Source: Spiroplasma endosymbiont of Diplazon laetatorius
Lineage (GTDB): Bacteria > Bacillota_I > Bacilli_A > Mycoplasmatales > Mycoplasmataceae
DNA: 64,000 nucleotides
NCBI RefSeq assembly: GCF_964019625.1
Contig: NZ_OZ026458.1
Span: forward strand, 310,001-374,000
Direction of reading: 5' to 3'
Numbering within the stretch: the first letter of the stretch is position 1; the number at the start of each line of letters is the position of its first letter. The notes below the pieces were generated by a model that saw nothing but the letters and a program-made list of their open reading frames with translations, was not told the origin of the DNA and made no database searches. The position numbers and the translations under genes were made by a program. Shown here one piece after another: positions 1 through 64,000 of this stretch.

Positions 1-576
1 GTTTCAGCTGGTTTCTTTTTCGTAAGTATATCTGATTTTGGATTCTTATATTCAAATGTTAAAAAATATGAAAGAGATTTATATTTTGGAAGAGAATCAG
101 TTCCGTATTTCATAACAAGAAATTATAGAAATTTAATCTCAAGATCTGTTTATTTAAATTGAATATCTTTCAATATATATGTTTTTGGAGCAATAGTTTT
201 AGGAATAATGTATGGTCTTCAAAGTCAATATTTAACAAATAATACAAATATTTATTTCCTATTTTGAAAAATAGGAGAATTAAAATCATTAGAGTCAGAA
301 ATTAAAATAAATATAATTATTTTATTTACAACTTTAATCATTCACGTTTTAAATTTAGTTACTACAAGAACTAGAAAAAATAACATCATTGGATATTATG
401 GATATGAAATAATTCCTCAACAAGAAATTAAAGAAATAAGAAAAAAAGCAAATAAAGTTTGTATGATTATTTTCTTTACTGTATTGGCAATTATATTATT
501 CTTAATAGTTATACCTTGATTAATTGTTAGAAAAAAAAGAGGTCTACCACTTAAACCATGAGGATCAACAGTTTAA
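1..576 (+). CDS. membrane protein, C-terminal part (cut by window start)
   Basis: The frame is open from base 1 to the TAA at 574-576 if TGA is Trp, giving 191 residues with no start in the window. Three hydrophobic stretches are visible: about residues 51-68, a segment around 100-120 (IIILFTTLIIHVLNL) and a C-terminal one around 149-168 (MIIFFTVLAILLFLIVI), followed by a short basic tail. Charged loops lie between them. I do not recognise the family and assign no function. Its stop overlaps the preferred start of the next gene (TAATG), so the two are probably translationally coupled. Confidence 0.8.
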
Positions 577-1670
577 TGGACAGAAAAATTAATAGCTTAT
601 ATGTTCACATTCCTTTTTGTGAACATATTTGCTTTTATTGTGACTTTGTTAAAGTTAAAAAACCTCAAGATCCAAAAGTAATTGAAAAGTATCTTGATAG
701 GTTAAAAGATGAATTAGATTCATATGGAAATAATTTAGATAACATACAAAGCATTTATATCGGTGGAGGAACTCCAAGTTGTTTGAATGAAGAACAAACA
801 ATAGTTATGTGTGAAATGCTTTTAAAATATACTCAAAAAGAAAATTTTGAATATTCAATTGAGTTAAATCCAGAATCAGTTACAAAAGAAAAACTAGAAA
901 TTTATAAAAAATATAATATCAACAGAATAAGTATGGGTGTTCAAACTTTTGATAATGATTTATTAAAGAAAATAGGAAGAATCCATAATAATTCAATTGC
1001 TATAAATGCTTATAAGTTAATAAGAGAAGTTGGATTTAAAAATGTAAGCATAGATTTGATGTATAACTTATATGATCAAACTAAAGAAAACATCGCTGTA
1101 GATTTAAATTACATTAAAGAACTTAAACCAGATCATATTTCATGATATTCACTTATCATGAAAAAAAAATCTGTTTGAGGAAGAAAAAATATGAAGGTTC
1201 CAGAAAATGATGAACTATTTGATGAAATAGTAAATCAAGGTTTAAAAGACTTGGGATATATTAGATATGAGATTTCAAATTACGCTTTAGGAGAAAAAAA
1301 TAAATCTTATCACAATATGACTTATTGAAATAATTCTATATTTGCAGGTGTTGGAATTGGAGCAACAGGTTTTGAACAAATAGAAGGTAAATACTTTTTA
1401 ACTAAAAATGAAGGTAATATTTTAAATTACACAAAAGAATTTGAAGAATTAACTCAAGAAGATTATTATTTTCAAATAATAATGATGGGATTAAGGCTTG
1501 TAGAAGGTATAGATACATCTTTAGAAATAAATAAAGAAATTTATACTTTCTATAAAGAAAAAATTAATCAAAAAATTGATGAAAATTTACTTGAAATAGT
1601 AAATAATAAACTTAGATGTACAGAAAGGGGATTTAATATCTTAAACGAGATATTAATAGATTTTTTATAA
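576..1670 (+). CDS. hemW: HemW-like radical SAM protein
   Basis: This 364-residue protein (TGA=Trp) starts MDRKINSLYVHIPFC and carries the radical SAM cysteine motif C-x3-C-x2-C in HIPFCEHICFYCDF, followed by the GGGTPS SAM-binding loop. That pattern is typical of HemW and oxygen-independent coproporphyrinogen oxidase-like proteins. HemW is described as a heme chaperone, which is odd for a Mollicute expected to lack heme synthesis; the real substrate is unknown. I prefer the ATG at 576 because it overlaps the upstream stop and has AGGA 11 bases before it; an in-frame ATG at 558 is possible. pncA follows one base after the stop. Confidence 0.88.
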
Positions 1671-1671
1671 T

Positions 1672-2160
1672 ATGAAAAAAGCTTTAATAGTTGTTGATTA
1701 TCAATTTGATTTTGCAGATCCAAAAGGAAAGTTATATGTTCCTCAAGGAGAAGTGATTAAAAATGGAATTGAAGATAAAATAAACGAATATAAGAATAAT
1801 GGTGACTATGTGGTTTTCTCTGGAGACTTTCATCCAATGGAACATGTTTCATTCTCTCAATGAGGAGAACATTGTGTTGTTAACTCAGCAGGATCTGAAT
1901 TCTATGTAGATAGTTCAAAAGTAGATTTAATTATAAGAAAAGGAACAGAACTTGATTATGATAGTTATTCTGCTTTTTATGTTGCTCAAGATTTAAAAGT
2001 TGACTCAGGACTTAATGACTGATTAAAAGAGAGAGAAGTAAATCAATTAGAAATTTGCGGATTAGCTTTAGATGTTTGTGTTAAAGCAACTTATGAAGAT
2101 GCTGTTGAAAAAGGTTATGAAAGTGTAATAAATTACGAACTTTCAAGAGCAATAAATTAA
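1672..2160 (+). CDS. pncA: nicotinamidase
   Basis: A 162-residue isochorismatase-fold hydrolase. It should hydrolyse nicotinamide to nicotinate and ammonia in NAD salvage. The expected catalytic triad is visible as Asp9 (IVVDYQFDF), Lys90 (IIRKGTELD) and Cys136 (LALDVCVKAT), with metal-ligand candidates in the D-F-H segment around residues 52-58. The length is a little under the usual 180-210 residues. It begins one base after the HemW-like gene and is closed by a strong terminator, so it is the last gene of that operon. Confidence 0.9.
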
Positions 2161-2187
2161 ATACAACCATTTAGGTTGTATTTTTAT
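2161..2187 (+). terminator. intrinsic terminator after pncA
   Basis: The 8-bp stem ATACAACC / GGTTGTAT with loop ATTTA starts directly after the stop codon and runs into TTTTTATT. Confidence 0.85.
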
Positions 2188-2208
2188 TATGTTAATGTTT
2201 TTGGCGCT

Positions 2209-2238
2209 TTGCTTTTTTTTTTTTTTTTTGACTATAAT
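2209..2238 (+). promoter_or_regulatory. promoter with a 17-T spacer, possible phase switch
   Basis: A perfect -10 TATAAT lies at 2233-2238. Eighteen bases upstream is a weak -35, TTGCTT (2209-2214), and the spacer between them is almost entirely a run of 17 T (2213-2229). Runs of this length are prone to slipped-strand mispairing, and any change alters the -35/-10 spacing. The layout matches the homopolymer-spacer promoters known from variable lipoproteins of Mycoplasma hyorhinis. The promoter sits 48 bases before the start of a lipoprotein gene. The -10 is clear; switching is inferred. Confidence 0.7.
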
Positions 2239-2285
2239 GAAAATGTTCAGATACTTATTATTTTTTTTATGGAGAGGAACAAAAT

Positions 2286-3290
2286 ATGAAAAAAATATTA
2301 AGTTTTTTAGGGACAATAACTTTAGTTTCAATGACTGGTGCTAGTGTTGTCGCGTGTAATAAAACACCAGTTGATGAAGTTATAGATGAGGCTCAAGACC
2401 CTATTATAGAGAGCATTGAAAATAAGACAATCAAAGTGGGGAAACAAATTGAATTTAAAATTACTATTAAAAATAGAATTGAAAATGAAAAAATATCTTT
2501 TAAGATAGATGATAGTTCACTTTTAAGTTTTGATTATAATGAGGAAACAGAGATAGCAACCTTAAAAGCTATAAAAGCAGGAAGAACAAAAATAATATTA
2601 GAATATAAAAATGCAAAGAGTATTTCTTTTGATGTTAATATTTCCGAAGAGGAACAAAAACCTTTACAAAAAATCCAACTTGATGATTTACAAGGTTATT
2701 TAGGATACTTGAAAAACTTTAGCGAAAAAACAACAATAAATGATTTAACTGAAATAGATAAAAAAGAACTTTTAAAAAATTTATTGATTTCAAATAACAT
2801 AAATGATAATTTAGATATTTATATTGCTGATATTGAAATGATTACTTTTAAAACTAAAAATAACATAAATAGATATTTCGGTATAAAGTCTAAGCAAAAC
2901 TCTGAAATAATAGCGGGTAATAAAGATGACATTTTCTTTAGAACAGAAACATTGAATTTCAATAAATATAATTTATCTACAAAAGGAACAAATATTGAAG
3001 ACGACCTTCTTTCAGAAAATGAAAAAGAAAATGAAATCGCAGTAAAAAATGCCATATTAAACTTATTCATAAGAGTGAATAAAGAAGAACATCCAATATC
3101 AATAAAAGATATTGATATTGAAGCTGGAAGTGCCAAAAATGGATATGAAGTGACAAGTAATTATGAAGTAGTTATTTTTTCAAAAGAAGGACAAGAAAAT
3201 AACTCTGGAAAATTGACTTTTCAATTTCAAACTTTCTATCTTGGTGGAAAAATTATTGAAGTGGACATAAAAAAACTTTTTAACAAATAA
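2286..3290 (+). CDS. lipoprotein with Ig-like N-terminal region
   Basis: A 334-residue surface lipoprotein. Its N-terminal signal peptide MKKILSFLG ends in the lipobox SVVAC with lipidated Cys24. Residues about 45-115 read like a bacterial Ig-like (Big-type) beta domain (KTIKVGKQIEFKITI, then KAGRTKIILEY). The remainder is hydrophilic and unassigned. GGAGAG at 2271-2276 lies 9 bases before the ATG. Transcription appears to come from the homopolymer-spacer promoter just upstream, so expression may switch on and off. The ligand or role is unknown. It is closed by the terminator at 3308-3343. Confidence 0.85.
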   Translation: MKKILSFLGTITLVSMTGASVVACNKTPVDEVIDEAQDPIIESIENKTIKVGKQIEFKITIKNRIENEKISFKIDDSSLLSFDYNEETEIATLKAIKAGRTKIILEYKNAKSISFDVNISEEEQKPLQKIQLDDLQGYLGYLKNFSEKTTINDLTEIDKKELLKNLLISNNINDNLDIYIADIEMITFKTKNNINRYFGIKSKQNSEIIAGNKDDIFFRTETLNFNKYNLSTKGTNIEDDLLSENEKENEIAVKNAILNLFIRVNKEEHPISIKDIDIEAGSAKNGYEVTSNYEVVIFSKEGQENNSGKLTFQFQTFYLGGKIIEVDIKKLFNK

Positions 3291-3307
3291 ATTATTTAAA
3301 TAATTAA

Positions 3308-3343
3308 TGACAAACTTTTATTAGTTTGTTTTTTTTTTTTTTT
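3308..3343 (+). terminator. intrinsic terminator with 15-T tail
   Basis: The stem ACAAACT / AGTTTGT is followed by 15 T (3329-3343). The T-run is unusually long even for this genome. Confidence 0.8.
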
Positions 3344-3389
3344 GAATTTTTTTGGTTACTCTTCGATTAATAACTTGGGAGGAAAAAGT

Positions 3390-4142
3390 ATGATAAAACA
3401 AATAATAAACAAAGAAGAAAACAATCTTATTTTTTCACAAATTACAAATAATAATGATATTGTGGATTTTAAAGATGTAATATACAATTTTTTAAATCAA
3501 CCACAAATAAAGATCGAAGCAAAGTATGATGATTTATTCAGTAAAGCAATCAAAAAAAATTGTTTTAAAGAAATAGTTAAAGAACTTGAAAAAGACTTCA
3601 AAACAAATTTTACATTATGAAAAATAACAGAGAAAATATGTTATTTAACTAACAAGTTTTTTTCAAGTAAATTTAAAAAAAGCGAGGGTCTTCAATTACT
3701 TCAAAAAATTTTTATATTAAAACAAGTTTTTTTAGCACAATTAAGACACAACTCAAATATATGACTCAAACTGGATTCTAATCAAAGTCAAAAAATAAAT
3801 CATAAGAAAAATGAAAACCCAATAAACTACAAACTTGCTTTAATGTTGTTTGATTTTAATGAAAAAGATGATTTCTTTATAAATCTAAGTGATGATCAAA
3901 AACAAATATTAAATCTTGTTTTAAAATCAAATTCTATAGAGGATTTTGTAAATTTAAACTCAGATTTGAAAATAGATATTTTCAAGTATTTACCAATAAA
4001 TATGATGCTGTTACAAGCTCAAATGATAAAAGGTAATTCTAAACTTAATTTAAAGGAAAAAGCAAAGTTGTCTTATTCGACTTTTATGCAACTATTTTGT
4101 TTATTCGTGGAAGAAAATATTTCAAAGAAAAAATTAAATTAG
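3390..4142 (+). CDS. hypothetical protein, 250 aa
   Basis: The frame is continuous through two TGA codons (3618-3620 and 3762-3764). The start ATG is chosen for the GGGAGGA ribosome site at 3378-3384. The protein is cytoplasmic in composition, mostly helical, Lys/Asn/Phe-rich, and has no signal peptide or clear membrane segment. The C-terminal half (from about residue 150) is strongly helical with alternating hydrophobic residues. I recognise no family. It lies alone between two terminators, downstream of the lipoprotein gene; no clear -10 box is visible in front of it. Confidence 0.75.
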
Positions 4143-4146
4143 TATT

Positions 4147-4174
4147 AAACACCATATAAATGGTGTTTTTTTTA
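4147..4174 (+). terminator. intrinsic terminator
   Basis: The 8-bp stem AACACCAT / ATGGTGTT with loop ATAA is followed by TTTTTTTAT. Confidence 0.85.
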
Positions 4175-4191
4175 TATAAAAATTTATAAAT

Positions 4192-4218
4192 TTAGCACTT
4201 TACCATTGACATTGCTAA
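4192..4218 (+). promoter_or_regulatory. CIRCE operator 1 of clpB
   Basis: TTAGCACTT - 9 bases - CATTGCTAA is a near match to the HrcA operator consensus TTAGCACTC-N9-GAGTGCTAA. It overlaps the -35 box TTGACA at 4206-4211, so bound HrcA would block RNA polymerase. Confidence 0.85.
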
Positions 4219-4233
4219 AACAAGATGTATTAT
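4206..4233 (+). promoter_or_regulatory. clpB promoter
   Basis: A consensus -35 TTGACA (4206-4211), 16-base spacer and -10 TATTAT (4228-4233) lie between the two CIRCE elements. This is the most consensus-like sigma-A promoter of the heat-shock block. Confidence 0.8.
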
Positions 4234-4241
4234 ATTATTGA

Positions 4242-4268
4242 TTAGCAAATAAGGTTATAGAGTGCTAA
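4242..4268 (+). promoter_or_regulatory. CIRCE operator 2 of clpB
   Basis: TTAGCAAAT - 9 bases - GAGTGCTAA. The right arm is a perfect consensus match and the left arm is degenerate. It lies just downstream of the -10, around the expected transcription start, so the promoter is bracketed by two HrcA sites. Confidence 0.85.
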
Positions 4269-4287
4269 TACAAAAGGAGGAAATTTT

Positions 4288-6435
4288 ATGGATTTTACAC
4301 AAAAACCAGATCCTTTAAATGATCCTGAAATCTTAAGTAAATACACAAGAGATTTAACTAAGGACGCTAAAGAAGGAAAAATAGATCCCATCATCGGTAG
4401 AGATGATGAAATTATGCGAGTAATTAGAATATTGAGTAGAAAAACTAAAAACAACCCCGTTCTGATAGGTGAACCTGGAGTTGGTAAAACAGCTATAGCT
4501 GAAGGTTTAGCTCAGAGAATAAATAAAGGTGATGTACCAAGTGTTTTAAAAGATAAAAGAATTTTAGAACTAGATATGGGTAGTGTTATGGCTGGAGCTA
4601 GTTTCTTAGGAGACTATGAAGCCAGAATAAAAGGAATTGTGAATGCAATTCAAAAAGAAGAAGGACAAGTAATATTGTTCATTGACGAGTTACACTTAAT
4701 TGTTGGTGCTGGAAAAACAGGTAATGGAGGAGGAATGGATGTTTCCAACCTTCTTAAACCAGCTTTAGCAAGAGGTGGAATTAAAGTTATTGGAGCAACA
4801 ACTTTAAAAGAATATAGAGAGTATATTGAAAAAGATGCTGCTCTTGAGAGAAGATTTCAAAAAGTTGTTGTAAGTGAACCTACTATTGAAGAAACAATAT
4901 CAATACTTAGAGGTTTAAAAGAGCGTTTTGAAACTTATCATGGAGTTAGAATTCATGATAATGCGCTAGTTGCAGCTGCACAGTTAAGTGACAGATATAT
5001 ATCTGATAGATTTTTACCAGATAAAGCTATTGATCTAGTTGACGAAGCAAGTGCGACAATTAAAACAGAACTTGCTTCTGTTCCAACTGAGTTATATCAA
5101 ATAGATAGAAAAGTAATGCAATTAGAAATAGAAAAGGCAGCTCTTTCAAAAGAAAAAGACGAAAAATCTCAAGAAAGATTAAAACAAGCCGAAAAAGAGT
5201 TGGCATCTTTAAAACAAAAACAAACTGAATTTAATGAAAAATGAAATTCAGAAAAAAAATCATTAGAGAAAATAAATCAGTTTAGATCAACTATTGATTC
5301 TTTAAAAATAGAGTTAGAACAAGCACAAGCACAAGCTAACTATCAAAGAGCAGGAGAGATTCAATACTCATTGTTACCCGCTCTAGAAAAACAGTTAGAA
5401 ACAGCTCTTGATACTAATAAAGAAAAATTAATTTCTGAAGAAGTTACTGAAAGTGAAATTGCTTCAATAGTTTCTAGATGAACTGGAATTGAAATGGAAA
5501 ATCTAATCGAAAGTGAAAAACAAAAACTTTTAGGATTAAATACACAACTTAAAAAAATGGTTAAAGGTCAAAATCAAGCAATTGAGCTTGTATCTGATGC
5601 AATCATTAGAAGCAGAAGTGGAATTAAAGATCCAAACAAACCAATAGGAAGTTTCTTATTCTTAGGACCAACTGGTGTTGGTAAAACAGAGGTTGCAAAA
5701 TCACTTGCAAGAAACTTATTTGGAAGTGAAAAGAAAATGTTGCGTTTTGATATGTCTGAATACATGGAAAAACATTCAGTTTCCAAACTATTAGGTTCTC
5801 CTCCAGGTTATGTAGGTTATGAAGAAGGGGGAAAACTAACTGAAGCAGTTAGAAGAGCTCCTTATTCAATACTTTTATTTGATGAAGTTGAAAAAGCTCA
5901 CCCAGATGTGTTTAATATTTTCTTACAAATATTAGATGATGGTAGAGTAACTGATTCTCTTGGAAAAACAATAGACTTTAAAAACACAATTATAATTATG
6001 ACTTCAAATATAGCCTCGGATTACTTGATTTCAACACCATCTGAATTGGTGGATCAAGACGTATTAATGGAAAACTTAAGAAAATTCTTTAGACCAGAAT
6101 TCTTAAATAGAATTGACAATATAGTTAATTTCAATGCTTTATCAAAAGAAGTTATTAAAGAAGTTATCATTAAAACACTAGATGAATTAAAAGAGAGAGT
6201 TCTATTAAATAACGAATACATCTTAAACTTTACAGATTCTTCTATACAAAAGATTTTAGATGAAGGTTATGACCAACTATATGGTGCAAGACCAATAAAA
6301 AGATATATTGAAAGAAATATAGAAACATTAATAGCTAGAGCTATTGTTGGTGGAGAAATTGAACCAAAAAGAAACTATGTTATTGATGTAAGTGATGATA
6401 AGTTTACAATAACAACTTCAAATAAATTAAATTAG
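4288..6435 (+). CDS. clpB: ClpB disaggregase lacking the N-terminal domain
   Basis: A 715-residue AAA+ unfoldase that rescues aggregated proteins with DnaK/DnaJ/GrpE. Domain order: NBD1 with Walker A GEPGVGKT (61-68) and Walker [10 protein letters not shown]; a coiled-coil middle domain (about 280-400); NBD2 with Walker A GPTGVGKT (460-467) and Walker [13 protein letters not shown]. Bacterial ClpB is usually about 860 residues; here the N-terminal substrate-binding domain is absent, since NBD1 starts within 40 residues of the ATG. The middle domain identifies ClpB rather than ClpC. AAAGGAGG precedes the ATG, and two CIRCE elements control the promoter. Confidence 0.95.
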
Positions 6436-6458
6436 CACTTGATTATTAAGAGTGCTAT
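6432..6458 (+). promoter_or_regulatory. CIRCE operator of hrcA-grpE-dnaK, overlapping the clpB stop
   Basis: TTAGCACTT - 9 bases - GAGTGCTAT. The TAG stop of clpB is part of the left arm. It lies 38 bases before the hrcA start. I do not see a good promoter pair here, so readthrough from clpB or a weak promoter overlapping the operator is likely. Confidence 0.85.
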
Positions 6459-6496
6459 TGATAAACTAGATATGTATTGTGATGGAGGTGTTTTCA

Positions 6497-7516
6497 TTGT
6501 TAAAAGATCGTCAGAGTTTGATTTTAAAATCAATTATTGAAGAATATATCAAAACTGCTTCACCAGTTGGTTCAAAAAGAATTCAAGAAGTTTTAGCAAT
6601 TGAAGTGTCTTCTGCAACAATTAGAAATGAGTCAGCTCTACTAGAAGAATTAGGTTTTTTAGAAAAAGCTCATACTTCTTCTGGAAGAGTTCCTTCAACA
6701 AAAGGTTATAGATACTATGTTGATAATTTAATGGAATCTAATAATATAGATGATATTAAACATCAAATAGATGAAATCTTTAAAAAAAGAGGAGCAACTA
6801 TTGATGAAATTTTAGATCAAACTTCATCAATATTAAGTGAAATGACTAAATTAGCAACTGTGGTTGCAACATCTGATACAAATGATGAACTTCTATTATC
6901 TAAGATTGAATTAGTACCCATATCATCTAAATCTGCAATAGTTATATTTGTTCTTTCAAATGGAACTATTCAAAATAAAACTGTAAATCTTGATTCTGTA
7001 TCACTAGAAGAATTAAGGTTATCGATAGATTTATTTAATGAGAGGTTAATTAATTCAAAAATATCAGAAATAGAAACTAAATCACAAGCTATGATACCGG
7101 TTTTAAAACAACAAGTTAAAAAATATGAGTTTGTTTTACAAACACTGGTTGGAGCTTTAATTCATACAGATTCAAACAAATCAAAAACAAGTGGTGTTAA
7201 ATATTTATTGGAAAACCCAGAGTTTAATGATCCAAATAAAATAAAAGACATCATTCAGTTTATTGAAAACGCTTCTCCTTTTGCTTGATTTAATTATCAA
7301 AGCAAAACAAATAAAACAACTGTGGCTATTGGGTTAGAAACAGGAAATGAAAATGATGATATTGCTGTTATTGGGACTAAATTCCCCACAAAAGGTGGGG
7401 GAAAAGGTGCTTTAGCACTGGTTGGTCCAAAAAGAATTGAATACGATAAAGTTTCAAAGCTTTTGGAATGAATTAGCAAAAAAATCGAAGAGAAGTTTTT
7501 ATTAGAAGGAGAATAA
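6497..7516 (+). CDS. hrcA: heat-inducible repressor HrcA
   Basis: A 339-residue repressor that binds CIRCE. The N-terminus LKDRQSLILKSIIEEYI, PVGSKRI and the SSATIRNE winged-helix region followed by the SSGRVPSTKGYRYYVD motif are hallmarks of HrcA. I choose the TTG start at 6497 because GGAGG lies 8 bases upstream and the protein then begins exactly like family members; GTG 6479 or ATG 6482 would put the ribosome site inside the gene. It is expected to repress clpB, its own operon and lon through the four CIRCE sites here. grpE starts 2 bases after the stop. Confidence 0.93.
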
Positions 7517-7518
7517 TA

Positions 7519-8112
7519 ATGGAAAAAGAAAAAATGAAATCTATTTTGGATTTATTCGATACTCTTAAAAAAGAGTTAAACATTGAACCAAAAAAAGAGA
7601 AAGAAAACAAAGAAACTCAGGAAGCTGAAGTTCAAGAATTATCTAATATTGAAAAATTGGAACTTGAATTTGTAGCTTTAACTGAAGAAAATGCAAAATT
7701 AGAAGAGGCAAGATTAATAGCTGTTGCTGATAATCAAAACACTGTTAGAAGATTCCAAAATGAAAGTATTTTGGTTAGAAAATATGGTGGAGAAAAACTA
7801 GCATCAGAATTGATACCAGCTATCGACATGTTTAGAGGGGTTTTAAAATCAACTCCAGATAATCCAGAAATTAAAAATTATTTAATGGGATTTGAAATGA
7901 TTATTAATCAAATAGATCAAGCATTAACAAATGCTGGTGTAACAATGGTTAGTGTAAAACCAGGAGATGATTTCAATCCTGAATTACATTCAGCAATTGA
8001 ACAAATCAAAACAGAAGAATTTGAATCAGGGAAAATTGCTATTGTTGTATCAAATGGTTACAAATTACATGATAGAGTTATAAAACACGCTGCTGTTAAA
8101 GTAGCAGAATAA
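7519..8112 (+). CDS. grpE: nucleotide exchange factor GrpE
   Basis: A 197-residue DnaK exchange factor. It has an acidic, charged N-terminal region, a long coiled coil (about 40-90), the helical segment RRFQNESILVRKYG, and the conserved C-terminal beta domain with DFNPELHSAIEQ and VVSNGYKLHDRVIKHAAVKV. It sits between hrcA and dnaK in the classical order hrcA-grpE-dnaK, with close spacing on both sides, and should share the HrcA/CIRCE control. Confidence 0.95.
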   Translation: MEKEKMKSILDLFDTLKKELNIEPKKEKENKETQEAEVQELSNIEKLELEFVALTEENAKLEEARLIAVADNQNTVRRFQNESILVRKYGGEKLASELIPAIDMFRGVLKSTPDNPEIKNYLMGFEMIINQIDQALTNAGVTMVSVKPGDDFNPELHSAIEQIKTEEFESGKIAIVVSNGYKLHDRVIKHAAVKVAE

Positions 8113-8117
8113 TATAG

Positions 8118-9944
<1,827 letters not shown>

Positions 9945-9946
9945 TT

Positions 9947-9978
9947 TTAAAAAACAACTAGTAATTAGTTGTTTTTTA
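9947..9978 (+). terminator. intrinsic terminator after dnaK
   Basis: The stem AAAACAACTA / TAGTTGTTTT with a short loop is flanked by A and T runs; it closes the hrcA-grpE-dnaK operon. Partial readthrough into dnaJ is plausible because I see no strong promoter in the short gap. Confidence 0.8.
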
Positions 9979-10000
9979 AAGATAAGAAAAGAGGTGTATT

Positions 10001-11125
10001 ATGGCTAAAAGAGATTTTTATGAAATTCTAGGTGTTGCAAAATCAGCATCAGAAGATGAAATTAAAAAAGCATATCGTAAATTAGCTAAAAAATACCACC
10101 CAGATATTTGTAAAGAACCTGATGCTGAAGAGAAGTTCAAAGAAGCAACTGAAGCTGCAGAAGTTCTTTTAGATGCAAATAAACGTCAAACTTATGATCA
10201 ATTTGGTCATGAAGGGCTAAATGGAATGGGTTCTGGTTTTGGCGGTTTTGGTGGAGGATTTGGAGACTTCTTCTCTAACATGGGAGGAGCAGGAGACTTC
10301 TTCTCTGATATATTCTCAAACTTCTTTGGGGGTAGAGGAGGCGGTTCTTCAAGACAAAGATCTTCAAGAGGAAAAGATATTGTTATATCTGTTAGTTTAA
10401 CTCTTAGAGAATTGCTTTTCGGTGTAGATAAAGAAGTAAGTCTTGATTTAGTTTCTAAATGTGATGATTGTGATGGTATAGGAGCTAAATCTAAATCTGA
10501 TATTGTTGAGTGTGAAGTTTGTAATGGTCACGGTGTAGTTACCGTTTTACAAGATATGGGTATTGCAAAATTCCAAACACAACAACCTTGTCCAAAATGT
10601 AAAGGTCAAGGAAAAGAAAATAAAAATCCATGTAAATCATGTAGAGGTGATGGAGCTGTTATGAAAAAAGAAACAGTGACAATGCCAATACCAAAAGGTT
10701 TGGTGCCTGACCAACAAATAGTTTTAAGAAATGCAGGTAACTATTCAATTGATGGTGGAGAACGTGGACATTTATATGCTGATATTCATTTAAAAGCATC
10801 TAAAAATGTAAAAATAGTAAATGAATTCGATATCAAATTTAAATTTGATGTAAGTTATCTTGATGCTCTTCTTGCAAATGAAATTTCTGTTAAAACTTTA
10901 GATGGAGATATACAAGTTAAAATACCAAGAGGTATTAAAAATGGAGAAATAATTACAGTTAAAAACCACGGTTTATACAAAGGTGTTAAGTCATCTCACA
11001 GAGGTAATTTATTACTTGAAGTAAATATTGTAATACCTTCAGAACTTACAAATGAAGAAAAAGAAAAAATTGAAAGCATAAACAAAGATACAGAATTTAA
11101 AGTCACAAATAATTTAGAAGAATAA
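10001..11125 (+). CDS. dnaJ: co-chaperone DnaJ (Hsp40)
   Basis: A 374-residue type I DnaJ. It has the J domain with HPD (KKYHPDIC), a Gly/Phe-rich linker (about 70-120) and four CxxCxGxG zinc motifs ([32 protein letters not shown]), followed by the C-terminal substrate domain. Length is normal. It delivers substrates to DnaK and stimulates its ATPase. GAGGTG is 10 bases before the ATG. No CIRCE of its own was found. Confidence 0.97.
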
Positions 11126-11145
11126 CCATTTGGTTATTTTTTTTG
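11121..11145 (+). terminator. intrinsic terminator after dnaJ
   Basis: The stem AATAACC / GGTTATT overlaps the dnaJ stop codon and is followed by TTTTTTTT. Confidence 0.8.
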
Positions 11146-11178
11146 CCAAAAGTATTTATTTTGATTTAATCTTATTAT

Positions 11179-11186
11179 TGTATAAT
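11179..11186 (+). promoter_or_regulatory. promoter (-10) of the next gene
   Basis: TGTATAAT with perfect -10 TATAAT at 11181-11186; the same TG-TATAAT form recurs before several other genes in the window. The -35 is AT-rich and not convincing. Confidence 0.6.
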
Positions 11187-11205
11187 CAATAGGTGGAGGT
11201 TTAAT

Positions 11206-13640
<2,435 letters not shown>

Positions 13641-13687
13641 TAAAAATAAGTTAAAATAAATATGATTTAAAGAAAGAGGAATGTTGT

Positions 13688-14317
13688 ATGTTTTTAGGCG
13701 CAAGTACAAGCACAATTGTTATTGGAGTAGTTGTTTTAGTTGTTTTAGTATTCGTTATTGTTTCATCAATAACAAGTAAAAAAGCACAAAAAATTGAACA
13801 AAAAAAGAGAAAAAAAGTAGTTAAAGAAGAAATTAAAAACTACCTTGCAAAAACACAAAATATCAAAAATATCAAAATTGAATATGAAAAAGTTTATGCA
13901 AGAAAAGGACCTGAATACAAATACAGAGACGTATTTGATGTTGTGGTTCAAATTTTTGAACCAAAAACAAATAAATTAGTTTCTACAAATGCTTATGAAG
14001 TAGAGGGAATTACAACAAAATCTGGTAAAAATAACTATGTTACTGCATGACAAGTAAATGGTGAAATTGATCTTGAAAATACTCAAAGAAGAATTGCTAT
14101 AGCTGAGAAAAAAGTTAAACTTACAAAACAAGAAAAAGTTGTTTTAAAACAAGAAGAAAAAACTAAAGCTGTAGAACATAAAATTCAAGTTAAAGAAGAG
14201 TTAAAAACTATAAAAGAAGAGAAAAAGCATCAAAAAGAAAACAAAGATGCTAATCTTCAATTAGATAGAGCAATTAAAGCAACAACAATCAAATTTATAC
14301 CAAGAAGAAATAAATAA
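13688..14317 (+). CDS. membrane-anchored hypothetical protein, 209 aa
   Basis: One N-terminal transmembrane helix (about residues 8-27, a run of I, V and L) is followed by a basic cytoplasmic or surface region. Residues 60-130 look globular (YKYRDVFDVVVQIFEP), and the tail from about 140 is a Lys/Glu coiled coil. No Cys follows the helix, so it is not a lipoprotein. GAAAGAGGA lies upstream. The family is not recognised. Confidence 0.78.
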
Positions 14318-14340
14318 CATATTTTATATATGTTTTTTTT
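14316..14340 (+). terminator. weak intrinsic terminator
   Basis: AACATAT / ATATGTT hairpin followed by eight T. Confidence 0.6.
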
Positions 14341-14361
14341 GTTTAAGAAAGGAAGAATAAT

Positions 14362-16449
14362 ATGGCAAATAACATAAGGGTAACAAAAGAGGATTTTAAA
14401 AGATACATGTCTGAGTGTCCTAAAATAGCTTGAATATTTCATAGCATTGAAAACTTCAAAAAAACCATAGAGTTAAAGAAAAACGAAATGATTGAAACTC
14501 ATTACAAAGCATCAATTGAAACTGATGAAGATTGAAACACTTCAGCTGGTTTTAATGCTATTGACCTTTACTCTGATTTGTTAGAAAAAGACGAAACTGA
14601 ATTAACTCAACCAGAAATAGCTCAAAAAGAAATGTTAATAAAACAAATGGAAGATTTAAACGGATTTGAAATATCAGGTCTTCTAGCAGAAACAATAGTA
14701 GATGGTAATGCTGTTGGATATGCTGCTAGAGAATATTTTATTGAAAAACTTTATGAAGAAAATCTTAAAAACAAAACAGATTTTGAATATATAGATTTTC
14801 AAGAAAAGGGTTATGTAGAAACAATTGAAGAAACAAAAAAAGCATTAGAAGGAAATAAAGTTAAGTATTTATTCGAGTCTTCATTTGAATATATGGACTC
14901 AATGTTAAGAGTTAGATGTGACGTTTTAATTAATCATGGTAACAGACATGTTACTATAGTAGAATTTAAAGCATCAACAAAATCTAAAGCAGTTCACTTT
15001 TTTGATGTGCTTTATCAAAAAAAAGTACTTGAAAAAAGTGGTTACTTTGTAGATGATGTAAAAGTTGGACTAATAAACAAGTGTTATGTTAGAGGTGAAG
15101 GTATTGATCCTAATAGACCAGATTTCTTTATTGAATATTCAGAAATGGATTTTGAAAAAGAAGTGAAACCTCATTTGGAAAATATTGAATTACCCAAATC
15201 AGATGAATCTGATTTAAACTACTCACAATTAATTAGAATAACAGATAAGTTAGAATCAACAAAAAAAGATGTTGGTTTAAATGAAATGATTTTAGGTATG
15301 GAAGATTATGGATTTGACTTTGATGAAAAAATATTGGAAATATCAAAATACCTTCAAAATGATTCAGTAATTTTTAATACTGAATGTGAAAAATATCAGT
15401 TTGATTACAAAAACAAACATCATAAATTAGAAAAAGCAATTTGTCATCATGTTGTTGATTATTATGATAAAACTAGATTTAATTTATATGAATTGACTAG
15501 ATTTAAAGCTAAAGCTGCAATAATAAGTTCAAGAGATGAAAATGCAATTTATATTGACAATATTGATGATGTTAATCATTCTAAATTTCAAGGTAAAGGA
15601 AAATCTCTTTTTGGAAAAGATGAATTAAGAGTTATAAAAACAGTTAGAAGTTATTTAAAAAATGGATCACTATCTCCTTTAGATATAATTAGAGAAGATG
15701 GTGTTAGAAATTTAATGAGTCTTTTAAAAGATTATTATAGATATCCAGTCTATATGTATGATTTTGAAACAGTAAAGTGAGCTGTTCCAAAATATGATAA
15801 TTCTTGATCATATGAACAAATACCATTTCAGTATTCAATACATGTAATAGACAATCCCAACTATGATTTTAACGATCCTATAAATACAATGAAACACTTA
15901 AACTTCATTGCTCAAAAACAAGAAGATCCAAGACCTGAATTTTTAGTTAACTTTATTAGAGATTGTTTTGCATATGGGCCTGGTGTATATGTTGCTTATA
16001 ATAAATCATTTGAAAGAAGTGTAATTAAAAACTTAATTTATTCATATCCTCAATTAAGAAAACCATTAGAGTATATTTATAACAATACAATTGACTTAAT
16101 GGAGTTCTTTAAGAAAAAAGAAGACAATTGATTGATTTATCATCCAGACTTTAGAGGATCATATTCAATTAAAAAAACTCAACCAGCTTTAGATAGTACT
16201 TTAAGCTATAAAGACTTAAAAATAAATAAAGGTGATAAAGCTAGTCAAACTTTTAGACAATTTTTAGATGATGTTATAAGTCAACAAGAATATGAAGTGA
16301 TCTTAAAAGAAGATATGCTTAAGTATTGTGATAGAGATACTCTCGCTATGATAGTTGTCTTACAAAGAGTTGTAGATATTGTAAGAGAATATAATCCTAA
16401 TTTTGAAATGTACATTAGACAAATGTTGGAGGAAGAAGAAAATGCATAA
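14362..16449 (+). CDS. DUF2779-type nuclease (PD-(D/E)XK plus RNase H-like)
   Basis: A 695-residue protein continuous through several TGA codons. The middle region (about residues 180-215) has RCDVLINHGNRHVTIVEFKA, a D...ExK pattern typical of RecB/Cas4-like PD-(D/E)XK nucleases. The C-terminal part begins with YMYDFETVK (DFE, an exonuclease-type acidic motif) and continues with YNKSFERSVI, IDLMEFF and YCDRDTLAM, which resembles DUF2779 and RNase H-like exonuclease folds. The substrate is unknown; a role in DNA repair or RNA turnover is only an inference. Its end overlaps the fmt start by 8 bases. Confidence 0.75.
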
Positions 16450-17392
16450 GGTAATATTTTGTGGAACACCTCAAATTTCTGTAGAAATTTTAAAAGGTTT
16501 AGAAAATATTGGTGTTGAAATAGTTGGTGTAATAACTCAACCAGATAAACAAGTTGGTAGAAAAAAGGAAATTAAATTTTCTCCTGTGAAAGAATATGCT
16601 TTAGCAAAAGGTTATACATTATTTCAACCTTTTAAAATAGGTGAAATCTATGAAGAATTAAAAGAACTTAAAGCTGACTTTATGTTAACTTGTGCCTATG
16701 GACAATTCATAACCCAACCAATTTTTGATTTATTTAAAAACTGTGTAAATACTCATGCAAGTATATTGCCAAAGTATCGTGGAGGAAGTCCTATTCAGTT
16801 TGCAATTATGAATGGAGAAAAAACTACAGGTATTTCATTAATGAAAATGGTAAAGAAAATGGATGCTGGTGAAGTATATTATCAAGAAGAAATTGAAATC
16901 GAAGATAAAGACGATTCAGCGTCATTATTTGAAAAAATGGCTATTTTAGGTAAAAAAATGATTGAAGAAAAACTTTTAGATATATTTGAAGGAAAAATCA
17001 AAGGTATTGAACAAGATGAAAGCAAAGTTACTTTTGCATATAATTTAAAAAATGAACAAGAAGTTATTGATTGAAATAAGTCAGCTTATGAAATAAATAA
17101 TTTTATAAGAGCTTTAAGTCCTCAACCCATTGCTTTTACTTTTATTGGAGAAGAAAGAATCAAAATAAAATTATCTAGAGTTATTAGAGATGATGAAAAT
17201 ATAGTTACAGTAGATAAAATATTTGCAAATGGAGAAGTAATATCTACTGATAAAGAAGGTATTATTGTAAATACTGCTAATGGGTATTTGAAAATACTTG
17301 AATTACAAAGAGAGGGTAAGAAAATGGTGAGTGCATCAACATTTAACGATCCTAACTCTTCAATTAAAATGGGAATTAAATTTGGAAAATAA
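16442..17392 (+). CDS. fmt: methionyl-tRNA formyltransferase
   Basis: A 316-residue enzyme that formylates Met-tRNAfMet for initiation. FCGTPQISVEIL opens the N-terminal domain; the active site is visible as NTHASILPKYRGGSPIQ and the downstream MDAGEVY (Asn, His, Asp). The C-terminal OB-like domain is complete. I start at the ATG at 16442, which overlaps the previous gene by 8 bases and has TGGAGGA upstream, because the protein then begins like family members. Confidence 0.95.
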
Positions 17393-17416
17393 GTCAATCT
17401 TTAGGCTTATTTTTAT
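17388..17416 (+). terminator. weak intrinsic terminator after fmt
   Basis: AATAAG / CTTATT arms around the stop codon, then TTTTATTTT. The stem is short. Confidence 0.5.
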
Positions 17417-17500
17417 TTTCTAATTATTTGCTCTAAAATCTACTAAAAAGGTATTTTTTTATATATAATTTATTTAGAAATATTAAAGGGAGATTAATTT

Positions 17501-18058
17501 ATGTCAGTAAACGATTTAAGACCTGGAAGTACATTCTTATATGATGGAAACATCTTTGTAGTTTTAGAAAACTCATTTTCTAAAACAGGAAGACAACAAG
17601 GAAAGGTTACAGTTAAAGTTAAAAACTTAAGAACTGGAGCTAGAGTTGAAATAACATTTACAGGTGGAGAAAAAGTAGATAAAGCTTTAATTGAAAAGAA
17701 AGATATGCAATACCTATATAATGATGGAACAAATTGTGTATTAATGAACACAGAAACTTATGAACAAGTTGAAATCGCTTCATCAAAATTAGAGTGAGAA
17801 TTAAAATTCATTACAGATGGAATAATGGTTAAAATGACTGAATATGATGGAGAAATCCTTGGTATCACAATTCCAGAAAAAATAGAGTTAACAATAGTTG
17901 AAGCAGAACCTGCTGTAAAAGGTGACACAACAAGTGGAACTCAAAAGAAAGCAAAAGTTGAAACTGGGTTAGAAATAACTGTTCCCTTATTTATTAAAGA
18001 GGGAGAAAAAGTTTTAATTAACACAACTGATGGTAAATACGCTGGAAGAGCTAACTAA
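17501..18058 (+). CDS. efp: elongation factor P
   Basis: A 185-residue, three-domain factor that relieves ribosome stalling at polyproline. MSVNDLRPGSTF, NLRTGARVE, MQYLYNDG and the C-terminal TDGKYAGRAN are diagnostic. The domain I tip loop reads KTGRQQG, so Arg31 occupies the place of the modified Lys seen in many EF-Ps (Lys32 in Bacillus, Lys34 in E. coli). It is followed by a Gls24-like gene 26 bases downstream, an arrangement also known from Firmicutes. Confidence 0.95.
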
Positions 18059-18084
18059 AATAATAGATTAAGAGGTATTTGTTT

Positions 18085-18375
18085 ATGTACATTTCAATTG
18101 AAAGAAACTCTAGAGGAACTTTAGAGATCGATGAAAAAATTTTAAGTAAAATAATTGAGTTTGATGTAACATCAAACGCTACAGGTTATAGAGATATAAA
18201 AGCATCTGTTAGTATTCACCAAGAAACAAACTTATTCATAGTTGTAAGAGTTTATACTATTGAAAAAGGGATGTTTGCTATGGATGGTATAAAAGTGGCT
18301 TCAATTATTAATGATTCAATTTATAAAACATTGAGAATTAAACCAAAAAATATAGCATTTTCATTTATAAAATAG
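18085..18375 (+). CDS. Asp23/Gls24-like small protein
   Basis: A 96-residue protein with the alternating pattern of the Asp23/Gls24 (YqhY, MMB_0454-like) family: IDEKILSKIIEFDVTSNATGYRDIKASVSIHQ, then LFIVVRVYTIEKG. In Firmicutes a YqhY gene lies near efp and nusB, which fits the position after efp. I start at ATG 18085 with AGAGG upstream, not the in-frame TTG 6 bases earlier. The function of the family is poorly known; a link to envelope or lipid homeostasis has been proposed for YqhY. Confidence 0.7.
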   Translation: MYISIERNSRGTLEIDEKILSKIIEFDVTSNATGYRDIKASVSIHQETNLFIVVRVYTIEKGMFAMDGIKVASIINDSIYKTLRIKPKNIAFSFIK

Positions 18376-18397
18376 GTACAAAAGACCTATTTTTTTG
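18371..18397 (+). terminator. intrinsic terminator
   Basis: ATAGGT / ACCTAT stem overlapping the stop codon, then TTTTTTT. Confidence 0.75.
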
Positions 18398-18420
18398 TAT
18401 AACCAAGTGCTATAATATGC

Positions 18421-18449
18421 TTTAAAAATGTGTTGAAATAGTGTATAAT
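18421..18449 (+). promoter_or_regulatory. promoter of the 18479 gene
   Basis: -35 TTTAAA (18421-18426), 17-base spacer and perfect -10 TATAAT (18444-18449), again preceded by TG. Confidence 0.65.
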
Positions 18450-18478
18450 CATTTTGTATTTAAATGGAGGAACTAGGT

Positions 18479-20344
18479 ATGGCAGCTGCAAAAACAACAG
18501 GAAAAAAAACAACTACAACAGGAAAAAAACCAACTAATGGAAAACCTGGAGTAACTGAATATGTAAATCAAAAATTCGGTCCTAAAGCATTAGCTTTAAT
18601 TAATAAATATAATCTTCAAACAGATGAAAGTTACAAAAAATTAATCTCATCATTTGAAAGAATTGATTCATTACCAAAAAATGACCCAAGAAAACCTAAT
18701 TTAGTTGATTTATGAGAAGGAGAATTCAATAGAATTTTCAAACATTTCTGAGAAAACTATGCAAGTGGTCAAAAGAGAAAAGATAATGGAGTTTCAGGTT
18801 GAAAAGAAAGACTTGATGTTAAACCTGTTGCTATGTCTCCTGATCAAAAAAGAAAAGACTTAATGACTAAACTATCACCAGGTTCTATTTCTTCAAATAG
18901 AAATACTAAAGAAGATATTCTTTCAAGAGCTGGTTATGTTAGTCAAGTTAAAACAGAACAATTTAACTTTACTGCAGTTCCAAGAACTGGACAAAATATT
19001 TATGAAATTGAAAATTTATTAAGCGCAGCTGAAGAAAAAGGAATGGGAGAACCAGAAAGCATTTTACAAAATGGTTTTGGAGTCGCTCAAAAAGTAGAAG
19101 TTGAAGAAGCTCCAAGAGCATCTAAAGAAACAAAAGTTTCAATGGATGAAGAAACAGAGTTGATGACTTCAAAAGCTATACCAGATCCAAATTTATTAGA
19201 ATTTATAAATGAAGGAAAAGTTTCAAATGAAACTTCAAATGAAGTTGAAGTTAAAACTGAAAAACAAAATATGAATAATAACAAAGAAGAAACTTTAGGA
19301 TATGTTGCAAGAGAAAACATGTCAAGAGAAGAATTCAACAGAGCAAATAATATTTACTTTGATGAAAGTCAATTAAACAGTGAAGATGATAATTTAGCAG
19401 CCCTAGAATTAGGAACTGAATTCTTCCAACAACATTTAACAGAAGATGTTTTAGGTTCTTCTCATGTAGAAGTTAATGAAGGTCTTGCAAAAAGAGAATA
19501 TAACGCTAAAGATGAAGCAGTTGCTCCAGAAAAAAGAAATATTCTTTCAAAAGAGGGATTCGAAATCACTTTAAATCCTGAAAAAACTGATTTATCAGGA
19601 AAAATTTTATATGATGCAAAAGCTTCATCATCTAAATCAAAACCATATCACGAAGAAAATCCAGTTGGTTACTACCCAATGAATTATGATGCTGCAAAAA
19701 GACCAGCAATGCATGATTTAATGGCTGCTCACCAAAGAGAAGGAAAAGCTCTTGATGAAATGACACAAAAAATCGAATTCTTAAGAGAATTAAGAAACGA
19801 TCGTCGTCACAGAATCAATATGATGAAGATTGAACGTGCTAACAGTTACATTGTTGCTCGTGCAAGAAGATTAGCTGAAGCTCGTGAATTAAAAAGACTT
19901 AAAAAACGTGAAGAATTTAATCTAAAAGCAATTGAAAAAGCAGAAAGATTAAGAAGATTACAAGAACGTCAAAAATTAATTGAATTAATGAAAGAACGTC
20001 AATTAAAGAGAAACGAAGAAAAACGTGTTGCTACAGTATTGAGATTAGAACGTGAAAGACGTCTTGAAAGAGATGCTAAATACAGAACAGAAATCGCAAG
20101 TATTGATGCACAAATTAGACACGAACAAGAAATGATTAAACGTACAGAGCTTAAAATGAAAGCTTACTTTACAAAGGTTCATGATGACCAATTATTTGAC
20201 AAATCATTAAAAATTGCAAAAGCAACTACTCCAAATTACAAATCAATTGAACAAAAAGCAGAAATGATTCAACAATTAGAAGAACAAAAACGTAAAGATA
20301 GAGTAGAAAAAATAAGTAGAAAATTTATAAAAAATATTAAATAG
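18479..20344 (+). CDS. large hypothetical protein with basic N-tail and Arg/Lys-rich coiled coil, 621 aa
   Basis: The first 25 residues are a Lys/Thr/Gly tail (MAAAKTTGKKTTTTGKK), followed by a Trp-containing globular stretch (about 28-118: YVNQKFGPKALALINKYNL, FKHFWENYASG). The centre (120-410) is acidic and low in hydrophobics. Residues about 425-620 form a long charged helix rich in Arg, Glu and Lys (RERRLERDAKYRTEIASID). GGAGGAACTAGGT precedes the ATG. Arg codons in the helix are often CGT, unlike the AGA of the rest of the window. No family is recognised; a structural or nucleic-acid-binding role is possible. Confidence 0.75.
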
Positions 20345-20352
20345 TCAAATCA

Positions 20353-20387
20353 TGGGCAAGAATTTATTTTAAACTTGCCTATTTTTT
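20353..20387 (+). terminator. intrinsic terminator
   Basis: GGGCAAG / CTTGCCT stem with a 13-base AT loop, then ATTTTTTG. Confidence 0.7.
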
Positions 20388-20394
20388 GTATAAT
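20387..20394 (+). promoter_or_regulatory. promoter (-10) of the 20416 operon
   Basis: TGTATAAT with -10 TATAAT at 20389-20394, directly after the terminator and 22 bases before the ATG; it implies a very short leader. Confidence 0.6.
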
Positions 20395-20415
20395 TTTGAA
20401 AACGAGGTGTATTTT

Positions 20416-21447
20416 ATGGCAAAGAGTAAAAAAATAATAGACAGAACACCTAGTATGAAGGTTTTAGAAGAAGCTAAACTAGGGATAAATACAATTAACT
20501 CTCTTTCTGGGAAAATTGGAACTGCTGCATTAAAAAGTACTAGTGAAAAACCAGAATTACACAAATCAGTTCAAAAAATGCAAGATAGACAGTTGAATCC
20601 ATTGGATGAAAAAAGAACTGACTCTAGAACAAGACATATTGAAAAAGTTAGAAACAAAACAGAAGTTATTAATGAAAAACTTACTCTTTTAGAAGAAAGA
20701 AAAATGGGTTTTGTAAGTAATAAAAAATTGGATTATGAATTGGAATTGGAAAGAAAAAGAGAAGAATCAAAGAAAAAGGTTAAAAAATCTTTATTTCAAA
20801 ACCAAGATTATGAAAAATTGAACAAACAAGCAGCAAATTTATTTGCTCAAGATGTTGTTGTTAAATCTAAAATAAAGGATTCTAAAGAAAATCTTAAAGG
20901 TAGAAATCAAAAAGTAGCTGATCTTAAATCAATGTTTGATACTTCTTCTTCTAGCAAAATATCTTTTAAAACAAACAACACAGTTGTTAACACAAAAAGA
21001 ATTACTAAAATATTAGGTGATATTTCATTTGGAAGCGAATCAAGTGAATATTTTGCAAAAGCTCAAGAAAAAGAAAATCAAAGAATTTTTTCATCACCTT
21101 TAGCTGATTATAAAGTTGAAGATTCTGCAAAAGATTTAGAAATAACTGAAAATAAAGATGATATTCAAGATCAAACAATTGATATTAATGAAACACAAGA
21201 ATCAATTGACTTAAAAACAATAAATCAAAAAGCTAAAAAATATGAACAAGAAGCTGAAAAGATTAGAAAAGAACTAGATAAATTAAATGATAAAAAAATA
21301 GAATCATATAATATATCAAATATTTACAACAAAATTTTAGAAAGCAGCCAAGCTGTTAAAATAAGCAGAACAAAGAAACCTAAAAAAGAAGTTTCAAGTA
21401 ATGTAGATATTAGTAAAATGCCATCAATAGCATTTGAGAAGAAATAG
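20416..21447 (+). CDS. hypothetical coiled-coil protein, 343 aa
   Basis: A Lys/Glu/Ser-rich protein with no membrane segment. Coiled coil is likely at about residues 75-130 (INEKLTLLEERKMGF, ELELERKREESKKKVKKS) and again at 275-305 (KKYEQEAEKIRKELDKLNDKK). The first gene of a three-gene operon (20416-23690) with spacings of 16 and 25 bases, all three unknown and the last membrane-anchored, which suggests a common structure. GAGGTG lies before the ATG. Confidence 0.75.
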   Translation: MAKSKKIIDRTPSMKVLEEAKLGINTINSLSGKIGTAALKSTSEKPELHKSVQKMQDRQLNPLDEKRTDSRTRHIEKVRNKTEVINEKLTLLEERKMGFVSNKKLDYELELERKREESKKKVKKSLFQNQDYEKLNKQAANLFAQDVVVKSKIKDSKENLKGRNQKVADLKSMFDTSSSSKISFKTNNTVVNTKRITKILGDISFGSESSEYFAKAQEKENQRIFSSPLADYKVEDSAKDLEITENKDDIQDQTIDINETQESIDLKTINQKAKKYEQEAEKIRKELDKLNDKKIESYNISNIYNKILESSQAVKISRTKKPKKEVSSNVDISKMPSIAFEKK

Positions 21448-21463
21448 AAGGGAGAAAATCCTT

Positions 21464-22708
21464 ATGGCTAAAAAAAACAAAGTTAAATCAGAAAAGGATT
21501 TTCCTTTACTATCTCCTAAAGTAAAAATTAGAGTAAAAAACCTTATTGAAAAAAGACTTACAAGTCAAACAATAATGTTATTTGCGCAAGAATATGAAAC
21601 TTACGATTTTGATTTTCGTGAGCAATTAATAGATTATATTAATTATTTAATGGAAATTGAAAGAGAAAAATGAATGAATGATTCAGGTCATTTATACGAA
21701 AAACAAAGTGTTCAGTCTTTTTCAAACCTAAAACAAGTAGATTTCTATCAAAGACAAGAGGAAATTAAAAAATTCCAAGAATACTTAACTAAAGATAGAG
21801 ATTTAGCTACTCAAAAAGCAATTGAAAATTCAAGAAGAGAAACACTTATTAAAAAGCCAGAAGTTAGTGAAACTACAAAAGTAACTAAATCTACAGAAGG
21901 TAAGTCAATTGAAAAAAATTCAATTAACAGAATGCTTCTAGAGGCTAAAATGAGAGAAGAAAAAGAAGCTAGAGAAGCAAAATTAAGAGAAGCTAAAAGA
22001 TTAGAAGAAGAAAGACTTAAAGAATTAGAAAAACAAAAAGCGCTTGAGAAAAAGAAAAAAGAACTTGAAAAACAAAATAAATCAAAAAAAGTTAAAAAAG
22101 AAGCTAAAAAGAACTCTAAACCAGTAAAGGCTAAAGTTAAAACTCAAACAGATAGAGATTATGAAAAAGAACAGGCTGAAAAAGAAAAACTTTGAAGAGA
22201 ATTGTATGGTAAATCAAGACAAGAAACTCTTGATGAAAGAAAAACAGAAAGCCAAACAATAGATGATTTTGTTGAATACGATAAAAAACCTAATTTTGAT
22301 TCAACTATTGAATTACAACATTCATTTACTATATTGGGTCATGTTTTTTCTATGGAAGAAACAACAGATCCGAAAAATAAATACTTTAGTTTTTGATATG
22401 GAATTAAAAAAAGAGCTAAAACTTCAAATGTTTCAATTTGATTAAGTATTTACCCTAACAAACAAAAATCTGTTCTTAGAAAGAGATTAAGATTAGAAGC
22501 TAATATGGGTATGTGAGATAAAATTAAATCAATATTTGGAGCAAATCCATCAAAAGAAGTTGCAAAAAAACAAAAACCTAAAAAAGAAGTTAAAAAAGTT
22601 AAGGTAAAAGAAGAAAAACCTAAAAAAGAAGTTAAAAAAGTTGAACCAAAAAAACAAAAACCAAAAAAACAAAAACCTAAAAAAGAAGAAACTAAAAAAG
22701 ATAAATAA
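21464..22708 (+). CDS. hypothetical protein with Lys-rich repeat tail, 414 aa
   Basis: Domains by eye: a helical N-terminal region (1-75, LIEKRLTSQTIMLFAQEYETYDF), a long Glu/Lys/Arg charged helix (about 150-245), a small globular part (about 265-365, HSFTILGHVFSMEETTDP and FWYGIKKRAK) and a very basic tail with repeats of KPKKEVKK (365-414). Several TGA are read as Trp. AGGGAGAAAA precedes the ATG. The tail could bind membrane lipid, nucleic acid or an acidic partner; this is inference. Confidence 0.75.
22572..22642 (+). repeat. 29-bp direct repeat, 42-bp period, in the Lys-rich tail
   Basis: Two identical 29-base copies at 22572-22600 and 22614-22642 encode KPKKEVKKV; shorter KPKKQ / KPKKE copies follow to 22690. 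The unit is in frame (14 codons), so gain or loss of a copy would change tail length without breaking the gene. Confidence 0.8.
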
Positions 22709-22733
22709 AATTAAGGAAAGTGTGAATTAAATT

Positions 22734-23690
22734 ATGTATTATGCAATTGGTGTGGCAGTTTTCATTGTGCTTTTAGCAATAACTTTAACTGTTACTATTT
22801 GTATCGTTTTAAAAATCAAAAAACCTAAAAAAATATTAAAACAAGTAACAAATCAGCCATTTTTTATAAATCAAGAGCACAATAAAGAAAAATGATTTGT
22901 CTCTAAAGATGGTACTTTTGAGAAAAAGTGAATGGAAGTTCAAGATTATGATTTCAAGATAAGATATTTTGATTATGAAGAAAACTTCTCAAAAGGGTTT
23001 TTAAATTCAAAATTCATTAGAACTAAAATTTTCTTGTATGAAATAATGGATATAAAATCAGTAAATAAAACTATTGAAAGAATTCAATTATATACAACTT
23101 GTCTTGAAAATATTTGATGAAATAAATATAAGATATTGTTAACAACATCTTTTAATGAAATGCCTCAAATAACTCAAGCACCAGAATACTTTTTCTATAA
23201 ATACTACTTCAAATTTATTTCTAAACTAAGAAAAATAATGATTAGTTATTTATGTGATTATATTATTCCGAATGTAATAATTACTGAGTTAAATCAAGAA
23301 AAATATAAAAAATACAAAATAAACATATCAAACGATCCTAAAAAGAATATATTATTTGCCTTTGAACAAGTTGCTCAAGAAGCAGATGATTTGTCTAACC
23401 AAATTCATGAAGAATTTAATATAGAACTTAGTCAAAAAGGATCTGAATGAAAAATTGATTACTCAACTAAAAAAGATCCTTTAAGTTTATTCTTGCCTGA
23501 AGAAATTGTTAAAAAGAATATGCTTAGAAAGAAAATAGTTACTTTATCTAAAAAGTATAAAATACCTTTTAATGGTAACATTGAAGAAACAGTTCAAAAT
23601 CTACAAATATATTTAAATAGTGTAGAACAAGATAAAATTAATTCAATAAAACAACTAGTTACTAACTTTAATGATGAATTAAATGTTTAA
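22734..23690 (+). CDS. hypothetical protein with N-terminal membrane anchor, 318 aa
   Basis: Residues 4-27 form one transmembrane helix (IGVAVFIVLLAITLTVTICIVL), followed by KIKKPKK, which predicts a cytoplasmic C-terminal part by the positive-inside rule. The rest (about 60-318) is a mixed, aromatic-rich domain with no recognised family. Several TGA are read as Trp. The ribosome site is poor (AAGGAA about 18 bases upstream), so coupling to the upstream gene is likely. Last gene of the 20416 operon. Confidence 0.75.
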
Positions 23691-23717
23691 AAACCACTTA
23701 TAAAAAGTGGTTTTTTG
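23691..23717 (+). terminator. intrinsic terminator
   Basis: AAACCACTT / AAGTGGTTT stem of 9 bp, then TTTT. Confidence 0.85.
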
Positions 23718-23746
23718 TTATTTTATTCAAATAATATCAATAAAGA

Positions 23747-23775
23747 TTCAATTTAGTCCAATAAGATTATATAAT
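23747..23775 (+). promoter_or_regulatory. promoter of the 23798 gene
   Basis: -35 TTCAAT (23747-23752), 17-base spacer, perfect -10 TATAAT (23770-23775). Confidence 0.65.
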
Positions 23776-23797
23776 AATAGTTATATGGGGGTACTAT

Positions 23798-25120
23798 ATG
23801 TTATATACAGCAAGTGATGCTATAAACTTAGTTTATAAAATAATAGGTAAAACACTTTCTTTATTAAGTGATGATTTTTCAAAAGATAAAGAAAAACAAA
23901 AACAAGTTGCTTTAAATTTAAAGGAATTTTATAGATATTCAATGAAAAAAAGAGTTCACACAGAAAGTGAAATCATAGCTTGTGGAGAAACTTTTAATTG
24001 AAACTTTATAACTCCTTCAGAACTTAGTGAGTTAAAACAATTATTTTTAGATAATTGTTTAATATCAACAACAGAAAATCATTACTTAGATCATGAATAT
24101 GTTGTCCAAGAATTAAACAAAACTTATGATAAAGCGCTAGAAAATACTTTTATAGTTGAAAGAGAACTTATTGATTGAGATAAAACTATTAAAATGGTTG
24201 AATCAAGATTTTTAGCATGAATACATGCTAAAAACTTAAAACAAGATAAGGATTTAAAAGAAAAACTGTTATCTATAATGGCTAACTTAAATGAAAAAGA
24301 AGAAGTATCTTATTATTCAAAATATAATATATTGATTGAAACTTTAAGAAACTTTAAACAATTCATTGAAGATTACGACAATGGCAAAGTAGCTCCAACA
24401 CCTGAAAATCATAAATACTATGAAAAATGTATAATTAGTATTGATGGATTAAAATTCATAGACGAAAAGGACTTTATCATTTACTTGGATTATGATCGAA
24501 TATTAGATCAAATACAAAAATTACCTGATAATGCTGAATTATGAGACTTTAACTTTACTATGGAATTAAATATTAGAATCTTCTTTTCTAATATATTAAG
24601 TAACATAATAACTTCTCAAACCATAAGTGTTTGAGGTGCTAAAGCAGAAATGATTAGAAGTAATGGTGGTTGATTAATCTCAAGAGAAAAAGAAGCATTT
24701 AAGAATCTATACATTGCCCTTACTCAATCAAGTGAAAAAGTACAAGAATTAATTTCTTTATCAACAAAAAGACTTAACAGAAATTTAATTCAATTAGTTA
24801 AGGATTTATTAATAAAATACAAAAATAAAATAGGTGATGACCTATACAATCCTATTATTCTTAATTCATATTTTGAACAAATAGATAAATTAATCAAATA
24901 CCATGAAGCTGGTATTTCTGATTCTTTCCTATCGCATCCTAATGAAGTTTTAGATGGATTTAATATTAAATCTGCTGATGCTTTATTGGATTTTGAAAAT
25001 ATGTCAAGAATATCAGATGCATTAATTGAATTGGATTCTAATTTAGCTAGTCAATCAAAAGGTGACATGCTTAAAACAGTTGAATTCATTAAAAAAATTA
25101 GTGATATTGAAGAATTTTAA
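23798..25120 (+). CDS. hypothetical protein, 440 aa
   Basis: A soluble, predominantly helical protein, continuous through seven TGA codons. No signal peptide or membrane helix. It has several Trp-containing segments (ETFNWNFITPSELSELKQLF, FLAWIHAKNL, SVWGAKAEMIRSNGGWLIS). GGGGGT lies 9 bases before the ATG. I recognise no family. It stands alone between two terminators inside the lineage-specific block. Confidence 0.75.
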
Positions 25121-25143
25121 ATCGTTATAATGACGATTTTTTA
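25119..25143 (+). terminator. intrinsic terminator
   Basis: AATCGT / ACGATT stem beginning in the stop codon, then TTTT. A short stem; the downstream gene may be partly co-transcribed. Confidence 0.6.
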
Positions 25144-25157
25144 ATTGGAGGTAAATT

Positions 25158-25790
25158 ATGCAGTGTTGTAAATGTGAAACTCTCTCAAAGAGCTGTATAT
25201 GTGTAATAATAGAGTGTAATTGTAAAAAAGACTCAGAATGTTGATGTTGCTTATCTCAAAAGTGAGATGAAATAGACAAAACCTTATCTATAACAGCTAA
25301 TTTTTTAAGTTATTCTGCTCAAATAAGTAAAATGAAAGATGTTCCAAAATTATTTAAAAAAGGTATAAAAAATCTTTTAAATGACATTAAAGGGGCAAAT
25401 GACAGTTTAGATAACTTTAATAAAACTGATTATATGAAACTTATTGATTCAAATTATGATCCTCTAAAAGTAGCTAATATAATTGAAGAAGATAGCATAT
25501 CTAAATTAATTTATTTTATAAATAAGTTAGAATTTTATATAGAAATGTCGATTGTATTAATAGAGATGAATAAGACTTTAAATTATGAGATCTCATATTT
25601 AGAATTGTTCTCAATTATGGATAATTTAGAAGAGTTAGTACCTTCTTTGGTTAAGGTTTTTGCTTCAATTGAGAAAAGTTTAGATAACTCTGTTGAATAT
25701 GAAACTTTGAAAGAAAAAATGTACACTTTTGATGTAGATTTAACAAATTTAAGAAGTATGTTAGACATTAAAATACTTAACAATAGGTAA
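25158..25790 (+). CDS. hypothetical protein with 10-Cys N-terminal segment, 210 aa
   Basis: Ten cysteines lie within residues 3-31 (C3, C4, C6, C13, C15, C20, C22, C28, C30, C31), spaced as CC, CxC and CxCC, and none of the other 179 residues is a cysteine. The remainder is a plain helical protein (about 40-210). Cys is otherwise rare in this proteome, so a metal-binding or redox cap is likely; no Mollicute family with this pattern is known to me. TTGGAGGT precedes the ATG, which is why I include the Cys region in the gene. Confidence 0.8.
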
Positions 25791-25798
25791 TTATTTGT

Positions 25799-25804
25799 TA
25801 TAAT
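25799..25804 (+). promoter_or_regulatory. promoter (-10) of tig
   Basis: Perfect TATAAT 36 bases before the tig start; no clear -35. Confidence 0.55.
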
Positions 25805-25839
25805 TAAAAATGTTATGTATAAAAAAGGAGAAAATTTTT

Positions 25840-27129
25840 ATGAAATTTAGTGCAAAAAAACTTGCTGAAAAAGGTCAAGGAACTTGAATAGTTACAATAG
25901 ATGGTAAAGAATGAGAAGAAGCTGTTAAAAAAGGTAAAAACAAAGCTGCTGCAAGCATTGAAATACCTGGATTTAGAAAAGGTAAAGCACCTAAAGAAAA
26001 AATCGAACAATACTTAACTCCAGTTAATTATTTAAATGCAGCTGTTCAATCAGTTATGGAAAAAGCATGAGAATTTGCTAGAGATCAAAAATCTGATATA
26101 GAACCATTTACTTCACCTGTTCCTACACCAGTTAAAATAAGTGAAAAAGAATGTGAATTACACTTTATCTTTGATTTAAAACCTGAAATTAAAATTGGAA
26201 AATACAAAGGATTAACTGATAAAGACTTAGTAAAAGAAGAAGTTAAAGCTACAAAAGAAGAATTAGAAAAAGCAATCGATCAATATAGAGAAAGATTTGT
26301 TATGGAAAAAATCAAAGAAGATGGAGCTAAAATCGCAAAAGGTGATGCAGTTACATTCGACTTTGAAGGATTCATTGATGGTGAAGCATTTAAAGGTGGA
26401 AAAGGTTTAGACTTTAAATTAACAATTGGAAGTGGACAAATGATACCTGGATTTGAAGATCAAATGATCGGAAAAACTTTAGGAGAATCATCAATTAATG
26501 TTACTTTCCCAGAAGATTACACACCTGAATTAAAAGGTAAATCAGCTGAATTTAAATTAAATGTTAAAGAAATTAAAGAAAGAATTTTACCTTCAAAAGA
26601 TGATGAATTAGTAAAAGACTTAAACTTACCAGGAATTAAAACTTTCAAAGAATTAGAAGATAGCTTGAAAAAACAAATAGTTGATCAAAAATCAACTCAA
26701 TCAAAAAATATCTTTGTAAACAAAGTTATTGATTTAATTAGAGCTCAATCAAAAATTGAAATTCCTAAATCAGCAATTAATAAAGAAATTGACACTCTAT
26801 ATAGAGAATTTGAAGCAAAAGTTCAAAGTCAAAAATTAACAATGAAAGATTACAAAAAACAAACAGGATTAAGTGATGAAGATATCAGAAATGAACTGTT
26901 TGATGATGCTAAAAAACGTATTGAAAGCTACTTGATTACAGATCAAGTAAGAAACACTGAAAAATTTGAAGTTTCAAAAGAAGAAATTGAAGCAAAATAT
27001 GAAGCACTAGCAAAAACTTTCGGTGTTGAAACTGATTTCATTAAAAACTCTCTATTACCAGAACCACAAATTAAAGAAGAAATAATAAGAGAAAAAATTG
27101 TTGATTTCCTATATTCAAACAATGGTTAA
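25840..27129 (+). CDS. tig: trigger factor
   Basis: A 429-residue ribosome-associated chaperone. GFRKGKAP near residue 48 is the ribosome-docking signature; the PPIase (FKBP-type) domain spans about 155-245 (FDFEGFIDGEAFKGGKG, GSGQMIPGFEDQMIG), and the helical C-terminal arms follow. Normal length. AAGGAG is 9 bases before the ATG. It lies directly upstream of lon, separated by a terminator. Confidence 0.96.
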
Positions 27130-27157
27130 AAAATACAATTTAATTGTATTTTTTTAT
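27130..27157 (+). terminator. intrinsic terminator after tig
   Basis: AATACAATT / AATTGTATT palindrome followed by TTTTTTATTTTTT. Confidence 0.75.
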
Positions 27158-27160
27158 TTT

Positions 27161-27187
27161 TTAGCACTTAACACTTGCAAGTGCTAA
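27161..27187 (+). promoter_or_regulatory. CIRCE operator of lon
   Basis: TTAGCACTT - 9 bases - AAGTGCTAA, a perfect inverted repeat. It overlaps a -35 TTGCAA (27175-27180); a -10 TATCAT follows at 27197-27202 with a 16-base spacer. HrcA binding here would place lon in the heat-shock regulon. Confidence 0.88.
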
Positions 27188-27227
27188 ATATTGTGATATC
27201 ATAATTTTGTACCTAAGGAGGAATATT

Positions 27228-29603
27228 ATGAATAAAAAATTACCTATGTTAATAACTCGTGGTAGTTACATTTACCCAACTTTTGACCAAGTATTGGAAA
27301 TTGGAAGGGATAAAACTACTCTTGCTGTTAAAGAATCTGTAGAAAAATATGAAGGGAAAATCTTAATGGTTTCACAAAAAAAACCATTAGAAGATGATCC
27401 AAAAATTGAAGATTTATTCACATTCGGTGTATTGGCCGAAGTAAAAATTAAAAAAGAATGAAAAGATGGTACATTAACTGTAAATATAAAATCAATTTCA
27501 CGTATAGAGGCAAGTGATATTGAATTAAATGAATTTTATATTGCAAACTATGAAGTAAAAGATAGCCTAAAAAGCTCAGATAAAGAAGCATTAGATAAAA
27601 TTACAAAACATATCAAAGCAATGATAAGTTCACAAGATGAATTCCCAGCAGAAGTTGAAGAAATAATAAACTCAGCTTCAAATGACATTGATCCAAACTT
27701 TATTGTTGATAGTGCGGCAAACTTAATGCCATTTATGCCTATTGATAAAAAACAAGCTATGCTTGAAGAGTTAGATCCAGTAAAAAGAATTGAAATAATC
27801 AATGACTTTTTAGATGAAAAACGTCAATCAGCTGATATTGAATCATCAATCAGTAAAAAAATTAAATCTAGAGTTGATGAGCAACAAAGAGAATTCTATT
27901 TAAGAGAAAAATTAAAAGCTATTAAAGAAGAATTAGGAGATTTAGACGGAGAAGGAGATGACTTGGCAAAATATAGAAAACGCCTTGAAACAGAACCTTT
28001 CCCAGAAAATATTAAAAAAAGAATACTTTCAGAATTAGATAAATGTGAAGGTATGCCTGCAGCTTCATCAGAGGCTAACATCACAAGAACATACATTGAT
28101 TGAATGATGCAAACTCCATGATGACAAAAAACTGAGGAAAAAACAGATCTAAAATTTGCAAAAGATGTTTTAGATAAACACCACTATGGTTTAGATAAAG
28201 TTAAAGAAAGAATTATTGAGTACTTAGCTGTTAAACAAAATACTAACAAAGTAAAAGGACAAATCATTACATTGGTAGGTCCTCCAGGAGTTGGTAAAAC
28301 AAGTTTAGCAAAATCAATTGCTGAATCAATGGGTAGAGAATTTGTAAAAATGGCTTTAGGTGGAGTAAAAGATGAGTCTGAAATTAGAGGACACAGAAAA
28401 ACTTACATCGGAGCAATGCCTGGTAGAGTAATACAAGGAATGAAAAAAGCAGGAGTTAAAAACCCAGTTTTCTTACTTGATGAAATAGATAAAATGGCAA
28501 GTGATTATAGAGGAGATCCAGCTTCAGCGATGTTGGAGGTATTGGACCCTGAACAAAACTCAAAATTCTCAGATCACTACTTAGAAGAAGAATATGATTT
28601 AAGTGACGTTGTATTTATTGCAACAGCAAACTATCCTGAAAATATACCAGAAGCTCTATATGACAGAATGGAAATCATTGAACTTTCAAGTTATACTGAA
28701 ATTGAAAAAATGAAAATTGCAGAAGAATATTTAATACCAAAAGTATTAGATGATCATGCAGTTACAAAAGAGCAAGTAATTTTCACAAAAGAATCAATCA
28801 ACGAAATTATCAAACACTATACTAGAGAAGCTGGTGTAAGACAATTAGAAAGATGAATTGTTTCAATTGTTAGAAAATATGTTGTTAAAATGTTAAATAA
28901 AGAAATCGAAACATTAACAGTTACTCCAGAAGTGGTTAACGAAATGTTAAAAAAACGTATCTTTGAACATACTGAAAAAGAAAATGAAGCTCAAGTTGGT
29001 GTTGTTACAGGACTTGCATATACTCAATTTGGTGGAGATATCTTACCTATAGAGGTAAATCACTTCCCAGGTAAAGGTGGACTAGTGTTAACTGGTAAAC
29101 TTGGAGATGTAATGAAAGAATCTGCAACAATAGCTTACGACTTTGTTAAATCAAATTACAAAGCGTTTGGAATTCCAAAAGAAGTATTTAATGAAAATGA
29201 TATTCATATTCACGTTCCAGAAGGTGCTGTTTCAAAAGATGGACCAAGTGCTGGGGTAACAATTACTACTGCTATTGTTTCTGCTTTAACAAATAAACCT
29301 GTTCCAAGAGAAATTGGTATGACAGGAGAAATCACACTAAGAGGTTTAGTATTCCCAATTGGTGGATTAAGAGAAAAATCAATTTCTGCTCACAGAAGTG
29401 GATTGAAAAAAATCTTAATACCATTTAAAAATACAAAAGACATTGAAGATATTCCTGAAGAGGTAAGAAAAGAATTAGAAGTAGTTCCTGTTCAACAATA
29501 CTCAGAAGTATATGAAAATGTATTTGGTATTAAATTAGATAACTTAGTGAGAGAACTTCCTATATCAACTTCATCAAATGAAGAGACTAAAAAAGCTCAT
29601 TAA
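27228..29603 (+). CDS. lon: ATP-dependent protease Lon
   Basis: A 791-residue cytosolic AAA+ serine protease that degrades damaged and tagged proteins. It has an N-terminal substrate domain, Walker A GPPGVGKT (351-358), Walker [11 protein letters not shown], and the protease domain with catalytic Ser674 in KDGPSAG and Lys717 in [19 protein letters not shown] lies before the ATG. The N-terminal domain is divergent from Bacillus Lon. In Mesoplasma, Lon is known to degrade tmRNA-tagged proteins. Confidence 0.97.
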
Positions 29604-29607
29604 TAAT

Positions 29608-29641
29608 TAAAAACAACTCATTTATATGGGTTGTTTTTAAT
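29608..29641 (+). terminator. intrinsic terminator after lon
   Basis: AAAAACAACTCA / TGGGTTGTTTTT stem (one G-T pair), loop TTTATA. Confidence 0.85.
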
Positions 29642-29690
29642 ATTTTTGTGATAATATATCAACAATGAAATTAAAAAAAGGAAAATAATA

Positions 29691-31595
29691 ATGGATCAAT
29701 CATTTAGTGCGACAAATATGCCAATTGGTGATGTTAATGTTGCAACCCCAAAAGAAGAACCTAAAAAATATGTTCCTGATGACAAGGTTTATAAACTTGT
29801 TAAAGAAAAACAAAAATTAAAGTTCTCTTGAATTGTATTAATTTATGGGTGAAAATATAAAGCTCTATTCTTAAGTGTTGTTATTGTAGTTACGTTTAGT
29901 GCCTTTTTAGTAAGTTTAAATACATTATTTTTAAGAAATGTACTTTCTGCAGCTCAAAATACACCAGAAGCAGCAGAAAAAAATCACAACTTGACAGGTG
30001 ATCAAACTTTCTGAAATCTTAAATGATATTGATGAATGGCTATAACTGCATCAGATTTAGTTCTACTTTATTTTTGTACTTACATAAGAAACTCGTGTTC
30101 AATTATGTTGGCTGTAAATATTGAAGTGGAGTTAAGAAATTTAACTATTAAAAGATTATTGGAACAAGATATTAGCTACTATTCAGATAAAAAAATAGGT
30201 AAACTAATGACTAAATTAGTTGGAGATACAAACGTAATTGGAAATGAAATTTCAGGTATGATTGCTTGAGTTATTCAAGCACCATTAGTAATAATAATGG
30301 GTACAGCAATGATGTTTGTAATTCACGCTCCATTGGCATTAGTTGCAAGTATTTCTGTTTATCTATTAACTATACTAGTAATTTTATTATCATTACAATA
30401 CCAAAAAAAGGTTAAAAAAGTTAGAGAAGTAATATCAGATATTAATGGAGATGCTGTTGACAGAATTGGTGCTATTAAATTAGTAAAAGCAACAGGTACT
30501 AGAAAATATGAAGAATCAAGATTAGAAACTCTTCATGAACCTTATATTAAAGCTTTTAAACCAATATCTAAAATCGACGGAACTCTTTTAGCAATTTTAA
30601 TTGCATCAGATGTTGTAATAAACTTAATAATGGTAACTGTGGCAATTGTTTTCTATGGAGATGTAGATAATATGATGACTGAAACTTTACCTGCATTTAT
30701 TTCTGCAATGGTTGGTTTAACAAGGCCGTTATGACAAATTGCAGCAATTATACCTGGACTTTCAAGAGCTTCAGCATCTTCTGCACAAATTTATGAAACT
30801 ATCGAAAAAGATCCTATAATGGATGATAATGAAAAAAATGGAATGTTATTTGATGAAAATATTTCAAAAATTGAGTTTAGACAAGTTAAATTTAACTATC
30901 CTGAAAAACCAGAAGTTAATATTGTTCCGAATCTAGATTTAGTTTTAGAAAAAGGAAAATCATATGCCTTTGTTGGTGAAACTGGAAGTGGAAAATCAAC
31001 TATTTCAAAACTACTGTTAAGATTCTATGATCCAACTGAAGGATGTGTTCTTGTCAATGATAAAAACGTTAAGGACTTTAACCTAAAAAGTTATTTAAGT
31101 CATGTTGGTTATGTTGAACAAGAACCTTCAATAATATTTGGAGATGTTTATGATAATGTAAGGTATGGTTATTTTCAAGCAACAGAAGAAGAAGTACATG
31201 AAGCTTGTAGAAAAGCTCAAATTGATAAAATTATTAATAGTTGACCTTATGGTTATCAAACAGTTCTTGGAGAACGTGGATTATTATTAAGTGGTGGACA
31301 AAAACAAAGACTTGTAATTGCAAGAATACTTTTAAGAAATCCAGAATTATTAATTTTAGATGAAGCTACAAGTGCTTTAGATAATATTGTTGAAAAAGAA
31401 ATTCAAGCTCAATTAAATGAACTTATGAAAGATAAAACATCAGTTATTATTGCTCACAGATTAAGTACAATAAAAGATGTTGATCAAATATTTGTTTTAG
31501 CTCCAGGTAAAGGAATTGTTCAACAAGGAACTTATCAAGAGTTAATTAAAGTTCCAGGTAAATTTAAAGATTTACATGATGCTGGAAATGCATAA
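29691..31595 (+). CDS. ABC half-transporter (membrane plus ATPase)
   Basis: A 634-residue exporter-type ABC protein. The N-terminal half has about six membrane segments, the first at residues 62-85. The ATPase half (about 380-634) contains Walker A GETGSGKST, the LSGGQKQRLVIARI signature, Walker B LLILDEATSALD and the switch AHRLS. It should act as a homodimer, or as a heterodimer with a half-transporter elsewhere; none is adjacent. The substrate (lipid, peptide or drug) is not predictable. TGA codons are frequent in the membrane half. Confidence 0.93.
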
Positions 31596-31596
31596 T

Positions 31597-31623
31597 AAAC
31601 TAACCTAAAAGGTTAGTTTTTTT
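31597..31623 (+). terminator. intrinsic terminator
   Basis: AAACTAACC / GGTTAGTTT stem, loop TAAAA, then TTTT. Confidence 0.85.
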
Positions 31624-31652
31624 ATGCTATTATTCAATTAGGAGTTGAAATT

Positions 31653-32903
31653 ATGAATAAACCTTTAAGTTTCCTATTAAGACCAACATCTTTAAAAAAC
31701 ATAATAGGACAATCGCACTTAATTAATAATAAATATGGATTAATAACAAAAATGGTTGAAAACAACTTCCTTGCTAATCTAATTTTTTATGGTCCTCCAG
31801 GAGTTGGTAAAACATCAATGGCAGTTTCTATTGCAAATGATTTAAATACCAAATATGAATTTTTTAATGCTTCTAATGATAAAAAAGATAAATTACAAAA
31901 ACTAATTGAATCTTCAAATCATGAAGAACAACTTGTTTTAATAATTGATGAAATTCATAGAATGAACAGAAACATCCAAGATTATTTACTTGAATATATA
32001 GAATCTAAAAAAGTTATAGTTTTTTTAACTACAACTGAAAACCCTTATTTTGTAATAAATCCAGCTATAAGAAGTAGATGCACAATTCTAAAATTAGAGG
32101 AAATAAATACTGAAGAAATGAAAGAAGGACTTAAAAGAGTTCTTAAAAACAATGATATTCAACTAGATATAGAAGACAGCGCTTTTGATAATTTATGTGA
32201 ACTTTCAAATGGAGATTTAAGAGTTGCTTTAAACTCAATTGAGATGTTAATTAACTTATACTCTGATGAAAAAGTTAATAATGAAATTATAAAATCCATT
32301 TTTGATCAAGCAGTGACAAAAGGAACTGGAGAAGGTGATGAATATCACGACCTTAAATCAGCTCTTCAAAAATCAATAAGGGGAAGTGATGTTGACGCTT
32401 CACTTCATTATTGAGCTAGATTAATGGCTATTGGAGATTATGAAGTTTTAATGAGAAGAATGATCATAATGGCATATGAAGATATTGGTCTTGCGAATCC
32501 AGCAATTTCAGTAAGAGTTTATCAAGCTTGTCAAATTTTTAGACAAATAGGAATGCCAGAGGGAAGAATTATACTTGGATTGGCAATTATAGAAATGGCT
32601 TTAAGTGAAAAATCTAATTCCTCATATTTAGCTTTAGAAAAAGCGCTTGAAGATGTTCAACAAGGGTTGGCTCCACCCATACCTCCTTACTTAAGAGATA
32701 ATCATTATAAAAATGCTCATAAACTAGGACATGGAATTGGCTATAAATATGCTCATGACTATGAAAATGATTGAGTTGATCAACAATATTTACCAGATGA
32801 AATTAAAGATATCACTTATTTCAAATTTAAACCTCATAGTGCATATGAGAAAAAGTTAATGGAAATCTATATAAAATTTACAAATAAAAATAAGATAAAA
32901 TAA
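31653..32903 (+). CDS. rarA: RarA/MgsA-type replication-associated AAA+ ATPase
   Basis: A 416-residue clamp-loader-like ATPase. PLSFLLRPTSLKNIIGQSHL opens the protein as in RarA; Walker A is GPPGVGKT, Walker B is VLIIDEIHRM, and TTENPYFVINPAIRSRC is the conserved sensor region. The C-terminal tetramerisation domain carries MAYEDIGLANP and PEGRIIL. It acts at stalled replication forks. It is followed 26 bases later by a PH-like membrane gene. Confidence 0.94.
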
Positions 32904-32929
32904 TATAAGTGAAAGAGAGGTATTTTAAT

Positions 32930-33709
32930 ATGAAAACAAGTATGCAAATTAAAGAAGAACTTGCAAGTCAAGGTTATATTTGAATGCCTAACTATAAAGA
33001 TATCTTACAAAAAGTTTGATATAACACTGAAACTTATTTTGATGATGATGAATTAGTTTTATCAGCTCTTTGAGCTAGTTTTAAAAGATATGAAGATGAA
33101 ATGGTAGGGATAGTTTTTATTACTACCAAAAGAACATTTACTTTAGAAATTCTTGATAATGATTCAAGTACTCAAATTAGATACTTACCATTCGATTCAT
33201 ATTCTTTACAAAAAATTCAATTACAATTTGCTAAAAATAGTGGGGGATTACACTATGTATCGCTTCAAAACGATAGTTTTGGAAATGGGGTAACTTTTGC
33301 AACTCCAAACAGAGATGTGGCCCAACACTTTGTAGATACTTTAGCTGGAAGAACTAATGGAGAAATTGAAAGACTTCCAGATTCAGACAATCCATTATTG
33401 GCTGAAAATGAAAGAGAACAATTAATTGATGAAGATTTAAATAAAGCTGAAGAAGTTGTTCCTCATAAATTTGAAAAAAAACATGAAGAAATCAAACCCA
33501 TGAAGGAATTTGATGGGTGAAGAAAAGCGCCTCCTGAGGCAAAAGAAAAAGTAGTTGAAATTAAAGTTGTTCCACCTAAAAAAGTTAAAGTTAAAAAAGA
33601 AAAGAAAAATGGATATGGATCAAAATGACAATCAAAAGCTTGATTATGTTGATTCTTGCTTCCAATAGGTATTTTGGGAACTATTCTTGCTGTTATATTT
33701 ATAATTTAA
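32930..33709 (+). CDS. C-terminally anchored membrane protein with PH-like domain, 259 aa
   Basis: Residues about 50-140 form alternating beta-strands (DEMVGIVFITTKRTFTLEIL, IRYLPFDSYSLQKIQL) ending in a helix (RDVAQHFVDTLAG), which looks like a bacterial PH domain. A charged linker and a Lys/Val/Pro stretch follow, then one C-terminal membrane helix (about 240-259). It should be an inner-face tail-anchored protein. The fold assignment is by eye. A strong terminator follows. Confidence 0.72.
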
Positions 33710-33713
33710 AAAT

Positions 33714-33742
33714 AAAAAATCGCTTTATTTAGCGATTTTTCT
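33714..33742. terminator. bidirectional terminator
   Basis: AAAAATCGCT / AGCGATTTTT, 10-bp stem with A and T flanks, between convergent genes; it serves both strands. Confidence 0.85.
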
Positions 33743-36222
33743 TATTTTCTTTTAATTGATTTTATTTGTCAATCTAAAGCTCCTGCTTCTAATAACAATT
33801 TAATTTCATAGTTAAATGTTTTTTTAGTGTTTGGATCTTTATAAGTTGTAGTGTAAGTTATACCAGCTTCATCCATACCTTGATCAATTCCATAATGACT
33901 TTCAACTTTTGTTTTAAAATTATTATCTTGAATTAATGGTTTGTATACTGTGTTTGACAAGTTATTTTTTACAGAGTTTACTTCAGCAAAACCTTTAACA
34001 ATTTGATCTAATAGACTGTCAACTGATTTATCATCAACTATTTTTTCTAAACCTGACAATAAGGAATCTTGTCTAAATTCTCCTAATTGTTTTCCGTTTG
34101 CATCAAAGTTTGTTCCTAATGCATACATAGCAGCTTTTGCTCCTGTAATAGAGGTATTTTTTACTCCATCTACTGAAATATATAGACCGTTTAGACCAGA
34201 AGTGATCATTAACACTTGAAGTGCAGTGTATTTATTTTCTGCATTTGAACCAGTCCCATTATAAGCGTTTCCATTTTTTGTGAAAATAGAATATTTTGTA
34301 TCACTTAAAGCTTTCGAAATGTCTTGTAATCCATTTGCCATTCCCTTGGTTTCTTGTTCAAGTTCTTTTAATTTTTGATTATTTGGTGTTGAAGAATTAA
34401 TTGCATTGTATATAAAGTCTAGTATTTCACTAATAGTTTTTCCTTCATAAACAGGACCTGCAAGTATTGTTTCAAGAGAAATGTTATTTTCCCCTCCGAT
34501 AACTGTTTTTAAGAAAGTTGATTCTTTACTTCACAAAGCTTTTCAAGATTCCTTTAAAAGTTTATCATTCTTAAATCTGAAAGGCACATTAACTCCGAAT
34601 GTTTTAATAAAATCGAATAGTGAATCAAGACCGCTTATTGATCTGTTTTCAACAAAGTTGTCAATAGCACCTTTTAAAATGTTACCCACTTGAACAGGCC
34701 CCACACCTATACCCAGAACGGTATAATTAATATTTTGTCACTTACCTATACCATAACCAAGTGCAAAAATTAAAGATGAGAGTCCCTCTGAACCTTCATA
34801 ATATCCACCAAGTCCAAGTAAAAAACCAGTTATTTTTATAGTTCAACCACCAAAACCAGGTTTATCTAAATTAACTATTTTTTCACTACCTGATTCAAAT
34901 AATAAAGAAAATAACTTAGCTGTATTTAAACCTTCTGAATCTGAATTTAAAGCAATTGATAAATTCTTAAATAATAATTTTGTTTCAAATCTTTTAAAAT
35001 TATTAGAACCTAATAGTTTTAAATAGTCTATATTTTTATCGCTTTCACTGAAAAGATTTTGGTTATTAGAAGGTTTAAAACCTCCAAAATCAACACTAGT
35101 TATCCTTTGTAATAAACCTGTTACTACAAATAAAAGATCTGTTATGACTAAAGTTATGTTTGAAGTGTTAATGTTGTTCAGATTTTCAAAGAAAACACCC
35201 ATTAATTCTCCAAAATCTTTTTCAAATGTATAATCAACATCTGAATATAAAACATTTACATCTTTTACGATTTTATCTGTTTGTCCAGATAAAGCTGCAA
35301 AAACATTATAAAGTCTTCTGTTTGTTGCGTTCATAACTTGTTTGTTAGTCATGTTTTCAACTTTATCCATTGTTAAAACTGAATTTACTAACATATCAAA
35401 AGTTGGAATTAATATATCAAAGTGATTCATTAATTCTAATAAACCAATTATTAAGGGAACAAAATTAACACTTGATAATGCTGACATTAAACCGTTTGTA
35501 ATGTTTGTTTTACCTTCTTTTGAATCATTTAAGAAATTAGCATTTAATAAATTTGAAATTAGACTATAAGCCAAATTTGAACCTGATAAAGCTTTAATTA
35601 ATATTGCTAATGGAACTGCTGCAGAATCTAATAATTTTGAAATATCTTCCATTGGTCCAACACCACTTGCTGCTGAAGGAGAAAGACCTAATTCTGGTAA
35701 TAATCCTTGAATTAAACCAGAAAGACTTGGGTGAACACCACCATTTGATTTAATGGCACTAATTATTAAAGTTAGCATACTTCCTAATGAATCTGCTGAT
35801 CCAACTGGAGATTTAACTTGATCTGTTAAAAATGCACTATCACTATAGCTTGGATTTTCACTTTTGCTTAAATTATTAATTTCATTTCTGTTAATGTTTT
35901 GTCCATTAAAGTAATTTTTCATTAATGAACCAACAGTTGTTTCTGAATCAGTTTTAAAACCTGGCATTAAAGTTTTTGCTTTACCAGAATTTATTAATCC
36001 TGTTAAGTAATCTGCATCATATGCAAGTTCATTTGCTGCAAGTGTGTCTTGACTAGCATTTTGAATCATAGCACCTCTTAAGGCTGTTGATGATACTTGT
36101 GTTAAGTTTTGAATTTTATTTTTTATTGAAGTTTTTATATTGTTAACTGTACTACATGCAGCAACACTTCCTGTTGATGCTGTAATAGATATAATTCCTA
36201 AAAAGGAAATTAACTTTTTCAT
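33742..36222 (-). CDS. large lipoprotein A, 826 aa
   Basis: A minus-strand lipoprotein continuous through several TGA codons. The signal peptide MKKLISFLG ends in the lipobox SVAAC (Cys23). The mature part is long and mostly helical, with LRGAMIQNASQ near residue 50, VHPSLSGLIQGLLPELGLS near 160, and AKAAMYALGTNFDANGKQ in the C-terminal third. All three blocks recur in lipoprotein B immediately upstream, so the two are full-length paralogs. AGGGGT lies upstream of the start. Function is unknown; a surface adhesin or a partner of the divergent permease are possibilities. Confidence 0.88.
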
Positions 36223-36255
36223 TTTCCCGACTACCCCTTATTCATTCTTAGAAAA

Positions 36256-36261
36256 ATTATA
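36256..36261 (-). promoter_or_regulatory. -10 of lipoprotein A
   Basis: TATAAT on the minus strand about 35 bases before the start; AT-rich surroundings hide any -35. It shows that lipoprotein A can be transcribed separately from B. Confidence 0.5.
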
Positions 36262-36313
36262 TAATAAAACTAAAATGTTTTTAATATATAAAAGAATTTT
36301 TTTATATATTAAA

Positions 36314-36343
36314 GATAAAAAAAGAGCTTAATAGCTCTTAGAT
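36314..36343 (-). terminator. terminator of lipoprotein B
   Basis: On the minus strand AAGAGCT / AGCTCTT forms a hairpin starting at the stop codon and running into a T-run. Confidence 0.75.
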
Positions 36344-38764
36344 TTTTTTTATAGAGTTAACTTTTCAAGAAGATTCATTAACTTCCAATACAATGTTTAT
36401 TTCATAAGTAAATTTTTCATTTGAGAAGGGGTTTGTATAAACTGTTTTATAAGTTATTGATTGTCTGTCGTTTGGCTTATCAATATTATCTTGTGTTATT
36501 AATTTAGTTTTAAAGTTTTTATCTTGGATCAATGGTTTATAAACCTTATTAATAACTTCATCATTAATTTTTTTAATATCGTTAAAACCTCTTGAAATAT
36601 CATCAAAAGAGTTTCAAATGATTGAATCATCAATAATTTCTTCAAAACCAGCTAAAAATGAAACTTCTCTAAACTTATTCATGTTTTGATTACCATTTGA
36701 ATCATAATCAGTTCCTAATGCATACATAGCAGCTTTAGTTCCTTTAATATTTAAATTTTCAGGTTTATTTTGATCTTTTGATATTATTAAACCTCTACGT
36801 TTAGAAGAAACAATAAAAGCTTGTAATGCATTGTAAGTACCTTTTTCATTGGTGCTTCCTTCTTTAAATTGTACTAATTTACCTTTACTTTGATATCACA
36901 AAGTATAGTTAATATTGTCTATTTCACTTGAAATAATTGAAATACCATTTTTTAACTTATCTCCTTTTTGACAAACAGCACCAGATATAGAATTATAGAT
37001 TAAGTCTAGAATATCTGATATTTTCGTTTTTTCACCTATTTCGGTGTTAAATAAAGAATATAAACTCGTTTGTAGTCCAAATAAATCTTTAAATAAAGTG
37101 GAATCTTTATCTCATATTGCATTAAATAATTTTTTTAATTGAAAAGTTGTGTTATCACTCACTTTTAAATCTATTTCAATAAACCCTGATAAAATCTCTA
37201 AAACTTTATTTAAACCACTAAAATCAGAGTTATTACCCAATCCATCTGTTATAACTCATCTAAATAAGTTACCAACTTGATCCGGTCCTATAACTTTGGC
37301 AACAGATCATTTTTGCCAAATAGCTACTCCTTTACCAATACCATACACCAGAGATGAGTAATTGTTTTTTTCGTTTCCAATAACTGAAGAAGACAATTTA
37401 GTAAATAAAGAAAAGGCATTTATTTTTTCGTCTATATTTGTGGGTTTTTTACCTGAGTTGAATAATAGATAAAACAGCTTTTGAGCTTGTTTACCATTAT
37501 AGTTAGTTGTTGTATTTGTTATTGCTATTAAGTTTTTTAATAATATTTTTGTACTAAATGGGTTTTCTTGCATACTTTTTTTATTTAGTTCTTCTATGAA
37601 AGCATTATTATCTTTTTGATCACTAAATAAATTATCATCGTTTTTTGGAGAAAAATCTGTGAAATCAACACTTGACATGTATTTCAATAAAGAACTTATA
37701 ACAAATAAAATATCCACTATATTTTCTGGTTCGCTTATAATTGAAGTTAATATGGCTGTAAAATTAAGATCATTAAAGTTTGTTCCAAACTTTTGTAAGA
37801 AAACTCCTATAATATCTCCTAAATCTTTATCAAAATTTCTTGATAAACCTGTATATAAGGAGTTATTATCTATTATTTTATCGTTCTGCCCAGAAGATCT
37901 TGCAAATATATTATTAACTCTTTTTAAAGATGCATTTAATATAGATTGTCCTGTTAACTCTTGTGCTGGCTTATCTAATGTTAAAACAGAGTTTATTAAT
38001 AAATCAAAAACTTGTTCCATACCATTTGCTTTAAATTCTTTTAAAAAGTTACCTATTCATTTTGTAATTTCTGAAGTATTTTTTTCTTTTATGGCATTTT
38101 CAAATTCTGAATTAAACAAGTTTTTCAATAGTGAATAAAAAGAGTTTGATTCTTGTAAGAAAACTAGTGTTTTTGATAAAGGATCACTTATTTTATCAAT
38201 TAACTTTATAAAAGGTGCTATTTTTTTGCTATCTAGAGACTGAGTTAAATCATCTGAAAGATTTAAACTTGGCAATAATCCCTCTATCAAACCAGAAATG
38301 CTGGGGTGTAGACCTCCATTAGTTTTTAAAGCACTTACCAATAATACAAAAGTGCTAGAAAAACTATCAATTGAACTCACTGGAGCTTTAACTTCATTGG
38401 TCAAAAAGTTATTATTCATTTGGTTTATTGATTCTCTGTTTAAGTTTTGGTCTTCAAAATAAGTTTCTTTAAGTTGGTTTAAAGTAGAGTGTTTATCTGT
38501 TTTAAATTTAGGTATGATATCAGATGCTTTGGAGTTACCTATTAGGTTATTTAAAAAATTAGAATCATATGCAAGTGTCTTATCTTTTCCTTGACTTGCA
38601 TTTTGAATCATGGTCCCTCTTAATAGTGCAGAAGAAATATCAATTAAATTTTTTACCTTATTTTTTATTGATTGAGACTTATAGTTTACCATACTGCAAG
38701 AGGCAACACTAAAAGTGGATGCTGTTAAAGAAACGGCCCCCAAAAAAGTTAATAATTTTTTCAT
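36338..38764 (-). CDS. large lipoprotein B, 808 aa, paralog of A
   Basis: Signal peptide MKKLLTFLG with lipobox SVASC (Cys23). Colinear with lipoprotein A: LRGTMIQNASQ, LHPSISGLIEGLLPSLNLS, TKAAMYALGTDYDSNGNQ and YKPLIQDKNFKTK match blocks of A in the same order, but identity between blocks is modest, so the duplication is old. One Trp here is a rare TGG (37316-37318). GGGGGA precedes the start. It is divergent from the giant permease gene across a 158-base gap. Confidence 0.88.
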
Positions 38765-38862
38765 TTTTATCCCCCGATATGTTTTATTATATTTTTTATT
38801 TGTGATAAAATTCTTTTGGAATATTAAAGGTTTTTTTCTTTTTCAAATAAAAATGAAAGAGA

Positions 38863-38889
38863 TTGAAAAAAAAAAAAAAAAACTATAAT
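38863..38889 (+). promoter_or_regulatory. permease promoter with a 17-A spacer, possible phase switch
   Basis: -35 TTGAAA (38863-38868) and perfect -10 TATAAT (38884-38889) are separated by 15 bases that are 14 A plus one C; the whole A-run is 17 (38866-38882). Slippage of one or two bases would bring the spacer to or away from the optimal 17. This is the same architecture as the variable lipoprotein promoters of Mycoplasma hyorhinis. Boxes and run are seen; switching is inferred. Confidence 0.8.
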
Positions 38890-38922
38890 ATATGTTTATT
38901 TCTAGTCGGGGAATTAAAAGAA

Positions 38923-41900
38923 ATGAAAAAGTCAATATTTTTATATTTAAAACAAGGGATAAAAGGGGTCCTGCGATTTAAAATACAATTTATAGTAATT
39001 GTTATTTTAAGTTTTTTAGCAACATTCATTTTGAGTGTTTCTTTGTCGTCAACAAATAGATTAAGTAATGATTATGATCAAACAATGTCAAAAATGGATA
39101 AGTTTGATTTTATAAACGAAAAAACAGTAGGTTTAAATTCTTCTGATGAAGTTTCTACATACATTTATTCAAGCATGGATGTAATCAATAACCAGTTTAA
39201 TTATGTTCACAATAGTGAAGATCCTTCAAATGAAATAACTAATAAAGCAATTGAAGCAAATCACAACTTAGTTCTTTTAGAAGATAACAAAGATTATCCT
39301 GATACATTTATATCAAAAACTTTTAGAGATTCTGAAGTTCAACTTAAGTTTTTAAATATGATAAGTGATTTTAACTTTTTTTACAGCATTTTTAGATATG
39401 AATATAATGAGTTAACTGAACAAACAAATTGAGATCCTTATTGAGATAATTTAGGAGACCCTGAATGAACTTCTTGAAATTATGTCCAAAACGGTAAATG
39501 AGGAGCAAATTCAAATCATGGTTATGACGAAGCTGAAGATGGTTTTGGTACAATAGGTAGATTTTATATTCCTACTTTAGAAAAACTTAAACAAAATTAC
39601 TTAAATGATTTATTTAATGAGCAAGATACTCCTGCTTATGTAAAAAATACTCTTTTTTGAAAACTAAAAGAAGAAGGTTCGATAGATAAAGAACAATTGG
39701 AAAAAACTAAACTTACAGACAATGATGACAGAAATATCTATAGCAGATATTTATATTTCTCATTGGAAGGAATTCTTAGACAATTAATAAGACAATCTAT
39801 TGAGTATCCTGCTTTCTGAATAAACCAAGCTATTAAGTCTTCAGAATCAAAAGATTTGGACTCTGTTGTTTCGGAATTTAATAAAATAAGTGTAGAAGAA
39901 AATATTGGATTTAAATGAGTTTTTAAAGATGATACTGAAAATATAAAAAAATATGCAACTACAATTTTTGCTTGAATTTTTGGTATAGATATAAATAGTG
40001 ATGTTAATGGATATACAATAGATGAGGAAATCAAAAACAAATTCCTAATTAATGAAGAGAACAAAGCTTGAAAAAATTCTTTAGATTTAAGTGTCTCATA
40101 TTCAAAAGGAGACTTTCTTAAAAACAAAAGTGAAGTTTTTGCTAAGGGTATGCGTGGAAGTCTTTCTCAAATAACAGCAAATATTAACGAAAAAGGTCTT
40201 GTTAAAAATTATGGTAAAACTTTTGGAGCTGATTTTTTAAGACATTATAATGGTAAATCATTAGAAAGAAGTTTAGATTATGCTACTAAGTTTTCATATT
40301 TAAACAACTACGATAAAGAATTTAATTACTCTAGCATAAAAACTCTACACGCTTTCTTCTTAAGATATAAAATATTGGCTGATGCTTTTGGTTTTGATTA
40401 TGATGTTAGGGGTGAAGCCTACTACACAGATAATGTGGAAGAAGTTACTTATAGAATTATTGATATTGATCAAAATACAGATGCTTTAAAAAATTTAACC
40501 CTTTATTCAGGTAATATGCCTAGAACAAGAAATGAAATTCTTATCGGTCAACAATTTGCAACATCAAACAAATATAAAATAGGTGAAAATATAAAAATTG
40601 GGGGAGGTAACTTTGTAATTTCTGGATTTGCATCAGAACCGCTTTCTTATTACCCAATGGTTGATACAAATAACCCATTACCAAATAGTAAAAAATCAGC
40701 AATAGTTTATGCAAATAATTATGTAATGAGTCAAATAGAAAGTCGTGCTTATCAAAAAAATATAACTAAAATATTTTATAATTTTCTAACTACAAAAGAA
40801 GGTGAAGAAAAAATAGGTATTCAAAAAACCAAAGAGTACAACTCATATTTATTTTCTAATGTGGAAGACTTTTACAATCACTATAATTTTATAAATAATG
40901 GTAGAAACTTTAAAAAGTCTTCAGTGGATGATTATAAGGACTTTGAATCAAGTGTGTTTAAATTAAATTGACAAATAGCTCCATTAATAATTGGTGTTTT
41001 TAAAATATTGTCATATATATTTTGTTTAATAATTTTTGCAATAACAATAATTGCAACGGTTGTTGCTGTTAAAAAAACAGTAGAACTTAACTCTGGTGAA
41101 ATAGGTATATTAAAAGCTATGGGTGCGAGAAACTCTGAGATCTCTTTATCATACATTTCTTATGGTATAGTTGTAATGCTTTTTACAGCCCCGTTGGCAT
41201 GAATAACGGGGTCTGTAATTCAAGAGTTTATAACAAAGGTATTTTTCCAATTTAGTTCAGGTAAATCAAGTATTTTATATTTTGATGCCTTATCATTGGT
41301 CATATCAATATCTGTCTTTGGTTTATTATTATGCTTTATTTCTTTCTTTACTGCTTATAGAGTGGTTAAGAGACCAACAATTGAAATAATGAATAAAAAA
41401 GAAAATGTAAAAAGAATTGAATGATTAGATAAAATGAAAAATTATATAATTCGAAATAAGAAATTCTCTAGTCGATTTAGTTTTGAACTTGCTGTTTCTG
41501 GTTTTTCAAAAACCATGCTTACTTCTTCTACTGTTTTCTTTGCAGCATTCTTTGTTTCATTTGGTCTTACAATTCCTGGGATTGTCCAAAATGTTGTGGG
41601 TAGTTATTATAAAAATGTAAACTATTCTAATTCTTATGAAAATATAGATTTAATAGGTAATGCTCCATTAGCAAAAACAACAATCGCTCCAACAAAATAC
41701 ATTGATAAATATGAAGAAAATCTAATCGATAGTAAAGATATATTTGGAAACGGTATTTCTCAAATATCTAAAAATATTTCTGATTTTGCAGCAAATCCAG
41801 ATAATTCTGCAATACCACAGTTACTTTTAACAGAGAAAAATGGTTTAATAAGTCCTGAATGAACATATGAAACTATGCTTGGTTATAACTCTATGAATAA

Positions 41901-44121
41901 TTCTTTATTAGCCTCTATATCAAGTATTTTGGGTAATAATATTGCTCAATTATTAGGTAAAGGTATATCTGTTTCGGATATTCAAAAAATGTTAGAATGA
42001 AAAATTCACTTTAATGACTATTCTGATTTTGCTTCAAGAAAAAAAGATATAGATGATGTCTCTCAATTATTAACTGATGGTTTACCAGCTATACTTACAA
42101 GTTTTATAGAAGGTTCAAGTGTTAGTGAAGGTAATTGAAAAGAACAAATTGTAGATATAATTATTTCACAAACACCACCATACATAAAACAATATGTTAC
42201 TAGAACAGAAAATAGATTGAATAACTTTCAATTTGGTTGAGAAATAAGTAAATATATACCTGGTGTAGACAACTTCTATACTAAACTTGATATAGAAAAT
42301 AATGATAAAAGAAAATTTACTATAACAGGTTTAGATCAAACTCAAAACGCTTATAAAATAGATGACTATTTAAGACATACGGTTTTCACAAACGACTATC
42401 AAGCTAATATTTTGAAAAAAATATTAAAAGGTGACAACAATATATCCCAAGAGGAACTTGATGATGTCAATAATTTTTATGATAAAAATACAAAAACATT
42501 AAACATTCCTGTAATAGCAAATCAACAAACTGACTTTGATTTGGATTCAAAATGAGATATTTTAAATAACCCTTCAATAAATAAAAGTAGACTTGTTATA
42601 AGGGACGGTTCTGTTGATATACCAAATGAAGCATGAATGTATAATGATGAAGATTGAATGAAATATAATAAGAACTATAAAAATAATACAAGTGATTATT
42701 TTATGGAAATGAGTAACCTTTCAGCTTCAAAATTCACTTATGCACCAATTTTTGATAAAAATAATAATTTGATGGATAACTCTTATGGTTTCTATAACAT
42801 TGATAGAAAAATCACAAAACAGGGAGAAGAATTAGATTTAACTATTAGACCTTATTATTCATTTGATAATATAAATCTTTTAATACCAAGTGCTTATAAA
42901 GGTTCTTTCCAAGAATTAATTTCTAAGGGAAATAAAAATAAAGAAAACCTGTGATATCAAGCAGAAGTTTCAAGTACTGAAGTTCCAGAAGTTACAAAAA
43001 AAGCATGATCTAAAATTGATAATAGTTTTGCTGATTCAAGTTATTTCTCTATTAAACCGTATTCAATGTATTTTGATCCTAGAAATAATTACGAAAAAGA
43101 AGATCAAAACCTATCTGGAAAGGCCGTTGAAAATATAACTGCAGCAAATGAAACTTTTTTTGGTAGAAATTTAAGGGATTCTAATGGACCAATAGCTTTT
43201 GGTACAAAAGAACTAAATTGAATTAATAAAAACCCAAATTTAGATAAGATTCAATTTAAAAAAGTAGGTCAAATAGATGTTTATGGAAGTTCTTTAATAA
43301 TTGGTGATCAAAGTATTATGAACATTTTGAATGGTTATGATATTTCTAAATACACACCATTTAACTTTATATATGAAGATAAAAGTGTTCCTTCAAAAAG
43401 TTATTCAAAAGATGGAGTAACAATTCAAACTTTTGATTATATTGATCCATTAAAATATTTAGAAGAAGATGGAGAAAGTTTTAATAAAGACTTAATATTT
43501 GGTGAAACAGATTTTGAAAAAAGCATCAGACCAAGTCAGTGGTACAACGGTGTTCTTTCTAATTCTTCTGAACCGCTTTTTATAACAACTCAAGCTTCTT
43601 TCTCAAGAATTATGAAGTCTGGTTTTGAAGCTGTTAATACACCAATGTATGGAGATTCTGGACTAGAGATAAGTTCAACAAAATTATTGGGACAACAAAA
43701 AGCAATGATAAATCAAATGTCTGCAATAGTACTTTCTATAGCAACTATTGCAATATCTTTATTGGTCATAATAATAATATTAACAATAACACTTATAAAT
43801 GATTTATATGTAAATCAGTATAGGAAGTTTATGGTTGTTATGAAATCGTTAGGATATTCTAATAGAAACATTATTCTATATACATTTGGTGTAGTAACTC
43901 TTCTTTCAACAATATCTTATATTGTTGGAGTGGTTCTAAATTTCACTGTAATATATATTTTATTCTCTATTATAAGTAAAAATTATGGTTCTATGCCTTT
44001 TGGATTCACTTGATGAACTCCTATTATAGCTATAATATTGGTATTTGGTTCTTTCTTTGCATCAATTGCAATTACAACAAGAAAAATAAGAAAAGAATCA
44101 CCTTCAATTCTTATGAGATAA
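38923..44121 (+). CDS. giant FtsX/MacB-like permease, 1732 aa
   Basis: One frame without TAA or TAG from 38923 to 44121, with many TGA (Trp) and one TGG (43540-43542). Topology by eye: membrane helix at about 18-42, a large outside domain (about 45-680), three or four helices in about 690-890 (including KKTVELNSGEIGILKAMGARNSEI, the FtsX-type loop), a second large outside domain (about 900-1590), and three helices at about 1595-1720 with FMVVMKSLGYSNRNI. This is the duplicated FtsX arrangement. No ATPase gene is adjacent. GGGGA lies about 10 bases before the ATG. Confidence 0.88.
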
Positions 44122-44123
44122 TA

Positions 44124-44153
44124 AAAATAACTACTATAGTAGTTATTTTTTTA
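44124..44153 (+). terminator. intrinsic terminator after the permease
   Basis: AATAACTACT / AGTAGTTATT, 10-bp stem, then TTTTTT. Confidence 0.85.
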
Positions 44154-44194
44154 TGCCCTCTATATGAATAAACCTTTAAAATTCTTTTAAAAAT

Positions 44195-44204
44195 GTGATA
44201 TAAT
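44195..44204 (+). promoter_or_regulatory. promoter of the 44233 gene
   Basis: -10 TATAAT at 44199-44204, preceded by TGTGA, 28 bases before the start; no good -35. Confidence 0.55.
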
Positions 44205-44232
44205 TTTATCAAACAATGAAGGAGCTTTAATA

Positions 44233-44760
44233 ATGAGTGAAAAAGTATACCAATTAAATTCTGATCAAATCGGAGTAGTAAATTTCCCAGAACCTTGATT
44301 CCTAGCACACTTTGAAGTAGAAGGGGAATTAGAACCAGTTCAAATTTTCTTTCCATCATTAGCTGAAGGAGTGCAAAAATTTGCAACTTTCTTTGAAGAA
44401 AAAGTTATAAACCACTGATTATCACAAGGTGCAGAAGGTGAAAGAAAAATTAGAGAGTTAAGAGATTACTTATTAACTACTTGACTAAATCCTGGAGTTG
44501 AAACTATGAGAGAAGCTATGTTTCAAACTTATGGTTACCCAGAATTTAGAGAAAAAACTGGAAAAGAATTAATTGAAAATGGTTATGACTTCTTAGGAGT
44601 AACTATTGGACACATTTGTTTAAGATTTAATAAAAATCATTTCTACTTCAAGGGACTACACGTTTCAGGAAGAACAGTTGATAAAATGTTAGCAGTTAAC
44701 TTTTGATCAAAAGTTAAACAAGAAGCTATGAACGATATTGGAACTACAATATTTAAATAA
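44233..44760 (+). CDS. hypothetical protein, 175 aa
   Basis: A compact soluble protein, rich in Trp (TGA) and aromatic residues: EPWFLAHFEVEGELEPVQIF, then a helical middle (GERKIRELRDYLLTTWLNPG) and a basic end. No signal peptide, no membrane segment. Monocistronic, between two terminators. AAGGAGC lies before the ATG. I recognise no family. Confidence 0.78.
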
Positions 44761-44762
44761 TC

Positions 44763-44789
44763 AAAAAACTCACGTAAGTGAGTTTTTTA
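44763..44789. terminator. bidirectional terminator
   Basis: AAAAAACTCAC / GTGAGTTTTTT, 11-bp stem with GTAA loop between convergent genes. Confidence 0.9.
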
Positions 44790-45209
44790 TTTTAATATTT
44801 TAATTAAGTCATTTTGTTTTATATTAAGGAATTTATTCATGTTATTTGCCAATACATAAATTGCAGCGGCTTTTTCGTAATGTTTTGTCATTTTGTTTGG
44901 TTTAAAGTTTGAATATGTTTCAATTACTTGATTTTTTATATCACAAAAAACTATATCTACATTTTCTTTAAAACCAAATGAATTAAAGCCTCTAGAGTAA
45001 ACTAATCTAAATCCGTTTTCTGAAGAGAATTTTTCCTTGAATATAAGAGAACTGAATTTATTAAAAGGACTTCTAACTGTTCTTATATTAATGTCTAAAA
45101 CATCTTGATTATGAATAAGTTTTGCAGAATAGTCCTCTTTAAAAAGATCTTTACTTTTATTTTTTTTGAATATTTTTGCAAAATTAATTATTTTTCTTAT
45201 TGAAAGCAT
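44787..45209 (-). CDS. small protein, possibly DUF192-like, 140 aa
   Basis: The pattern LDINIRTVRSPFNKFSSLIFKEKF, GFKENVDIVFCDIKNQVIETYSN and KFLNIKQNDLIKIL resembles DUF192 proteins in order and spacing, but the resemblance is by eye. No signal peptide is evident; residues 1-15 are basic and hydrophobic. AGGTGA lies before the start. It diverges from the DJ-1-like gene. Confidence 0.65.
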   Translation of the reverse strand: MLSIRKIINFAKIFKKNKSKDLFKEDYSAKLIHNQDVLDINIRTVRSPFNKFSSLIFKEKFSSENGFRLVYSRGFNSFGFKENVDIVFCDIKNQVIETYSNFKPNKMTKHYEKAAAIYVLANNMNKFLNIKQNDLIKILK

Positions 45210-45226
45210 TCAAATCACCTAGAAAT

Positions 45227-45253
45227 ATTATATCTAAAAAATAGTAGTATAAT
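45227..45253. promoter_or_regulatory. divergent -10 boxes
   Basis: TATAAT on the minus strand (45227-45232) and on the plus strand (45248-45253), 15 bases apart; they serve the DUF192-like gene and the DJ-1-like gene respectively. Confidence 0.6.
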
Positions 45254-45277
45254 ATTAAAAAGAAAAGAGGAATAAAT

Positions 45278-45853
45278 ATGGCAAAAGTCGCTATTTTTGT
45301 TGCTAACGGTTTTGAAGATACTGAAGTTGTAGCAACTGTTGATGTTCTAAGAAGAGCAGAGAAGTTATTTGCTGGAAGTTTTCCAGTTGTTGATATCGTT
45401 TCAATAAATGATTCTAAACAAGTTAAAGGTGCTTGAAATATACAATTAACAGCAGATAAGTTAATTAATGAAATTAACTTTGCTGATTATGATTGTTTAG
45501 TATTACCGGGTGGAAGAGTTGGAGTAGATCATTTAAAAGAAAATGAAACTCTAATGAATGCTGTTGAAAAACACGCAAAAGAAAACAAAGTGGTTGCAGC
45601 TATTTGTGCAGCTCCTGAAATACTAGGTAAATTAGGATTAGTTGATGGAATAGAAGTTACTCACTATCCAGGATGTACAGCAGACTTAGATAAGGCTATT
45701 AAAAAACCTCAAATGTCAGCTATAGCAGATAAAAATATTATTACAGGTAGTTCAATTGGAGGGGCACTACAATTTGCTTTACAAATAGTAGATCACTTTA
45801 CTTCAACAGAACAAATGTTAGAATTACACGAAACATTAGTATTTAATTATTAA
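45278..45853 (+). CDS. DJ-1/PfpI family protein
   Basis: A 191-residue member of the glutamine-amidotransferase-like DJ-1 superfamily. VAIFVANGFEDTEVVATVDVLRRA carries the conserved Glu, VLPGG is the strand-loop, and the nucleophile elbow is AAICAAPEIL with Cys110. Such proteins have been linked to glyoxalase, deglycase or stress functions; the activity here is not predictable. AAGAGG precedes the ATG. Confidence 0.9.
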
Positions 45854-45857
45854 AAAA

Positions 45858-45885
45858 TTGTATTTTTATTTTTATTAGTTATAAT
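45858..45885 (+). promoter_or_regulatory. promoter of the nusA operon
   Basis: -35 TTGTAT (45858-45863), 16-base spacer, -10 TATAAT (45880-45885). Confidence 0.65.
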
Positions 45886-45902
45886 AAAAGAGTCATATTT
45901 GT

Positions 45903-45947
45903 AAAAGAAGGCGCAAGTCTTCTTTTCTATTTGTTAAAACGAAATAG
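45903..45947 (+). promoter_or_regulatory. nusA leader with two hairpins
   Basis: AAAAGAAG / CTTCTTTT (8 bp, loop GCGCAAGT) is followed at once by CTATTT / AAATAG (loop 9), within the roughly 90-base leader. The first is followed by only a few T, so it is not a good terminator. It may be a processing or protein-binding site. Confidence 0.5.
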
Positions 45948-45981
45948 GCAATTATTAAATTAAACAGGAGGAATAGAAGCC

Positions 45982-47325
45982 ATGATAGATGGTGCACAAT
46001 TATTAGATGCGATTTATGAAATCGTACAAGATAAAAAAATTGATAAAGAAATTATTTTAGAAGGAATTAGAGAAGGTTTTCAAAAAGCTTATGAAAAATT
46101 CTTTGATCCAGAAGCTATTGTTAGAGTTGATATTGACCAAAACACAGGTCAAATCAAAGTATTTAAAGAATTAACAGTTGTTCAAAAAATTGAAGATGAA
46201 TGATTGGAAATTGGTTTAAATCAAGCTAAAGAACAATACGGAGAAAATGTTTCAATCGGAGACAACGTTTATGAACCAGTTGAATTTACAATGGAATTCT
46301 CAAAACTAGCAGTAATGCAAGTTGGGCAAATCATTAAACAAAAAATTCGTGAAGGTGAAAAAAATAAAATATACCAAGAATTCTTAACAAAAAACCATGA
46401 AATTGTTGGAGGGTTTGTAAAAGATGTAACTGAAACTAGTTATTTAGTTGATGTTGAAGGTTCAATTATTCCAATTTGAAATAAAAAAATGATTCCAGGA
46501 GAAGATTTTGATATTGATCAAAGAATTACTTTCTATATTGAAGAAGTTTCAAAAGACAATAAACACTCACAAATTCAAGCTTCAAGAATTCACCCTGAAT
46601 TCTTAACAAGATTAATGGAAACAGAAGTTCCTGAAATATCAGAAGGAATTGTTGAAGTTAAATCTGTTGCTAGAGAACCAGGACACAGAGCTAAAATTGC
46701 TGTTTACTCACACGAAGAGGGAGTAGATCCAATTGGAAGTTGTGTTGGAGCATCAGGAAGCAGAATTAAAAATGTTACTAAAGAGTTAAATGGTGAAAAA
46801 ATTGATGTAGTTTTATGAAATGAAGATCCAAAAACATTTGTAATGAACTCATTGGCACCAGTTAAAGTTATTAGTATTGATATCGATGAAGAAAACAATG
46901 AATGTTTCATCGTTGTACCAAACGAACAATTATCATTAGCTATTGGTAAAAAAGGTATGGCAGCAAGATTAGTTGCAAACTTAGTTAATATGAAAATTAA
47001 CATTTTCTCATTAGATAGTGCAAAAGAAAAAGAAATTGAAATCAAATGAAATGGAAACATTGATGAAGCTGAGTTAAACAACCCAGAATTCTTAAACAAA
47101 GTTAACAAAAGAAGAGAAAAAACAGCAGGAAACTATGTAAAAGAAAACAATCCAGTTAAAAAAGAGGTTGAAGAAGAAATAGTATTTGTTGAAGAAACTT
47201 CTTCAATTGATGAAATTCAAGCATCAATTGCAGCATTTGAAAGCTTAAGTGAAGATGACAGTACTTTTGAATTTGAAGAAAGTATCGGTAGTGATGAAGA
47301 TTACGATTCATACTACCAAGACTAA
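45982..47325 (+). CDS. nusA: transcription factor NusA
   Basis: A 447-residue elongation/termination factor. The N-terminal RNA-polymerase-binding domain (AQLLDAIYEIVQDKKIDKE), an S1 domain (about 130-200) and two KH domains (DPIGSCVGASGSRI; LAIGKKGMAARLVANL) are visible. An acidic C-terminal tail follows, ending EDYDSYYQD. rimP, which precedes nusA in many bacteria, is not upstream here. First gene of nusA-ylxR-ylxQ-infB-rbfA. AGGAGG lies before the ATG. Confidence 0.96.
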
Positions 47326-47333
47326 TTTCTAAA

Positions 47334-47603
47334 ATGAACAAAGACGTAAATCTTAGAAAAGATGCTGCATCTGGTAAGATGTATCCAAAAATAGAATTAA
47401 TCAGAATTGTTAGAAATAAAGATGGTGAAGTTTTTATTGATAATACAAAAAAAGCTAATGGTAGAGGAGCTTATATAAGACCCACACTTGAAGCTGTTCA
47501 AAAAGTTAAAAAAACTAGAGTTTTAGAAAGACATTTAAAAACTAGTTTAGACAGCGATTTTTACGAAAAACTTCTAGAAGAGGTAAAATCAAATTGGGAC
47601 TAG
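47334..47603 (+). CDS. ylxR: YlxR (DUF448) RNA-binding protein
   Basis: An 89-residue basic protein with the YlxR signature KIELIRIVR and NGRGAYIRP. YlxR in Firmicutes binds RNA and has been linked to RNase P. The N-terminal Cys usually found in this family is not present. It contains a rare TGG Trp (47595-47597) that overlaps the TTG start of ylxQ. Confidence 0.88.
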   Translation: MNKDVNLRKDAASGKMYPKIELIRIVRNKDGEVFIDNTKKANGRGAYIRPTLEAVQKVKKTRVLERHLKTSLDSDFYEKLLEEVKSNWD

Positions 47604-47902
47604 ATTTAGATAAATTATTAGGCTCATTAGGAATGATTTCATCTGCTGGAAAACTTATTTATGGTGAAAAACTTTTTGATCAAATAAAACAAAGCAAAAT
47701 AAAAATAGTATTAACTAGCTCAGATATGGGCCCATCTCAATTGAAAAAAATAAATGATAAAGCTAATTTTTATAATGTAAGAATTATTAATGGTTTATTT
47801 GATTCTCAAAGATTAAATAAAGCCATTGGAAGAACCAACGTTAAAAGCGTAGGGGTTAGTGATGAAAATTTTGTAAAGTTACTTTTAAAAAACGTCGAAT
47901 AA
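47594..47902 (+). CDS. ylxQ: L7Ae-like protein YlxQ
   Basis: A 102-residue kink-turn RNA-binding protein. LLGSLGMISSAGKLIYGE opens the L7Ae/YlxQ fold, with IKIVLTSSDMGPSQLKKI next. The TTG start at 47594 is chosen because AGAGG precedes it and the first residues match the family; it overlaps ylxR by 10 bases. Usual position between ylxR and infB. Confidence 0.87.
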   Translation: MGLDLDKLLGSLGMISSAGKLIYGEKLFDQIKQSKIKIVLTSSDMGPSQLKKINDKANFYNVRIINGLFDSQRLNKAIGRTNVKSVGVSDENFVKLLLKNVE

Positions 47903-47918
47903 GAGAGGAGATGTAGTT

Positions 47919-49799
47919 ATGGCAAAAAACACAAAAACAGATAACAAAAACAATAACAACAACAATAAAATACAAGCCAAAAACAAATCCAAAGCACATA
48001 GTGCTAATTTAAAAAATCAATTAAAACAAACTACTGAAACAGGTTTAATTGATGGTATTTTTGTTTATACAGAACCATTATCAATTGCAGATTTTGCAAA
48101 AAAATTAAATAAGGGTCCTGCTGAAATCGTTAAGTGATTCTTCACAAACGGTTCAATGGTAACTCAAAATCAAATTCTTTCAGAGGAACAAATGGGAGAA
48201 TTATGTATTGAGTTTGGTTATGACTTTAAAAAAGAAACTACAGTTACAAAAGAAAACATTTTTGAAACATTTAATGAAAAAGATGATCCAAAAGATTTAA
48301 AAGCAAAACCTCCTATTGTTACAATCATGGGTCACGTTGACCACGGTAAAACTACTTTATTAGACTCTATAAGAAACGCAAACGTTACTGAAGGAGAATT
48401 TGGTGGTATTACTCAACATATTGGTGCTTACCAAGCAACAATTAAAGACAACAAAATAACATTTATCGATACTCCAGGTCACGAAGCATTTACAGAAATG
48501 AGAGCTAGAGGTAGTGAAGTTACAGATATAGTTATTTTAGTTGTTGCAGCAGATGATGGGGTTATGCCTCAAACAGAAGAAGCTATTGACCATGCTAAAG
48601 CTGCAAATGTACCAATTATTGTATTTGTTAATAAAATTGATAAACCAGGAGCAGATCCAAGTAAAGTTAAAATGGAATTAATGAACTATGGAATTGTTGC
48701 AGAAGAATATGGTGGAGATATTCCATTTATTGAAGGTTCTGCAAAAGCAAAAACTGGTTTAGATACTTTATTAGAAACTATCTTATTAATATCAGAACTT
48801 AGAGATTTAAAAGCAAACCCTAACAAGTTTGCTAGAGGAACAGTTATTGAAGCTAAATTAGACAAAAATAGAGGTCCAATTGCAACAATACTTGTTCAAC
48901 AAGGTACTTTAAGAATGAGAGATATTGTTATTGCTGGAGGAACATTTGGTACTATCAAAGATTTAGAAAATGAAAATAAAGCTAAATTAAAAGAAGTACT
49001 TCCAGGACAACCTGCAGTTGTTATTGGTTTAAATGAAGTTCCAAAAGCTGGAGATAAATTCATTGTTGTTACAGAAGAGAAAATGGCAAGAGATATTGCT
49101 AAAGCTCAATTTGAAAAACAACAAAATGAAGCAAGACAAAAAAATCAAACATTTACTTTAGATTCAATTAAAAATAAAATAGAATCTGGTGAATTAAAAT
49201 CAATTAACATTATTTTAAAAGCAGATACACAAGGTACTGTTGAAGCTGTTAGAAACTCAATGTTAAAAATTAACATTGAAGGTGTAAAAATTAATGTTAT
49301 TAGAGCTACAGTAGGAGCAATTTCAGTAAGTGATGTTACTCTTGCATTAGCATCAGATGCCTTGATATATGGATTCAATGTTAGACCAACTGCTCAAGTA
49401 AGACAAAAAGCAGAAGAAGATGGTGTTGAAATCAGACTTCACAATATTATTTATAAATTAATTGAAGAAATTGCAGAAGCTGCAACTGGTATGTTAGATC
49501 CTGTTTTTGAAGAAAAATCACTTGGAGAAGCTGAGGTAAGACAGTTATTTAAGCACTCACAAGTAGGAACTATCGCTGGATGTAGAGTTATGAGTGGAAC
49601 TATTCCACGTGGTTCAAAAGTACATATCTTGCGTGATGGAATTGTTGTTTATACTGGTGAATTATCATCATTAAAAAACAAAAAAGATGACGTTAAAGAA
49701 GCAAAAGAAGGTGCTGAATGTGGACTTACAATTAAAAACTTTAATGATTTAAAAGAAAATGATATTATAGAAGCATACAAGGTAGAAGAGGTGAAATAG
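47919..49799 (+). CDS. infB: translation initiation factor IF-2
   Basis: A 626-residue GTPase that places fMet-tRNA on the ribosome. A short Asn/Lys-rich N-terminal region (about 1-50) is much shorter than in Bacillus or E. coli. The G motifs are GHVDHGKTTLLD, DTPGHEAFTEMRARG and NKIDKPGAD, and the C-terminal domains are complete, with SQVGTIAGCRV near the end. GAGAGGAG lies upstream. Confidence 0.96.
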
Positions 49800-49801
49800 T
49801 T

Positions 49802-50146
49802 ATGGCAAACGATATTAAAATTGAAAGAAATCAATCAACTATTTTAAGAGAATTAAACTTAATCTTACAAAGAGAATTCCCTGATTGTGAATATTTAAAC
49901 TCACTTACAATTCACGAAGTAAGACTATCAAACGACATGAGTCATGCTAAAGTATTTTATTCATTTATGGATACAACAGCTGATCAAAAAGATGTTCAAG
50001 CTGAAATAAATGAAAACTTAAAAGAAATTAGAATGATCTTAGCAAGTAAAGTTGAAATGAGAAGTGTTCCTGAATTGGCTTTCGAATTCGATAAAGCTTT
50101 AGAAAATGCTAACAAAATAGAAGAAATTCTTAAAGAAATTAAATAA
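49802..50146 (+). CDS. rbfA: ribosome-binding factor A
   Basis: A 114-residue KH-fold factor for 30S maturation. It starts 2 bases after infB; IKIERNQSTILRELNLILQREF, VRLSNDMSHAKVFYSF and the C-terminal MRSVPELAFEFDKA are family features. Last gene of the nusA operon; a strong terminator follows. Confidence 0.94.
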   Translation: MANDIKIERNQSTILRELNLILQREFPDCEYLNSLTIHEVRLSNDMSHAKVFYSFMDTTADQKDVQAEINENLKEIRMILASKVEMRSVPELAFEFDKALENANKIEEILKEIK

Positions 50147-50147
50147 C

Positions 50148-50175
50148 AAAAAAACCTGCTATAAGCAGGTTTTTT
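50148..50175 (+). terminator. intrinsic terminator after rbfA
   Basis: AAAAAACCTGCT / AGCAGGTTTTTT with loop ATA; also close to the 3' end of the convergent gene. Confidence 0.88.
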
Positions 50176-50182
50176 CTATATT

Positions 50183-50863
50183 TTATTTATCGAGCAATTT
50201 TTCTGTTATTAATTGAATTCTATTTGTAGTGAGTGTGAATAAAACAATTGCTAACATAGAAAAGGGAACAAAAGCTATTAATGTTTTTCACAGTATAAAT
50301 AAACTGTAAACAGTTCCAAACTCAATTAGAGAGTTTAAACTTGACATAACAGATAGACTTAATGGTCCTAAAATAAATATTATTATTCCAGAAGTTGTTA
50401 ATAAAAATCCTCTTTTTAAGAAAGAAAAATCTTTACTATAAACTCTAAAAATTTTATCGTATATTAATCAAAATAGTATTACTCAAATTGCCAATCCAAT
50501 TCCTGATGTAAGCCTAAAAATAGGGCTACCACCTCAGATTAGAAATTGAAGTAAACCGTCTAACAAACCTATTATCATACCCCAGTATACACCGACCACT
50601 TGAAAGCTTATAGCAATAAAGAAATATTTTAAGACAAATCCTAAGTTAACACCACTTACAAAAAGTGGTATAACTACGTTTATCATACTTACAGCTGTGG
50701 ACATACTTAGTAACAAACTGACAAGGGTTATTTTAAGTGTCTCACTTTTAAACCTTGAACGTCTGTTTGTTTTATTTAGTTTGCTGATTTCATAATCGAT
50801 ATCAATTTGATCGAAACCTGTGATCAAATTAAATTCCTGATTATTCTCATCAGTATTTTTCAT
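50183..50863 (-). CDS. membrane protein, probable ECF transporter S component, 226 aa
   Basis: About six membrane segments: residues 45-75, 80-105 (VYWGMIIGLLDGLLQFLI region), 120-137, 150-175, 180-195 and 195-220. The WGMIIGLLDG motif and length fit a vitamin-type ECF substrate-binding (S) component that works with a shared EcfAAT module elsewhere. The vitamin is unknown and no riboswitch is seen. One Trp is TGG (50582-50584). AGGAGGA precedes the start. Confidence 0.65.
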
Positions 50864-50961
50864 CGGTTAATTATCCTCCTAAACAAACATATGGTTAGAA
50901 TTCAATATATATTCACCTCATAGATTATTATATTATAATATATAAAGAATTGGGGTAAATT

Positions 50962-51675
50962 ATGCACAGCTTCTTTTTAAATAAATTAAATGAAAATGCC
51001 TTTGAAATTGAAAATGATGATTTTCACCATATTAAAAACGTTATTAAACTAAAAGAAAAAGAACACATTATTTGCGTTTTTGACAATACAAAGTATTTGT
51101 GTGAAATTACAAATATTGGTGAAAAATCTTGTTTTGCTCAAATAGTATCCAAAATAGGGGCTTCTCAAAAGAATTATCAAGTAAATTTGATACTTGGTAT
51201 TATTAGAGAACAAAAGTGAGATTATGTCCTTCAAAAGGCCACAGAGCTTGGTGTTGATGCAATAATACCTGTTGAATTTAAAAGAAATGTTGTAAAAATT
51301 GAGATTAAAAAAGAAGAAAACAAGATTAGTAGGTGACTTTCTATTTGTGAAAGTGCATCAAAACAATCAAAAAGATCTTCAATACCTGAAGTTAAAAATG
51401 TTATTAGAAATTTAAGTGAACTTGAAAAATATAAAGCTGATTTAAATTTAATATGTTGAGAAGAGGAAAAAAATAACTCAATAAAAAAAGAGTTTAAAAA
51501 AGACTTTAAATCTATAAATATAGTTATTGGACCAGAAGGTGGTATTTCAAGTGAAGAAGTATCTAAACTAAATGGTATGTGATATATTAATGTTAGTTTA
51601 GGTGATAATATAATGAGAGCAGAAACAGTTCCTTTATTTTTATTGAGCTGTTTAAATTATGAAAAAGAGGGTTAA
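50962..51675 (+). CDS. rsmE: 16S rRNA (uracil-1498-N3)-methyltransferase
   Basis: A 237-residue SPOUT enzyme that methylates U1498 of 16S rRNA with SAM. FFLNKLNENAFEIENDDFHHIKNVIKLK is the N-terminal PUA-like domain; KATELGVDAIIPVEF, VIGPEGGISSEEV and LGDNIMRAETV form the trefoil-knot catalytic end. The first gene of an operon with the two nucleotidyltransferase-like genes (gaps of 3 and 1 bases). Confidence 0.93.
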
Positions 51676-51678
51676 TTT

Positions 51679-52860
51679 ATGGAAAAGAGCTTTAGTAAGT
51701 TAATAACAGCTGATTTAGAACAAATAAATAACCAATTAAAAGGTGTTTCTATAGATAAAAACCTTAAAAGTTTTATTGATAAAAATATAGCTTTCATAAA
51801 AAGAAAACTGAAAAACATAGTACAAATTAAAACTCATGGTTCTTATGCAACAGGAGAAGTTTATAATTTTGATAAGTTCTTAAATGTTGATCTTTTAGCT
51901 CTTAAACATGTTAATAAAAATATGTATAAAACTTATGAAGAAGAAATAGAAACAAATGACCACTTCGGTGATTGTTGAATATGTGAGTTAAATGATGACA
52001 TATTTAATGTGTTAACTAATGCTTACAAAATTGATGAAGACATTAAAGTTGTTTGAAATCAAAAAAAATATTCTTTACCAGATCAAGAAGAACCAATTGT
52101 ATTTAATGATTCTTTAAGAATTGATTTTTATAAAGACAATCAATTAGGATTTTCAATAGTTATTAGAACTGCAATTTGTCATAATGAATACCCACCAATT
52201 TTATGTAATAAGTCTATGTATAAAAGAACTTTCTCTTTAGAATATTTAAAAAAATTTAGAACTTTAAATAAACTTTTATTAAAAAAATTACAAATACTTT
52301 TTTATTACATAAGAATTAAATTTAGAAATGATTTAACAAAAGAAGAGAGAATGATACTTAAGTTAAGTATCATGTCAGATATACAATATGAACTTACAAA
52401 GAATAATTTTTTACAACAATGATTAGATTTTTCTTTTGATTATAATTTTTCAAATAAAAAAGTTGTAGATAATATTTTAGAGTCTAAAAATATTTATTAT
52501 AAAAGGCCAAAGAAAATTACAAAACTTTACAATTCATTCAAATTAAAAAATTTAAATTGAGTATTTTCAAAAACTTATCCAAGTACAAAAGAGTTTTTAG
52601 ATAAATACTTTGAATACTCACAAAAGTTTATTGAAAATAAAGAAGAATACATTAATGGTAATTTTTATTTCTGATATGACTCAGTTTCTTATTTAAAAAA
52701 TACAATAAGCTCAACTAGCATTTCAATAAAAAAAGAAAATAAAAAATATGATAACTTAGGAATTCAAATTCATTCAAGAACAATTTATCCAACTGATAAA
52801 GAAAACGGATTGTTCTTAATATTTTTACAATACTATACTTTTGAAGTAGAAAGAGATTAA
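51679..52860 (+). CDS. diverged nucleotidyltransferase-like protein 1, 393 aa
   Basis: Begins 3 bases after rsmE. Residues 52-73 read HGSYATGEVYNFDKFLNVDL, similar to the hGS...T...DhD core of polymerase-beta / OAS / CD-NTase enzymes (Gly54, Ser55, Asp65, Asp71), with possible further strands LRIDFYKD and FSIVIRTAI. The usual second Asp of the DxD pair is not clear, so activity may be lost. The rest is helical and aromatic-rich. The assignment is by pattern only; other possibilities are an unrelated lineage-specific protein. No homolog is recognised. Confidence 0.7.
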
Positions 52861-52861
52861 G

Positions 52862-54196
52862 ATGAAATTAAATAGAGATATATGAAAATTTAATAACGTT
52901 GTAAAAACTTTAACTATCCAAGATAAAGAAACTACAACAAAAATTAATTATCACTTTAATGAACTTAAAGAACTTTTTTTGAGTGAAGGTTTACATTTAA
53001 AAAAAGTTGGGGACTTTTCTTATAACTCTTATAGACAAACAAATAAGGTTTTCAATTTAGATCTTTGTGTTGTTAAATATGTTACTAAGTCAACAATAAA
53101 ATTTGCAGAGTTTCAAAATTTAATTTTAGAAATATCAAAAAAATATAAAGGTGTTCCAGAAATACATACAGATAAAAATTATTTAAACTTAGTTTTTAAT
53201 TTCAAAAATACAAAAATAAATTTTAGAATAGTACCAGTAATTGCAAAAAATGTAAATGATGAAGTTTTGTGTAGAATAAACAGGAATGGAATTATTCAAG
53301 AAGATTTAGTTTTAAACTTAACAAATGATTTTAAAAAAGCAAACAAGTTAAGCTCGGGTTTATTAATTTCTATAAAAAGAATTTTAAATTACATTATGGA
53401 TGGAGAATTTAATTATTCATATGACATTGATTATTTAATATTGAGATGATTTTATGAATACACTTCTAAAACATTAGATGAATTTATTTTAGAAAGATAT
53501 ATTAAAAAAGAATTAGATTTAGATGTAAAACAATTTATGGAAGATGAAAATTTAAGAAAATGAATAAAGAAAAATGTAAGTTTTTTCGATCTTATAAGTT
53601 TTATATTTTTAAAATTAGAATCAACAAATACATATTATTTCAATCAATTCAATTTTGAATTTGAAGAAATGTTTGATGGAATATCACGTTACTCTTTAAA
53701 CACAAATTCAAACTTTAAATTACCAGTAGATTATTTATCTGAAATAAAATTGTTCGATACAAATTTAATGGAGCATAAAGTTTATATTCAAAGTAATTTA
53801 TCAAATGAGAATGGAGTATCTGGTATATCTTGAGAAAAATTTAAAAATGATGAAAACAGATATTTAGTTTCTCCTGTAATTAAAACAGGGGTAGCTAACT
53901 TTGCAATGTTTCAAAAATGATTAACTGTAAAATCAAATGAACTTTATATGAACTTAAGTGACTCACTTAAAACTGAAATAAAATCTACAAAGCAAAGAGA
54001 AGCTATGAATGAATTAAATGAAATTGCAAATCAATGATTAACAAAATATAATTCAAAATTAAAATACTTGCAACCTTACTTTGATAGAAAGTATTTGTTT
54101 TGTTCAACTTATGAAGTAGAGCAATTAGCATCTCTCATAATTCAAACAGTTGATAAAATAGATCCAAAACAATGAATAATAAAAAATGATAATTAG
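52862..54196 (+). CDS. diverged nucleotidyltransferase-like protein 2, 444 aa
   Basis: Starts one base after gene 1. Residues 49-70 read VGDFSYNSYRQTNKVFNLDL (GDxS and D67 in the places of GS and DxD), and INFRIVPVI (119-127) sits where CD-NTases have hDhVPA, with Arg122 in place of the third Asp. It therefore looks like the same fold as its neighbour but degenerate at the metal ligands. The C-terminal half is helical. No close family recognised. A terminator closes the operon. Confidence 0.7.
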
Positions 54197-54213
54197 TAAT
54201 AATTATCATTTTT
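54184..54213. terminator. long bidirectional terminator
   Basis: AAAATGATAATTA / TAATTATCATTTT, 13-bp AT-rich stem with GTAA loop between convergent genes, including both stop codons. Confidence 0.8.
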
Positions 54214-54733
54214 CTTCTTCTACAGTTTGGTTTTTTAAAATCTCAGTACGTTTTTTAACATAGTCTTTTTCAACTTTACCAATGTGGTGGTATAAGTCAC
54301 GACTGGCTTTAATTCTCAATTTTTTAAGTTCTTCATCACAGAAAACTCATGTTAATCAAACTATGTGAAAGTGTCTTAAATATTTAATCTCTCTTTCATC
54401 ATACATTTCATGACTTAAAGCTTGAGCTTCTCTTTGAGCAAAGTCTACTCATTTTTGAGGATTGATATTTTCATTATATGCTTCTTTAGCTAATGCTTGA
54501 TAAGCTAAAGCTTTTTTTACAATTATATCTTCAAGTGATTGTAATGTATTTGCAATTTCAGCAACAATCGCTTGGTCAAATTCATCATAAGAATTGAATT
54601 GGTGTTTTGATAAGTAGAACATTTTAGTACTTAAGTTACTTACTGGATTTCCACCACTACCTAAGTGTTCTTTTTCAGATATGATTTTAAATTCTGTTTC
54701 AATCTCTTTGTAAAACTCTGATTTAATACGCAT
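54203..54733 (-). CDS. hypothetical helical protein, 176 aa
   Basis: Continuous through several TGA codons (Trp). A soluble, all-helical protein: MRIKSEFYKEIETEFKIISEKEHLG, EFDQAIVAEIANTLQSLEDIIVKKALAYQALAKEAY, and a basic C-terminus. No signal peptide. AGGTGA precedes the start and TATAAT lies about 35 bases upstream. Function not recognised. Confidence 0.75.
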
Positions 54734-54853
54734 AATGTCACCTAAATTCCTTTAATTGCTTATATTATACCACATTTTTTTTAAAAATTAATAGTGTAGA
54801 GCCAAAGGGATATGTGTAATAATAAATATATAGAGTTTTCTGGAGGCGTTTAA

Positions 54854-55774
54854 ATGAATAATAAGTCAGGAATATTTCTGGTAAATAAACCAGAAGGTAT
54901 AACTTCAAATGATTTGATACAAAAAATCAAGAAAAAGTTTAATGTTAAAAAAATAGGTCATGCAGGAACATTAGATCCTCTTGCAACAGGGTTGATGGTA
55001 GTTTTAATAAACCAAGCAACTAAAATCTCAAATTACTTATTGAGTAGTGATAAAAGTTATGTAGTTACAATGAAATTATTTGTTCAAACTGACTCACAAG
55101 ATATTACAGGAAACATAGTTGAAGAAGAACCTTATAAAAAAATATCAAAAACACTAGTTAAAGAAATAGTTGATAAATATAATGGTTATATTTATGATCA
55201 ATACCCACCAATATATTCAGCTGTTAAAGTTAATGGTAAAAAATTATATGAATATGCAAGAAAAGAACAAGAAGTTGTTATAGAACCTAGAAAAGTTACA
55301 ATCAAAGAATGTGAACTTTTAGATTTTAATCAAAAACTAGGAACAATAAAATTAAGAGTTAGATCAAGTAAGGGAACTTATATTAGAAGTTTAGTTTCTG
55401 ATATAGCTAAAGAACTTGAAACTATAGCAACTGTATCACAACTTGAAAGAACTAGTTCTGGTGGATTTATGTTAGATAAATCAAAAACAATTGAAGATAT
55501 TCAAGAAGCTGACTTGGTAAGTATGTATGATTCTTTGATGTTAAATGAACATCCACTAGTTGAATATCACAGAGTGAGAGATATAAAACAAGGTAAGGCA
55601 ATTTCATTAACTGGAATAAACTATCCAATAGTATTTATAATTGATGACAACAAAGAGGTTATAGCAATTTACAAAAGAATTGCTCAAGACTTATATAAAT
55701 GTCAAAGAGGATTATGAGAAGAAGTTCCTTTAGAGCAATTAACAGAAGCTGAGAGGAATGGATACTATGATTAA
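54854..55774 (+). CDS. truB: tRNA pseudouridine-55 synthase TruB
   Basis: A 306-residue enzyme that makes pseudouridine 55 in the tRNA T-loop. The catalytic motif KKIGHAGTLDPLATGLMVV contains the nucleophilic Asp; YPPIYSAVKVNGKKLYEYAR and SSKGTYIRSLVSDIA follow. Stop overlaps the ribF start by 8 bases, so the two are coupled. TGGAGGCG precedes the ATG. Confidence 0.95.
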
Positions 55775-56495
55775 AATCGAAACCCTTTTAAAAGAGGAAG
55801 AAGATTTTAATTTTAATTTTGAGGGTAATGTAGTTTGTATTGGTTTTTTTGATGGTGTGCATTTGATGCATAAAAAAATAATTGAAGAAACTAAAAAAAT
55901 TTCTCAACAAGAAAATTTAAATTGATCCATAATAACTTTTAGTGAAAAAGTTTTAGATTTTATTAATGGAACAAAAAATAATTTTCAATTAAAAGAAAAA
56001 AAATATTCTTTCTTTGAAGAAAAATTTAATCCTGATTATTTATTTGAAATAAAAGTCAATGAAGATACAATTAAAAAAACTCCTGAACAATTTTGTGAAT
56101 TTTTAAAAAATAATTTAAAAGTTAAAAAAATAATAGTTGGAAGTGACTTTAGATTTGGTTACAAAGGTGAAGGGGATATTGAGTTTCTAAAAAAATATTT
56201 TGGAAAAGAAAACTCAATAATTTTTGAAAGAGATCAAAACGTATCAACAACACTTATAAGGAAAAGTATAACAGAGGGAAATGTTGAAAAAATAAAAAAA
56301 ATATTAGACTCTGATTTTAAAGTTAACTTAAAAAAAATTGATTTGAATAAATATATAATTAATGACTTTAATACATTATTTGCAAAAAAAATGTATGATG
56401 TAAAAATAGAAAATTCTACAAAAACTATTGAAATAGATAACAATATAATCTTTTTTGAAAGTGAAAAAGATGAATTAGAAATGGAATTTTTATAA
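55767..56495 (+). CDS. ribF: FAD synthetase (RibF lacking riboflavin kinase core), 242 aa
   Basis: The FMN adenylyltransferase half is intact: VCIGFFDGVHLMHKKI, KIIVGSDFRFGYKGEGD and VSTTLIRKSITEGNVEKI. In normal RibF (about 310 residues) a riboflavin kinase domain with GRGxxLGFPTAN follows; here only about 55 divergent residues remain after the adenylyltransferase, without that motif. It is therefore probably a monofunctional FAD synthetase. I choose ATG 55767, preceded by GAGAGGA, over the in-frame ATG at 55758. Confidence 0.85.
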
Positions 56496-56499
56496 AAAA

Positions 56500-56522
56500 T
56501 AACAAAAAAAGCTTTTTTTTGT
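56500..56522 (+). terminator. AT-rich inverted repeat, possible terminator of ribF
   Basis: AACAAAAAAAGC / GCTTTTTTTTGTT is a near-perfect palindrome directly after ribF and before the rpsO -10; it has almost no loop, so terminator activity is uncertain. Confidence 0.4.
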
Positions 56523-56625
56523 TATAATTTTTGAGTATTGATGTTTTTACGTTGATTTGATTTTACCCTGAATCACTTCTTTGTTAAAACAAACTCAATC
56601 AAGAATTAAAAGGGGGATTTTAGAT
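56523..56625 (+). promoter_or_regulatory. rpsO promoter and leader
   Basis: -10 TATAAT (56523-56528), no clear -35. The roughly 90-base leader has TTGAGT (56531-56536) complementary to ACTCAA (56593-56598), and CCCT (56566-56569) complementary to AGGG in the ribosome site (56611-56614). A fold that hides the ribosome site is plausible, as in other S15 autoregulation, but this is inferred. Confidence 0.5.
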
Positions 56626-56892
56626 ATGGTTTCTAAATCACAAATTGAAAGTATCGTAAAAGAATATGGAGATAACGGTAAAGACACTGGTAAAGCAGAA
56701 GTAAAAATCGCAATCTTAACTCAAGATATTCAAAACTTAACAGAGCACTTAAACTTACACAAAAAAGATATTACTTCAAGAAGAAGTTTATTAAAAAAAG
56801 TTGCTCAAAGAAGACACTTATTAAATTTCTTATTTAAAAAAGATGTTGAAAGATACAAAACAATCATTGAAAAATTAAAAATTAGAAAATAA
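56626..56892 (+). CDS. rpsO: ribosomal protein S15
   Basis: An 88-residue 30S protein with [19 protein letters not shown] and the usual basic C-terminus. The upstream frame extends further, but ATG 56626 is preceded by AGGGGG and gives the normal length. It follows truB-ribF, the usual order; pnp, which often follows rpsO, is not here. Confidence 0.95.
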
Positions 56893-56918
56893 AAAGTCTT
56901 TAGACTTTTTATTTTTTT
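56889..56918 (+). terminator. intrinsic terminator after rpsO
   Basis: AAAAAGTC / GACTTTTT stem starting at the stop codon, then ATTTTTTT. Confidence 0.8.
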
Positions 56919-56959
56919 AACTTAGAGCAATTCCACTAGATAACTTTTAAAAAATAATG

Positions 56960-56965
56960 TATAAT
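56960..56965 (+). promoter_or_regulatory. promoter (-10) of the 57040 gene
   Basis: TG-TATAAT again, about 75 bases before the start; no clear -35. Confidence 0.5.
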
Positions 56966-57039
56966 AAAAACATATTTTGGTACAAATAATAAGTTTTTAT
57001 CAAAATTTAGTATTGTTTATTAGAAAGACGGTGTACTAC

Positions 57040-57609
57040 ATGGCAACTGCAACAAAAAAAACTACAGCAAAAAAACCAGATAAAACTGCTGTGAAAAAAG
57101 CTGCTGCAAACAAAAAAAGAGCAGAACACATTCAAACTAGAAAAAAAGCTAGTGATCCAAAACCAGAAAAAATTGTTAACAAAACTATCAAATTAAGTGA
57201 TGGTCAAGAAAAATTCGTTTGAGAAAAAGCTGATCCAGTATCAGCAACAAACGCTTCAATCTATAGACAAGATATAGCTGGAGCTATCATGAAAATTTCT
57301 GAATATGGACAAGCTTCAGAATTTGGGTGAGTTTACAGCTTAATTGATCCAGAGGGAGAAACAGATGACGTAAATAACGTTGTTGCTCTACACTGAATGA
57401 ATGCAAAAGTTAAACGTAAACCAGATGAAAACTGAACAGCTGTTGTAACTGGTGGAAGAGATATCACAGGATTATTCAATCAAAAGAAAGATACAAAAAT
57501 CGTGGGAAATCAACTATCAAAAACAAGAAAAACAGTTTTATTCCAACCTTCAAAAGTTGAACCTAAAAAAGTTAACGTTCAAATTAGAACTGCAACTGGA
57601 AAAAAATAA
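57040..57609 (+). CDS. hypothetical protein with Lys/Ala-rich N-tail, 189 aa
   Basis: Residues 1-50 are a Lys/Ala/Thr tail (MATATKKTTAKKPDKTAVKK), reminiscent of histone-like tails and of the 18479 protein. Residues 58-165 look globular, with several Trp (FVWEKADPVSATNASIYRQD, FGWVYSLIDPEG, ALHWMNAKVK). The C-terminus is basic again. GACGGTG precedes the start. Nucleic-acid binding is a guess from composition; no family recognised. Confidence 0.75.
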
Positions 57610-57610
57610 T

Positions 57611-57641
57611 AAAAAAACTCTACTAGAAGTAGGGTTTTTTT
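57611..57641 (+). terminator. intrinsic terminator
   Basis: ACTCTACT / AGTAGGGT stem (one G-T) extended by A/T pairs, loop AGA, TTTTTT. Confidence 0.85.
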
Positions 57642-57645
57642 ATTA

Positions 57646-57778
57646 TATAATATAAGAGTCCTTCGGGACGCCAAGAATATTTGTTATTCTTTATGTTTGC
57701 GTGAGATATTAAAGACCGCTCAATAAATAAGTATTTCCTTTCTCATGCATTTGATAGCGGGTGGGAATATTTTTTTTT
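57646..57778 (+). ncRNA. structured miaA leader RNA, riboswitch-like
   Basis: After a -10 TATAAT (57646-57651) the RNA can form: GUCC-UUCG-GGAC hairpin (57658-57669); AAGAATA / TATTCTT (57673-57691); a 9-bp helix TGCGTGAGA / TCTCATGCA (57698-57706 with 57741-57749, one G-U); and a pseudoknot CCGCT / AGCGG (57716-57720 with 57756-57760). An alternative 7-bp stem TATTTCC / GGGAATA (57732-57738 with 57763-57769) is followed directly by nine T, which looks like a terminator. The two folds compete. It matches no riboswitch class I know; ligand unknown. Confidence 0.6.
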
Positions 57779-57805
57779 GTCTTTTTTTAGGGGGTTGGAT
57801 TAATT

Positions 57806-58726
57806 ATGAACAAAATAATAGTAATAGTTGGTCCAACTGCAAGCGGTAAGACTGATTTATCGGTAAAAATAGCAAAAGAATTTAATGGAGAGTGTATTAA
57901 CTCAGATTCTACTCAAATTTTTAAAGGAACAGATATAGCAACTAATAAAATAACTTTAGAAGAAATGCAAGGTGTAAAACATCACTTAATTTCTATAAAA
58001 GAAGTAAATGAAACATATTCTGTAGCGGATTTTCAAAAAGAAGCTAGAGAAAAGGTTGCTAAGATATTGGAGCAAGGAAAAATTCCAATTATCGTTGGTG
58101 GTACCGGACTTTATACTAATGCCGTATTAATGGATTATAACTTTTCAAGTGATGATCACATTAAAGATTATGAAAAACAATATGAAAATCTCTCAAATGA
58201 ACAAGTTTGAGATATTTTAAATTCTAAGGATGAGTTAGAAGCTCAAAAAATACATCCTAATAACAGATATAGATTAATTAGAGCTTTAGAAATAATTGAA
58301 TTAAATGGAGTTCAAAAAAGCGAAATTATTAAAGATAATAAAAAGTATATTTATGACAATTTGCTAATAATTGGATTATTTCCACAAAGAGAACATTTAT
58401 ATAGTAAAATAAATAATAGGGTACTTACTTTGACAGATAGAGGCTTATTTAAAGAAATCGAAGATGCTTGAAAAGCTAACGATTACAATAAAAAAGCTCA
58501 ATCTTTAAAATGTATAGGAGGTCCAGAAATTATAAAATATCTTGAAAAAGAGATATCTTATGATGAATGTATCGAACTTATGCAGAAAAATAATAGGCAC
58601 TATGCAAGAAGGCAATTAACTTGATTCAGAAATCAACTAGATAATGTAACTTGATTTGAACATGATTATTCAAATTATGATCAAGTAACAGATGAAATAG
58701 TTGAATTCATTAAAAATAATATTTAG
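57806..58726 (+). CDS. miaA: tRNA dimethylallyltransferase MiaA
   Basis: A 306-residue enzyme that adds dimethylallyl to A37 of tRNAs reading UNN codons. The P-loop GPTASGKT is at the start; NSDSTQIFKG, HHLISI and VGGTGLYTNAV follow. Length is normal. AGGGGG lies 11 bases before the ATG. Expression may be controlled by the structured leader. The prenyl donor (DMAPP) must come from elsewhere. Confidence 0.95.
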
Positions 58727-58762
58727 TTTTTTAAAATTGAATACAAGTTAGGAGACTTACTT

Positions 58763-59515
58763 ATGTTATCTGTATACGAACGTGTAGAGAACTTAATTAA
58801 GGACAATAAGAATACTACTTTTAAATTAATTGGAAAGCAAATCTTAACTGATTGATCAGTTGGGGTTTTTAAAAGTCAAAATGAGATTAGTGAATCTTGT
58901 TTTGTATCTTTGGCAACAGTTACACAATTTGCAAAAGCTTGTTTGTGTGAAGGTTACAAAGAGCTTTCTATTAGATTAAGAGTTGAGTATGAAAATGTTA
59001 TGCAAAATCAATCAAAAACTGTCATCGGAAGTGAAACAGATGAGGCAGGTATGAGATCTGTTATTTGTCATTGAGTAAATGAAAATGACAACTTTTTGTT
59101 AGATTTGGCTAATAAAATTAATGAGAAAAGAAAAGTTTGAATTTGTCCATCATATCAGTCAATGTATGCTGCTAAATTTTTAGAAGATGTGCTGACAAAT
59201 GTTGGAATTCAAGCAAAAATAATTGATATGTCTATTAACCTAGAGGTCGGGAAACATTTAGAGTTTAATGATGAATTAATAGTTATTTTGTTAACGGGCA
59301 GAGACACTGAAACAACAGTTATTGCACTAGAATATCTTCTTAAAGCTAAAAATGAGATATTCGTTATTACTACACCAAGCAATATATCAGAACTGCCAGC
59401 TATAAAAGAACTTAAACATATGCTTGTGAATTTTCAAGATAATAATTTCTTTTATAAGTATAGATGTTACGCATTAATTACATTGTTCTTTTCATTAAGT
59501 GAAAAAATAAAATAA
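58763..59515 (+). CDS. RpiR/MurR family transcriptional regulator
   Basis: A 250-residue protein with an N-terminal helix-turn-helix of the RpiR type (QNEISESCFVSLATVTQFAKACLCEGYKEL, with SLATVTQFAKACLCEGY in place of the usual SxxTVxRFxxxLGxxGF) and a C-terminal SIS-like sugar-phosphate domain (about 105-240, VWICPSYQSMYAAKFLEDVL, VILLTGRDTET). Such regulators sense sugar phosphates. No sugar genes are adjacent, so the target is not evident. It follows miaA by 36 bases. Confidence 0.82.
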
Positions 59516-59561
59516 GAATTTATATTAAATCTGAAAAAAAATAAAAAATATTTTAAAAGTA

Positions 59562-59590
59562 TTGACATCCGCAAAGCAATTATATATATT
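59562..59590 (+). promoter_or_regulatory. tRNA-Gly promoter
   Basis: Consensus -35 TTGACA (59562-59567), 17-base spacer, -10 TATATT (59585-59590): one of the best promoters in the window, as expected for a stable RNA. Confidence 0.8.
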
Positions 59591-59608
59591 TATTAATGTA
59601 ATTAATTC

Positions 59609-59682
59609 GCGGGTGTAGTTTAATGGTAGAACTTCAGCCTTCCAAGCTGACTGTGAGGGTTCGATTCCCTTCACCCGCTCCA
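59609..59682 (+). tRNA. tRNA-Gly (anticodon TCC)
   Basis: A complete cloverleaf: acceptor GCGGGTG / CACCCGC, D-arm with TAGTTTAATGGTAGA, anticodon arm with CTTCCAA (TCC, glycine), T-arm GGTTCGATTCC and encoded CCA end (59680-59682). In Mollicutes one tRNA-Gly(UCC) can read all four GGN codons. Confidence 0.95.
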
Positions 59683-59693
59683 TTACGAAATTC

Positions 59694-59718
59694 AAATCCC
59701 ATAAGGGATTTTTTTTAT
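59694..59718 (+). terminator. terminator of the tRNA
   Basis: AAATCCC / GGGATTT with loop ATAA, then TTTTTT. Confidence 0.85.
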
Positions 59719-59753
59719 TTATAATTAGAAATAGATTAAGTAGGGTGAAAAAA

Positions 59754-60458
59754 ATGAAAAACAATTTTTTAACTGATTTTAATAAGTCAAGAACTCCTTT
59801 CTTTAAAAGTTTGGGATTTTTAATGATAGAAGCTATTATTCCTGGTTTATTAATTTGATTTACAGTTGGATTTGATTTTAATTGATCTTTAAATAATAGA
59901 CTAACAAAACCTGCTGTGGGATATGTAAGTCTTATTTGTACTTTCTATTTTATTTATTCACTTTTAATTACATATCTTTTTTATAAACTAAAGTGACACC
60001 AGGCAGATCACTTTACATTTTCGATGATGATAACTTTAGTTTTTGTATCAATAATTATGTTTGGTAGTTTCATTCAAAATAAAGGTTTTTGAGTACTTGT
60101 TAAGTTTATAAGTATCTTATTGATAGTGGTTTTTTTAACTCCTTTATTTGTACTTTTAACTACATTTATAAGAAATAATGAGTTAAGAAATATTGAAGAT
60201 CTTGAAAAAACTATTGAAGCACATAAAAAAGGAGAAGTAATACCTACAAAAGCGCTTTTAAAAGCTCAAAGATATCAAAAGTTTCTTATTAAAAAAGAAG
60301 CTAGGGAACAAGAATTAATTAAATTTAAATTAGAACTAGATGAAAAAATTAGAAAAGAATTAGAAATTCAAAAATCTAAAGAAGAGTTAAAAAAAGATAA
60401 GATAAATCAAAAGTTAGATGCAAAAGAAGATAAGAAAAGAAAAAAACAGAAGGATTAA
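59754..60458 (+). CDS. four-helix membrane protein with charged tail, 234 aa
   Basis: Four hydrophobic segments at about residues 17-40 (GFLMIEAIIPGLLIWFTVGF), 58-78, 90-106 and 112-137, then a long Lys/Glu coiled-coil tail (about 140-234) likely in the cytoplasm. Several TGA are Trp. It ends in a 3-base overlap with the convergent choline-kinase-like gene. I recognise no family. Confidence 0.78.
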
Positions 60459-61246
60459 TATATCTTTCTGTTTTTTAGTCTATTAATTTTTTCTTCATAT
60501 ATATTTAAAAAAACCTTTTCTTTTTTATTTTCATACATAAAAATAGCTCATAAACTTCAAAGTAAATCTTGATATTTAATCATTTTGTTCAAAGTATTTA
60601 ACTCATTTTCTTTTAGTAATTCTGATTCAATGCTTTTGGAAATGAAATAATCAATTAAATCTTCTTTATTATTTAAAGTTTCTGTTATAAAACTTGCTAA
60701 ATCAAAAAACTTATTGTTTAAAGTTACATAATCATAATCAATTAGTATTACCTTATTATCTTTAAATAATATGTTTCCTGGAACTAAATCATTGTGACTT
60801 AAAGTAAGATCTAAAGTTTCAAAGTATAATGCATATTGTTTTATTTCTTCTATGTATTCTTCATAAATTGATATATCTTGTTTAATGTTTTCTTTGAATA
60901 TATTTAAAAAATTAATATATTCAAAAGTCTTAACTTTTGAATTGCTAATATCAATTTCTTTAATTTGTTTTAAATTAATTACTAAGTTATCTATTATTTC
61001 TTTATTTAATTCTAATTCTTCTAATGTTTTAAAATCTTTTAAATATTTATACTCTGATATCAAATTATTATTATCTCAATAAAACTTTTCTGGTTTTAAT
61101 AAGCAATCTGTTTTTATATCAACTAATTCTTCAAGAAATAGGTACTCATTTTTTTTATCTAAATAGATATCATGAAAACTTATAGATTCTTTTACTAAAA
61201 TATCTTTTTTTAAAGTAATTTTATTTGTATATCCTTTAAATTTCAT
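60455..61246 (-). CDS. choline/ethanolamine kinase-like protein
   Basis: A 263-residue protein with the aminoglycoside/choline-kinase active-site pattern: LTLSHNDLVPGNILF (Brenner HxDxxxxN) and KVILIDYDYVTLNNKFFDLASF (metal-binding Asp). The N-terminal lobe is shorter than normal. It should phosphorylate a small alcohol or sugar, possibly choline for lipid decoration (LicA-like), but the substrate is not determined. Start chosen at the upstream ATG with AGAGGT. TGA codons occur near both ends. Confidence 0.8.
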
Positions 61247-61308
61247 TTAATCTACCTCTTAACTTAATATTATTATAATATTAATTAGAACTTAAAGGAG
61301 TTAATTAA

Positions 61309-61914
61309 ATGAGTGTATTATGATTTGCATCACAAAATGAAAATAAAATTAAGGAAATAAGAGAAATGATTCCTGAAATGGAGATTAAATCTTTAAATGA
61401 CTTTGATAGAAATTTAGATATACCAGAAGATGAACCAACTTTTGAAGATAACGCCTTATTTAAAGCAAAAACATTTTCTAATTATGTAGATGGAATAGTT
61501 GTTGCAGATGATTCTGGTTTAAGTGTTGTTGAATTAAACAATTTTCCAGGTATTTATTCAGCAAGATGAGCAAAACCAGAAACTAACTGAGATGTAATCA
61601 ATGATATGTTGTTAGATAAATTAATGGATAATAACTTATTTAATGATGAACAAAGAAAAGCATTCTTTACTTCATCACTTGCATTTGTGGACAAAGAAAA
61701 AAATGTAGAAGAAATTTTTACTGGAGTAGTAGACGGAGTAATCATGTACAGTCAAATGGGAAATAACGGTTTTGCATATGATCGTATTTTTAAACCAGAT
61801 GGTTACAATAAAACATTTGCAGAAATGACAAAAGAAGAGAAAAACAATATTTCTCACAGAAGACTTTCAATTACAAAGTTAAGAGAATATTTAAAACAGA
61901 ATAATTATTTTTAA
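61309..61914 (+). CDS. rdgB: non-canonical purine NTP pyrophosphatase
   Basis: A 201-residue HAM1/RdgB-type enzyme that hydrolyses dITP and XTP to prevent mutagenesis. FASQNENKIKEI (substrate/phosphate loop), EDEPTFEDNALFKAK, VVADDSGLSV, FPGIYSARWA and GFAYDRIFKPDGYNKTFAEM, HRRLSI are the family motifs. AAAGGAG precedes the ATG. Confidence 0.94.
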
Positions 61915-61926
61915 GAGGTATTTAAT

Positions 61927-62445
61927 ATGAGAAAAATCAATATAGTTTTATATGAACCAGAAATAGCTGATAATGTTGGAGCTATTATGAGAACTTGTGC
62001 ACTTACAAACGCTAAACTTCACTTAATTGAACCATTTGGATTTGTTTTTGACAAAAGAAACTTTGCAAGAAGTAGTGCAAATAACTTTGAAGGTTGTGAA
62101 TATGTAAGATATGATGATTGAAATCACTTCATAGAAGAAAACAAAAATCTTAAATTATTTTGCATGACAAGATATGGTAAAAAACCAATTAGTGACTTTA
62201 ACTTTACACAAATAAATGACGAAGTATTTATTATGTTTGGAAAAGAATCGACAGGAATTCCTAAAGACATATTAAAAAATAATATTGAAAATTGTTTTAG
62301 AATACCAATGGTTGCCACTGGAAGAAGCTTAAATATAGCAAATTCAATGGGTATAGCAACATATGAAGTTTTAAGACAATGAAATTACTTAGACTTATTT
62401 AAAGTTGAAGTTGAGAAGGGCGAAGACTACCTGGATAGAGATTAA
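61927..62445 (+). CDS. trmL: tRNA (cytidine/uridine-34-2'-O)-methyltransferase TrmL
   Basis: A 172-residue SpoU-family (SPOUT) enzyme that methylates the wobble ribose of tRNA-Leu. INIVLYEPEIADNVGAIMRTCA, MFGKESTGIP and RIPMVATGRSLNIANS are the three family blocks. Starts 12 bases after rdgB, so co-transcribed. AAGAGGT lies before the ATG. Confidence 0.94.
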
Positions 62446-62485
62446 TAAGATATAATATTATTTGTATGCAAATAGGAGGTAAAAT

Positions 62486-63853
62486 ATGAAATTTTCAGAT
62501 TTTGGATTTAAAAAATTTATAAATGATGCATTGGAAGAAATAGGTTTTGTTTATCCAACAAAAATACAAGAAAAAGTAATTCCTCTTATCAAAAAACACA
62601 AATCAGTTATTGCTCAATCACACACAGGTACTGGAAAGACTCACTCTTTCTTGTTGCCAATTTTAAATAATATTAATTATGATGAAACAAACAAAATACA
62701 GTGTTTAATTGTTACTCCAACAAGAGAGTTAGCAAGACAAATTTATGAAAATACAAAAGAACTTTTAAAATTTAACGAAAAAGGTACAGTTGGTTTGTTT
62801 GTTGGTGGAGATGACATTGAAAAATCAATTCAAAACGTTAAAACAAAACAACCAACAATAGTTATTGGAACACCAACAAGGCTTAAAAAAATGTATGAAG
62901 AAGGAAACTTATTCATTACTACATCAAAATATGTTGTTATCGATGAATGCGACATGATATTCGATTTAGGATTTATTGAAGAAGTCGATTTGATGCTTGC
63001 AAAAATGAGCAAAGATGTAAATGTCTCATTGTTTTCAGCAACAATTAACAATGGTTTAAAACCATTTTTACAAAAGTACTTATCTAACTCAATTTTTATT
63101 GAAAATATGGATGCCAATCCAACAAATAAAAACATTGAACATGTTTTAATTTGAACTAAAAACAAGGAAAACAAGGACTTATTAAAAATAATAACAAGCT
63201 CTTTAAACCCATATGTATGTATGATCTTTTTAAATAAAAAAGATCAAATAAAAGAAATAATAAGTTTATTAAATGAATTTGGAATCAAGAATGTAGGAGA
63301 GTTACATGGAGATTTAGATTCAAGACAAAGAACAAATATGCAAAAAAGAATTCAAAATGGTGAATTCAAATGAATAGTTGCATCAGATGTTGCAGCTAGA
63401 GGTATAGATATTGATGGAGTAAGTCATATTATTTCAGTAGACTTACCAAAAGACCTTGATTACTATATCCACAGAAGTGGTAGAACAGGTAGAAATAACT
63501 ATTCTGGTCAAAGTTATGTGTTATTTAACTCAAATAACCAACATCAAATTGATGAACTTAAATCAAAAGGTATTACATTTACAAACTTCAAACTTGTAAA
63601 TAATCAATTACAAGAAGTAAATACAGTTAAAAAGAAAAAGGAATTTAACGCTGATTTACCTGTTAATGTTGAAACTAAAAAAATCATCGATAAATATAAG
63701 GGTAAAAAAGTTAAGCCTGGATACAAAAAACGTAGAAAAGCTGAAATTGATAAAGTTAAAAAAGACATTAGAAGAAAACATATTAAAGAATCTATTGCCA
63801 AAATCAAAAAAGATAAATATAAAAAACGTAGAGAAGAATTATTTGAGAATTAA
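62486..63853 (+). CDS. DEAD-box RNA helicase
   Basis: A 455-residue CshA/CshB-like helicase. The Q motif region ([11 protein letters not shown]), Walker [20 protein letters not shown], Walker B DECD, SAT, and the C-terminal ARGIDI and HRSGRTGR are in order. The C-terminal tail is very basic ([21 protein letters not shown]), typical of RNA-binding helicases. Motif II is DECD rather than DEAD. AGGAGGT precedes the ATG. Confidence 0.93.
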
Positions 63854-63886
63854 CAATAACAACTATTTTAAAAAGATTGTTATTGT
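63851..63886 (+). terminator. intrinsic terminator
   Basis: AACAATAACAA / TTGTTATTGTT, 11-bp stem with a long AT loop, then TTT. It overlaps the helicase stop. Confidence 0.7.
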
Positions 63887-63888
63887 TT

Positions 63889-63894
63889 TATAAT
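63889..63894 (+). promoter_or_regulatory. promoter (-10) of the last gene
   Basis: TATAAT 24 bases before the ATG, immediately after the terminator. Confidence 0.5.
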
Positions 63895-63917
63895 TATATG
63901 TAAATGAGGGAATTACT

Positions 63918-64000
63918 ATGGATATCACAGAAAGAATTAAAAAATTAATATCAGAAATCTCATATCAAGTTTATGAAAAAGAAACAATCTTTAGACTTGC
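63918..64000 (+). CDS. start of a MoxR/RavA-like AAA+ ATPase (cut by window end)
   Basis: The first 27 residues, MDITERIKKLISEISYQVYEKETIFRLA, resemble the N-terminus of MoxR/RavA ATPases (ERI..L....YE(R/K)...IRLALLA). ATG is preceded by TGAGGG. Only 83 bases are visible, so the assignment is provisional. Confidence 0.5.
   Translation, partial: MDITERIKKLISEISYQVYEKETIFRL

Follow-up and report, generated by a model that had tools for sequence, protein, structure and literature searches.

The closest described system to the one considered here is Vlp of Mycoplasma hyorhinis, in which the promoter region of vlp contains a poly-A tract (Citti and Wise 1995, summarised in PMC10502178). In M. mycoides subsp. 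mycoides, the promoter spacer of Vmm carries a dinucleotide repeat (PMC10502178, PMC2628566). With NadA and nspA of Neisseria meningitidis, it is repeat or homopolymer length in the promoter region that tunes transcription (PMC2791445, PMC6389960). P78 of M. fermentans, which belongs to an ABC transporter operon, is phase-variable via frameshifting at a coding poly-A (PMC2831843).

The window, i.e., the whole 64,000-nucleotide stretch of DNA that was analysed, is from a genome of 979,438 bp (G000; translation table 4), and this genome was compared with 19 congeners, giving 20 Spiroplasma genomes. As those congeners include S. monobiae (G009), S. cantharicola (G001), and S. floricola (G019), the window genome and its relatives are Apis-type spiroplasmas. 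The locus consists of a giant permease gene, its promoter, and two lipoprotein genes on the opposite strand:

38863 to 38868, + strand: -35-like hexamer TTGAAA of the permease promoter (direct reading; TTG kept in orthologs G007, G009, and G019)
38866 to 38882, + strand: A17 homopolymer, filling the spacer and overlapping the -35 hexamer (direct reading)
38884 to 38889, + strand: -10 hexamer TATAAT of the permease promoter (conserved in orthologs G007, G009, and G014)
38903 to 38913, + strand: conserved leader motif TAGTCGGGGAA, just before the permease start codon (similar in most congeners)
38923 to 44121, + strand: giant FtsX-domain permease, 1732 aa in table 4, with TGA as Trp (ORF translation, PF02687)
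38786 to 38791, - strand: TATAAT, -10 of the divergent lipoprotein gene (inspection; conserved in orthologs)
36338 to 38764, - strand: divergent MOLPALP-like lipoprotein, 808 aa (TIGR04547 E 3.7e-13, below cut-off; LP_plasma above cut-off)
33742 to 36222, - strand: second MOLPALP-like lipoprotein, 826 aa (profile matching)

PF02687 matches the permease in two stretches (E 9.8e-21), with its 74.5 bits above the gathering score of 25.5. Matches to the permease are found in 58 of 60 genomes of the genus, family, and order, and a sequence search for relatives of solved structure returned none. The TIGR04547 test of the MOLPALP lipoproteins gave 48.8 and 41.7 bits, not reaching the curated cut-off of 65.

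Upon direct reading, positions 38863-38889 consist of TTGAAA, 14 further A, a C (38883, the single base separating A17 from TATAAT), and then TATAAT, exactly as the original prediction had it. TTGAAA and TATAAT are 15 bp apart, and the permease ATG, at 38923, is 33 nt past the -10. That spacing had been taken to be two short of optimal, with gains of A consequently strengthening the promoter. The distance to TATAAT stands. The shortfall is uncertain, however, since an alternative -10, TAATAT at 38886-38891 (+ strand), overlaps TATAAT and sits 17 bp from TTGAAA. With two candidate -10s, that is, it is ambiguous which is used and hence which run length would be ON, and ambiguous as well therefore is the direction in which gaining A would act. 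A generic promoter scan did not separate the permease site from shuffles, with support for the promoter instead being comparative. The pattern TTG-A10+-N0-12-TATAAT is matched at only 2 sites in G000 and at 3 among the 19 congeners, versus 0 for the reversed control. As to the leader, its CGGGGGAT occurs also in the leader of the divergent lipoprotein gene. TCGGGG is found just 5' of the start codon in both of these divergent leaders (38903-38913 on the + strand and about 38771-38778 on the - strand), is kept in most congeners, and is unlike a standard AGGAGG ribosome site. An RNA element was sought in the permease leader, with no Rfam match.

As with Vlp, there is in this mollicute a homopolymeric A tract within a promoter, located between -35 and -10, and by analogy transcriptional switching by insertion or deletion would be expected. 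Vlp promoters, though, drive a family of surface lipoprotein genes, whereas what appears to be controlled here is a giant FtsX permease. Spiroplasma, furthermore, uses T-runs too, and the run is just one of a genome-wide class of uniform length. The likeness to Vmm is in the switching of a surface protein gene via spacer length, though Vmm involves dinucleotide repeats and a single small lipoprotein rather than a homopolymer. With NadA and nspA the shared element is a promoter-region tract whose length tunes transcription, but there the organism is unrelated and NadA repeats work via repressor operators. P78, likewise from a mollicute, is similar in that an A-run makes a component of a membrane transporter phase-variable, differing in that this is by frameshift in a coding run and not by spacer length. 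The original prediction held that a phase-variable permease would be unusual, but with P78 there is a precedent for a phase-variable transporter.

The reading that I somewhat favor is that A17 is a slippable, Vlp-type spacer of a sigma-70-type promoter, such that permease transcription varies, whether as switching or in a graded manner. The permease, that is, would have a working sigma-70-type promoter with A17 as its spacer, and changes in run length, as would be generated by slippage within cultures, would alter -35 to -10 spacing and thereby alter transcription of the next gene. Output that is ON/OFF rather than graded, along with a benefit to the cell, may be supposed as well.

How A/T runs behave within these genomes bears directly on that reading. 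In G000, 31 A/T runs reach 12 bases or more, every one of which is 15, 16, or 17 long (2, 17, and 12 runs, respectively). There are 0 runs of 12 to 14 and 0 of at least 18, with 33 further runs of 9 to 11. Summing across all 20 Spiroplasma genomes gives 534 runs of at least 12, of which 526 are at least 15. Lengths are thus bimodal, i.e., up to 11 and then at least 15, with lengths of 12 to 14 representing only 8 of those 534. Ranges are also species-specific: 15-17 in G000, 16-20 in S. monobiae, and 17-27 in G007. MutS was absent from all 12 genomes tested, with 11 of 14 controls positive in the same search. Runs past about 12 bases may, in this lineage lacking MutS, expand quickly to a species-typical equilibrium length and then keep slipping. 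MutS absence as a sufficient cause of the runs was considered and rejected, as G011 is without MutS and also without such runs.

The main rival explanation, which I consider unlikely, is a neutral one. That is, AT-rich intergenic DNA without mismatch repair would grow runs to equilibrium, with promoter spacers merely tolerating them and the permease transcribed alike from A15 through A19. Consistent with such a neutral by-product are both the absence of MutS and the locations of runs in G000, which are nearly all intergenic, mostly outside of promoter spacers, and in many cases the T-tails of hairpin terminators. This rival accounts for the terminator runs, and it may hold at any single promoter. 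Two runs near one end of the window illustrate the two classes:

2213 to 2229, + strand: T17 run as spacer (TTGCTT-18-TATAAT) of the single lipoprotein gene 2286-3290, the second in-window example
3329 to 3343, + strand: T15 run, the tail of the hairpin terminator following lipoprotein gene 2286-3290, a terminator-type member of the class

Run lengths, too, do not differ significantly between classes in G000 (p 0.15), nor are runs in promoters significantly shorter than those elsewhere in G007 (p 0.08). A p of 0.008 for G009 was not used, resting as it does on three runs with the permease (A19, GTG start) left out. Many non-promoter runs, many terminator runs among them, are kept as well at orthologous places in congeners. 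Run positions, that is, are often conserved whatever the class, and conservation alone consequently is no proof of function.

Against neutrality, runs are flanked by -35 and -10 elements much more often than the local background would give. This was assessed with 77 runs from three species, chosen regardless of their flanks and, since orthologs are included, not fully independent. Relative to local background further away, TATAAT is enriched just downstream 7-fold for A-runs (p 8e-6) and 5-fold for T-runs (p 3e-4), TTG just upstream is enriched 3- to 4-fold, and both together, TTG before and TATAAT after, are found with 13 runs versus 4.1 with flanks permuted (p<5e-5). Genus-wide, runs of T13+ followed by TATAAT within 22 nt number 96 versus 14 for the reversed pattern, with A13+ giving 43 versus 23. 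A minority of runs are thus promoter spacers, and are so more commonly than by chance. Against neutrality as well is interchange of A and T with the tract kept, as seen in the G002 permease ortholog and in an ABC-ATPase promoter. The genes found behind spacer-type runs in G000 are lipoprotein genes and those for the FtsX permease, an ABC ATPase, a 77-aa membrane protein, and, from a paralogous permease operon, the 244-aa membrane protein. Such a design would seem to be reused across the genus, mostly for envelope genes (those for lipoproteins, for small membrane proteins, and for the two giant FtsX permease paralogues), which are probably tuned or switched by random changes in run length.

Also difficult to explain as neutral are arrays of lipoprotein promoters. 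In S. floricola, about 20 promoters with the pattern TTGAC-T15/16/17-(A/ATA)TATAAT stand before lipoprotein paralogues, which mostly are about 600-640 aa and score above the LP_plasma cut-off. The array spacers are mostly 14 or 15 but also 13, 16, and 19. T15-17 spacer promoter arrays before lipoprotein paralogues were noted at G019 L207-L221 and at G014 L225-L235, many with the palindrome-like ATTGATATCAAT just past the -10, perhaps an operator. The S. floricola array displays the Vlp layout with T in place of A, and here it indeed is a family of surface lipoprotein genes that follows the tracts. It resembles M. hyorhinis Vlp more closely than does the permease promoter, and the analogy with Vlp that was drawn originally is borne out by this sharing of design. 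Tract length varies between species and, in one case, within S. floricola, where tandem copies having near-identical promoters and leaders carry T17 versus T15. That pair is the clearest apparent sign of slippage found in this analysis. Within G000, two repeat copies have A17 and A16, respectively, along with other small differences nearby.

For the permease itself, orthologous promoters are TTG-A17-C-TATAAT (G000), TTG-A18-TC-TATAAT (G007), TTG-A19-CC-TATAAT (G009), TTGT-A16-C-TATAAT (G014), and TTG-A16-CAATAAT (G019), with spacers to TATAAT of 15, 17, 18, and 15 in the first four. G016, which stands apart on the protein tree, has TTGAC-A16, and one of the two G002 copies has T18 5' of TATAAT. 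The proposed placement within a promoter spacer and the proposed slippage-prone length both hold up, and are strengthened by retention of a tract of varying length and by the T-runs of this one ortholog and of the paralogous operon. The latter (genome 887421-892352, minus strand; 244-aa gene first) has in G000 the promoter T16-AAAT-TATAAT, its T-run before TATAAT being T16 also in G009 and G019, T17 in G002, and T20 in G007. Both permease paralogues thus are behind what, judged from sequence, are slippable spacers, of A in the one and of T in the other. In G014 (L138), just 5' of the paralogous permease ATG, an A16 abuts the GGAG ribosome site of the operon's second gene, possibly as a translational or transcriptional modulator.

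These same promoters render improbable a second rival, that the A-tract is a structural element, i.e., DNA that is UP-like or that makes the spacer bent or rigid, of selectively fixed length and giving steady, strong transcription of the permease and perhaps also of the divergent lipoprotein gene. The narrow length range in G000, the keeping of spacer placement in several lineages, and a divergent promoter whose -10 is about 75 bp from the A-run would all fit. The implied spacer, however, differs by species, from 15 to 18, a T-run substitutes in G002, and the tract is absent from G001, G004, G010, and G005, all of which keep the gene. More improbable still is that run lengths are mis-called, with A17 and the uniform 15-17 class products of short-read consensus calling, for though Illumina reads alone underlie the assemblies of S. 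monobiae, S. cantharicola, and S. floricola, the 12-14 gap is genus-wide despite short runs being easier to call, G007 runs reach A27, and separate assemblies agree that the tract is there.

Certain observations count against the slippable spacer as well. The run is missing from eight relatives that keep the permease gene (G001, G004, G010, G005, G018, G003, G013, and G008), with three changes of state needed on the permease protein tree, and it is present before decayed copies in G014 and G019. The G000 spread of 15-17 is narrower than free switching might give. Spacer runs are found also before the ABC ATPase and the 77-aa membrane protein, two genes that it would seem costly to switch off. 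The decayed copies are of the first permease paralogue, with several stops plus a frameshift in G014 (L008) and one frameshift in G019 (L014/L133), the A-run promoter remaining in each. Phase variation in coding sequence, at a long homopolymer, was considered for the G019 split and the G014 stops and was rejected, as the breaks occur elsewhere than at long runs.

From run-spacer enrichment, the permease orthologs and paralogue, and the S. floricola arrays, it follows that a putative Vlp-like class of slippable promoters exists within the genus, with the permease belonging to it. More tentatively, indeed with rather less confidence than for the permease promoter, there may be a genus-wide and undescribed slippage-promoter system in Apis-type spiroplasmas, consisting of dozens of promoters with A or T spacers at species-typical lengths of 15-20 bases, before lipoprotein arrays and both giant FtsX permease operons, and randomly diversifying surface and transport functions. 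A search of open-access papers found neither phase variation by promoter slippage reported for Spiroplasma nor any description of the uniform-length run class or of the lipoprotein arrays. The permease claim is of a known type of switch, with the genus-wide class and lipoprotein arrays being the more interesting finding. If true, then promoter-slippage phase variation would extend beyond the mycoplasmas of vertebrates to spiroplasmas associated with insects, for which adaptive antibody immunity cannot be the explanation, and its targets would include a large transporter besides lipoproteins. That runs of 12-14 bases are nearly absent, in addition, offers a clean natural system for homopolymer behavior without mismatch repair.

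Two further run arrangements were seen among congeners. A18 runs with -10-like elements are found 29-55 nt 5' of DNA cytosine-methyltransferase-like genes (RVFETFAGIGAQHKA) at G018 L245 and G007 L106, possibly making for a variable methylation gene. T-runs and A-runs are found also back-to-back, as palindromes, in G001 (475822-475857, 514484-514520, and 596064-596099; T17-18 A16-17), G007 (675527-675565), and G018 (541669-541692), these perhaps being bidirectional terminators.
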